Assembly: GCA_023621995.1 (NCBI GenBank)
Contig: JAMOAB010000013.1
Coordinates: 1 to 37,694 of the forward strand
Length of the DNA stretch: 37,694 nucleotides
Direction: 5' to 3'
Source: Bacillota bacterium
GTDB lineage: Bacteria; Bacillota; Clostridia; Caldicoprobacterales; Xylanivirgaceae
Shown here: piece after piece, positions 1 to 37,694 of the stretch
Position numbering within the stretch: the first letter of the stretch is position 1
How the letters are laid out: the number at the start of each line of letters is the position of its first letter
Program-made: the position numbers and the translations under genes
Notes under the pieces: generated by a model
What the model saw: only the letters and a program-made list of their open reading frames with translations
Told to the model about the DNA's origin: nothing
The model's database searches: none

Positions 1-120
1 AAAACCCATTGATATGTTCCCGTAAACGTAAGGTTCAAAAAATTAGCCCAAGACATCAATCCAAGCGGCTCGGGCCATGTGGAGTGCGTGGTAGAGATAC
101 AAAAAGTTTGTATATTATAA
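1..120 (+). pseudogene. Displaced 3' end of an RlmD/TrmA-like 23S rRNA uridine methyltransferase gene
   Basis: Nucleotides 2-22 read KPIDMFP followed at once by TAA. Nucleotides 73-117, in another frame, read GHVECVVEIQKVCIL and end in TAA at 118-120. In RlmD/TrmA-family RNA (uracil-5-)-methyltransferases these two motifs are nearly contiguous at the C terminus (MFP-x-x-GHVE). Here about 50 bp separate them where about 6 bp would be expected, and the reading frame changes. The gene body lies left of the window, so the upstream part may be a working gene with a new stop codon. The 3' end of this gene is a known integration site for mobile elements in Firmicutes, so the 50 bp may be an element scar. 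The motif recognition is firm; the cause is inference. Confidence 0.6.
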
Positions 121-170
121 ATGGAAATATTGAAGTGGTATGAGGTTGAGGTGAAGGGATAAATATATTA

Positions 171-199
171 TTGACAGTAAGAATAATGTGTGATATAAA
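171..199 (+). promoter_or_regulatory. Sigma-A-type promoter of the brnQ T-box leader
   Basis: TTGACA at 171-176 and TATAAA at 194-199 are separated by 17 bp. Transcription would start near 206, just before the T-box stem I, so the position fits the leader it would drive. Confidence 0.75.
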
Positions 200-231
200 A
201 TTATAGTAGCAAAAGTTAATATATAAATTCT

Positions 232-495
232 ATGAAGAGAAGAGTAGACTGGTTTATTGTTCTACAGAGAGTTGGCATTATGCTGAAAGCCAATGTTCAA
301 AGATTAGTTGAAAATCATCTCTGAGAAGCATGGCTGAACTTTAACATAGTAAGCAATGCTGGTATTCCACCATTAAAAGGAACACGTATTATAATGTACG
401 TTAATGAGTGCTATAGATTAATGTTTATTCTAATTTATAGAACTAGGGTGGAAACGCGAGTATAACCCGTCCCTTGGTTGGGGGCGGGTTTTTTA
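232..495 (+). promoter_or_regulatory. T-box leader, probably isoleucine-responsive, upstream of brnQ
   Basis: Recognisable parts in order are the AGTA-type element near 241, the CAGAGAG bulge of stem I near 265, a specifier region around 309-320, the T-box core AGGGTGGAAACGCG at 445-458 and a terminator at 464-490. The specifier loop contains GAAAATCA, and ATC (Ile) at 314-316 is the reading that fits the downstream carrier. Reading one base earlier would give AAT (Asn), so the specifier is not fully certain. Uncharged tRNA would stabilise the antiterminator and allow brnQ transcription. Confidence 0.88.
464..495 (+). terminator. Regulated intrinsic terminator of the brnQ T-box
   Basis: A 10-bp stem (464-473 with 481-490, one T-G wobble) has a 7-nt loop and runs into a T tract. 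It starts just after the T-box core, as expected for the alternative terminator. Confidence 0.85.
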
Positions 496-592
496 TTTGC
501 AAGAACAAGTAACAAGGGGGCGTATTATGGAAAGTGATATAGGCATTATAAATTGTATTCACAATATGGAAAAACAAATTGGAGGTCTTTAA

Positions 593-1924
593 ATGGAAAA
601 AATGGGAACTAGGAAGTTATTGCTTGTGAGTTTAATGATATTTTCAATGTTTTTTGGTGCAGGAAATTTAATATTTCCACCTATATTAGGACAAATGTCT
701 GGAACAAATATGATGGTATCAATGGGAGGTTTTTTAATTTCAGCCGTTGGCCTTCCAATACTTGCCATTGCTGTAGTTGCTAAAGCTGGTGGACTTCATA
801 TATTGGCAAGTCGTGTGCATCCAAAATTCGCCTTTGCCTTTACGATTTTGATTTATTTATCAATAGGACCTTTTTTAGGTATACCAAGAGCAGCAAGCTT
901 AGCATTTGAAATGGGAATTTCGCCCTTTTTATCAAAGCCAGCAGGTGACAGTAGTTTGCCATTATTTATGTACACTTTGGTATATTTCAGGATAGCTTAT
1001 TGGTTGTGTATGTCACCATCAAAACTCGTAGATAGATTTGGGAAAGTTTTAACACCTACGTTATTAGTCTTAATAGTAAGTATATTTATATGTAGTTTGT
1101 TTAAACCAATGGGTGAATTTGCAGCACCTATTGGTGATTATGCACAATTTCCTTTGCTCAAAGGATTTTTAGAGGGCTATATGACAATGGATGCTATAGC
1201 AGCCCTTAATTTTGGTATTGTAATCTCTATTGCTCTAAAAGAAATGGGAGTGACAGAAGAAAAAGAACTTGTGTCATATACAATAAAGGCGGGAGCAATA
1301 GCAGGTTTATTTTTATCAATTATATATGGAATGCTTACATATTTAGGAGCTGTTTCAAAGACGAGATTTGGAATAACTGAAAATGGGGCTCAAGTGCTTA
1401 CAAATGTAGTATTTTACTTATTTGGGGAAAAAGGAGCAGTATTATTAGGAGTAATTTTTTCCCTTGCCTGCTTGACGACTTCAGTAGGACTTTTAACCTC
1501 CTGTAGTCAATACTTTGCAAAGTTAATGCCAAAGGTCTCATATAAGACTTTTGTAAAGATACTTTCTGTATCAAGTATGATATTTGCTAATGTAGGATTG
1601 ACACAAATACTTAAATTTTCGGTCCCTGTACTGACTGCCATATATCCAATGGCAATTGTTCTCATGGTACTTGCATTCTTAAATAAGTTTTTTAAGGGGA
1701 ACTCTTATGTGTATTTATTTACTATGATATGTACTTCTTTTGTCAGTATCTTAGATGCATTAGGACAATTTGGACTAAGAATAGATATACTTAATAGCCT
1801 ACCATTTTATTCAAAGGGACTTGGTTGGATTATTCCAGCAGCTGTTGGTGCAATAGCAGGATTTATTTATGGAAACCTAAGGCATAAAGGATTTGAGGAA
1901 AAATATGTACTGGAATCTAAATAA
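593..1924 (+). CDS. brnQ: Branched-chain amino acid carrier BrnQ
   Basis: Cation-coupled uptake of leucine, isoleucine and valine across the cytoplasmic membrane. The 443-residue product has the family length and about twelve hydrophobic segments. The N-terminal stretch with SMFFGAGNLIFPP is the BrnQ signature, and ALNFGIVISIALKEMG in the middle is also typical. The start at 593 is preceded by GGAGG at about 581. The gene has its own promoter and a T-box leader, so expression should rise when a branched-chain aminoacyl-tRNA is undercharged. A leucine-dehydrogenase-type gene lies 1.7 kb downstream, which suits an organism that ferments branched-chain amino acids. Substrate preference among Leu, Ile and Val cannot be read from the sequence. 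Confidence 0.95.
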   Translation: MEKMGTRKLLLVSLMIFSMFFGAGNLIFPPILGQMSGTNMMVSMGGFLISAVGLPILAIAVVAKAGGLHILASRVHPKFAFAFTILIYLSIGPFLGIPRAASLAFEMGISPFLSKPAGDSSLPLFMYTLVYFRIAYWLCMSPSKLVDRFGKVLTPTLLVLIVSIFICSLFKPMGEFAAPIGDYAQFPLLKGFLEGYMTMDAIAALNFGIVISIALKEMGVTEEKELVSYTIKAGAIAGLFLSIIYGMLTYLGAVSKTRFGITENGAQVLTNVVFYLFGEKGAVLLGVIFSLACLTTSVGLLTSCSQYFAKLMPKVSYKTFVKILSVSSMIFANVGLTQILKFSVPVLTAIYPMAIVLMVLAFLNKFFKGNSYVYLFTMICTSFVSILDALGQFGLRIDILNSLPFYSKGLGWIIPAAVGAIAGFIYGNLRHKGFEEKYVLESK

Positions 1925-1991
1925 GCAAAAATAAGTACTAACAATAGAAGTAATTTTGTTCGTTATGATGAAAAGGCTAGCCAAAGAAGCT

Positions 1992-2104
1992 AGTGGACTA
2001 ATGACCATAGAGCAGTTGACGGAGTGGGAAATGCTACCAAACAGATAAAAAGTGGGCAACGAATTCGCGTGTATGGAACAGAAGGATATGCAGAAATTCT
2101 ATAG
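1992..2104 (+). pseudogene. C-terminal remnant of a PEP-utilising enzyme (PpsA/rifampin phosphotransferase type)
   Basis: The stretch ending at the TAG at 2102-2104 reads GVGNATKQIKSGQRIRVYG then TEGYAEIL. This closely matches the C-terminal swivelling phosphohistidine domain of PEP synthases and rifampin phosphotransferases. Just upstream, SGLMT and HRAV lie in different frames, as if a base was lost and the intervening part around AREYGIP was deleted. No intact enzyme precedes it. It sits between brnQ and a strong terminator and is a decayed fragment. Confidence 0.6.
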
Positions 2105-2105
2105 A

Positions 2106-2148
2106 GAGGCTTTGGCAAAAGTAATTAATTTTGTCAAAGCCTCTTTTT
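2106..2148 (+). terminator. Strong intrinsic terminator
   Basis: A 15-bp stem (2106-2120 with 2129-2143, one wobble pair) with an 8-nt loop is followed by TTTTT. It ends transcription coming from brnQ. Confidence 0.9.
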
Positions 2149-2348
2149 CAAAATCTATTGGAAAACTGGAGTACACCACAAGAGTACATTTCGTACATCT
2201 ACACCATTCAATGAGTTATTAACATCTAGTAAACACACATAAATTGTGATTTATTGATCTAATAAAAAACTCTTATTGGTATGTGTTTAATGTTTGCTTT
2301 AGTGGTTAGCTATATAATAGGAGATCTAATTATAGAAAGGAGATTAAA

Positions 2349-2861
2349 ATGAAGAGAATAGCTATATTAATAGAGAATATGTTTGACGAGAGAGAGTTTA
2401 TATATCCCTATTATAGGCTATTAGAAGAAGGATATGAGGTTCATATTGTAGGAACTGAAAAAGAGACTGATTATACTTCCAAAGTAGGACTTATCGTAAG
2501 AAGTACCCATTCATCTAAGGAGGTATCAGCTAAGGACTATGATGGGTTGATAATTCCAGGAGGTTTTTCTCCAGACTATATGCGAAGATCTAAAGATACA
2601 GTTAAATTTGTAAAAGACATGGATAGGGAGAACAAACTAATTGCTGCAATTTGCCATGGACCATGGATGATGGCATCATGTTGTGATCTTAAAGGTAGAA
2701 AGGTGACTTCATTTTTCGCCATAAAAGATGATCTAGTTAATGCCGGAGCAGATTACTTAGATGAAGAGGTAGTAGTAGATGGAAATTTGGTTACTTCCAG
2801 AACACCTAGAGACTTGCCAGCATTTTTAAAGAAAATAATTGAAAAACTAAATAATGATTGA
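2349..2861 (+). CDS. DJ-1/PfpI family protein
   Basis: A 170-residue cytoplasmic protein of the DJ-1/PfpI superfamily. Members are described as proteases, glyoxalases or protein/nucleotide deglycases. The nucleophile elbow AAICHGPWMM places the reactive cysteine at residue 102 followed by His103, and acidic residues in FDERE (13-16) are placed like the family's conserved acid. The conserved LIIPGG strand-loop is at 67-72. AAGGAG lies a few bases before the start at 2349. A TATAAT at 2313-2318 has no good -35 at normal spacing. The gene stands alone between terminators. The family is clear; the reaction is not. Confidence 0.9.
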   Translation: MKRIAILIENMFDEREFIYPYYRLLEEGYEVHIVGTEKETDYTSKVGLIVRSTHSSKEVSAKDYDGLIIPGGFSPDYMRRSKDTVKFVKDMDRENKLIAAICHGPWMMASCCDLKGRKVTSFFAIKDDLVNAGADYLDEEVVVDGNLVTSRTPRDLPAFLKKIIEKLNND

Positions 2862-2866
2862 CAAAA

Positions 2867-2896
2867 TTTAGAAGCATCCTTAAGGATGCTTCTAAA
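2867..2896. terminator. Hairpin between convergent genes
   Basis: A near-perfect palindrome (AGAAGCATCC with GGATGCTTCT, extended by TTT/AAA) lies 6 bp after the PfpI-like gene and 19 bp beyond the stop of the opposite-strand cupin. On the minus strand it is followed by a short T run, on the plus strand by A-rich sequence, so it works best for the minus-strand gene. Confidence 0.65.
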
Positions 2897-2914
2897 AAAT
2901 TAAATAATCTGTAG

Positions 2915-3433
2915 TTAGGCTCTTTTTTCAGCCTCTTCTGCATCCTTTTTAGTTTCATGGACTGTACCATGTGGATGTTCAGGTGGTGCATAGATAGTAT
3001 ATAACTTAAGAGGTCTGTAGCCTATATTGATAAGATTGTGCCATTTTCCAGCAGGTACGATGAATGCAAAGTCATCATATACCACTGCTTGAAAATCCAA
3101 ATTATCTTTTGTATCTCCCATTACCACAAGTCCATGACCATCTTCAATACGTACAAATTGATCAGTATCTGGATGAACTTCTAAACCTATGTCTTCTCCA
3201 ACATTTATGCTCATAACCACAAGTTGCAAATGGCTTCCTGTCCATAGGGCAGTTCGGAAAGTATTGTTTTGCTCTGTTGCTTCTTCAATGTTAACTACAA
3301 AAGGTTCTGGTCCGTAATCCTTAAATATAGGATGATGTCTGCAAAAATTTGGATCATGTATGGGTATGTTGCCATAGTATAAATAGGGATATGGACTATA
3401 ATAATCATTATACATATTGTTCATTCCTTCCAT
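2915..3433 (-). CDS. Cupin domain protein
   Basis: A small single-domain cupin of up to 172 residues. The first cupin motif is EVHPDTDQF followed by IEDGHG, and the second is FIVPAGKWHNLINIG. Together they supply histidines for a metal site. The N terminus is rich in Tyr and Pro, a low-complexity lead-in of about 25 residues. The first ATG (3433) has no good ribosome site, whereas the ATG at 3415 has GGAAGGA about 9 nt upstream, so the true start may be 3415 (166 aa). The gene is monocistronic and convergent with the PfpI-like gene. The family is clear. The substrate is unknown; such cupins include isomerases and mannose-6-phosphate-isomerase-like proteins. Confidence 0.88.
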   Translation of the reverse strand: MEGMNNMYNDYYSPYPYLYYGNIPIHDPNFCRHHPIFKDYGPEPFVVNIEEATEQNNTFRTALWTGSHLQLVVMSINVGEDIGLEVHPDTDQFVRIEDGHGLVVMGDTKDNLDFQAVVYDDFAFIVPAGKWHNLINIGYRPLKLYTIYAPPEHPHGTVHETKKDAEEAEKRA

Positions 3434-3504
3434 AGTCTTTATACTAGAATATGATACATAGGTAGAAAAAGTGCGAACTCCTCTTCTTATTTTTTAAATA
3501 TAAG

Positions 3505-3533
3505 TTGCAATTATTTTTATTCAAGCTTATAAT
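3505..3533 (+). promoter_or_regulatory. Sigma-A-type promoter of the amino acid dehydrogenase gene
   Basis: TTGCAA at 3505-3510 and TATAAT at 3528-3533 are 17 bp apart, about 70 bp upstream of the start at 3604. Confidence 0.75.
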
Positions 3534-3603
3534 TAAATATTATAGTATACTTTACTGTAATAGTGGGATAGAGTAAATAAAATGAAGGTGAGAGGGATTA
3601 TTT

Positions 3604-4665
3604 ATGGAACTATTTGATTACTTGGAGAAGTATGATTGTGAACAGTTGATTTTCTGCCGAGATGCCAATACAGGGTTAAAGGCAATTATCAGTATAAATG
3701 ATACCACTCTAGGACCGGCTCTAGGAGGCACAAGGATTTGGGACTATGAATCTGAAGAGGATGCAATTATAGACGCCCTAAGATTGGCAAGGGGTATGAC
3801 GTACAAAAATGCGGCAGCAGGTTTAAACATTGGTGGAGGGAAGGCAGTAATCATTGGAGATGCGGGAAAAATAAAAAGTGAAGAATTGTTTAGGGTATTC
3901 GGAAGATACATAGAAGGATTAGGCGGTAGATATATAACTGCAGAAGATGTAAATACTACTACTCAGGATATGGCATATGTAAATGATGAAACTGATTTTG
4001 TAGTAGGTTTAGAAGGTAAAAGCGGAGATCCATCTCCAGTGACAGCATTTGGAGTATTTAGGGGAATACAGGCTGCAGTTGACGAAGTGTATGGAAGCGA
4101 TGATTTAACAGGTAAGGTAGTGGCAGTTCAAGGATTGGGTGCAGTAGGCTACAAGCTATGTAAGCGTCTGTATGAGGCTGGAGCCAAATTGTATGTGACA
4201 GATATTAAAAAAGAAATTATAGAAATGGCAGTGGAAGAGTTTGATGCCACACCAGTGACTCCAGATGAAATCTATAATGTAGATTGTGATATTTTTGCTC
4301 CATGTGCAATGGGTGCAATTATAAACGATTTTACAGTAGAAAAGTTAAAATGTAAGATAGTTGCAGGCTCGGCAAATAATCAATTGGCAGAGGAAAAACA
4401 TGGAGAGATGTTAATGGAAAAGGGGATACTCTATATTCCAGACTTCGTAATAAATAGTGGTGGAGTAATTAACGTCTATGAAGAGATGAAGGGTTACAAT
4501 AAAGAACGGGCAATGGCTAGAGCCTCCACTATCTATGAGAGCGTAAAGAAAATAATTGTAATATCTAAGGAGCAGAATATATCTACAAACAAAGCAGCTG
4601 AGAGAATGGCAGAGGAGAGGATAGAAAAGATAGGCAAAACCAAGACAATATATTTGAATAAATAA
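3604..4665 (+). CDS. Leucine dehydrogenase (Glu/Leu/Phe/Val dehydrogenase family)
   Basis: NAD-dependent oxidative deamination of branched-chain L-amino acids to 2-oxo acids, releasing ammonia and NADH in the cytoplasm. The 353-residue length suits leucine dehydrogenase rather than glutamate dehydrogenase. The catalytic segment [19 protein letters not shown] places lysines at 68 and 80, the same positions as in Bacillus-type leucine dehydrogenase. The Rossmann motif [10 protein letters not shown] begins the coenzyme domain near residue 178. A GAGAGG site precedes the ATG at 3604. Its own promoter and a downstream terminator make it monocistronic. With brnQ nearby it suggests branched-chain amino acid fermentation. 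Valine or phenylalanine dehydrogenase activity cannot be excluded. Bacillus names the leucine enzyme gene bcd. Confidence 0.92.
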
Positions 4666-4696
4666 ATAGCATATAAAAATTTAATATGAACTAGAT

Positions 4697-4764
4697 AAAG
4701 GGCACTCTTTCTTAGTAAAATTAAGAAAACAAAGGACAAGTAATCATAAGAAAGAGTGCCCTTT
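4697..4764. terminator. Long inverted repeat between convergent genes, probable bidirectional terminator
   Basis: Arms 4697-4714 and 4747-4764 are perfect 18-bp inverted copies around a 32-nt loop. They lie between the dehydrogenase and the opposite-strand DUF2935-like gene. The right arm ends in a short T run on the plus strand and the left arm does so on the minus strand. Confidence 0.75.
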
Positions 4765-4790
4765 TATACACGAAACTTATAAAACCCATC

Positions 4791-5225
4791 TTACATACAG
4801 GCTACATGATCGAGATAGGCCTTAGCAATACCGATATAATATTCAGATTCTCTAATAATATGGTTGATGACTACAACTGCCGCCAAGCTATTTTTAACTG
4901 CAGCACTTTCTCCCATCATAGTAGTCAGGAGGTCTACAAACATTTGACTTTGACACAGAGTAACCTGAATCAAATGTATGATATTTTGTATTAGTTCAGG
5001 GGTCATCATATAACAAGATCTGTTTAGTCTTTCGATGTACTGTAAGATAGTGGCCTCCATTGCACTGAAGACTTTCTGACTTTCTTCTAACTTTTCTACA
5101 AATTTTTCTTCTAAATCGCTAACAATTTCTCTAATCACTACTGTATGTTCTGCTTCTTGCCTTTTCCAAAACTCAGCTTCCTCTAGAATTCTTATATGGT
5201 TCTTTTCACCGTAACAAAATTGCAT
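4791..5225 (-). CDS. DUF2935-like helical protein
   Basis: A 144-residue, almost entirely alpha-helical protein. It starts near EEAEFWKRQEAEHT and ends with HIIRESEYYIGIAKAYLDH. These motifs resemble DUF2935 proteins of Bacillus and Clostridia, which have a ferritin-like helical-bundle appearance. The conserved Glu and His residues could bind metal. It is about half the length of two-domain family members. The ribosome site AAGGAGGG sits 8 nt before the ATG. The gene is monocistronic. The function of the family is not established, so no reaction is proposed. Confidence 0.75.
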   Translation of the reverse strand: MQFCYGEKNHIRILEEAEFWKRQEAEHTVVIREIVSDLEEKFVEKLEESQKVFSAMEATILQYIERLNRSCYMMTPELIQNIIHLIQVTLCQSQMFVDLLTTMMGESAAVKNSLAAVVVINHIIRESEYYIGIAKAYLDHVACM

Positions 5226-5420
5226 CTATTGTCCCTCCTTTTCTGCATTATTTTTACCTTTAATTAATTATATGTAGAATACAAAAATTGTGTGTCAATA
5301 AGGAAGCTAGGTTGGGGGAGGGGACTTTTGGAAATTTTGGGTCTAAATATTAAAAAGTTTATATTAATACCAATAAAATGGCCTATTAAATCGTCATAGT
5401 TATTGAAGGGAGGGCAGACG

Positions 5421-5942
5421 ATGGACAATGAAATATTAAAGTGTAGGCTCGACGCCATAAATAGGGGCGATATAGATGCCTTTGATGAGATTTATATGGA
5501 ACTTAGAGTACCAGTTTATACAATCATATTTCGTATCTTATATGATGAGCCACTAGCAGAGGACGTTATGCAAGAGGTTTTTATAAAATTATTACAATCA
5601 CCGCCTAGTTCCCATATTAAGAACCCCCGTGCGTGGATTTTTAAAATAGCGCGTAATCTGGCAATCGACAATAAGAGGAAGTCATCCCCCTATCTCTCTT
5701 CAGATGATATGAAGTCTCTTGAGCCATCCTTGGAAGATACAATTGGCATGAGACTAGATGTGGAAACGGCGATGAGACTCTTGCCATTAGATGAACGGGA
5801 GATTGTATCACTTCATATCAATGCAGGGTTTAAATTTAGGGAGATTGCCGATATAACAAACATTCCATTAGGAACGGTTTTGTGGAAATATCAAAAAGCG
5901 ATTGGTAGACTACGCTCATATTTCAATGGAGGTGCGATATGA
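5421..5942 (+). CDS. ECF-type RNA polymerase sigma factor
   Basis: A 173-residue extracytoplasmic-function sigma-70 protein. Region 2 covers roughly residues 10-80, including the AEDVMQEVFIKLL and NPRAWIFKIARNLAIDNKRK segments. Region 4 covers about 115-165, with LPLDEREIVSLH and the helix-turn-helix FREIADITNIPLGTVLWK. A TTG 18 nt upstream is in frame, but AGGGAGGG sits 7 nt before the ATG at 5421, which decides the start. Its stop overlaps the next start as ATGA, so the two products are translationally coupled. That is the usual arrangement of an ECF factor and its membrane partner. The signal it answers is unknown. Confidence 0.92.
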   Translation: MDNEILKCRLDAINRGDIDAFDEIYMELRVPVYTIIFRILYDEPLAEDVMQEVFIKLLQSPPSSHIKNPRAWIFKIARNLAIDNKRKSSPYLSSDDMKSLEPSLEDTIGMRLDVETAMRLLPLDEREIVSLHINAGFKFREIADITNIPLGTVLWKYQKAIGRLRSYFNGGAI

Positions 5943-6718
5943 AAAGATTAAAAATTTTTATCTTAACGGTGCTCATTAGTTTATCTATTTTCACGGTGGG
6001 CTTTGCTGCAGATAGTAAATTGACCACAGAAGAGCTGTTTAACAAATGGACAAAAGAGGGGTATCCAGATGATGTTGGTGGGGTGTACTATGATAGTGAT
6101 TTGGATAAATTAGTATTTACCCTAGTAAATAAGACGGATGCCCGTATGGATGAAATACGTTCTCTAGTAACTGATCCTGAGAACTTGGCTTTTGATGAAT
6201 GGAAATATTCATACAATGATTTGCTGGCCGTTATGAAAGATATTGAAAGGGAGATGTGGGACCAACCCAATGAGCCAGTCATATACGGTGTAGGTATTGG
6301 TTGGACAACAATAGATGGTGAAGTTACTGGCTTTGGAGAGGGTGGTAAGGAATTCCGGGTTGTAGTTCAGGTGTCTGAAAATGTCTTTAGCGAGCTTACT
6401 GAGAAATATAGAGACAAATATGGTGATATGGTATATGTAGAAGGTAGCCAAGGCATTGTTCCCCTCGATGATGCTAAACAAAGCACTGGATATGATCCTT
6501 GGATATTGGCGATTATCATTCTATTTTGTGTGGCTATATTTGGTATATTCATCCTAAATCGCCGTGGCGTTATATTTTCTATGCAGACAGCAGACGGTGA
6601 TACTGTAAATGCTACAAAGCCAATGGGGCGAAAAGAGGTAATTGCTGCAGTCAGAGAGAGCCAGCTTGAACCAAGTGATAGAGTCTATAAATTAATAAGG
6701 GAGAGGATGGAGATATAG
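5939..6718 (+). CDS. Membrane-anchored partner of the ECF sigma factor, candidate anti-sigma/sensor
   Basis: Not recognised as a named family. The 259-residue product has an N-terminal signal peptide (about residues 1-23, ending GFAAD). An acidic extracytoplasmic domain covers about 24-185, with a predicted strand pattern around VIYGVGIGWTTIDGEV. One transmembrane segment follows (about 188-206, WILAIIILFCVAIFGIFIL), then a basic cytoplasmic tail of about 50 residues. If the signal peptide is cleaved the topology is outside-in. The gene overlaps the sigma factor by 4 bp, so an anti-sigma or sensor role is likely from context. The usual HxxxCxxC zinc motif of anti-sigma factors is absent, and any sigma-binding part would have to be the C-terminal tail. 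Confidence 0.8.
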   Translation: MKRLKIFILTVLISLSIFTVGFAADSKLTTEELFNKWTKEGYPDDVGGVYYDSDLDKLVFTLVNKTDARMDEIRSLVTDPENLAFDEWKYSYNDLLAVMKDIEREMWDQPNEPVIYGVGIGWTTIDGEVTGFGEGGKEFRVVVQVSENVFSELTEKYRDKYGDMVYVEGSQGIVPLDDAKQSTGYDPWILAIIILFCVAIFGIFILNRRGVIFSMQTADGDTVNATKPMGRKEVIAAVRESQLEPSDRVYKLIRERMEI

Positions 6719-6780
6719 TTTTATCCCGTTTAAGGGAAAAGGTTCCAACCCATATTAACCCATATTTAACTGTAAAAGAG

Positions 6781-6824
6781 AGGCCTACTTTGTACTATGT
6801 TTTAACAAAGCAGGCCTTTTTTTG
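6781..6824 (+). terminator. Intrinsic terminator after the sigma factor operon
   Basis: AGGCCT-A-CTTTGT at 6781-6793 pairs with ACAAAG-C-AGGCCT at 6805-6817 with one mismatch, followed by seven T. Confidence 0.88.
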
Positions 6825-6844
6825 TTTATCCAAGATTATGGCAG

Positions 6845-6872
6845 TTGTGCTGTGATTATTTTGTGCTATAAT
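6845..6872 (+). promoter_or_regulatory. Probable promoter of the EamA transporter gene
   Basis: TTGTGC at 6845-6850 and TATAAT at 6867-6872 are 16 bp apart, about 45 bp before the gene. Confidence 0.55.
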
Positions 6873-6915
6873 GGAATGTGCAATTTCAAAACAATAAATG
6901 ATCAGGAGAGATATG

Positions 6916-7821
6916 ATGGAATTAACGTGGTTTTCATTTGCAATCGCTGCAACATTCTGTTGGGGATTGTCCGATGTATTTTTCAAAAAAGGAACAGACC
7001 CAAATGATAGATATAGTCATTTAAGAATAATGATAATGATAGGCATAATAATGGGAATACAGGCTATTGTTGAATTACAAAAATTAAACTGGAAGTATGA
7101 TATAAAAAATATTGCAATCTATTTTCCCGTGTCTTTTCTCTATATTTTATCTATGGGGATTGACTTTTTTGGTTATAGATACTTACTTATATCCGTAGGT
7201 TCACCAGTTGCAAGTACATCAGGGGCCATAGCGGGCATATTGTCATTTAAAGTTTTAGGCAAAACCATGTCTGGATGGCAGTTTTTTGCTGTAAGTTTAA
7301 TAACATCAGGCTTAATATTATTGGCAATCTTGGAGAGAAGGGAAGCCGAAAGAGAGCTATTGAAAGAGACAGATGAAATAGATAGGAAGCATAAAATGGG
7401 AGCAGCAGCTTTAATGTTTCCAATTCTCTATGCGGTTATAGATGGAGTAGGAACATTTTTGGATGATGTATATTTAAGTAAATACCTAAGCCCAGAAGAG
7501 GCTCTGATTTCTTTTGAACTGACATTTTTGATTGTGGCAATAATATCCTTATTTTATATAATTGTGATAAAAAGACAGAGGTATAAGCTAATAGATGAAA
7601 AATATAATATCTATGGTGGACTATTTGAAACGGCAGGACAATTTTTCTATGTATATGCCTTAAATGCAAATTCAGTAGTTGCAGCTCCGTTGATGTCGGT
7701 AGATAGTATAGTAGCAGTTATATTCGGAAGGATTTACTTAAAAGAGAAACTTACTAAAAAACAGTATTTTACCATCATAATGATAAGTATTGGTGTATTT
7801 ATATTGGGATTTTTTGAATAA
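6916..7821 (+). CDS. EamA/DMT family transporter
   Basis: A drug/metabolite-transporter superfamily membrane protein of about 302 residues with two EamA-like halves of around five hydrophobic segments each. The N-terminal half begins FAIAATFCWGLSDVFFKKG. The C-terminal half ends near VDSIVAVIFGRIYLKEKL, the usual last-repeat motif. A charged cytoplasmic loop around residues 140-165 joins the halves. In-frame ATGs occur at 6898, 6913 and 6916. AGGAG at 6904-6908 is 7 nt before 6916, which is therefore preferred. It has its own promoter and is monocistronic. The substrate cannot be read from the sequence; metabolites or amino acids are usual for the family. Confidence 0.88.
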   Translation: MELTWFSFAIAATFCWGLSDVFFKKGTDPNDRYSHLRIMIMIGIIMGIQAIVELQKLNWKYDIKNIAIYFPVSFLYILSMGIDFFGYRYLLISVGSPVASTSGAIAGILSFKVLGKTMSGWQFFAVSLITSGLILLAILERREAERELLKETDEIDRKHKMGAAALMFPILYAVIDGVGTFLDDVYLSKYLSPEEALISFELTFLIVAIISLFYIIVIKRQRYKLIDEKYNIYGGLFETAGQFFYVYALNANSVVAAPLMSVDSIVAVIFGRIYLKEKLTKKQYFTIIMISIGVFILGFFE

Positions 7822-7911
7822 GATTAGGATCTAAATAGGGTGAAATTCTAACTTTTACTTTTAATACATATTAAATATAGCGAGATACTATGTGTTGAGG
7901 TGAAGAACTCG

Positions 7912-8318
7912 AAATTATTTATACCAGATACAGCCTATATTGATCCTAGAAACTTGAAATATGATATGGGAAAATTCGCTAAGGAACATTAAAAAATTTA
8001 ATGTTCCAATAATTGAAACTAAGAAAGTTTCAATAGAAGGCAAATCACCTTTAGAAAACTATGTTAAAGCAAAGAAAATTCTTTATTTAACCATAAATAA
8101 AGAAAAATGATTATAAGGAGCTAATTGATGTATTAAAATCTCGATTAGGTGGTTATGAAGAGGAAATCAGCTTTCAACTTATACAGCATAGATTCACAGC
8201 TACTGCTAAAGAATTAATATTTACGAGATTGCCCAATACAGAGCTTGATTTAAAAGAAGAAACTAGACAACTAAAATGGGGACCCTATGGGAAGTTTAAA
8301 TATGTTTATCCGACTTAG
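7912..8318 (+). pseudogene. splB: Spore photoproduct lyase pseudogene with the catalytic core deleted
   Basis: Three reading blocks in different frames match the ends of SplB. About 7918-7989 reads IPDTAYIDPRNLKYDMGKF, the family's N terminus. After a frameshift, about 7990-8109 reads VPIIETKKVSIEGKSP and on to KAKKILYLTINK. From about 8110 to the TAG at 8316-8318 the C-terminal block reads GGYEEEISFQLIQHRFTATA and then WGPYGKFKYVYPT. The roughly 200 central residues, including the radical-SAM CxxxCxxC site, are missing. Functional SplB repairs thymine dimers during spore germination; this copy cannot. No start codon is evident at the expected place. The remnant implies a spore-forming ancestor. 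Confidence 0.85.
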
Positions 8319-8529
8319 TTTTTTTCAAAAGATAATTATATAGATTGAAAATGGTGATACCATTGGATATGTTGTTTATATACAAAAGGATATACATATT
8401 TGGTTAAGACCATGATTACATAGATAGTGTATTGTGATATTATATATGAGAAAATAATTAGAGACATATTCAAAACTATGAATCCGATTTGGGCAGGAGT
8501 ATTAGCACTTGTTAAGGAGATGATATACT

Positions 8530-9456
8530 ATGAATATACTACATTTAAAATATGCAGTAGAAGTGGAAAAAACTCGTTCTATTAGCAAAGCCGCTGAAAA
8601 CCTATTGATGGGACAGCCCAACTTAAGTCGTGCAATTAAGGAGCTAGAGGAGTCCATTGGTATTACGCTATTCAATCGTACATCTAAGGGAATGTCTCCT
8701 ACACCACAAGGAGAAGAATTTTTGAAACATGCTAAAAAAATCCTTGCCCAAATTTATGAATTGGAAGCCATGTATGAAAATAGAAAGAGTACTAAGCAAA
8801 GATTTTCTATATCGGTTCCCCGGGCAAGCTATATTACCTGTGCATTTATAGAATTTGTGAAGGGTATCGATACTGAAAAACAGGCTGAAATATACTATAG
8901 AGAGACTAATTCTATGTGTGCAATCAACAATATCTTAGAGGCAAATTATAATCTGGGTATAATCCGCTATCAGACAATTTTTGAAGAATATTTTAAGGCG
9001 TTCTTTCATGAGAGGGGCCTATCACGTGATATTATTTTAGAATTTTCCCCTCGTGTGGTTATGTCAAAGAATCATCCCCTTGCCAATAAAGATGATATTA
9101 AGCTGTCGGATTTAAGTAGATATATAGAGATAGCCCATGCTGATCCCTATGTACCGTTTCTGCCTCTTGCAGATGCAAAAAAGGCCGAGCTCTCTGAGTA
9201 TGTGGACAAGCGTATCTTTGTCTTTGAAAGGGGTAGTCAATTTGAACTTTTAAGTAGCATGACAGATACATTTATGTGGGTATCACCCATCCCTGAGCAT
9301 TTACTTGACATATATGGCTTAGTGCAAAGGGTATGCCTTGAAAATAATAAAATATATAAAGATGTATTAGTCTATAGGAAGGATTATTATTTTAGCAATC
9401 TTGATAAAAAATTTCTCAATCATTTAGAAAATTCTAAAAGTAGCATTTCCAAATGA
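8530..9456 (+). CDS. LysR-type transcriptional regulator
   Basis: A 308-residue DNA-binding regulator. The N-terminal winged helix-turn-helix (residues 1-60) includes SISKAAENLLMGQPNLSRAI and the typical LFNRTSKGMSPTPQGEEFL. A periplasmic-binding-protein-like effector domain (about 90-300) follows. AAGGAG lies a few bases upstream of the start at 8530. The gene ends in its own terminator about 110 bp later, so it is not cotranscribed with the hdr/flx operon 460 bp downstream. Its position next to that operon's long promoter region makes it a candidate regulator of it. The effector is unknown. Confidence 0.92.
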   Translation: MNILHLKYAVEVEKTRSISKAAENLLMGQPNLSRAIKELEESIGITLFNRTSKGMSPTPQGEEFLKHAKKILAQIYELEAMYENRKSTKQRFSISVPRASYITCAFIEFVKGIDTEKQAEIYYRETNSMCAINNILEANYNLGIIRYQTIFEEYFKAFFHERGLSRDIILEFSPRVVMSKNHPLANKDDIKLSDLSRYIEIAHADPYVPFLPLADAKKAELSEYVDKRIFVFERGSQFELLSSMTDTFMWVSPIPEHLLDIYGLVQRVCLENNKIYKDVLVYRKDYYFSNLDKKFLNHLENSKSSISK

Positions 9457-9569
9457 ATACGTTAAAAGGATGAGAATATTTTTAGTATTATACCTTCAAT
9501 AAGATAAATTATAGGAATTGATTGTTATGTAATTTGCCCATATATATATAAATTATATATAAGATATAT

Positions 9570-9597
9570 AAAAAAAGCATATACATATGCTTTTTTT
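9570..9597 (+). terminator. Intrinsic terminator after the LysR gene
   Basis: The stem GCATAT/ATATGC, extended by seven A:T pairs, ends in a T run at 9591-9597. Confidence 0.85.
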
Positions 9598-9599
9598 AT

Positions 9600-9916
9600 A
9601 TTTTACAAATAGTAACTAAATTGTTACCATAGATCATGGTATATTTGTTAAAATAATAACAAGCTAGACTATGTCTCTGCAGGTGACTATATTAGTGAGT
9701 GCAGATCATAATGGAAGATGTTTATATTTTAACAATATAGGGAGAGAAGTTTCATTTTTTATATCAACAAATGTAATATAAATAACGTGGATAACTAATA
9801 TTAGAAGCAAATTTATATTGTTCAGTTATCCATAGGATCAGTCAAGCTCGTAAGTTTAGTTTTTGGGCTTGACTATTTATAGATTATCTAAAATATATAC
9901 TGTGAGGAAATGTGAT
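9600..9916 (+). promoter_or_regulatory. Long upstream region of the hdr/flx operon with four inverted repeats
   Basis: The 320 bp before hdrB contain four dyads. TACCAT-N5-ATGGTA is at 9625-9641, TTGTTA-N6-TAACAA at 9645-9662, and TGGATAACT at 9788-9796 pairs with AGTTATCCA at 9824-9832. AGTCAAGC at 9840-9847 pairs with GCTTGACT at 9867-9874. The first two look like operators, with the TACCAT dyad resembling a LysR-type site. The last two could form leader-RNA hairpins. No consensus promoter with correct spacing was found, so the start site is unknown. Confidence 0.5.
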
Positions 9917-10699
9917 ATGATTTTTAGTTATTATCCAGGATGTACTCTTAAGACAAAGGCAAAAGAATTAGATGAATATGCAAGAAAATCTGCAAAGGTG
10001 CTTGGAATAACACTGGAAGAGTTGCCAGACTGGCAATGTTGCGGCGCAGTTTATCCACTTGCACAGGATGAGATTGCAACAAGGCTTTCGTCTGTTCGTG
10101 CCCTTGTATCTGCAAAGGATGTGGATAGAGATTTAGTTACACTATGTTCTGCTTGTCATCATGTTATCAAAAGGGTCAATCATGACATGGAGACCAATGA
10201 AGATATAAGGACAAAGGTCAATAACTATTTAGAACTTGACGAGGACTATAGGGGAGAGACAAACGTAGTACATTATTTGGAATTACTCCGAGATGTCATT
10301 GGGTTTGACGAACTTAGAAAGAAGGTTATAAATCCTTTGAAAGGGAAGAAGATAGGAGCATATTATGGCTGCCTTCTACTTCGTCCAAGTAAGACAATGG
10401 AGTTTGACAATCCCGAAAATCCCACAATTATGGAAGACTTTATCCGTGCAATTGGTGGAGACCCAGTCATATATCCGTATCGCAATGAATGTTGTGGTGG
10501 CTATATAGCACTTAATAAAAAGGAACTTACACAGGAGAGATGTAACAGCATTGTTGCATCAGCTATAGAAAAAGATGCAGATATGTTAATCACTGCATGT
10601 CCGCTTTGTATGTACAATCTTGATATAAATAGTACAGAACAAAAGCTACCGGTATATTATTTCACCGAGCTATTGGCAGAGGCACTTGGTGTGAAGTGA
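9917..10699 (+). CDS. hdrB: HdrB-like subunit with two CCG domains
   Basis: Subunit B of a heterodisulfide reductase-like complex, which carries two non-cubane [4Fe-4S] clusters for disulfide or related reduction. Both cysteine-rich CCG motifs are complete: C9, C41-C42, C77 and C80, then C152, C192-C193, C228 and C231. The length of 260 residues (from 9917) is typical of bacterial HdrB. An in-frame upstream ATG exists, but GAGGAA at 9904-9909 sits 7 nt before 9917, and the family starts just before SYYPGCTLK. It is the first gene of a nine-gene operon, with hdrC 19 bp downstream. The host is not a methanogen, so the natural disulfide substrate is unknown; another acceptor or protein partner is possible. 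Confidence 0.9.
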   Translation: MIFSYYPGCTLKTKAKELDEYARKSAKVLGITLEELPDWQCCGAVYPLAQDEIATRLSSVRALVSAKDVDRDLVTLCSACHHVIKRVNHDMETNEDIRTKVNNYLELDEDYRGETNVVHYLELLRDVIGFDELRKKVINPLKGKKIGAYYGCLLLRPSKTMEFDNPENPTIMEDFIRAIGGDPVIYPYRNECCGGYIALNKKELTQERCNSIVASAIEKDADMLITACPLCMYNLDINSTEQKLPVYYFTELLAEALGVK

Positions 10700-10718
10700 C
10701 AGACAGGAGGGATCACTA

Positions 10719-11111
10719 ATGTATACAGCAGAAAGGGAAATGACAGAAAATGTCTTGCGAATCAGTAATGTAAACACTAGGAAATGTATGAAGTGTGGAA
10801 AATGCTCAGGGGCGTGCCCTGCCTTTGATAAGATGGATATTCATCCACATCAATTTGTATCAATGGTAGAAAAGGGCGATATAGAAGGGCTTATGAATTC
10901 AAAGACTCTTTGGTCATGCCTTTCGTGTTTTGCCTGTGTGGAACGCTGTCCTAGGAATGTGGAGCCTGCAAAGCTAATAGAGGCTGTTAGACTATCGGTC
11001 ATACGAAAACAGGGAGAAAATCGGCTAAAGGCAGATGACATTCCTGTATTGCTAGATGATGAGCTTCCGCAGCAGGCAATTGTCAGTGCATTTAGAAAAT
11101 TTAGTAAATAA
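10719..11111 (+). CDS. hdrC: HdrC-like ferredoxin subunit
   Basis: A 130-residue soluble iron-sulfur subunit that links HdrA to HdrB. It has two complete CxxCxxCxxxCP motifs, CMKCGKCSGACP and CLSCFACVERCP, for two [4Fe-4S] clusters, spaced by a helical linker as in HdrC. No membrane segment is present, unlike HdrE/DsrM-linked versions. The start at 10719 follows AGGAGGG. It lies between hdrB and hdrA, and the order B-C-A matches bacterial Hdr-Flx clusters. Confidence 0.9.
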   Translation: MYTAEREMTENVLRISNVNTRKCMKCGKCSGACPAFDKMDIHPHQFVSMVEKGDIEGLMNSKTLWSCLSCFACVERCPRNVEPAKLIEAVRLSVIRKQGENRLKADDIPVLLDDELPQQAIVSAFRKFSK

Positions 11112-11150
11112 TCTAGTAGATAACCTATAAGTTAGAATGGAAGTGAACTA

Positions 11151-13136
11151 ATGCAAAAAATAGGCGTTTTTGTTTGCTGGTGCGGCAGCAATATAGCTGC
11201 AACTGTTGACGTTAAAGCAGTTGTAGATGCTGTGTCGCATGAACCCGGCGTTGTATATGCAACCGATTATCAGTATATGTGTTCTGAAGGCGGTCAGTCA
11301 CAAATCCGGCAAGCAATCAAAGACTTTGGATTGACAGGTATTGTTGTTTGCTCATGCTCTCCACGAATGCATGAGTCTACATTTAGAAAGACAGCCATTA
11401 GTGCGGGGTTAAACCCGTATATGGTTGAAATTGCAAATATTCGTGAACAATGTTCATGGATTCATAAGGATAGGGAAGATGCAACTGAAAAAGCCATTAT
11501 ACTTGCAAGGACGGCAGTTGCAAAGCTCAATTTGAACAGGCCACTCACTCCAGGAGAGAGCCCTGTTGTAAAGCGTGCACTTGTAATAGGCGGTGGTATT
11601 GCAGGTATTCAGTCTGCACTGGATATTGCAGAGGCTGGGTATGAGGTGGATATTGTAGAGAAATCACCTACAATAGGTGGTAAAATGGCTCAACTTGACA
11701 AGACCTTCCCTACACTAGACTGTGCTGCTTGTATACTTACACCCAAGATGGTAGATGCAGCCTCCAATGAAAACATAAATCTCTATACATACAGTGAGGT
11801 GGAGGATGTATCTGGATTTGTAGGGAACTTCACTGTTAAGATAAGGAAAAAAGCACGTAGCATAAATGCAGATATTTGTAGTGGCTGCGGAGTCTGTACA
11901 GAAAAATGCCCATCAAGAAAGGCAAAGGACGAATTTAATATGGGTCTTTCTAACAGGGGAGCAATCTACATTCCCTTTGCACAGGCAATACCTAACGTCC
12001 CTGTAATTGATAGGGAGCAGTGTATTAAATTTAAGACGGGTAAATGCGGACTTTGTGAGATGAATTGTCCTGCAGGTGCCATTGACTTTAAACAGCAGGA
12101 TGAACTAGTGGAGAGACAATACGGCGCAATTATAGTTGCAACGGGCTTTAAACCCATATCCCTTGAAAACTTTGATGAGTTTTCATATTCACAGTGTCCA
12201 GATGTGATAACATCACTTGAGCTTGAACGTATTATGAATGCAGCAGGTCCTACAAAAGGTAAGCTCCTAAGGCCATCGGACAATACACCGCCTCGTACAA
12301 TGGTATTTGTGCAGTGTGTAGGTTCCCGTGACACCTCTGGATGTGGAAAGACATACTGTTCTAAGATCTGTTGCATGTATACTGCGAAACATGCCATGCT
12401 CATAAAAGAAAAGTATCCAGATATTGATGTCCATGTATTCTATATTGACGTTAGGACACCTGGTAAGAATTTTGATGAGTTCTATCGCCGTGCAGTGGAG
12501 GAATACGGCGTCAACTATATAAAGGGTATGGTAGGTAAGGTGGCAGAGAGAAATGGCAAGTTGCTTGTTCAAGGTTCTGACTTGCTTGCAGATGACCAGA
12601 TCATAATTGAAGCAGATATGGTCGTGCTTGCAACGGCGATTGAGCCTGATGAGAGTGCAAGGAATCTTGCCACCATGTTGACTGCAAGCATTGATACCAA
12701 TGATTTCTTTACCGAAGCCCACCCTAAGTTAAGGCCAGTAGAGAGCCCTACAGCAGGAGTATATCTGTCTGGTGTATGTCAAGGGCCTAAAGACATTCCA
12801 GAGACGGTGGCTCAGGCATCGGCAGCAGCTGCAAAGGTAATTGGACTTCTCGCCAAAGACAAACTACGTTCTAATCCATGTGTGGCGTCTTCCAATGAGA
12901 TGCTCTGTAATGGTTGCTCTACCTGTGAAAATGTGTGTCCATATGGTGCCATCTCTTATGTAAGTAAAGAGATTAGATCGGCAGGTAAGATGGAGGTTCG
13001 CAGAGTAGCTGAGGTCAACGAAGCCATATGTCAAGGTTGTGGTGCTTGTACTGTTGTATGTCCATCAGGTGCCATGGATCTCAAGGGCTTTACAAATAAA
13101 CAGATTATGGCGGAGGTGGATGCAATATGTCGATAG
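11151..13136 (+). CDS. hdrA: HdrA-like flavin/iron-sulfur subunit, presumed electron-bifurcating core
   Basis: A 661-residue FAD protein, the core of Hdr complexes, where NADH- or H2-derived electrons are split between ferredoxin and a high-potential acceptor. An N-terminal cysteine-containing domain (1-140; VCWCGSN, VCSCSPRMHE) is followed by the FAD-binding motif ALVIGGGIAGIQSA at about 143-156. An inserted ferredoxin pair follows, with C243-C253 region CSGCGVCTEKCP and KCGLCEMNCPAGA near 299-310. After the second flavin half come two C-terminal [4Fe-4S] motifs, CNGCSTCENVCP and CQGCGACTVVCP. The gene overlaps flxD by 10 bp. Bifurcation is inferred from family knowledge, not shown by the sequence alone. 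Confidence 0.92.
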   Translation: MQKIGVFVCWCGSNIAATVDVKAVVDAVSHEPGVVYATDYQYMCSEGGQSQIRQAIKDFGLTGIVVCSCSPRMHESTFRKTAISAGLNPYMVEIANIREQCSWIHKDREDATEKAIILARTAVAKLNLNRPLTPGESPVVKRALVIGGGIAGIQSALDIAEAGYEVDIVEKSPTIGGKMAQLDKTFPTLDCAACILTPKMVDAASNENINLYTYSEVEDVSGFVGNFTVKIRKKARSINADICSGCGVCTEKCPSRKAKDEFNMGLSNRGAIYIPFAQAIPNVPVIDREQCIKFKTGKCGLCEMNCPAGAIDFKQQDELVERQYGAIIVATGFKPISLENFDEFSYSQCPDVITSLELERIMNAAGPTKGKLLRPSDNTPPRTMVFVQCVGSRDTSGCGKTYCSKICCMYTAKHAMLIKEKYPDIDVHVFYIDVRTPGKNFDEFYRRAVEEYGVNYIKGMVGKVAERNGKLLVQGSDLLADDQIIIEADMVVLATAIEPDESARNLATMLTASIDTNDFFTEAHPKLRPVESPTAGVYLSGVCQGPKDIPETVAQASAAAAKVIGLLAKDKLRSNPCVASSNEMLCNGCSTCENVCPYGAISYVSKEIRSAGKMEVRRVAEVNEAICQGCGACTVVCPSGAMDLKGFTNKQIMAEVDAICR

Positions 13137-13585
13137 AGAAAACTGAAGACAGCAATTTTGAGCCGCTTATCGTTGCATTCTGCTGTAACTGGTGTAGTTA
13201 TGCCGGCGCAGATCTTGCAGGGACTAGCAGGCTCTCGTATCCTGCAAATGTAAAAATAATACGAGTACCCTGTTCTTGTCGAGTCAATCCCATGTTTATC
13301 CTGCGTGCATTCCAAAGGGGTGCTGATGGTGTCATAATATGTGGTTGTCATCCAGGAGATTGCCACTATTCAACAGGTAATTATTATGCCAGAAGAAGGA
13401 TGACACTTCTTTTTAGCATGCTCGACTATTTGGGGATTGAACGGGGGCGGACAAGGGTAGAATGGGTTTCAGCAGCAGAAGGAGTCAAATTTTCTACGGT
13501 TATGAACGAATTTTCCAAGACAATTCATGAGCTTGGTGAAAATAAGAAGTTGAGGGATCTAAGATGCAAAGAATTTTTGGATTAA
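13127..13585 (+). CDS. flxD: FlxD/MvhD-like [2Fe-2S] electron transfer subunit
   Basis: A 152-residue MvhD-family protein that connects an electron-input module to HdrA through a [2Fe-2S] cluster. Candidate ligands are in FCCNWCSYAGADLAG (C19, C20, C23), PCSCRVN (C49, C51) and CGCHPGDCHY (C72, C74, C79), all family signatures. It overlaps the end of hdrA by 10 bp and the start of flxC by 22 bp, so translation is coupled. No hydrogenase MvhA/G genes follow. Instead flxC, flxB and flxA do, which assigns it to an NADH-linked Flx module rather than a hydrogenase. Confidence 0.9.
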   Translation: MSIEKTEDSNFEPLIVAFCCNWCSYAGADLAGTSRLSYPANVKIIRVPCSCRVNPMFILRAFQRGADGVIICGCHPGDCHYSTGNYYARRRMTLLFSMLDYLGIERGRTRVEWVSAAEGVKFSTVMNEFSKTIHELGENKKLRDLRCKEFLD

Positions 13586-14550
13586 TTAAAGATAGAGTTG
13601 GGGCATTACTTGCTGATGGAACCGTGGACAGGGTTATTGGCTGGGAGAAAGGTGAGTTCTTATACGATCACACTCCGGCGATATTCAATGCTGAAGATGA
13701 TCTGGTGGATCTTGTATATGATGGATTTTGTGCAAGCAACCTCAGCAAGTACCTCATAGATGAGAGTAAAAAAGATGGTAAGATACTTGCACTTTTAAAG
13801 CCATGCGATACCTACAACTTTAATCAGCTTATTAAGGAGCATAGGATTAATAGAGATAATGTCTATGTCCTAGGTATTGAATGTAGGGGCATGCTAGATA
13901 TAGATAAAATTAGGGCTTTAGGAATTAAGGGAATTGAAAAGGTGGAAGAACAGGGCGATGAGCTCTATATTCAGACAATTTATGGTGACAAGACTTGTAA
14001 GCGAAATGAAGTATTGCTTGAAAAATGTATTAATTGTAAGGGCAAGGAACATGTGGCTTACGATGAACTTGTAACAAGTGGAGAAGACATTCCCCAGGTT
14101 GAGTCAAATCGTTTTGAAGATGTGGAAAAACTGGAAGCCATGACTTCTGATGAGCGATTTGCATTTTGGAGAGGAGAGCTTTCAAAGTGTATACGCTGTA
14201 ATGCGTGTAGAAATGTGTGTCCCATATGTTCTTGTGTGGAATGTGTATTTGATAACAAGGATTCGGTTGTGGCAAGCAAGGCAAATACCGATGAATTTGA
14301 AGAAAATCTATTCCATATAATCCGTGCCTTCCATGTGGCAGGACGTTGTACCGATTGTGGAGAATGTTCTAGGGTTTGTCCGCAAGGTATTCCCCTGCAT
14401 CTTTTAAATCGTAAGATCATAAAAGATATAAACGAATTTTACGGTGAATACCAGGCAGGCCAAGATACAAATTCTCTAGGGCCACTTACAGACTTCACTA
14501 AAGAAGATGTGGAACCAAGTATTATAACGGAAAAAGGAGGGGAGAAGTGA
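13564..14550 (+). CDS. flxC: FlxC-like iron-sulfur protein
   Basis: A 328-residue soluble protein of the Flx flavin-oxidoreductase module. Residues 1-200 form a domain like the F420-hydrogenase/dehydrogenase beta-type or hydrogenase-associated fold, with cysteines at LLKPCDTYNF, GIECRG and KCINCKG. The C-terminal part holds two [4Fe-4S] motifs, CIRCNACRNVCP from C209 and CTDCGECSRVCP from C262. The ATG at 13564 overlaps flxD by 22 bp, with GAGGG just upstream. It probably carries electrons between FlxA/FlxB and FlxD. The name rests on gene order and motifs by analogy with FlxABCD-HdrABC of Desulfovibrio. Confidence 0.82.
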   Translation: MQRIFGLIKDRVGALLADGTVDRVIGWEKGEFLYDHTPAIFNAEDDLVDLVYDGFCASNLSKYLIDESKKDGKILALLKPCDTYNFNQLIKEHRINRDNVYVLGIECRGMLDIDKIRALGIKGIEKVEEQGDELYIQTIYGDKTCKRNEVLLEKCINCKGKEHVAYDELVTSGEDIPQVESNRFEDVEKLEAMTSDERFAFWRGELSKCIRCNACRNVCPICSCVECVFDNKDSVVASKANTDEFEENLFHIIRAFHVAGRCTDCGECSRVCPQGIPLHLLNRKIIKDINEFYGEYQAGQDTNSLGPLTDFTKEDVEPSIITEKGGEK

Positions 14551-15587
14551 TGTATAAAATTTCAACTGATCATCTGACAGAGCTTTTTTCCTCAATTTCC
14601 CATGATAGGGCACTATATATGCCAATTGAGAAGAACGGTCAAGTACAGTTTGATAGGTGGATGGAAGATAAAAAAGTTCGTCTCGATGCACTCAATACGG
14701 TAAAATCTCCAAAGGACCTCTTCTTTCCCCAGAGTGAAAATATTGTTGCATTTAAAATCAAGGGAAAGAATATCTCTATTATAGAAAATAGGGATGAGAG
14801 TGAACCCTTTGTAGTCTTTGGCGTTCGTGCATGTGATGCTGCAAGCTTCGATATTTTAGATATGGTCTTTCTCCAAGATCCAGTGGATACGTATTATAAG
14901 GCTAGACGGGACAATGGGATTGTAGTCACCCTTGCATGTAGTGAGCCTGAGGAGACGTGTTTTTGTAGTGTGTTTGGAATTGATGCCACCAATCCATCAG
15001 GGGATATTGCAACATGGATTGTAGATGACATGCTCTATTGGGAGAGCCTGACCGAAAAGGGGGAAAGGTTTACCGAAACAATCAAGGACCTATTTGAAAG
15101 TGCCGATTTTTTAGATGAAGAGGCGCTTAAAAGTCATAAAGAAGATGTAGAGAAAATCATTGAAAAGCTTCCCCTACATGACTTGAGCCTTGATGGCTTT
15201 AACAGTGAGGCAATGGATGAGAAGTTCAACTCACCAAAGTGGGAGGAGCTTTCAGAGGCATGTATTGGTTGTGGTACGTGTACCTTCATATGTCCGACTT
15301 GTCAATGTTATGACATTAGGGATTATGACACGGGACAAGGTATCCAGAGATTTCGATGTTGGGATTCTTGCATGTATTCGGATTTTACCAGGATGGCCCA
15401 TGGCAATCCTAGGACAAGTCAGGTTGAACGATTTAGACAGAGATTTATGCATAAACTTATCTACTTCCCTACAAATAACGATGGAGTATATTCTTGTGTA
15501 GGATGTGGAAGATGTGTTGCTAAATGTCCAGTCTCTATGAATATTGTAAAAGTTATTAAAGCTATGGGGGTAGATGAAAATGTGTAA
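14550..15587 (+). CDS. flxB: FlxB-like iron-sulfur protein
   Basis: A 345-residue protein related to subunit A/beta of anaerobic sulfite reductase and sulfhydrogenase. An N-terminal domain of about 220 residues contains VFGVRACDAASFDILD and a cysteine group in CSEPEETCFCSVFG. Two [4Fe-4S] motifs follow, CIGCGTCTFICP from C238 and CVGCGRCVAKCP from C316. An in-frame GTG lies at 14547, but AGGAGG at 14535-14540 is better spaced for the ATG at 14550. This start shares one base with the flxC stop (TGATG). It overlaps flxA at its end. It would relay electrons from the FlxA flavin. Confidence 0.82.
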   Translation: MYKISTDHLTELFSSISHDRALYMPIEKNGQVQFDRWMEDKKVRLDALNTVKSPKDLFFPQSENIVAFKIKGKNISIIENRDESEPFVVFGVRACDAASFDILDMVFLQDPVDTYYKARRDNGIVVTLACSEPEETCFCSVFGIDATNPSGDIATWIVDDMLYWESLTEKGERFTETIKDLFESADFLDEEALKSHKEDVEKIIEKLPLHDLSLDGFNSEAMDEKFNSPKWEELSEACIGCGTCTFICPTCQCYDIRDYDTGQGIQRFRCWDSCMYSDFTRMAHGNPRTSQVERFRQRFMHKLIYFPTNNDGVYSCVGCGRCVAKCPVSMNIVKVIKAMGVDENV

Positions 15588-16425
15588 CTGTAATCACAGC
15601 GCTGATGAAGCGCTGATTCCAGGTCTTGGTGTGGTTACTGATATAAGGGTGGACACGCCTGATGTGAAGACCTTTAGAGTGAATGCACTTGATGGTGGGG
15701 TATGTTTTGAGCATATGCCTGGCCAATGTGCAATGCTTTCAATTCCAGGTATTGGTGAGGCCATGTTTTCTATTACTTCTTCGCCAACAAATACTAAATA
15801 TATGGAGTTTAGTATAAAAAAATGTGGATGTCTTACCGAATGGCTCCATCAGATAGAAGTTGGACAACAGATTACAATAAGGGGTCCATATGGGAACGCA
15901 TTTCCGGTTGACACCGAATTTAAAGGTAAGGACTTGCTCTTTATAGCAGGGGGCATAGGATTGGCACCCCTTCGTTCTGTAATAAACTATGTACGTCATA
16001 ACAGAGAGGACTATGGACATGTTGATATAGTCTATGGTTCAAGGAGTAAGGATGATTTGGTTGCCTATGATGAGATAATAGATGAATGGTGCAATGAAGA
16101 TGATGTGGATGTGTATTTGACAATTGACCGTGAAGAGGAAGGTTGGGATGGTCATGTAGGTTTTGTTCCCGACTATGTTAAGGAGTTAAAATTTGATACC
16201 AATAAGACGGCAATTGTTTGTGGACCCCCTATTATGATTAAATTTACACTGGCAGGCCTAGAAGAACTTGGCTTTGATAAGACACAAGTATATACCACAA
16301 TGGAACTTAAGATGAAATGTGGTATTGGCAAATGTGGACGATGCAATATAGGTTCAAAATATGTCTGCAAAGATGGTCCAGTTTTCCGTTGTGACGAGCT
16401 TGATGAGTTGCCAGATGAATATTAA
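15574..16425 (+). CDS. flxA: FlxA-like FAD/NAD(P)-binding reductase subunit
   Basis: A 283-residue ferredoxin-NADP-reductase-type subunit and likely NADH entry point of the complex. The FAD-binding segment FSITSSPTN is near residue 68, and the pyridine-nucleotide motif FIAGGIGLAPLRSVI is near 125. At the C terminus a [2Fe-2S] site of PyrK/sulfhydrogenase-gamma type has C249, C254, C257 and C265. The start overlaps flxB by 14 bp; the ATG at 15580 is an alternative. NADH rather than NADPH is inferred from characterised Flx homologues, not read from the sequence. It closes the flx block before the FrdAB-like genes. Confidence 0.88.
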   Translation: MKMCNCNHSADEALIPGLGVVTDIRVDTPDVKTFRVNALDGGVCFEHMPGQCAMLSIPGIGEAMFSITSSPTNTKYMEFSIKKCGCLTEWLHQIEVGQQITIRGPYGNAFPVDTEFKGKDLLFIAGGIGLAPLRSVINYVRHNREDYGHVDIVYGSRSKDDLVAYDEIIDEWCNEDDVDVYLTIDREEEGWDGHVGFVPDYVKELKFDTNKTAIVCGPPIMIKFTLAGLEELGFDKTQVYTTMELKMKCGIGKCGRCNIGSKYVCKDGPVFRCDELDELPDEY

Positions 16426-16448
16426 TATGTAAGAAAGGACGCAGATCG

Positions 16449-17123
16449 ATGGAAGAATTTGTTAATATATTTTTGATGGGTAAAAAATATACCGTTCCGT
16501 CAAACCTTACAATTATGGGAGCAATGGAATACGCAGGTTATCAACTTGTTCGGGGCTGCGGATGCCGTAGTGGTTTTTGTGGTGCTTGTGCAATAATATA
16601 CAGAATCAAAGGCGAAAGGGATCTTAAAGTTTGCCTTGCGTGTCAGACACAGGTAGAGAATAACATGTATATTGCAACACTACCATTTTTCCCACTTATA
16701 AAAGAGATCTATGATATAAATGAGATAAGACCGACGGAACAGATTATGATGCAGCTCTACCCTGAGATCTATAGCTGTATTGGTTGTAATGCATGCACAA
16801 AGAGTTGCACACAGGGTTTGAATGTTATGCAGTATATTGCATATGCCCAGCGAGGCGAATATGAAAAATGTGCAGAAGAATCTTTTGACTGTGTAATGTG
16901 TGGAGTTTGTTCCTCAAGATGTCCAGCAGGGATATCCCACCCACAAGTAGCACTTTTGGCAAGGAGACTGACAGGAAAATATCTTGCGCCAAAGTCGGAA
17001 CATCTTGAAGACAGGGTCCGTGAAATAGAGAACGGCGATTTTGAAGAACTGCTTGAAGGACTTATGCAAAAGCCCATAGAGGAGTTAAAAGAGCTGTATA
17101 ACAATAGAGATATTGAGGAATGA
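16449..17123 (+). CDS. Fumarate reductase/succinate dehydrogenase-like iron-sulfur subunit
   Basis: A 224-residue FrdB/SdhB-like protein. The N-terminal [2Fe-2S] ferredoxin domain has cysteines at 37, 39, 44, 47, 62 and 65 (RGCGCRSGFCGACA, CLAC). Two complete CxxCxxCxxxC motifs follow, C110-C120 and C148-C158. Ordinary FrdB has one [4Fe-4S] and one [3Fe-4S] cluster. Here both motifs are complete, so two [4Fe-4S] clusters are expected, as in HdrC or the N-terminal part of thiol:fumarate reductase TfrB. No membrane-anchor gene is nearby, so it is probably soluble. It lies 23 bp after flxA and immediately before the flavoprotein, and would join it to the Hdr-Flx chain. Confidence 0.82.
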   Translation: MEEFVNIFLMGKKYTVPSNLTIMGAMEYAGYQLVRGCGCRSGFCGACAIIYRIKGERDLKVCLACQTQVENNMYIATLPFFPLIKEIYDINEIRPTEQIMMQLYPEIYSCIGCNACTKSCTQGLNVMQYIAYAQRGEYEKCAEESFDCVMCGVCSSRCPAGISHPQVALLARRLTGKYLAPKSEHLEDRVREIENGDFEELLEGLMQKPIEELKELYNNRDIEE

Positions 17124-17135
17124 GGAGGGATGATA

Positions 17136-18737
17136 ATGTATACACAGGAGATGCTTGATTCTGTTAAAAAGGTTGAAGCAACGAGGAAAGAGAGACTTGG
17201 TATGGAGCCTAGAAGAATGACAGCGGAGGAGAAAGAGACACTACTAAACAGGTATCATCCCGATTATAGGCAGGAAAACTTTTCTGTTTTGAAAATCGGT
17301 CCCAATAAGGGTGACAAGGTTCCAGATGAACTTGCAGTTTTGCTCCAGGCAAACAGCCGAGTAAAAGATTTAGATATTGATCTTACAAAGATTGACTATG
17401 ATACAGATGTACTTATTATCGGTGGAGGTGGTGCTGGTGCTTCTGCTGCAATAGAGGCAGATGAAGCTGGTGCGAAGGTAATGATGGTTACAAAACTTCG
17501 TATTGGTGATGCAAACACCATGATGGCAGAAGGCGGAATACAGGCTGCTGACAAGGAAAATGACTCACCTGCAATCCACTATCTTGATGCACTTGGAGGT
17601 GGACATTATGCAAACGACCCTAAGCTCCTCCATAAGCTTGTGACAGAGGGACCTTCGGCAGTCAAATGGCTTAACGACCTTGGTGTTATGTTTGACAAAG
17701 CGGCAGATGGTACTATGATAACAACCCATGGTGGGGGAACCTCCCGTAAGAGAATGCATGCTGCCAAGGATTATTCTGGTGCAGAAATTATGCGTGTTTT
17801 AAGGGATGAGGTCATAAATCGTGGTATTCCAGTTGTAGATTTTACTTCAGCGGTAGAGCTTATCCTTGATGAGGAGGGTAGGGCGGCCGGAGCTGTTTTG
17901 ATGAATATGGAGACAGGGGAATACCTAGTTGCAAGGGCGAAGACAGTTATCATCGCCACAGGTGGTGCAGGACGACTACATTATCAGGGATTCCCAACTT
18001 CCAACCACTATGGTGCCACAGCTGATGGGCTGATCTTGGGATATCGAGTAGGTGCAGAGCTTGTATATGCTGATACAATCCAGTATCACCCCACTGGTGT
18101 AGCATTTCCGGAGCAGATTTTCGGTGCACTAGTGACTGAAAAGGTTCGTTCACTAGGTGCCATGCTTGTCAATGCTGATGGTGAAGCATTCATGCATCCA
18201 CTTGAAACCCGTGATGTGTGTGCTGCATCTATAATAAGAGAGTGTAAGGATAGGAAAAAGGGTGTATCAACTGTTGAAGGCTCAGGTGTATGGCTGGATA
18301 CTCCCATGATTGATATGATACATGGTGAAGGTACGATTGAAAATAGACTTCCTGGTATGTTTCGTATGTATGAGAAATACGATATTGACATGAGGAAGAT
18401 ACCAATTCTCGTATATCCCACGCTCCACTATCAAAACGGTGGTCTAAAGATTAATCAAGAAGGGTTGACAGATGTTGAAAATCTCTATGCTGCAGGCGAA
18501 GTGGTAGGTGGTATTCACGGTAGAAATAGGCTTATGGGGAATTCACTCCTCGATATTATCGTGTTTGGAAGGAATGCAGGTAAGAATGCTGCTAAGAAGA
18601 GTAAGACGATTAAGCCTGGCAAACTTACTCTTTCCCATGTAGAAAAGTTTGCAAAAGAGATGGAGGACGCAGGAATAAAGACCGACTGTGTCTCACCAAA
18701 GCTTTTGCCTAAATATACACATAGAAAAGATGAATAA
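17136..18737 (+). CDS. Fumarate reductase-like flavoprotein subunit
   Basis: A 533-residue FAD protein of the FrdA/SdhA/TfrA/NadB family. After an unusual basic extension of about 88 residues comes the FAD motif VLIIGGGGAGASA (about 92-104). Fumarate-reducing active-site residues are recognisable: H318 (YHPTG), R338 (TEKVRSLG), H431 (LHYQNGG) and R465 (NRLMGNSL). The histidine that binds FAD covalently in FrdA is replaced by N127 (DANTMMAEGG), so FAD should be non-covalent, as in TfrA and NadB. AGGAGGG is placed for the ATG at 17136, not for the in-frame ATG at 17130. It is the last gene of the operon. Fumarate is the likely acceptor; another 2-enoate is possible. Confidence 0.85.
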   Translation: MYTQEMLDSVKKVEATRKERLGMEPRRMTAEEKETLLNRYHPDYRQENFSVLKIGPNKGDKVPDELAVLLQANSRVKDLDIDLTKIDYDTDVLIIGGGGAGASAAIEADEAGAKVMMVTKLRIGDANTMMAEGGIQAADKENDSPAIHYLDALGGGHYANDPKLLHKLVTEGPSAVKWLNDLGVMFDKAADGTMITTHGGGTSRKRMHAAKDYSGAEIMRVLRDEVINRGIPVVDFTSAVELILDEEGRAAGAVLMNMETGEYLVARAKTVIIATGGAGRLHYQGFPTSNHYGATADGLILGYRVGAELVYADTIQYHPTGVAFPEQIFGALVTEKVRSLGAMLVNADGEAFMHPLETRDVCAASIIRECKDRKKGVSTVEGSGVWLDTPMIDMIHGEGTIENRLPGMFRMYEKYDIDMRKIPILVYPTLHYQNGGLKINQEGLTDVENLYAAGEVVGGIHGRNRLMGNSLLDIIVFGRNAGKNAAKKSKTIKPGKLTLSHVEKFAKEMEDAGIKTDCVSPKLLPKYTHRKDE

Positions 18738-18753
18738 TATTATAATATAATGA

Positions 18754-18794
18754 AATAATACCGTTTCTTATTAGTCATAGGAAGCGGTATTATT
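18754..18794 (+). terminator. Probable terminator of the hdr/flx/frd operon
   Basis: Arms 18754-18767 and 18781-18794 form a 14-bp stem with one G-T pair and a 13-nt loop. There is only a mixed T/A tail instead of a clean T run. Confidence 0.65.
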
Positions 18795-18862
18795 ATTCAG
18801 AGGTGGTGTTACATATGTTTGACTTCTCTACATAAAGTTGGTAAAATTCCACCATGGACCAC

Positions 18863-18891
18863 TTGACAATTGCTATAACACAGATTATAAT
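18863..18891 (+). promoter_or_regulatory. Sigma-A-type promoter of the second T-box leader
   Basis: TTGACA at 18863-18868 and TATAAT at 18886-18891 are 17 bp apart, a perfect consensus, and start just before the T-box. Confidence 0.9.
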
Positions 18892-18904
18892 ATTGTAAAT
18901 TCAT

Positions 18905-19197
18905 AGTTTAAAGGCAATGAAAGGGAAAGTAGATAACGAGATATATTACAGAGAGCTTCGCTTGGTGAGAAGAAGCATAGAAGGCGTTATTGAAAGTGGC
19001 CTTGGAGCAGCATATCGACTACATATTATTATATGTATAGAATATGATGGGAACGCCCATTAAAGCGTCAGAGTATCGAATATTTTAGTATATTCCGTAC
19101 TTGGTAAGGTCTGTATTGTGAAATACAGATAAAATAAGGTGGTACCACGAAACAAAAGTTCTCGTCCTTGAATCAATGTAGAGGAGGAGATTTTTTT
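18905..19197 (+). promoter_or_regulatory. T-box leader upstream of O-acetylhomoserine sulfhydrylase
   Basis: The leader has an AGTA-type element near 18932, the ACAGAGAG bulge near 18950, a specifier region GAAAGTGGCC at 18992-19000, and the T-box core AAGGTGGTACCACG at 19136-19149. It ends in a terminator at 19160-19190 followed by seven T, whose stem has one G-G mismatch. ATAACG and CGTTAT close the specifier loop. The codon reads AGT (Ser, 18995-18997), or GTG (Val) if shifted by one. ATG or a Cys codon, expected for the downstream gene, is not at the specifier position. The T-box identity is firm; the amino acid is not. Confidence 0.85.
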
Positions 19198-19241
19198 ATA
19201 TCATTTTTAGGGTATAATTATTAAATCATGGAGGGATTCTT

Positions 19242-20528
19242 ATGAAAGAACTTGACAAGAATGCAAAGATAGAAACTAAGTGTCTACATGCAGGCTATAC
19301 ACCAGAAAATGGTGATCCACGGGTAGTACCAATTGTACAGAGCACGACCTACTGCTTTGATTCTACAGAACATATAGCTAGACTCTTTGATATGCCAACA
19401 GAGTTTATGTACTCCCGTTTTGCCAATCCAACCTGTGATGCAGTTGAGAAGAAGATCGCGGTCCTTGAAGGTGGAGCTGGGGCAATGCTAACCAGTAGTG
19501 GACAGGCAGCTACTCTACTATCAATTCTTAACCTTTGTTCTGCAGGCGATAGTTTTATATCAGTTTCTACTATATATGGTGGTACTGTGAACCTATTTGC
19601 AGTGACACTTAAAAAACTTGGTATTGAATGTATCTGGGTCGATCCAGATGCTTCTGAAGAGGAGATCCAAAGGGCATTCAAACCTAATACAAAGGCTATC
19701 TTTGGTGAGACCCTTGCAAACCCTGCTTTAACTGTGTTTGATATTGAGAAGTTTGCCAATATTGCTCATAAAAACGGTGTACCCCTCATTGTAGATAATA
19801 CATTTGCAACGCCCATTCTCTGCCGACCCATTGAGTTTGGAGCAGATATTGTAGTCCACTCTACTACCAAGTATATGGATGGTCATGCTGTTCAGGTAGG
19901 CGGAGTTATTGTAGATAGTGGAAAGTTTGATTGGGCAGCCAGTGGTAAATTTCCGGATTTCACTGAGCCTGATGACAGCTATCATGGTGTAGTCTATACC
20001 CGTGATTTTGGAGAACTTGCCTATATTGTTAAAGCTAGAATGCAGTTAATGCGCGATTTTGGTTGTTATCCTGCAGCCCATTCTGCATTTTTGCTAAATC
20101 TTGGCCTTGAGACATTGCCCATTAGAATGAAACAGTATTGTGAAAATGCTTTAAAGGTTGCAAAATTCTTAGAGCAGTCAGATAAGGTGGTTTCAGTTAA
20201 CTATCCTGGCCTTGAGTCAAACAAGTACCATAAACTTGCCAAAAAGTACCTACCTTTGGGAACCAGTGGCGTCATATCTTTCATAATCAACGGTGGTAGG
20301 GAAAATGCGGTGAAGTTTATGGATAGTCTAAAACTTGCATCTAATGTCGTACACGTAGCAGATATACGCACCTGTGTATTACATCCTGCTTCAGCAACCC
20401 ATAGACAACTTACCGACGAGCAGCTCGTTGCAGCTGGGATTGACGGAGGTATGATCAGACTTTCAGTTGGACTTGAAAATGTTGAAGACATTATAGCCGA
20501 TATAGATCAGGCATTGGCAAAGGTTTGA
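19242..20528 (+). CDS. metY: O-acetylhomoserine aminocarboxypropyltransferase (sulfhydrylase)
   Basis: A 428-residue PLP enzyme of the Cys/Met metabolism family that converts O-acetylhomoserine plus sulfide to homocysteine, or plus methanethiol to methionine. The PLP lysine is K210 in [18 protein letters not shown] and the GQAATLLSI region are family signatures. The long segment after the lysine (about 225-265, with [15 protein letters not shown]) marks the O-acetylhomoserine sulfhydrylase group rather than cystathionine synthases or lyases, which are about 40-50 residues shorter. GGAGGG precedes the start at 19242. It is monocistronic, driven by its own promoter and T-box, and ended by a strong terminator. 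Confidence 0.92.
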
Positions 20529-20554
20529 CAATTAAATTACTTGTAAGCTTATAC

Positions 20555-20604
20555 ACAAAAAACAGTATAGGGCTGTAACCATACGGCTCTATACTGTTTT
20601 TTGT
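20555..20604 (+). terminator. Intrinsic terminator after metY
   Basis: Arms 20555-20570 and 20589-20604 are perfect 16-bp inverted copies (inner ACAGTATAG/CTATACTGT) around an 18-nt loop. The right arm contains TTTTTT. Confidence 0.88.
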
Positions 20605-20633
20605 AAATTTGGAATGGGGAGAGGCATTGTATA

Positions 20634-20662
20634 TTGATGAGTATATGAAAAACTAGTATAAT
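20634..20662 (+). promoter_or_regulatory. Probable promoter of the small gene at 20724
   Basis: TTGATG at 20634-20639 and TATAAT at 20657-20662 are 17 bp apart. Confidence 0.65.
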
Positions 20663-20723
20663 GAAGAAGATAGCACATCCATTACAATATAGTTTGTTGA
20701 AGAGAGCATTCTAGGGGCCTAAT

Positions 20724-20996
20724 ATGTCTAGAGAGAGTATCTATTATAAGTATATAACCAGCATGTATGCAAAGTACCCCAAATTACTATATGTCTTTCA
20801 AGATCCCTATACTGCAGGGTGGAGGGATGTTAGCTATGCATTGTTTGCCAATGGGTTATCATTTAGAATTAGAGAAAAGATGGGCATAGACTTGATGGAG
20901 CAGATACTAATGTGTGTGGAAGGCCAGTCTTCCAGTGAAGAACTCAGAAATATGCTATATAGACAACCTAGAAAATCTAAAAATGGCATAGGATAA
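20724..20996 (+). CDS. Small protein of unknown function
   Basis: A 90-residue product I do not recognise. It is mixed charged/aromatic with no signal peptide or membrane segment. YYKYITSMYAKYPKLLYVF near the start suggests amphipathic helices, and the C terminus is basic (RQPRKSKNG). A good promoter lies about 60 bp upstream and AGGGGCC lies about 9 nt before the ATG, which support it as real. The 560 bp after it carry broken reading frames on the same strand, so it may be the surviving first part of a longer decayed gene or operon. Confidence 0.5.
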   Translation: MSRESIYYKYITSMYAKYPKLLYVFQDPYTAGWRDVSYALFANGLSFRIREKMGIDLMEQILMCVEGQSSSEELRNMLYRQPRKSKNGIG

Positions 20997-21559
20997 TTTC
21001 CACAAATTGTCGTATCTATTGGCCTATTCACTGGAGAATAACAGTATAGTGTTATTTCTTAATGGATTTATGCTTGCAGATAAATATCTAAGTGTGCAAA
21101 TGAGTATGCTAATGGATTTATTGATTTGGCGGCTATTATAATGCTTGAAAACAGTATATTCATCTATTGGGGACAATTAGCTGAAGAAGGAGAAGAGTAA
21201 AGTGAAGAAGAACTGGAAAGATAAGTCTTTGCTAAATGGACATGCAATTGACTAATTCAACAGCCTAAATGGGAGAGCATTATATTGAATGAGTTATCGA
21301 ACCAATGCATAAGATAAGCATAATAATCCAGGTATTGGAGAGGGACCTAGGACCAGATAATAAATACGATTAAAATGCCATATGTGTAACTACAGTAGAT
21401 GGTTATGTGCTTGTATATATACCAAAAGTCCATAACTCCATACCTGTCAATTTAATGGATTCGAGAGTGAGCCTATATGGCGTTTTACTCAGTGATGGCA
21501 TACCAAATGACAGGGCTGATATAAAAAATAATAGCAAAATGTAGAAGCTAAAGCCCTAC
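20997..21559 (+). other. 563-bp stretch without an intact gene; broken reading frames
   Basis: No intact gene. Two same-strand segments look formerly coding. About 21000-21140 contains NSIVLFLNGFMLADKYLS, and about 21390-21543 contains VTTVDGYVLVYIP then RVSLYGVLLSDGIPNDRA, ending in TAG at 21541-21543. They lie in frames interrupted by stops. I recognise neither. No RNA gene or clear promoter was found. Confidence 0.35.
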
Positions 21560-23125
21560 TTAGTATTCATCCTTTAGTAATCTCTCAAGTGTGTTTATGT
21601 CATTGCTAAACTTAAGTGGTTTTACTGCTGGCCCTGAGATTACTTCTCCTTCATATGAAAATCGTGAGCCATGACATGGGCAGTCCCAAGATCTTTCGGC
21701 CGAATTCCAATTTAATTCACATCCCATATGTGTACAAGTTGTATCTACTAAGTGTAGGTTGCCATCATCATCTTTAAAGGCACCAATCCTCTCTCCATCT
21801 ATCTTCACGACTTTTGCCTCTCCTGGGTCTAGATCTATATCCTTTGGTAGTTGGGAGAGCTTGCCATCTAGGAGCTGCTCTGCTACATTATAGTTTTCCA
21901 CGATAAAGTTCTTGGCCGATGGGAGAATGGTCTTGCGCGATGGATTGTAGACGTCTTGCCATGGACTTTCCCCCTCTATTATTAGGTCTCTAAGGATCAT
22001 GGCAGATGCCATGCTATTTGTCATACCCCATTTTCCAAATCCAGTGGCTATATATAAATTAGGGGTGTCAGAGGTAAACTGACCTACATAGGGTAGCCCA
22101 TCTAATGTCATACAATCTTGGGTAGACCATCGGAAGGGGATATCTTCCACTGTAAAGATATTATTTGCAAAATCCATTAGTGTCTCATAGTGCTTTGTAG
22201 TATCCATGCCTTGACCAGTTTTATGATGATCACCACCTACCAATATTATCTCTCCATCATCAGTAACTTGATTCCTGAGAGAGCGAGCTGGATCTTCAGC
22301 ATTTATATAGATTCCACCAGGATATTGTTCCCTTGCTTTAATTGCAACTACATATGACCTTTCAGAGTAAATCCTTGTGTAGTATGATGCAGGTTTATTA
22401 TAAAAAGGATAGTGGGTGGCAATAATAACCTTTTGTGCTGTTACTTTTTTTCCCTTATCAGTAGTAATTACATAATTATTGTCTTCTTCTATATCAACTG
22501 CTCTGCTCTGTTCGAATATGCGGACACCGTCATTGTAAATATTTTGTGCTAGGGCAAGTAAGTATTTACGAGGATGAAATTGGGCCTGATTATCAAACCG
22601 GACTGCTGCCCTTATAGATATGGGAAAAGGGATCTCTTCTACATATTCAGCTTTTATACCCAAATCTGAGGCAGTTTTAACCTCATCACTAATCTTTTGT
22701 ATATATTTTTCTTGCTCTGTAAATACGAATGCCGCTTGGGGTACATAGTCGCACTGGATTTGATTATCGTCTGCAATTTTCTTTATCTCATGTATAGCTG
22801 TTTCATTTGCTTCGGCATATTGTCTGGCAAGTCCTATTCCCATCTGACTTTTGATTTTGTCATATATGAGCCCGTGTTGGGACGTTATCTTTGCCGTTGT
22901 ATGTCCTGTAGTGCCTTGCACTATATGGTCAGCCTCTAGGATTACTATATTAAGTCCCTCGTTCTTCAGTAGATATGCACACAATATGCCTACTATACCT
23001 CCACCTACTATTACTATATCTGCACTTATGTCTTCATTTAAATTGGGATAGTCTGTAGTATCTGTAGAAGCTAGCCAATAGGATTGGGGCGGGTTTTTGA
23101 TTTTTTTTTGTCTATCTATATCCAT
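21560..23125 (-). CDS. FAD-dependent oxidoreductase with C-terminal Rieske [2Fe-2S] domain
   Basis: A 521-residue DadA/glycine-oxidase-type flavoprotein joined to a Rieske domain. The FAD-binding motif VIVGGGIVGILCAYLL is at about 37-52, followed by GTTGHTTAKITSQHG. The second half has TGFGKWGMTNSMASA near 395, closing the FAD site. The Rieske ligands are C-x-H (CTHMGC) and C-x-x-H (CPCHGSRF) in the last 60 residues. GGAGG precedes the ATG. It is monocistronic, reading toward the unassigned region. Such fusions occur widely in Bacilli and Clostridia with no settled substrate; an amine or amino-acid oxidation is plausible but unproven. Confidence 0.9.
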   Translation of the reverse strand: MDIDRQKKIKNPPQSYWLASTDTTDYPNLNEDISADIVIVGGGIVGILCAYLLKNEGLNIVILEADHIVQGTTGHTTAKITSQHGLIYDKIKSQMGIGLARQYAEANETAIHEIKKIADDNQIQCDYVPQAAFVFTEQEKYIQKISDEVKTASDLGIKAEYVEEIPFPISIRAAVRFDNQAQFHPRKYLLALAQNIYNDGVRIFEQSRAVDIEEDNNYVITTDKGKKVTAQKVIIATHYPFYNKPASYYTRIYSERSYVVAIKAREQYPGGIYINAEDPARSLRNQVTDDGEIILVGGDHHKTGQGMDTTKHYETLMDFANNIFTVEDIPFRWSTQDCMTLDGLPYVGQFTSDTPNLYIATGFGKWGMTNSMASAMILRDLIIEGESPWQDVYNPSRKTILPSAKNFIVENYNVAEQLLDGKLSQLPKDIDLDPGEAKVVKIDGERIGAFKDDDGNLHLVDTTCTHMGCELNWNSAERSWDCPCHGSRFSYEGEVISGPAVKPLKFSNDINTLERLLKDEY

Positions 23126-23262
23126 GTGATTCCTCCATATATAATGTACTATAGGTTATTGTTTACCTTTACAATAAGTATTATGTAATTTTTTAAAAAA
23201 TTGTGATGATATATCTGGCAATAAGCCAAAGAATGGAGCTATTATGTGACGTAAATATTTAG

Positions 23263-23291
23263 TTGTATTTTAAGTAAAATAAAACTATGAT
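23263..23291 (+). promoter_or_regulatory. Candidate promoter of the methyltransferase gene
   Basis: TTGTAT at 23263-23268 and TATGAT at 23286-23291 are 17 bp apart, about 55 bp before the gene. Confidence 0.45.
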
Positions 23292-23346
23292 AATATAGGC
23301 AAAAGGAGAGCAATAACAAAGTTTTTGGAAATTGAGGAGGATTGAC

Positions 23347-25311
23347 ATGGAGAAGTTAAATATGAAATCAAAAGATATAACCAGAGAAAACATAGAAAAG
23401 ATAGGGGAACTTTTCCCTAATGTAATTACAGAGATAAGGGATGAAAAGGGAAATATAAAAAGGGCTATAGACTTTGAACTACTACAACAAGAATTGAGGG
23501 AAGGAATAGTAGAAGGTAGAAGGGAGAGATATGAGCTAACTTGGCCAGGTAAAAGGGAGGCCATAGCCATAGCCAATACTTCCATAGATAAGACGTTAAG
23601 GCCAGTGAAAGAAGATAGCTTAAACTGGGAAAATACAGAGAATCTATACATAGAAGGGGACAATCTAGAAGCTTTAAAACTTCTTCAAGAATCCTATCTA
23701 AACAAGATAAAATGCATATACATAGATCCTCCATACAATACTGGGAATGACTTTATATATAGAGACGACTTTACTCTAGACAGGAATGAATATCTAGAGA
23801 GAACAGGGCAGATAGATGATGGGGGGAATAGACTTTTCCAAAACACAGAATATAACGGTAGGTACCACAGTGATTGGTTAAGTATGATGTATCCTAGACT
23901 TAAATTGGCACGGAACCTGTTGTCAGAGGATGGTGTCATATTTATATCTATAGATGATAATGAAGTGCATAATTTGAGAAAGATATGTGATGAGATCTTT
24001 GGCGAGGCTAATTTTATAGCCAATTTTATATGGGAAAAGACCCAACACTTTGGTAGACAGAGGCTCAATACATATAGTAATTATGAGAATATATTATGTT
24101 ATGCTAAATCCCTTAGGAACTCAAACCTTAAGAGATTAATTGCTGAGAGGTCAATAATGGAGTTGGAAGATGCTCCACTATACAATGCTTCAAACAATCT
24201 AAAGACATTGGTATTTCCAAAGGGCTCAGTAAAGTTTAACATAAAAGATGGAGTATATAGTCACAGTACAAATGACAAGTATACTCTAGAAGAACCTGTA
24301 ATAGTGGAAAATGGCTATAATAAAAATGATTTAGTTTTGACATTTAGATCAAGATGGAATCAAGAGTCGGTAAATGCAGAGTATAAGAGGGGGACTACTT
24401 TTTGGGTAAAGAGTACAAACTTCGCCATTAGAACTATCTATCATAGTGAAAAAGAGTCTATAGCATCCGCAAGGGAACTGATTTTTACAAATAAAAACAA
24501 TGAGTTTGTAACCAAAAATCGGTTTGGCACACCGGTGGGAGTAAATGAAAACGGTTCATCTGAGCTAAAAGATATTATGGGAGTTACTACATTTGATTAT
24601 CCAAAGCCAACATCACTTATTAGTTACATAATATCTTTAATCTATGACCATAGGGAGAACAAATTTGATAAAGATTTTTATGTTTTAGACTTTTTCTCCG
24701 GCTCGGCTACCACCGCCCATGCAGTCATGGAGTTAAACGCACAAGATGGCGGCAATAGAAAATATATAATGGTTCAACTTCCAGAACCTATAGCTGAAAA
24801 GTCTGAGGCCTACAAGGCAGGTTATAAAAATATAGCTGAAATAGGTAAGGAGCGTATTCGTAGGGCAGCGAGAAAGATTGAGGAAGAGACTGGCGCAGAT
24901 ATAGACTATGGATTTAGAGTGTTCAAAGTAGACTCTTCTAATATGAAGGATGTATATTATAGGCCCGATGAACTGGAGCAGGATTTAATAGAACAGCTAG
25001 AAACCAACATAAAAGAAAATAGGACAGGTTTAGATCTACTTATTCAGGTAATGCTAGAGGCAGGGTTAGAGCTATCTCTACCTATTGAGACCAAGGAGAT
25101 CTGTGGCAAAGAGGTATACTTTGTAGCCGATAATTCTTTGGTCGCCTGCTTTAATGAAAATATAGATAAAACATTGATCAAAGAACTGGCAAAGACTGAG
25201 CCCTTAAAGGTCGTCTTTAGAGATAGCTCATTTAAGTCATCCTCAGATAGGATAAACCTGGAAGGGTTATTTAAAAATATATCTCCAAATACAGAGATTA
25301 AAGTTTTGTAG
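23347..25311 (+). CDS. mod: Type III Mod-like (beta-class) DNA adenine methyltransferase
   Basis: A 654-residue site-specific N6-adenine methyltransferase. The catalytic DPPYNTG motif (127-133) comes before the SAM-binding DFFSGSATTAHAV (about 446-458), the beta-class order. The variable region between them (about 200-430) is the target-recognition domain. An in-frame TTG lies at 23332, but GAGGAGG spans it and is spaced for the ATG at 23347. No cognate Res gene follows. Instead a degraded membrane gene and pdxS come next, and the helicase-protease gene that would partner it is 5.5 kb away. Its last 139 codons are repeated, diverged, at 30426-30831. It looks intact and could be an orphan methylase or part of the locus downstream. 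Confidence 0.92.
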   Translation: MEKLNMKSKDITRENIEKIGELFPNVITEIRDEKGNIKRAIDFELLQQELREGIVEGRRERYELTWPGKREAIAIANTSIDKTLRPVKEDSLNWENTENLYIEGDNLEALKLLQESYLNKIKCIYIDPPYNTGNDFIYRDDFTLDRNEYLERTGQIDDGGNRLFQNTEYNGRYHSDWLSMMYPRLKLARNLLSEDGVIFISIDDNEVHNLRKICDEIFGEANFIANFIWEKTQHFGRQRLNTYSNYENILCYAKSLRNSNLKRLIAERSIMELEDAPLYNASNNLKTLVFPKGSVKFNIKDGVYSHSTNDKYTLEEPVIVENGYNKNDLVLTFRSRWNQESVNAEYKRGTTFWVKSTNFAIRTIYHSEKESIASARELIFTNKNNEFVTKNRFGTPVGVNENGSSELKDIMGVTTFDYPKPTSLISYIISLIYDHRENKFDKDFYVLDFFSGSATTAHAVMELNAQDGGNRKYIMVQLPEPIAEKSEAYKAGYKNIAEIGKERIRRAARKIEEETGADIDYGFRVFKVDSSNMKDVYYRPDELEQDLIEQLETNIKENRTGLDLLIQVMLEAGLELSLPIETKEICGKEVYFVADNSLVACFNENIDKTLIKELAKTEPLKVVFRDSSFKSSSDRINLEGLFKNISPNTEIKVL

Positions 25312-25323
25312 GATTTACCGAAT

Positions 25324-25590
25324 TTAATCAAAATGCCCTTTTATTAACAATATACCTGCTATATCAATTTCAATAACTACTAGAGTATAGAGTACAATTG
25401 AAGTGATGGTTAGTATAAAAGGTCAACCGGCTGGTTCAATTGCACCAGAAGCAAGTCCAGTAACTACTGCAATGATTTGACCACCAACTAGAAATAGTAT
25501 TGCAGTTACCATTCCTAAGCCAATAGGTTTGTGATGTGAGCGCACTCGTATAGATGTCCATAAGAGTATTAGGCCGCCAATGCAGATATA
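25324..25590 (-). pseudogene. Remnant of a membrane protein gene
   Basis: On the minus strand, from just after the pdxS stop to TAA at 25326-25324, one frame reads GGLILLWTSIRVRSHHKP, then IGLGMVTAILFLVGGQIIAV, then TSIVLYTLVVIEIDIAGILL. That is three hydrophobic segments. A single TGA interrupts it where AG-W would suit, and no start codon is present. I do not recognise the family. It occupies the place where pdxT usually follows pdxS. Confidence 0.5.
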
Positions 25591-26463
25591 TTACTTACCT
25601 CTTTCAGCCATAAGTATTTCTATCTCATTTTCATTTATGCCAACCATTGCCTCTCCTAGATTTTCCGAAAGCTCTGCAATTAGCTTGGCATCTTGGTAAT
25701 TGGCTACTGCCTTGACTATGGCTTGGGCCCTCTTCATGGGGTTACCTGATTTGAATATTCCAGATCCAACAAACACACCTTCTGCTCCTAATTGCATCAT
25801 AAGTGCTGCATCGGCAGGTGTTGCCACTCCTCCTGCAGCAAAATTCAATACAGGTAATTTTCCTTCTCTATGGACAAAACTTGCAAGCTCATATGGAACT
25901 TGAAGTTCTTTACAGTAGTAGTGTAATTCATCTTCTCTAAGGGCTTGTAGCTCCCTAATCTGTTTGTCCATCATACGCATATGTCTAACTGCTTGAACAA
26001 TATTTCCAGTTCCAGGTTCTCCCTTAGTCCTGATCATGGAAGCCCCTTCACTAATTCTCCTCAAAGCTTCACCCAAATCTTTTGCACCACAGACAAATGG
26101 AGTATTAAAATTCCTTTTATTTATATGGAATTTATCATCCGCAGGAGATAGGACTTCACTTTCATCAATAAAATCGATCCCAATTGCCTCTAATATTTGA
26201 GCTTCTACAAAATGACCTATTCTAACTTTGGCCATTACAGGAATTGAGACAGCCTCTTGAATGCCCTTTATCATCTTTGGATCACTCATTCTAGAAACTC
26301 CACCTGCTGCCCTAATGTCAGCCGGAATTCTCTCCAATGCCATTACAGCACACGCGCCGGCCTCTTCAGCTATTCTAGCCTGTTCTGGGGTGGTTACATC
26401 CATTATGACGCCACCTTTTAGTTGTTCAAACAAAGCTTTATTTGATTCATATTTTTTATCCAT
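25591..26463 (-). CDS. pdxS: Pyridoxal 5'-phosphate synthase, lyase subunit PdxS
   Basis: A 290-residue TIM-barrel subunit that makes PLP from ribose 5-phosphate (or ribulose 5-phosphate), glyceraldehyde 3-phosphate and ammonia. Highly conserved PdxS segments are present: [17 protein letters not shown], the [11 protein letters not shown] motif, [15 protein letters not shown] with the Schiff-base lysine, [11 protein letters not shown] and [17 protein letters not shown]. An in-frame ATG lies 27 nt upstream, but AGGAGA is positioned for the ATG at 26463. The glutaminase PdxT normally encoded next to it is absent from the window. The divergent gene encodes PdxR, and the shared intergenic region holds a symmetric operator. 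Without PdxT the enzyme would need free ammonia or a distant pdxT. Confidence 0.97.
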
Positions 26464-26504
26464 ATCATCATCTCCTAAAGAATTTATCAATTAAATTATA
26501 TTAC

Positions 26505-26556
26505 AATCTGGTATTGAATAAAGCACCAAATATGATAAACTTAATGGTACCAGATT
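26505..26556. promoter_or_regulatory. Symmetric operator between pdxS and pdxR
   Basis: AATCTGGTA at 26505-26513 and TACCAGATT at 26548-26556 are perfect 9-bp inverted copies whose centres are 43 bp apart, about four helical turns. The left copy lies in the spacer of the pdxS promoter (minus-strand TATAAT near 26500-26495). The right copy lies just upstream of the pdxR ribosome site. A weak pdxR promoter, TTGAAT-N16-TAAACT, starts at 26514. Paired sites of this kind suit a dimeric MocR-type regulator. Confidence 0.65.
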
Positions 26557-26576
26557 AAAATATTGGAGAGATTATT

Positions 26577-27971
26577 ATGGAGATGTTGACTTTTGTACTC
26601 GATGATGAAGGGAAAGATCCACTCTATCATCAGCTTTATGAGTATATAAAAAAAGAGATTCAAGAAGGTAGAATAAAATATAATGAAAAATTACCCTCTA
26701 AACGAAAATTGGCCGATCACTTAGGAGTGAGTCAAAATACCGTAACAACAGCCTATGAACAGTTAATTGACGAAGGTTACGTAATGTCGATTGAAAGAAA
26801 GGGTTATTTTGTCCAAGAGATAGACAATCTGTTAATATTTGAGAGTCCTAAAGAGAACACAACTTTAAAAGAAGAGGCAGTAGATAGACATATAAAGTAT
26901 GACTTTTCATATGATGGTGTGGACAGTGAATCCTTTCCATTTTATGTGTGGGGGAAAATTACCAGGGAAATAATAAATAAATGTGATGCAAAGCTTTTAA
27001 CTGAAACCGAATCCCAGGGAGACTATGATTTAAGGCAGAGTATTGCAGATTACTTACGACAATCCAGAGGGGTTATTTGTAGTGCCGATGATATTATATT
27101 GAGTTCTGGCACCGAATATTTGTTCTATATATTATTTCAATTATTTGACGAGGAAAAGATATATGGGATAGAAAATCCAGGTTATGAAAAGCTGCCTTTC
27201 CTTTTTTCAAGTAATAAGGTTCAATATATACCCATAGACGTAGATGAAAATGGGATGACTTTGGAAGGGATTGAGAAGAGTGACCCTGATATAATATGTA
27301 TAACGCCGGCACATCAGTTTCCAACTGGTTCAATTATGCCAATAAATAGGCGTGTGCAACTACTCAATTGGATGAACGGAAAAAACGATAGATATATAAT
27401 TGAAGATGATTATGATAGTGAATTTAAATACAGTGGTAGACCAATTCCAGCTTTAAAAGGTCTTAAAAATAGTGACAAAGTAATATATATGGGGAATTTC
27501 TCAAAATCCCTTTCTCCAGGGCTAAGAGTGAGCTATATGGTAATGCCTGAGGAGCTAATGTCAAGATATAAGAAGGAACTGCCATTTATGATATGCCCCA
27601 TCCCTACTATTGAGCAAAGGGTGCTTACAGAGTTTATGGACAGGGGATTTTTTGCAAGGCATCTAAATAGGATGAGGAATATATATAGGAAAAAAAGAGA
27701 GCTATTAGTGGATTGCATATCTAGGCATGAAGATAAGTTTAGAATTATTGGTGCCGATGCTGGACTTCATATCACTGTGGAAGTGGATAATGGCATGACT
27801 GAGGAGGAGCTAGTTGAATCGGCAGCGGCTCAAGGTGTGAAGGTCTATGGACTGTCTAGATATTGTAGTAGGGACATAGATATGAATAGGATACTTTTAG
27901 GCTATGCAGGTATTACTGAGGAGGAGATAGAGAAGGGTGTGGAACTTTTGTTCAAAGCTTGGTTTGATTAA
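26577..27971 (+). CDS. pdxR: MocR/GntR-type PLP-dependent regulator PdxR
   Basis: A 464-residue transcription factor. An N-terminal GntR winged helix (about 10-80; LPSKRKLADHLGVSQNTVTT) is joined to a fold-type I aminotransferase-like domain (about 105-460). The PLP lysine is in YMGNFSKSLSPGLRVSY, and the D-Y pair is in IIEDDYDSEF. GGAGAG precedes the ATG at 26577. It is divergent from pdxS across a 113-bp region with a 9-bp dyad. The established role of such neighbours is to sense PLP and activate PLP synthesis genes while repressing themselves. The assignment rests on domain order plus the pdxS neighbour. Confidence 0.92.
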   Translation: MEMLTFVLDDEGKDPLYHQLYEYIKKEIQEGRIKYNEKLPSKRKLADHLGVSQNTVTTAYEQLIDEGYVMSIERKGYFVQEIDNLLIFESPKENTTLKEEAVDRHIKYDFSYDGVDSESFPFYVWGKITREIINKCDAKLLTETESQGDYDLRQSIADYLRQSRGVICSADDIILSSGTEYLFYILFQLFDEEKIYGIENPGYEKLPFLFSSNKVQYIPIDVDENGMTLEGIEKSDPDIICITPAHQFPTGSIMPINRRVQLLNWMNGKNDRYIIEDDYDSEFKYSGRPIPALKGLKNSDKVIYMGNFSKSLSPGLRVSYMVMPEELMSRYKKELPFMICPIPTIEQRVLTEFMDRGFFARHLNRMRNIYRKKRELLVDCISRHEDKFRIIGADAGLHITVEVDNGMTEEELVESAAAQGVKVYGLSRYCSRDIDMNRILLGYAGITEEEIEKGVELLFKAWFD

Positions 27972-28137
27972 GCAATTGCAGATGCTCTTTAATAGACGAG
28001 CAGAATAATTTGGGATATAATGTATCTATAGGAATGTTATAAACATTCAAGTTCTGCACTTGAATATTCTTAATGATAACTTTATTAATTTATTTTTGAT
28101 TTTGCTAGTAGCTATTCATATTATAGGAAGGGATAAA

Positions 28138-29064
28138 ATGAAAATATACGTTGGAGTTACGGATAATAATTGGTTTAAATATTTAGCATCTATAGCCCCT
28201 AATGAAGTCAACTTTTGGCGTCCGGGGGATAGAACTCGGTTTAGAGCTTTAGAACCTAATGATTTATTTCTTTTTAAACTTCACAGTCCACTTAATTACA
28301 TTGTAGGTGGTGGCTTTTTTGTAAAGCATTCATTTTTACCTGTGTCCCTTGCTTGGGAGACCTTTGGCAACAAAAATGGTGCAATAGATTATGATACATT
28401 TGCTAACTCTATATACAAGTACCGTAAAACCAATAGAAGAAATGAACCTGATCCAGTAATAGGCTGTATAATTCTAACATCACCTTTCTTTTTTCCTAGA
28501 GAGCATTGGATACCTGTCCCGGAAGACTGGAAACCCAATATTGTTCAAGGAAAAACATATGATACAAGTGACTTTATAGGGAGAAAACTGTACAAAGATG
28601 TAGTGCAAAGAATGCAGTTAGGTGAAAATATGCAAGAACAACCTTCAATGTATAAGACAGAAAGGTTTGGCAGAGAAACTTTGATAAAACCACGGCTAGG
28701 GCAGGGTGCTTTTAGGGTAATGGTCACAGATGCATATCACAGAAGATGTGCAATAACAGGTGAAAAGACATTACCTGCTTTAGATGCTACCCATATAAAA
28801 CCTTATTCTATGAATGGTCCACATATGACAAACAATGGTCTTCTTCTAAGAAAAGATTTGCATGCACTATATGACAGAGGCTATATTACAATCACTGAGG
28901 ACAATCATATAGAAGTAAGTAAGAGAATAAAAGAAGATTACGGGAATGGAAGAGAATATTATGCTATGCATGGACAAGAATTATCTATACTACCTGATAA
29001 TGCAAAAGATAGACCTAAGAAGGAATTTATAAGATGGCATAATGAAAAAATATATTTAGGATAG
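28138..29064 (+). CDS. HNH endonuclease with N-terminal recognition-like domain (possible type IV restriction enzyme)
   Basis: A 308-residue protein. Residues 1-95 form a small beta-rich domain (MKIYVGVTDNNWFKYL, LEPNDLFLFKLHSP, IVGGGFFV) that resembles EVE/PUA-like modified-base readers. The C-terminal part is an HNH nuclease: CAITGEK near 203, ATHIKPYS with the first His near 219, NNGLLL, then DLHALYDRG. AGGAAGGGA lies before the ATG at 28138; an in-frame ATG 78 nt upstream would add a hydrophobic stretch and has no ribosome site. It stands alone beside the Mod/helicase locus. Restriction of modified DNA is an inference from architecture and neighbours. The HNH call is firm. Confidence 0.82.
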   Translation: MKIYVGVTDNNWFKYLASIAPNEVNFWRPGDRTRFRALEPNDLFLFKLHSPLNYIVGGGFFVKHSFLPVSLAWETFGNKNGAIDYDTFANSIYKYRKTNRRNEPDPVIGCIILTSPFFFPREHWIPVPEDWKPNIVQGKTYDTSDFIGRKLYKDVVQRMQLGENMQEQPSMYKTERFGRETLIKPRLGQGAFRVMVTDAYHRRCAITGEKTLPALDATHIKPYSMNGPHMTNNGLLLRKDLHALYDRGYITITEDNHIEVSKRIKEDYGNGREYYAMHGQELSILPDNAKDRPKKEFIRWHNEKIYLG

Positions 29065-29205
29065 AGACATATATTTTTTCAAATAACTTAGTAAATCTGA
29101 GGAGTTTAGAGAGGAGAGTTATTTTCAAAAGGATAAAAGAAAACTTTGTAGAAATATATACTATCATGCAATAAGGGGTTCAAGGTCATACAGGGGTGTA
29201 TTTTT

Positions 29206-30425
<1,220 letters not shown>

Positions 30426-30831
30426 GCAGATATAGACTATGGATTTAAGGTATATAAGGTAGATTCTCCTAATATGAAGGATGTAAATTATAGGCCTGAT
30501 GAAATAGAACAGGACTTAATAGAACAGCTAGAGTCCAATATGAAAGAAAACATAACGGAATTAGATCTACTTACTCAGGTAATGTTAGAAGCAGGACTGG
30601 AATTATCCTTGGCAATTGAGAGCAAGGAGATTTATGGTAAAGAGGTACACTTTGTAGCTGATAATTCTCTAGTTGCCTGTTTTAATGAAAATGTAGATGA
30701 AGAATTGATAAAAAAACTATCTAAGTATGAACCTTTAAAGGTAATCTTTAGAGATAGCTCATCCCGATAGGATAAATTTAGAAGAGATATTTAAGAGTAT
30801 ATATCCTAGTACAGAGATTAAGGTTCTATAA
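30426..30831 (+). pseudogene. C-terminal third of a second Mod methyltransferase gene
   Basis: Homologous throughout to the end of the intact mod gene (24895-25311). It begins ADIDYGFKVYKVDSPNMKDV and ends TEIKVL at TAA 30829-30831. A small deletion near 30763, in the serine-rich stretch, shifts the frame before DRINLEEIF. It is bounded on the left by the IS30 remnant and lies 11 bp before the helicase-protease gene. This gives the ancestral order mod then helicase-protease. Many differences from the intact copy show it is an old or separately acquired paralogue rather than a fresh duplication. Confidence 0.85.
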
Positions 30832-30842
30832 GAGGTGATTAG

Positions 30843-33437
30843 ATGAAGATTAAATTTAAGGAACAACAATTTCAAATAGATGCAGTTCAATCTGTAGTTG
30901 ACTGCTTTAGGGGGCAGGTAAATAAATCTTCTAGATTTACTTTGGATAGAGGTAGGGCAAAGGGCGAAATAGGAGGACAGAGAAGCTTTTTGATTGCAGA
31001 GGGGTTTAAGAATAAGCCAATAACAGGGATATCGGATGCTGATATACTTAAAAATATTAGAGAGGTACAACTTAGAAATGGACTTAAGCCATCAGATAAA
31101 TTAGAGGGGAAATACAATCTAACTATAGAGATGGAGACAGGGGCAGGTAAAACTACAGTTGCAGCCCATTGGCTTATAAGAAAATACATACATGAAGGTT
31201 ATAGAGTACTTTGGTTGTCTCATAGGGTAGAATTATTGGAACAAGCCTTTGATACTTTTAATTACTTTTCTTATCTAATCCAAGGCGAAGATTCATATAT
31301 GAATATGATTATAGTTTCAGGTAAATATAATAGTTGGAGCTCTGTAGATAATAGATATAATGTTGTTTTCTCTACAGATAGAAGTACTGCGTTAAATTTA
31401 AACTATTTAGAGCTAATGATGAGTCAATCAGATAAAGGTATATTCGCTGTTATTGATGAAGCTCATCATACTGTTGCTAGCCAATATCGTAGCATATTAA
31501 ACACTATGTTTTCTAATAAAGGGGAAAAAGACATAAAACTATTAGGACTTACTGCTACACCTGTAAGAATGAATCCAGATGAAACCCAGTTACTTTGGAG
31601 AATTTATGATGACAATTTTGATATAATAAAACCTAGCAAGAAAACTCAAGCCTCAGAATATAACAGTATAATATATGAAGTATCACAAAATCAATTAATA
31701 CAAGAAAATATACTATCAAAGCCTCATCCCAGTACAGTAAATACAAAAATAGATTTTGAAGCAGAATTTACAGAAGATGACTACAAATATTTAGAACAAT
31801 TTGGAGATTTAGGACAAGATGTCTTAAATAAAATAACGAATAGCAGCTTGAGAAACAAAATAATAGTACAACATTACAAAGAAAACATAAAAAAATATGG
31901 GAAAACCTTAGTATTTGCAATAGATATAGCCCATTGCATAACATTAAATGAAGAATTTCGAAAACAGGGAATAGAAAGTGATTTTGTTGCATATACAGAG
32001 GGAAATAATGCCGAAGTTATAGAAAATTTTAAAAGCACTGATGAACCACAAGTAATTATAAGTGTTATTAAGCTAACAGAAGGATTTGATGCACCTAATA
32101 TTCAGACGGTTTTCTTGACAAGTCCTACTCGTTCAGAACCTCTACTTAGACAGATGATAGGTAGAGGACTTAGAGGGCCAAAGGCAGGAGGAACAGAAGA
32201 TGCTTATTTGGTTACCTTTGTAGATACTTGGAAATTATTTAAACCATTAGATCCTGGATATATTCTAGATGTGGAGAAAGTTATAGAAGATCCTAAACCT
32301 GAACCTAAACCTAGTGGGGTTCCAATACTTATACCAATGGATGAGTTTGAAAAAATTGTAAAAGCTGCCTATGAACTATTATTAACAAAACCTATTTCCT
32401 ATGATTTTACTATATTTGAAACCTTCCCACATTCATGGTATCAATGGACTAGAGAAGAAGAAGGGGAAGAAAGAGAAGATTTAGTATTTATTTTTGAAAA
32501 TCAATATGAATTTTATAAAGACTTTATAGAGTATTATCAAAAGAACAAGAAGGAAATCCCTGAAATATTAAATGAAGAAACTATAGGAGAAATGCTATAT
32601 AAATTCTTTGACGATTGTAGCGATCCCCTACCAGATTATAATGATATTATTAAATTAGCTGGAGCCATTAGACGAGGAGAAAGGATTAATCATTTTACAT
32701 TTAAAGAAAAAGAAAAAATTGATCCAGCTACATTAGCATGGAAGTATATAGATTTAGGTCCATTAGAACTAAAGCCTAAGCTTAGAGAAATATATGATGA
32801 TAACAAACTTTGCAGAATCATATATAAAAATATATTTGAAAATTTTTTAGAAGATGTGATGAAAGAATGGATTAAAATAACTACAACAGGCAAGACCATA
32901 TCCAAGGAGACTGAAAAAGATAAAATTGAAGAAGGTAAGGAAGAAAAAGTTATAGATTTACCCATTTTACCCCAATACCCAGAAGGTGCAGGCTACGATT
33001 TAGATGAAATAATGGAATCTGTAATATACACAGATAAAAATTTCTTAAATAAAGTACATTTTCCAAATGGAGAACCGCCAAAATATAGAATATCCTTTAC
33101 TTCAAAAACACGAAAAACTTATTTTGGCATATGCAGATATAGTGATAAGACTATTAAAATTAATAGAGCATTGAATTCACCTAAGTTACCTAGATTTGTA
33201 ATGGAGTTTTTAGTATATCATGAAGTATTACATGCAGATATGCCAAACAATGGCCATGATAAGCTTTTTAGGGAAAGAGAAAGAAAATTTATACCATCTA
33301 AAATAGCTGAAAAAGAAGCAAAGGAATTTGAAGATGGATATGAATATGATACCAATGTATCCTATTATTGGTATACAGTAAGTAATCAATTTTTAGATAC
33401 AATTCATTGGGATTACAAGATTGATGCAGTGAAGTAG
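30843..33437 (+). CDS. SF2 helicase fused to a C-terminal HExxH (SprT-like) metallopeptidase
   Basis: An 864-residue protein. A superfamily-2 helicase domain has Walker A METGAGKT (K103), DEAH box VIDEAHH (205-210), GLTATPVR (235-242) and motif VI RQMIGRGLRGP. A charged linker covers about 490-720. The last 120 residues carry VYHEVLHADM with H793, E794 and H797, then NNGHDKLF with a possible third ligand, as in SprT/M48-type zinc peptidases. AGAGGTG precedes the ATG at 30843. Type III Res proteins end in a PD-(D/E)xK nuclease; none is visible here. It follows a broken mod and precedes the DUF499 ATPase gene, so it is probably the ATP-driven component of a defence system that may cleave protein rather than DNA. 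Confidence 0.88.
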   Translation: MKIKFKEQQFQIDAVQSVVDCFRGQVNKSSRFTLDRGRAKGEIGGQRSFLIAEGFKNKPITGISDADILKNIREVQLRNGLKPSDKLEGKYNLTIEMETGAGKTTVAAHWLIRKYIHEGYRVLWLSHRVELLEQAFDTFNYFSYLIQGEDSYMNMIIVSGKYNSWSSVDNRYNVVFSTDRSTALNLNYLELMMSQSDKGIFAVIDEAHHTVASQYRSILNTMFSNKGEKDIKLLGLTATPVRMNPDETQLLWRIYDDNFDIIKPSKKTQASEYNSIIYEVSQNQLIQENILSKPHPSTVNTKIDFEAEFTEDDYKYLEQFGDLGQDVLNKITNSSLRNKIIVQHYKENIKKYGKTLVFAIDIAHCITLNEEFRKQGIESDFVAYTEGNNAEVIENFKSTDEPQVIISVIKLTEGFDAPNIQTVFLTSPTRSEPLLRQMIGRGLRGPKAGGTEDAYLVTFVDTWKLFKPLDPGYILDVEKVIEDPKPEPKPSGVPILIPMDEFEKIVKAAYELLLTKPISYDFTIFETFPHSWYQWTREEEGEEREDLVFIFENQYEFYKDFIEYYQKNKKEIPEILNEETIGEMLYKFFDDCSDPLPDYNDIIKLAGAIRRGERINHFTFKEKEKIDPATLAWKYIDLGPLELKPKLREIYDDNKLCRIIYKNIFENFLEDVMKEWIKITTTGKTISKETEKDKIEEGKEEKVIDLPILPQYPEGAGYDLDEIMESVIYTDKNFLNKVHFPNGEPPKYRISFTSKTRKTYFGICRYSDKTIKINRALNSPKLPRFVMEFLVYHEVLHADMPNNGHDKLFRERERKFIPSKIAEKEAKEFEDGYEYDTNVSYYWYTVSNQFLDTIHWDYKIDAVK

Positions 33438-33670
33438 ATGAGAAATGTATAAACTTAATAAAATGAAAATGAAAACATGTAGAATATTATATATAAATAA
33501 AGTAAGTAAAAAATCTAAGAAAAGGTATTAGAAGCTCATTAAACCTTTAATAGGGATGAGTATAAAAGAATTGGAGAAAATTAGGGGTACAAAAGACCTA
33601 AAAAATTAGGGAATGACGTCTATTTATGGTAAAATATTTATATATTACTTCATAAAAGTTGGTGGTGTCT

Positions 33671-33838
33671 ATGCATATAAGGACAGAAAAATATATGGCA
33701 TTGAAATCCAAGGATAGGAAAGTAATCAAAATATCTGCAAAAAAGCATAAAACCTTGAAAGAAAGAGTTAAAGAATATAAGGGTGATTATCAGCCTAGGG
33801 AATGGAGTACGGGACTTCCTTGTGGAAAAGAAATATAG
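33671..33838 (+). CDS. Small MazE/AbrB-like antitoxin candidate
   Basis: A 55-residue basic protein. The C-terminal EWSTGLPCGKEI resembles the conserved tail of MazE/PemI-type antitoxins (xxDTGxPVGKEVW). The N-terminal RKVIKISAKKHKTLKERV could be a reduced DNA-binding strand-helix part. A weak GGTGGT lies 5-10 nt before the ATG. No toxin gene adjoins it; the 170 bp to the DUF499 gene and the 230 bp upstream hold only broken frames. It may be an orphan or a shortened remnant. Confidence 0.4.
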   Translation: MHIRTEKYMALKSKDRKVIKISAKKHKTLKERVKEYKGDYQPREWSTGLPCGKEI

Positions 33839-34027
33839 AAGAGAAGATAGTAGAATTATAGATTCGCCTATTTATGTTTTAAATTGTTTCCCTATAATAA
33901 GATACTATATGCTAAAGGAATGTTTTAAATGTTTTAGAGATAATTAACAGCATAATTAGATTTTAATAATTTAGAAACAATTACTATATAGATTAGATAA
34001 AAATACTTAATCATTGGGGGGATTAGA

Positions 34028-36910
34028 GTGAAAACATTATATGATGTTTGTAAACCGAGAGAAAGTGTTTTTGATGAATCAAAAAGAGATGATACATTAG
34101 ATTTATCCAATTTATTAGACGATTCAATAGATAGTGAAGAATTTTTTAGAGAGACCTACATAACAGAGGGGATGAATCTCTTATTTGACACGGCATTTAA
34201 AAGATTTGAAGGAAAATCTTCTAGCGGTATTATTAAACTAACCCAGGCAATGGGAGGCGGCAAGACCCACAATATGTTAGCTCTAGGAGTTCTAGCTAAA
34301 GATAAAAAAGCAAGGGAAAAAGTATTAGATGGCAAATTCAAGGATTTCGACCAGGAGATAAATGTTGTCGCCTATACTGGAAGAGAAAGTGATTTAAAAT
34401 TTGGTATTTGGGGCGAAATAGCAGAACAATTGGGGAAAAAAGATTATTTTAAAGATTATTATAGTCCTCTTATGGCTCCAGGTCAGTCAGCATGGATTAA
34501 TCTACTTAAAGATGAAAAACCAACTTTAATTCTTTTAGATGAATTACCACCATATTTACAAAATGCTAGAGCTGTACCCATAGGTACGGGAACACTAGCA
34601 GATATAACTACAACTGCATTATCAAATCTATTTAATGCAGTTAATAAAGCAGAACTACATAATGTATGTATAGTAGTTTCAGATCTACAAGCAACCTATG
34701 AAGAAGGTTCAAAAATACTTCAACATTCTTTTAAGGAATTGGACAATGAAATCGGAAGATCTGCTATTAACATAGAGCCAGTGGGAGCCAATACAGATGA
34801 TTTATATAATATTTTAAGAACTAGGCTTTTCGAAGAAGTAGGAACCGAAGAAGATGTACTTGAAATAATAGGAGAATACAAGGATGCACTGAATGAAGCA
34901 AGACAGATGCAATATACAAATTATACCGTAGATGAATTGTCTTTGGGCATAAAGAATTCATATCCATTTCATCCTTCTATAAGAGATTTATTTGCAAGGT
35001 TTAAGGAGAATCCAGGTTTTCAACAAACTAGAGGTTATATAAGACTTACAAGATTAATGGTTAAAGATTTATATACAGAGGATGAGAATGGAATTATAAA
35101 AGCTAAAGAAAAAGCATTAATAAATGCCTATGATATGAATTTAAACAATGGAGAGTTAGTTACAACTGTTAAAGGAATAAAATCCAGTATATCAAATGCT
35201 ATATCCCATGATATAGCAGATAATGGTAGTTCTGTAGCAGAAATAATTGATAAGGATACGGGAAAGACTGATATTCAAGATATTAGTAAATTGATATTAG
35301 TATCTTCTCTAGGAAATGTGTCAAATGCTATAATAGGTCTTTCTATGCAAGAATTAATGGGATATATAGTGGAGCCAGGAAGAGACCTAACAGGTTTAAA
35401 ACAAAGTTTAGATGAATATAGCACTAGAGCTTGGTATCTATATAAAGATAAAAATAATAGACTATTCTTTAAAGATATAAAAAATGTCAATGCAGAATTA
35501 ATATCTTTAGTAGACACCTACTCTTATGATTTTTCTAAGGCAAAAATAAAAGAATTTTTAGAGGAAAAATTTATGCCTATACAAAAAGATTGTTATCAAG
35601 AGGTGCTAGTTTTTCCATCTATAGATGAAATAGATTTAAGCAGAGATAAAGTAACACTAGTATTAACAGAGCCTTCTAAAGATGCCAGTGGACTTAAAAA
35701 AGAACTAGAAAAGTTTTTTGAAGATACAACATATAAAAATAGAGTGATGTTTTTAACAGGGCAGAGAAATTCAATGGATAATCTAGTTAGAGTAGGGAAA
35801 AATTATGTAGCCATTAATCAGATAATCTATAATCTTAAATATGAAGATAAATTGCCAGAATCAGATCCCCAATTCCAACAAGCATTGGATCTATATGATA
35901 AAGTAAATCTAGAATTATTAAGTAATTTAAGAGAATCCTTTGTTACATTATATTACCCTAAAAAAAGAGGACTAGTACAGGACGATATAACTATGGAGTT
36001 TGAAGAAAACAAATATGATTTAGAAGAACAGATAAAAAATCTATTAATAGATAAGATGAAATTTGATACAGATGTTGATAGTAAAGAATTTAGAGAAAAA
36101 TTTGAAGCTAGAATATTTACAAATAGACAAATGCAATGGAATCATATAAAAGAAAGGGCGGCTACTACAACTTCTTGGTCTTGGCACCATCCAGATGCAT
36201 TAGAAGATTTAAGAGATGATATGCTAAGACGTGGTGAGTGGATTGAAACAGGAGGATATATTGACAAAGAACCTCCAGCTCCTGAAACTACAGTAACAGT
36301 TAGAGAAATTTATGAAGATGAAGATACTGGAGAAGTAACTCTAAAATTAACACCACAATATGGGGATATTGTATATTATGAAATAGGTCAAGATGCAACA
36401 GAATCTTCTTCTAAAGTAGAAGATTTATCAAATTTTAAAACATCTGAACTTAAACTATCCTTCCTATGTGTAGATAGTAAAGGGAAAAACCCAACAGGTA
36501 AGCCAGTGGAATGGACAAGACAAATTAAAGTAAAATATAATCCACCATATACAAAAGGGGAAAAAGAAATTATAGAGCTTAAAGCCACTGCACCTGGTGT
36601 AAAAATACTTTACACCACTGATGGTTCTAATCCTAGAGAAAATGGGGGAGTCTATGATGGTGAGATAGAAATCCCAAAAGGTACAAAATTTGTTCAAGCA
36701 GTAGCTGTAAATGAGAAATTAGGCATATATTCAGAGCCATTACAAATAGAAATAAAAGATAAAAAGTTTGAAATAGATAAAGATAAAAAAGTAGAAATAA
36801 TAGAGCCAACTATGTATAATAGTACAGCGGAAGTTTTCAATGGATTAGAGGAATTAGAAGAATTTAATGCCTCTATATCAGGTATTACTTTAGGAATATC
36901 CAAAATATGA
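34028..36910 (+). CDS. DUF499-family ATPase of an anti-phage locus, 3' end truncated
   Basis: A 960-residue P-loop protein starting at GTG 34028 after GGGGGG. Walker A is TQAMGGGKTHNML (residues about 70-82) and Walker B is LILLDELPPYL (about 166-176), both typical of DUF499. A lower-conservation middle region follows. The C-terminal part contains a chitobiase/HEX-C-type beta-sandwich (ILYTTDGSNPRENGG, about 855-900), as in DUF499 proteins of methylase-helicase-ATPase loci. It ends at LEEFNASISGITLGI plus three residues, where family members usually continue; directly after this a helicase tail begins in another frame. The ATPase and beta-sandwich parts are intact, so it may still fold. Confidence 0.85.
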   Translation: MKTLYDVCKPRESVFDESKRDDTLDLSNLLDDSIDSEEFFRETYITEGMNLLFDTAFKRFEGKSSSGIIKLTQAMGGGKTHNMLALGVLAKDKKAREKVLDGKFKDFDQEINVVAYTGRESDLKFGIWGEIAEQLGKKDYFKDYYSPLMAPGQSAWINLLKDEKPTLILLDELPPYLQNARAVPIGTGTLADITTTALSNLFNAVNKAELHNVCIVVSDLQATYEEGSKILQHSFKELDNEIGRSAINIEPVGANTDDLYNILRTRLFEEVGTEEDVLEIIGEYKDALNEARQMQYTNYTVDELSLGIKNSYPFHPSIRDLFARFKENPGFQQTRGYIRLTRLMVKDLYTEDENGIIKAKEKALINAYDMNLNNGELVTTVKGIKSSISNAISHDIADNGSSVAEIIDKDTGKTDIQDISKLILVSSLGNVSNAIIGLSMQELMGYIVEPGRDLTGLKQSLDEYSTRAWYLYKDKNNRLFFKDIKNVNAELISLVDTYSYDFSKAKIKEFLEEKFMPIQKDCYQEVLVFPSIDEIDLSRDKVTLVLTEPSKDASGLKKELEKFFEDTTYKNRVMFLTGQRNSMDNLVRVGKNYVAINQIIYNLKYEDKLPESDPQFQQALDLYDKVNLELLSNLRESFVTLYYPKKRGLVQDDITMEFEENKYDLEEQIKNLLIDKMKFDTDVDSKEFREKFEARIFTNRQMQWNHIKERAATTTSWSWHHPDALEDLRDDMLRRGEWIETGGYIDKEPPAPETTVTVREIYEDEDTGEVTLKLTPQYGDIVYYEIGQDATESSSKVEDLSNFKTSELKLSFLCVDSKGKNPTGKPVEWTRQIKVKYNPPYTKGEKEIIELKATAPGVKILYTTDGSNPRENGGVYDGEIEIPKGTKFVQAVAVNEKLGIYSEPLQIEIKDKKFEIDKDKKVEIIEPTMYNSTAEVFNGLEELEEFNASISGITLGISKI

Positions 36911-37586
36911 AAAGACTGTAGAACTATTAAGAGATGAGAAATGGCTAGAGAGAGGAACCATTATTTTTTCACAATATTATGATACTGCAAGATGGATTGC
37001 CCAAAACCTATCTTTAGAATTTCCAGAAGAAACCATAGGTATATATGCGGGAGGAACAAAATCTGGCATATTTAAAAATGGCGAATTTACCTACAAAGAT
37101 AAAGAAACTATTAAAGCCCAGGTAAAAGATAGAGATATTAGAGTTTTAATAGGCACCGATGCAGCTAGTGAAGGATTAAACTTGCAAACTCTAGGCTCAT
37201 TAATAAATATAGACTTACCTTGGAATCCAACTAGATTAGAACAGAGAAAAGGTAGAATCCAAAGAATTGGACAGGAATACGATACCATTTATATTTACAA
37301 TATGAGATACAAAGATTCTATAGAAGACAAGGTCCATAAAAGATTATCAGAACGATTAAAACATATTTCAGATGTATTTGGACAAGTACCAGATACACTA
37401 GAAGATGTTTGGATAAAAATTGCACTAGGTGAGGAAGAAGAAGCATTGAAATTAATAGATGAAGTACCTGACACCCATCCTTTTGAAAATAGATATAATA
37501 AAGAGGTAAAACATATAGATTGGGAAAGCTGTTCTAAGGTATTGGACAATGGGGAGAAGAGGAGAGTTTTGAAGAAGGGGTGGTAG
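36894..37586 (+). pseudogene. C-terminal fragment of an SNF2-type helicase
   Basis: The frame opens right after TAG 36891-36893 and reads EYPKYEKTVELLRDEKWLE, then GTIIFSQYYDTARWIA. The helicase C-terminal motifs follow: VLIGTDAASEGLNLQ (motif V) and NPTRLEQRKGRIQRIGQ (motif VI). It ends at TAG 37584-37586. About two thirds of the usual protein, including motifs I-III, is missing. It shares about 17 bp with the DUF499 gene end in a different frame, so a deletion has joined the two. A short internal start at 37182 could give only the last 134 residues. Confidence 0.85.
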
Positions 37587-37656
37587 GAAATCAAATTTGT
37601 TAAATTATAGATAAAAAATAATTTTTTATGAAATTCGATAGAGGGAGGTCTTTAAT

Positions 37657-37694
37657 ATGGGATTTAGAATAAGAAAAAGCATCAATCTTGGAGG
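37657..37694 (+). CDS. DUF4236 protein, start only
   Basis: An ATG at 37657 preceded by GGGAGG reads MGFRIRKSINLGG to the window edge. This is the very conserved N terminus of DUF4236 proteins (MGFRxRKSxxLGGG). The rest lies outside the window. Family function is unknown; it often occurs in accessory regions. Confidence 0.8.
   Translation, partial: MGFRIRKSINLG

What the first reader, a model, noticed from the sequence alone, without database searches (positions are those of the whole stretch)
30843..33437. SF2 helicase with C-terminal zinc peptidase instead of a nuclease
The helicase motifs are complete, and the only other catalytic signature is HEVLH with a downstream His in the last 75 residues. 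A DNA-translocating motor carrying a SprT-like protease would be expected to clear or cleave DNA-bound proteins, an unusual effector for a Mod-linked system. One attractive idea is cleavage of phage DNA-binding proteins on unmethylated DNA.
Basis: partly seen in the sequence, partly recalled or inferred. Interest (0 to 1): 0.68.

Follow-up and report, generated by a model that had tools for sequence, protein, structure and literature searches.

The report
Chimeric helicase carrying a zinc peptidase
This gene encodes a DNA-motor protein that ends in a protein-cutting zinc enzyme where sister proteins carry a DNA-cutting one, but this copy is a fusion: its first 100 codons come from a different, broken restriction gene, joined at the spot where a mobile element's recombinase cuts.

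Summary
The 864-aa ORF has complete SF2 motifs, HEVLH with a third His, and no nuclease found. The isolated C-terminal domain is predicted to be a SPRTN/minigluzincin-like zinc peptidase (abylysin Z 11.9, SPRTN Z 8.4). The zinc ligands are invariant in 13 of 13 relatives.

Two things change the reading.

(1) It is a real but uncatalogued family. Relatives in Clostridia, another class of the phylum and a mobile-element contig share the RadD-like helicase, middle domain and SprT end. A sister branch has an HNH nuclease at that position. A conserved partner gene (no Pfam family) sits next to 6 SprT loci and 1 HNH locus.

(2) The window copy is a chimera. Codons 1-100 are the start of a type III res gene. 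The switch lies inside Walker A, at the GG where an ICE's serine recombinases cut this res gene in two other species and in the window's own genome (rest of res on contig C50). 'Mod-linked' and 'DUF499-linked' are therefore accidental: flanking remnants are broken, the intact mod is an orphan.

Best mechanism: a DNA-tracking protease that cleaves DNA-bound proteins, more likely in defence than in repair. Activity is untested; this copy may be inactive.

The parts
30843..33437 (+). chimeric ORF, 864 aa: type III Res N-terminus fused to SprT-helicase
30843..31141 (+). codons 1-100, derived from a Mod-linked type III res gene (31-40 of residues 1-50 identical to intact Res proteins)
31140..31141 (.). 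junction: GG inside the Walker A codons (ATGGAGACA-GG-GGCAGGTAAAAC), the same GG at which an ICE splits this res gene in L007, L010 and, on the other side, in the window's own genome (C50) and G307 (C6)
31142..33434 (+). SprT-helicase part: RecA1 from the P-loop on, RecA2, middle domain, SprT domain
   Evidence: 34% identical to L034 over residues 84-816; RadD fold Z 24.9
31137..31154 (+). motif I TGAGKT, K103
31455..31466 (+). motif II DEAH, residues 205-208
32151..32174 (+). motif VI QMIGRGLR, residues 437-444
32340..32912 (+). middle domain, residues 500-690, shared by the SprT and HNH members; no Pfam family
32997..33434 (+). SprT / minigluzincin-like zinc peptidase domain, residues 719-864
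33219..33233 (+). HEVLH, residues 793-797
   Evidence: invariant H, E, H in 13 of 13 members
33255..33257 (+). third zinc ligand H805
   Evidence: invariant
30426..30828 (+). frameshifted 3' remnant of the mod gene that paired with this res (75% identical to L010 mod)
29206..30231 (+). frameshifted remnant of the large helicase gene that stands upstream of mod-res in L010
34028..36910 (+). DUF499 ATPase with Fn3-like domain (NF042962 760 bits, cut-off 1200); neighbour, not part of the SprT-helicase module
36951..37586 (+). C-terminal fragment of the PLD-helicase (NF042964 positions 761-895 at 37182-37583)

Best explanation
Shown from sequence: the ORF is an in-frame fusion of the start of a type III res gene (codons 1-100) with a member of a SprT-helicase family, which is a RadD-like SF2 translocase with a middle domain and a C-terminal SPRTN/minigluzincin-like zinc peptidase. 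The junction lies at the GG inside Walker A where the serine recombinases of a conjugative element cut this res gene, and the other half of the cut gene is on contig C50 next to such a recombinase gene. Inferred, how it arose: two copies of the element sat in two P-loop genes (res and the SprT-helicase), and recombination between the left end of one and the right end of the other removed element DNA and joined res-left to helicase-right. Inferred, how it works: the motor moves along DNA and the tethered peptidase cuts proteins bound or crosslinked to that DNA. Because the same chassis exists with an HNH nuclease, has an optional partner protein in common, is patchily distributed and rides mobile elements and some defence islands, I think a restriction-like role against invading DNA (attack on the proteins bound to it) is likelier than housekeeping repair. 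In the window copy the Res segment supplies the helix and strand that precede the P-loop, so the fold is complete in the model, but whether this copy works is unknown.
For: Chimera: residues 1-50 are 31-40 of 50 identical to intact Res proteins, residues 105-150 only 8-11 of 37-41. DNA similarity runs from the mod remnant to the P-loop and ends. L034 is the same protein with its own N-terminus. Recombinase: res is split at the same GG in L007 and L010. The missing res half (residues 97-1012, 79%) is on own contig C50, preceded by a serine recombinase gene (C50 2110-3594; PF00239, PF07508) and the element end GACACGATAG; G307 has three tandem recombinases there. The same element end is in two more genes of L010's genome, one at MPTG and one at motif I DPAC-G of an N6-methylase, so one genome can hold several copies. 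PMC4701971 reports triplet-serine-integrase ICEs inserting in hsdM, traG and mutT. Peptidase: abylysin Z 11.9 (rmsd 2.1, 102 aligned), SPRTN 6mdx Z 8.4 (3.4, 107), Wss1 Z 6.7; PDB profile hits to selecase and projannalysin; invariant active site. Motor: RadD Z 24.9 (rmsd 4.1, 345 aligned). Effector swap: HNH in L103-L106 and the Deinococcus plasmid proteins. Mobile or defence context: L093 with a serine recombinase, L067 beside DUF262-like and HNH genes, L100 beside Hma, L039 beside CRISPR type III-like genes.
Against: The element's other arm was not found in the window's genome, so the two-insertion route is not demonstrated; a 175-contig MAG can lack it. The P-loop is also where two helicase genes share sequence, so homology-driven exchange at that spot is conceivable. 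No reads are available to rule out a misjoin, although the sides share only a few bases at the junction. Defence is not shown: several relatives sit beside what look like housekeeping genes (L097, L098), RadD and SPRTN are repair proteins, and no PADLOC or NCBIfam model names this family. No activity was measured. The upstream genes of the window copy are decayed, so its expression is uncertain.
Confidence: 0.6

Rival explanations
1. Repair, not defence: the SprT-helicase is a bacterial DNA-protein-crosslink repair enzyme, a RadD-like motor delivering a SPRTN-like protease to blocked DNA.
For: Closest folds are RadD and, among proteases, SPRTN and Wss1 besides the minigluzincins; some loci lie among housekeeping-like genes.
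Against: Patchy distribution: of the class sample of 291 genomes only G119, besides the window's own, showed a strong helicase-containing relative; only the window's own genome of 30 in its order has one. Mobile-element carriage, HNH nuclease in the sister branch, and a partner whose homologues are fused to HNH or NOV_C nuclease-type domains.
Confidence: 0.25
2. The window copy is a dead by-product: an accidental fusion in a decayed defence island with no function of its own.
For: Upstream mod and helicase remnants are frameshifted, the downstream PLD-helicase is truncated, the partner gene is absent from the genome.
Against: 864 codons open, start codon and upstream AGAGGTG intact, active-site residues intact, predicted fold of the fused RecA1 domain formed (helix 65-78, strand 92-97). 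An intact frame also fits a recent event.
Confidence: 0.4
3. Assembly artefact: the metagenome assembler joined two unrelated genes at the P-loop.
For: MAG with 175 contigs and 4% contamination; P-loop sequences are conserved.
Against: By inference Res and SprT-helicase share only about 5-7 bases at the junction, too few for an assembly overlap; the join is in frame and exactly at a recombinase crossover seen independently in other genomes.
Confidence: 0.07
4. The SprT-like domain is not a protease but a metal-dependent RNase of the YbeY type or a non-catalytic zinc module.
For: YbeY appears among structural matches (Z 6.6); Pfam SprT-like is below its cut-off.
Against: Much better matches to proteases (Z 10-12), and the general-base Glu of HExxH is invariant.
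Confidence: 0.08

Closest known systems
SPRTN / Wss1 DNA-protein-crosslink proteases and minigluzincins (abylysin, jannalysin, selecase)
   Same: zincin fold, HExxH plus third His, compact catalytic domain
   Different: here fused to an SF2 motor and middle domain; HExxH-x7-H in the window, mostly x5 to x6 in relatives; weak sequence similarity
RadD (YejH) helicase
   Same: two-RecA core, best structural match (Z 24.9)
   Different: 93 bits against a NCBIfam cut-off of 720; adds a middle domain and an SprT or HNH C-terminus
HNH-ended sister helicases (L103-L106, Deinococcus WP_027479745)
   Same: same helicase and middle domain; one (L105) has the same partner gene
   Different: nuclease instead of peptidase at the C-terminus; separate branch of the tree with weak support (78/85)
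Type III restriction Res subunit
   Same: codons 1-100 of the window ORF
   Different: everything after the P-loop is replaced
BREX-related (BR) type 2, DUF499-centred systems (PMC12839542)
   Same: a DUF499 ATPase with Fn3-like domain and a PLD-helicase fragment lie downstream
   Different: no DUF3780 or DUF1156 gene identified in the proteins scanned; the SprT-helicase is not a component in the genomes tested
ICEs with three serine integrases inserting in hsdM, traG, mutT (PMC4701971)
   Same: three tandem serine recombinases (G307), very short shared core, disruption of restriction genes
   Different: target here is the Walker A codons of res, a target not mentioned in the passages read

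Membership tests
SPRTN/minigluzincin-like zinc peptidase | HExxH with a third His ligand | tested here: met
   H793, E794, H797, H805 invariant in 13 of 13
SPRTN/minigluzincin-like zinc peptidase | zincin fold | tested here: met
   AF2 pLDDT 83, pTM 0.82; Z 11.9 to 4jiu, 8.4 to 6mdx; a predicted, not solved, structure
Pfam SprT-like PF10263 | curated cut-off reached | tested here: not met
   23.0 bits against 25.6; similarity claimed, not Pfam membership
SPRTN/minigluzincin-like zinc peptidase | proteolytic activity | not testable with these tools
   needs purified protein
RadD equivalog | NCBIfam NF053632 cut-off of 720 bits | tested here: not met
   93.5 bits; RadD-like fold only
Type III Res subunit | full-length Res similarity including the C-terminal half | tested here: not met
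   similarity ends in the P-loop; the rest of res is on C50
Type III Res subunit | partner Mod gene intact and adjacent | tested here: not met
   adjacent mod is a frameshifted remnant
DUF499-centred (BR type 2) system | SprT-helicase co-occurs with the NF042962 DUF499 ATPase | tested here: not met
   absent in G119, G453, G657, G587; an Hma-type DUF499 relative lies beside L100
Triplet-serine-integrase ICE insertion | serine recombinase genes next to the split target gene | tested here: met
   C50 1452-3594 (two ORFs, one short), G307 C6 (three)
Triplet-serine-integrase ICE insertion | other element arm present in the window's genome | tested here: inconclusive
   not found; the genome is a draft
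Helicase-effector restriction (type IV-like) | separate or fused recognition domain | tested here: inconclusive
   partner gene next to the helicase in L034, L093, L096, L097, L099, L101, L105, absent from the window genome; function only inferred

The most novel reading that the evidence does not exclude
A restriction-like two-gene module in which a DNA translocase attacks the proteins on invading DNA with a zinc peptidase, interchangeable with an HNH nuclease on the same chassis and guided by a small separate recognition protein; and the P-loop-targeting recombinases of conjugative elements both knock out defence ATPases and create new in-frame helicase chimeras, of which the window gene is an example.
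Probability: 0.3. Interest if true: 0.82.

Novelty: new variant of a known kind. Interest (0 to 1): 0.6.

Why it matters
If the SprT-helicases protect cells, they would be a motor-driven defence whose warhead is a protease acting on DNA-bound proteins, with nuclease-armed sisters as a built-in control, so the effector swap can be tested directly. If they act in repair, they would be bacterial counterparts of SPRTN joined to their own motor. The junction shows how an element that inserts into Walker A codons can disarm restriction genes and leave in-frame hybrid helicases, a route to new domain combinations. It also warns that linkage to mod or DUF499 at this locus is not evidence of a joint system.

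Tried and rejected
Mod-linked or DUF499-linked system: rejected by broken neighbours and absence in relatives. Hidden nuclease in residues 490-720: no Pfam hit and no invariant acidic or basic cluster, though this region was not folded alone. SprT-helicase as the element's own end: rejected because the conserved left arm (GGAACGTGT...) is not at the window junction. Left arm searched in the own genome by pattern and by DNA: nothing. Identity of the second P-loop target in L074: no informative family hit, no plasmid match. Virus-collection searches with the window or L034 proteins: nothing; with the SprT alignment: one locus, L093. No close relative of the SprT-helicase in the window's order. 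Papers: none of the searches turned up a helicase-SprT defence or repair protein.

Full report
OBSERVATION. The ORF at 30843-33437 (+) is 864 aa. All SF2 motifs are present, with K103 in motif I, and HEVLH at 793-797 is followed by H805. Pfam gives ResIII and Helicase_C; the last 165 residues match SprT-like and YgjP-like profiles just below the curated cut-offs.

PEPTIDASE DOMAIN. Thirteen related proteins, the window's included, were aligned. H793, E794, H797, H805 and E813 are invariant. The domain folded alone (pLDDT 83, pTM 0.82) matches abylysin (Z 11.9, rmsd 2.1, 102 aligned), jannalysin and selecase (Z 10-11), SPRTN (6mdx, Z 8.4, rmsd 3.4, 107 aligned) and Wss1 (Z 6.7). A profile search of PDB sequences gives selecase (1.7e-4) and projannalysin (9e-4). 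YbeY, a metallo-RNase, appears at Z 6.6, so an RNase is a minor rival.

MOTOR. The full-length model (pLDDT 71.5) matches RadD best (7r7j, Z 24.9, rmsd 4.1, 345 aligned, model 58-476). It is RadD-like, not RadD (93.5 bits against a cut-off of 720).

CHIMERA. Searching with the whole protein returned hits that stop at residue 100-167. These are the N-termini of intact 1012-1014 aa Res proteins of type III systems (L002, L003, L005, L006, L008). Residues 1-50 are 31-40 of 50 identical to them; residues 105-150 only 8-11 of 37-41. DNA similarity runs from the mod remnant into the P-loop and stops. In contrast, L034 is 34% identical over residues 84-816 and has its own, different N-terminus ahead of MPTGSGKT. 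The switch lies in the codons of Walker A, at GG 31140-31141.

WHO MADE THE CUT. In Tissierella creatinophila (L007) and Clostridium ultunense (L010) the same res gene is interrupted at the same GG by DNA beginning GGAACGTGT; in L007 conjugation genes follow (RepA_N, TraG-like, TrbL). The rest of res is found in T. creatinophila on another contig and in the window's own genome on C50 (residues 97-1012, 79% identical), each directly after serine recombinase genes and the element end GACACGATAG. In C. ultunense the same left end also lies in a second MPTG gene and in the motif I codons of an N6-methylase. PMC4701971 describes ICEs with three serine integrases inserting in hsdM, traG and mutT with 2-8 bp repeats. 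The arms give attP GACACGATAG-GG-GGAACGTGTC and attB ATGGAGACA-GG-TACAGGGAAGACT (my reading). The window reads ATGGAGACA-GG-GGCAGGTAAAACT, that is res-left joined to a different P-loop right half. The simplest route is recombination between two inserted copies; this step is inferred, since the expected hybrid on the other side was not found in the draft genome.

SURROUNDINGS. Upstream of the ORF are frameshifted remnants of a large helicase gene and of mod. The intact mod at 23332-25311 has no intact res of this family in the genome. Downstream is a DUF499 ATPase with an Fn3-like domain, resembling type 2 of the BREX-related systems of PMC12839542, followed by only the C-terminal part of its PLD-helicase. 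DUF499 is absent from four other SprT-helicase genomes tested with its model.

THE FAMILY. SprT-helicases with their own N-termini occur in G119, G453 and eight genomes of the class of G657, plus a broken copy in G587 and a helicase-less variant in G657. They are absent from most genomes in the samples: only the window's own genome in its order of 30, and in the class sample of 291 only G119 besides it among strong, helicase-containing hits. A sister branch carries an HNH domain after the same middle domain (L103-L106 and Deinococcus plasmids); the separation in the tree is weakly supported (78/85). A 200-380 aa partner with no Pfam family adjoins the helicase in L034 (a partial match), L093, L096, L097, L099, L101 (SprT) and L105 (HNH); in L093 its stop overlaps the helicase start. 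Plasmid homologues of the partner are fused to HNH or NOV_C nuclease-type domains, one beside dcm, vsr and MvaI-type genes, which suggests, but does not show, a recognition role. Contexts: L093 has a serine recombinase, L067 DUF262-like and HNH neighbours, L100 an Hma system, L039 CRISPR type III-like genes (some of these read from the sequences by eye), while L097 and L098 sit among housekeeping-like genes.

MECHANISM. I commit to a DNA-tracking protease, more likely defence than repair (roughly 0.45 against 0.25, the rest open). Shown: architecture, conserved active site, effector swap, mobility. Inferred: translocation, proteolysis, target. The window copy may be dead, because its neighbours are, although its frame and predicted fold are intact.

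NOVELTY. None of the library models used (Pfam, NCBIfam, PADLOC) covers the full architecture, and none of the paper searches found it described. Each part is of a known kind, so I call it a new variant of a known kind. The paper library holds open-licence papers only, so prior description elsewhere cannot be excluded.

Noticed in passing
L007 10297, L010 10297, L074 1500, L075 1500: One ICE family inserts at ACAGG / DPAC-GG codons of P-loop or motif I genes (res, an unidentified MPTG gene, an N6-methylase), so its arrival disables restriction-type genes.
   Followed up: partly
L093 5146-5772, L096 7417-8082, L097 10844-11524, L099 2817-3917, L101 7767-8912, L105 11559-12182: Conserved partner protein with no Pfam family next to SprT- and HNH-helicases; plasmid homologues fused to HNH or NOV_C domains.
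   Followed up: partly
L103-L107, L050, L051: Sister helicases with the same middle domain but an HNH-type nuclease at the C-terminus, including Deinococcus radiodurans WP_027479745.
   Followed up: partly
L068 7896-9134: A 413-aa variant with N-terminal, middle and SprT domains but the helicase missing, as if deleted in frame.
   Followed up: no
L058, L059: 400-412 aa proteins that start with an SprT-like domain (YHESLHQDFADHDRKF), different architecture, function unknown.
   Followed up: no
window 23332-25311: Intact orphan type III mod gene 61% identical to L010 mod, with no intact res of this family in the genome.
   Followed up: partly
window 28060-29064: HNH protein related to phosphorothioate-DNA-binding restriction endonucleases (NF045808, 74.8 bits, cut-off 180).
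   Followed up: no
L100 5944-17558: SprT-helicase gene convergent with an Hma-type system (HmaC-like DUF499 ATPase, DUF1156 methylase, helicase with NOV_C).
   Followed up: partly
L052 440-2117 (own contig C50): Transposase-like ORFs lie next to the short second recombinase ORF of the element, so the element looks decayed in this genome.
   Followed up: no
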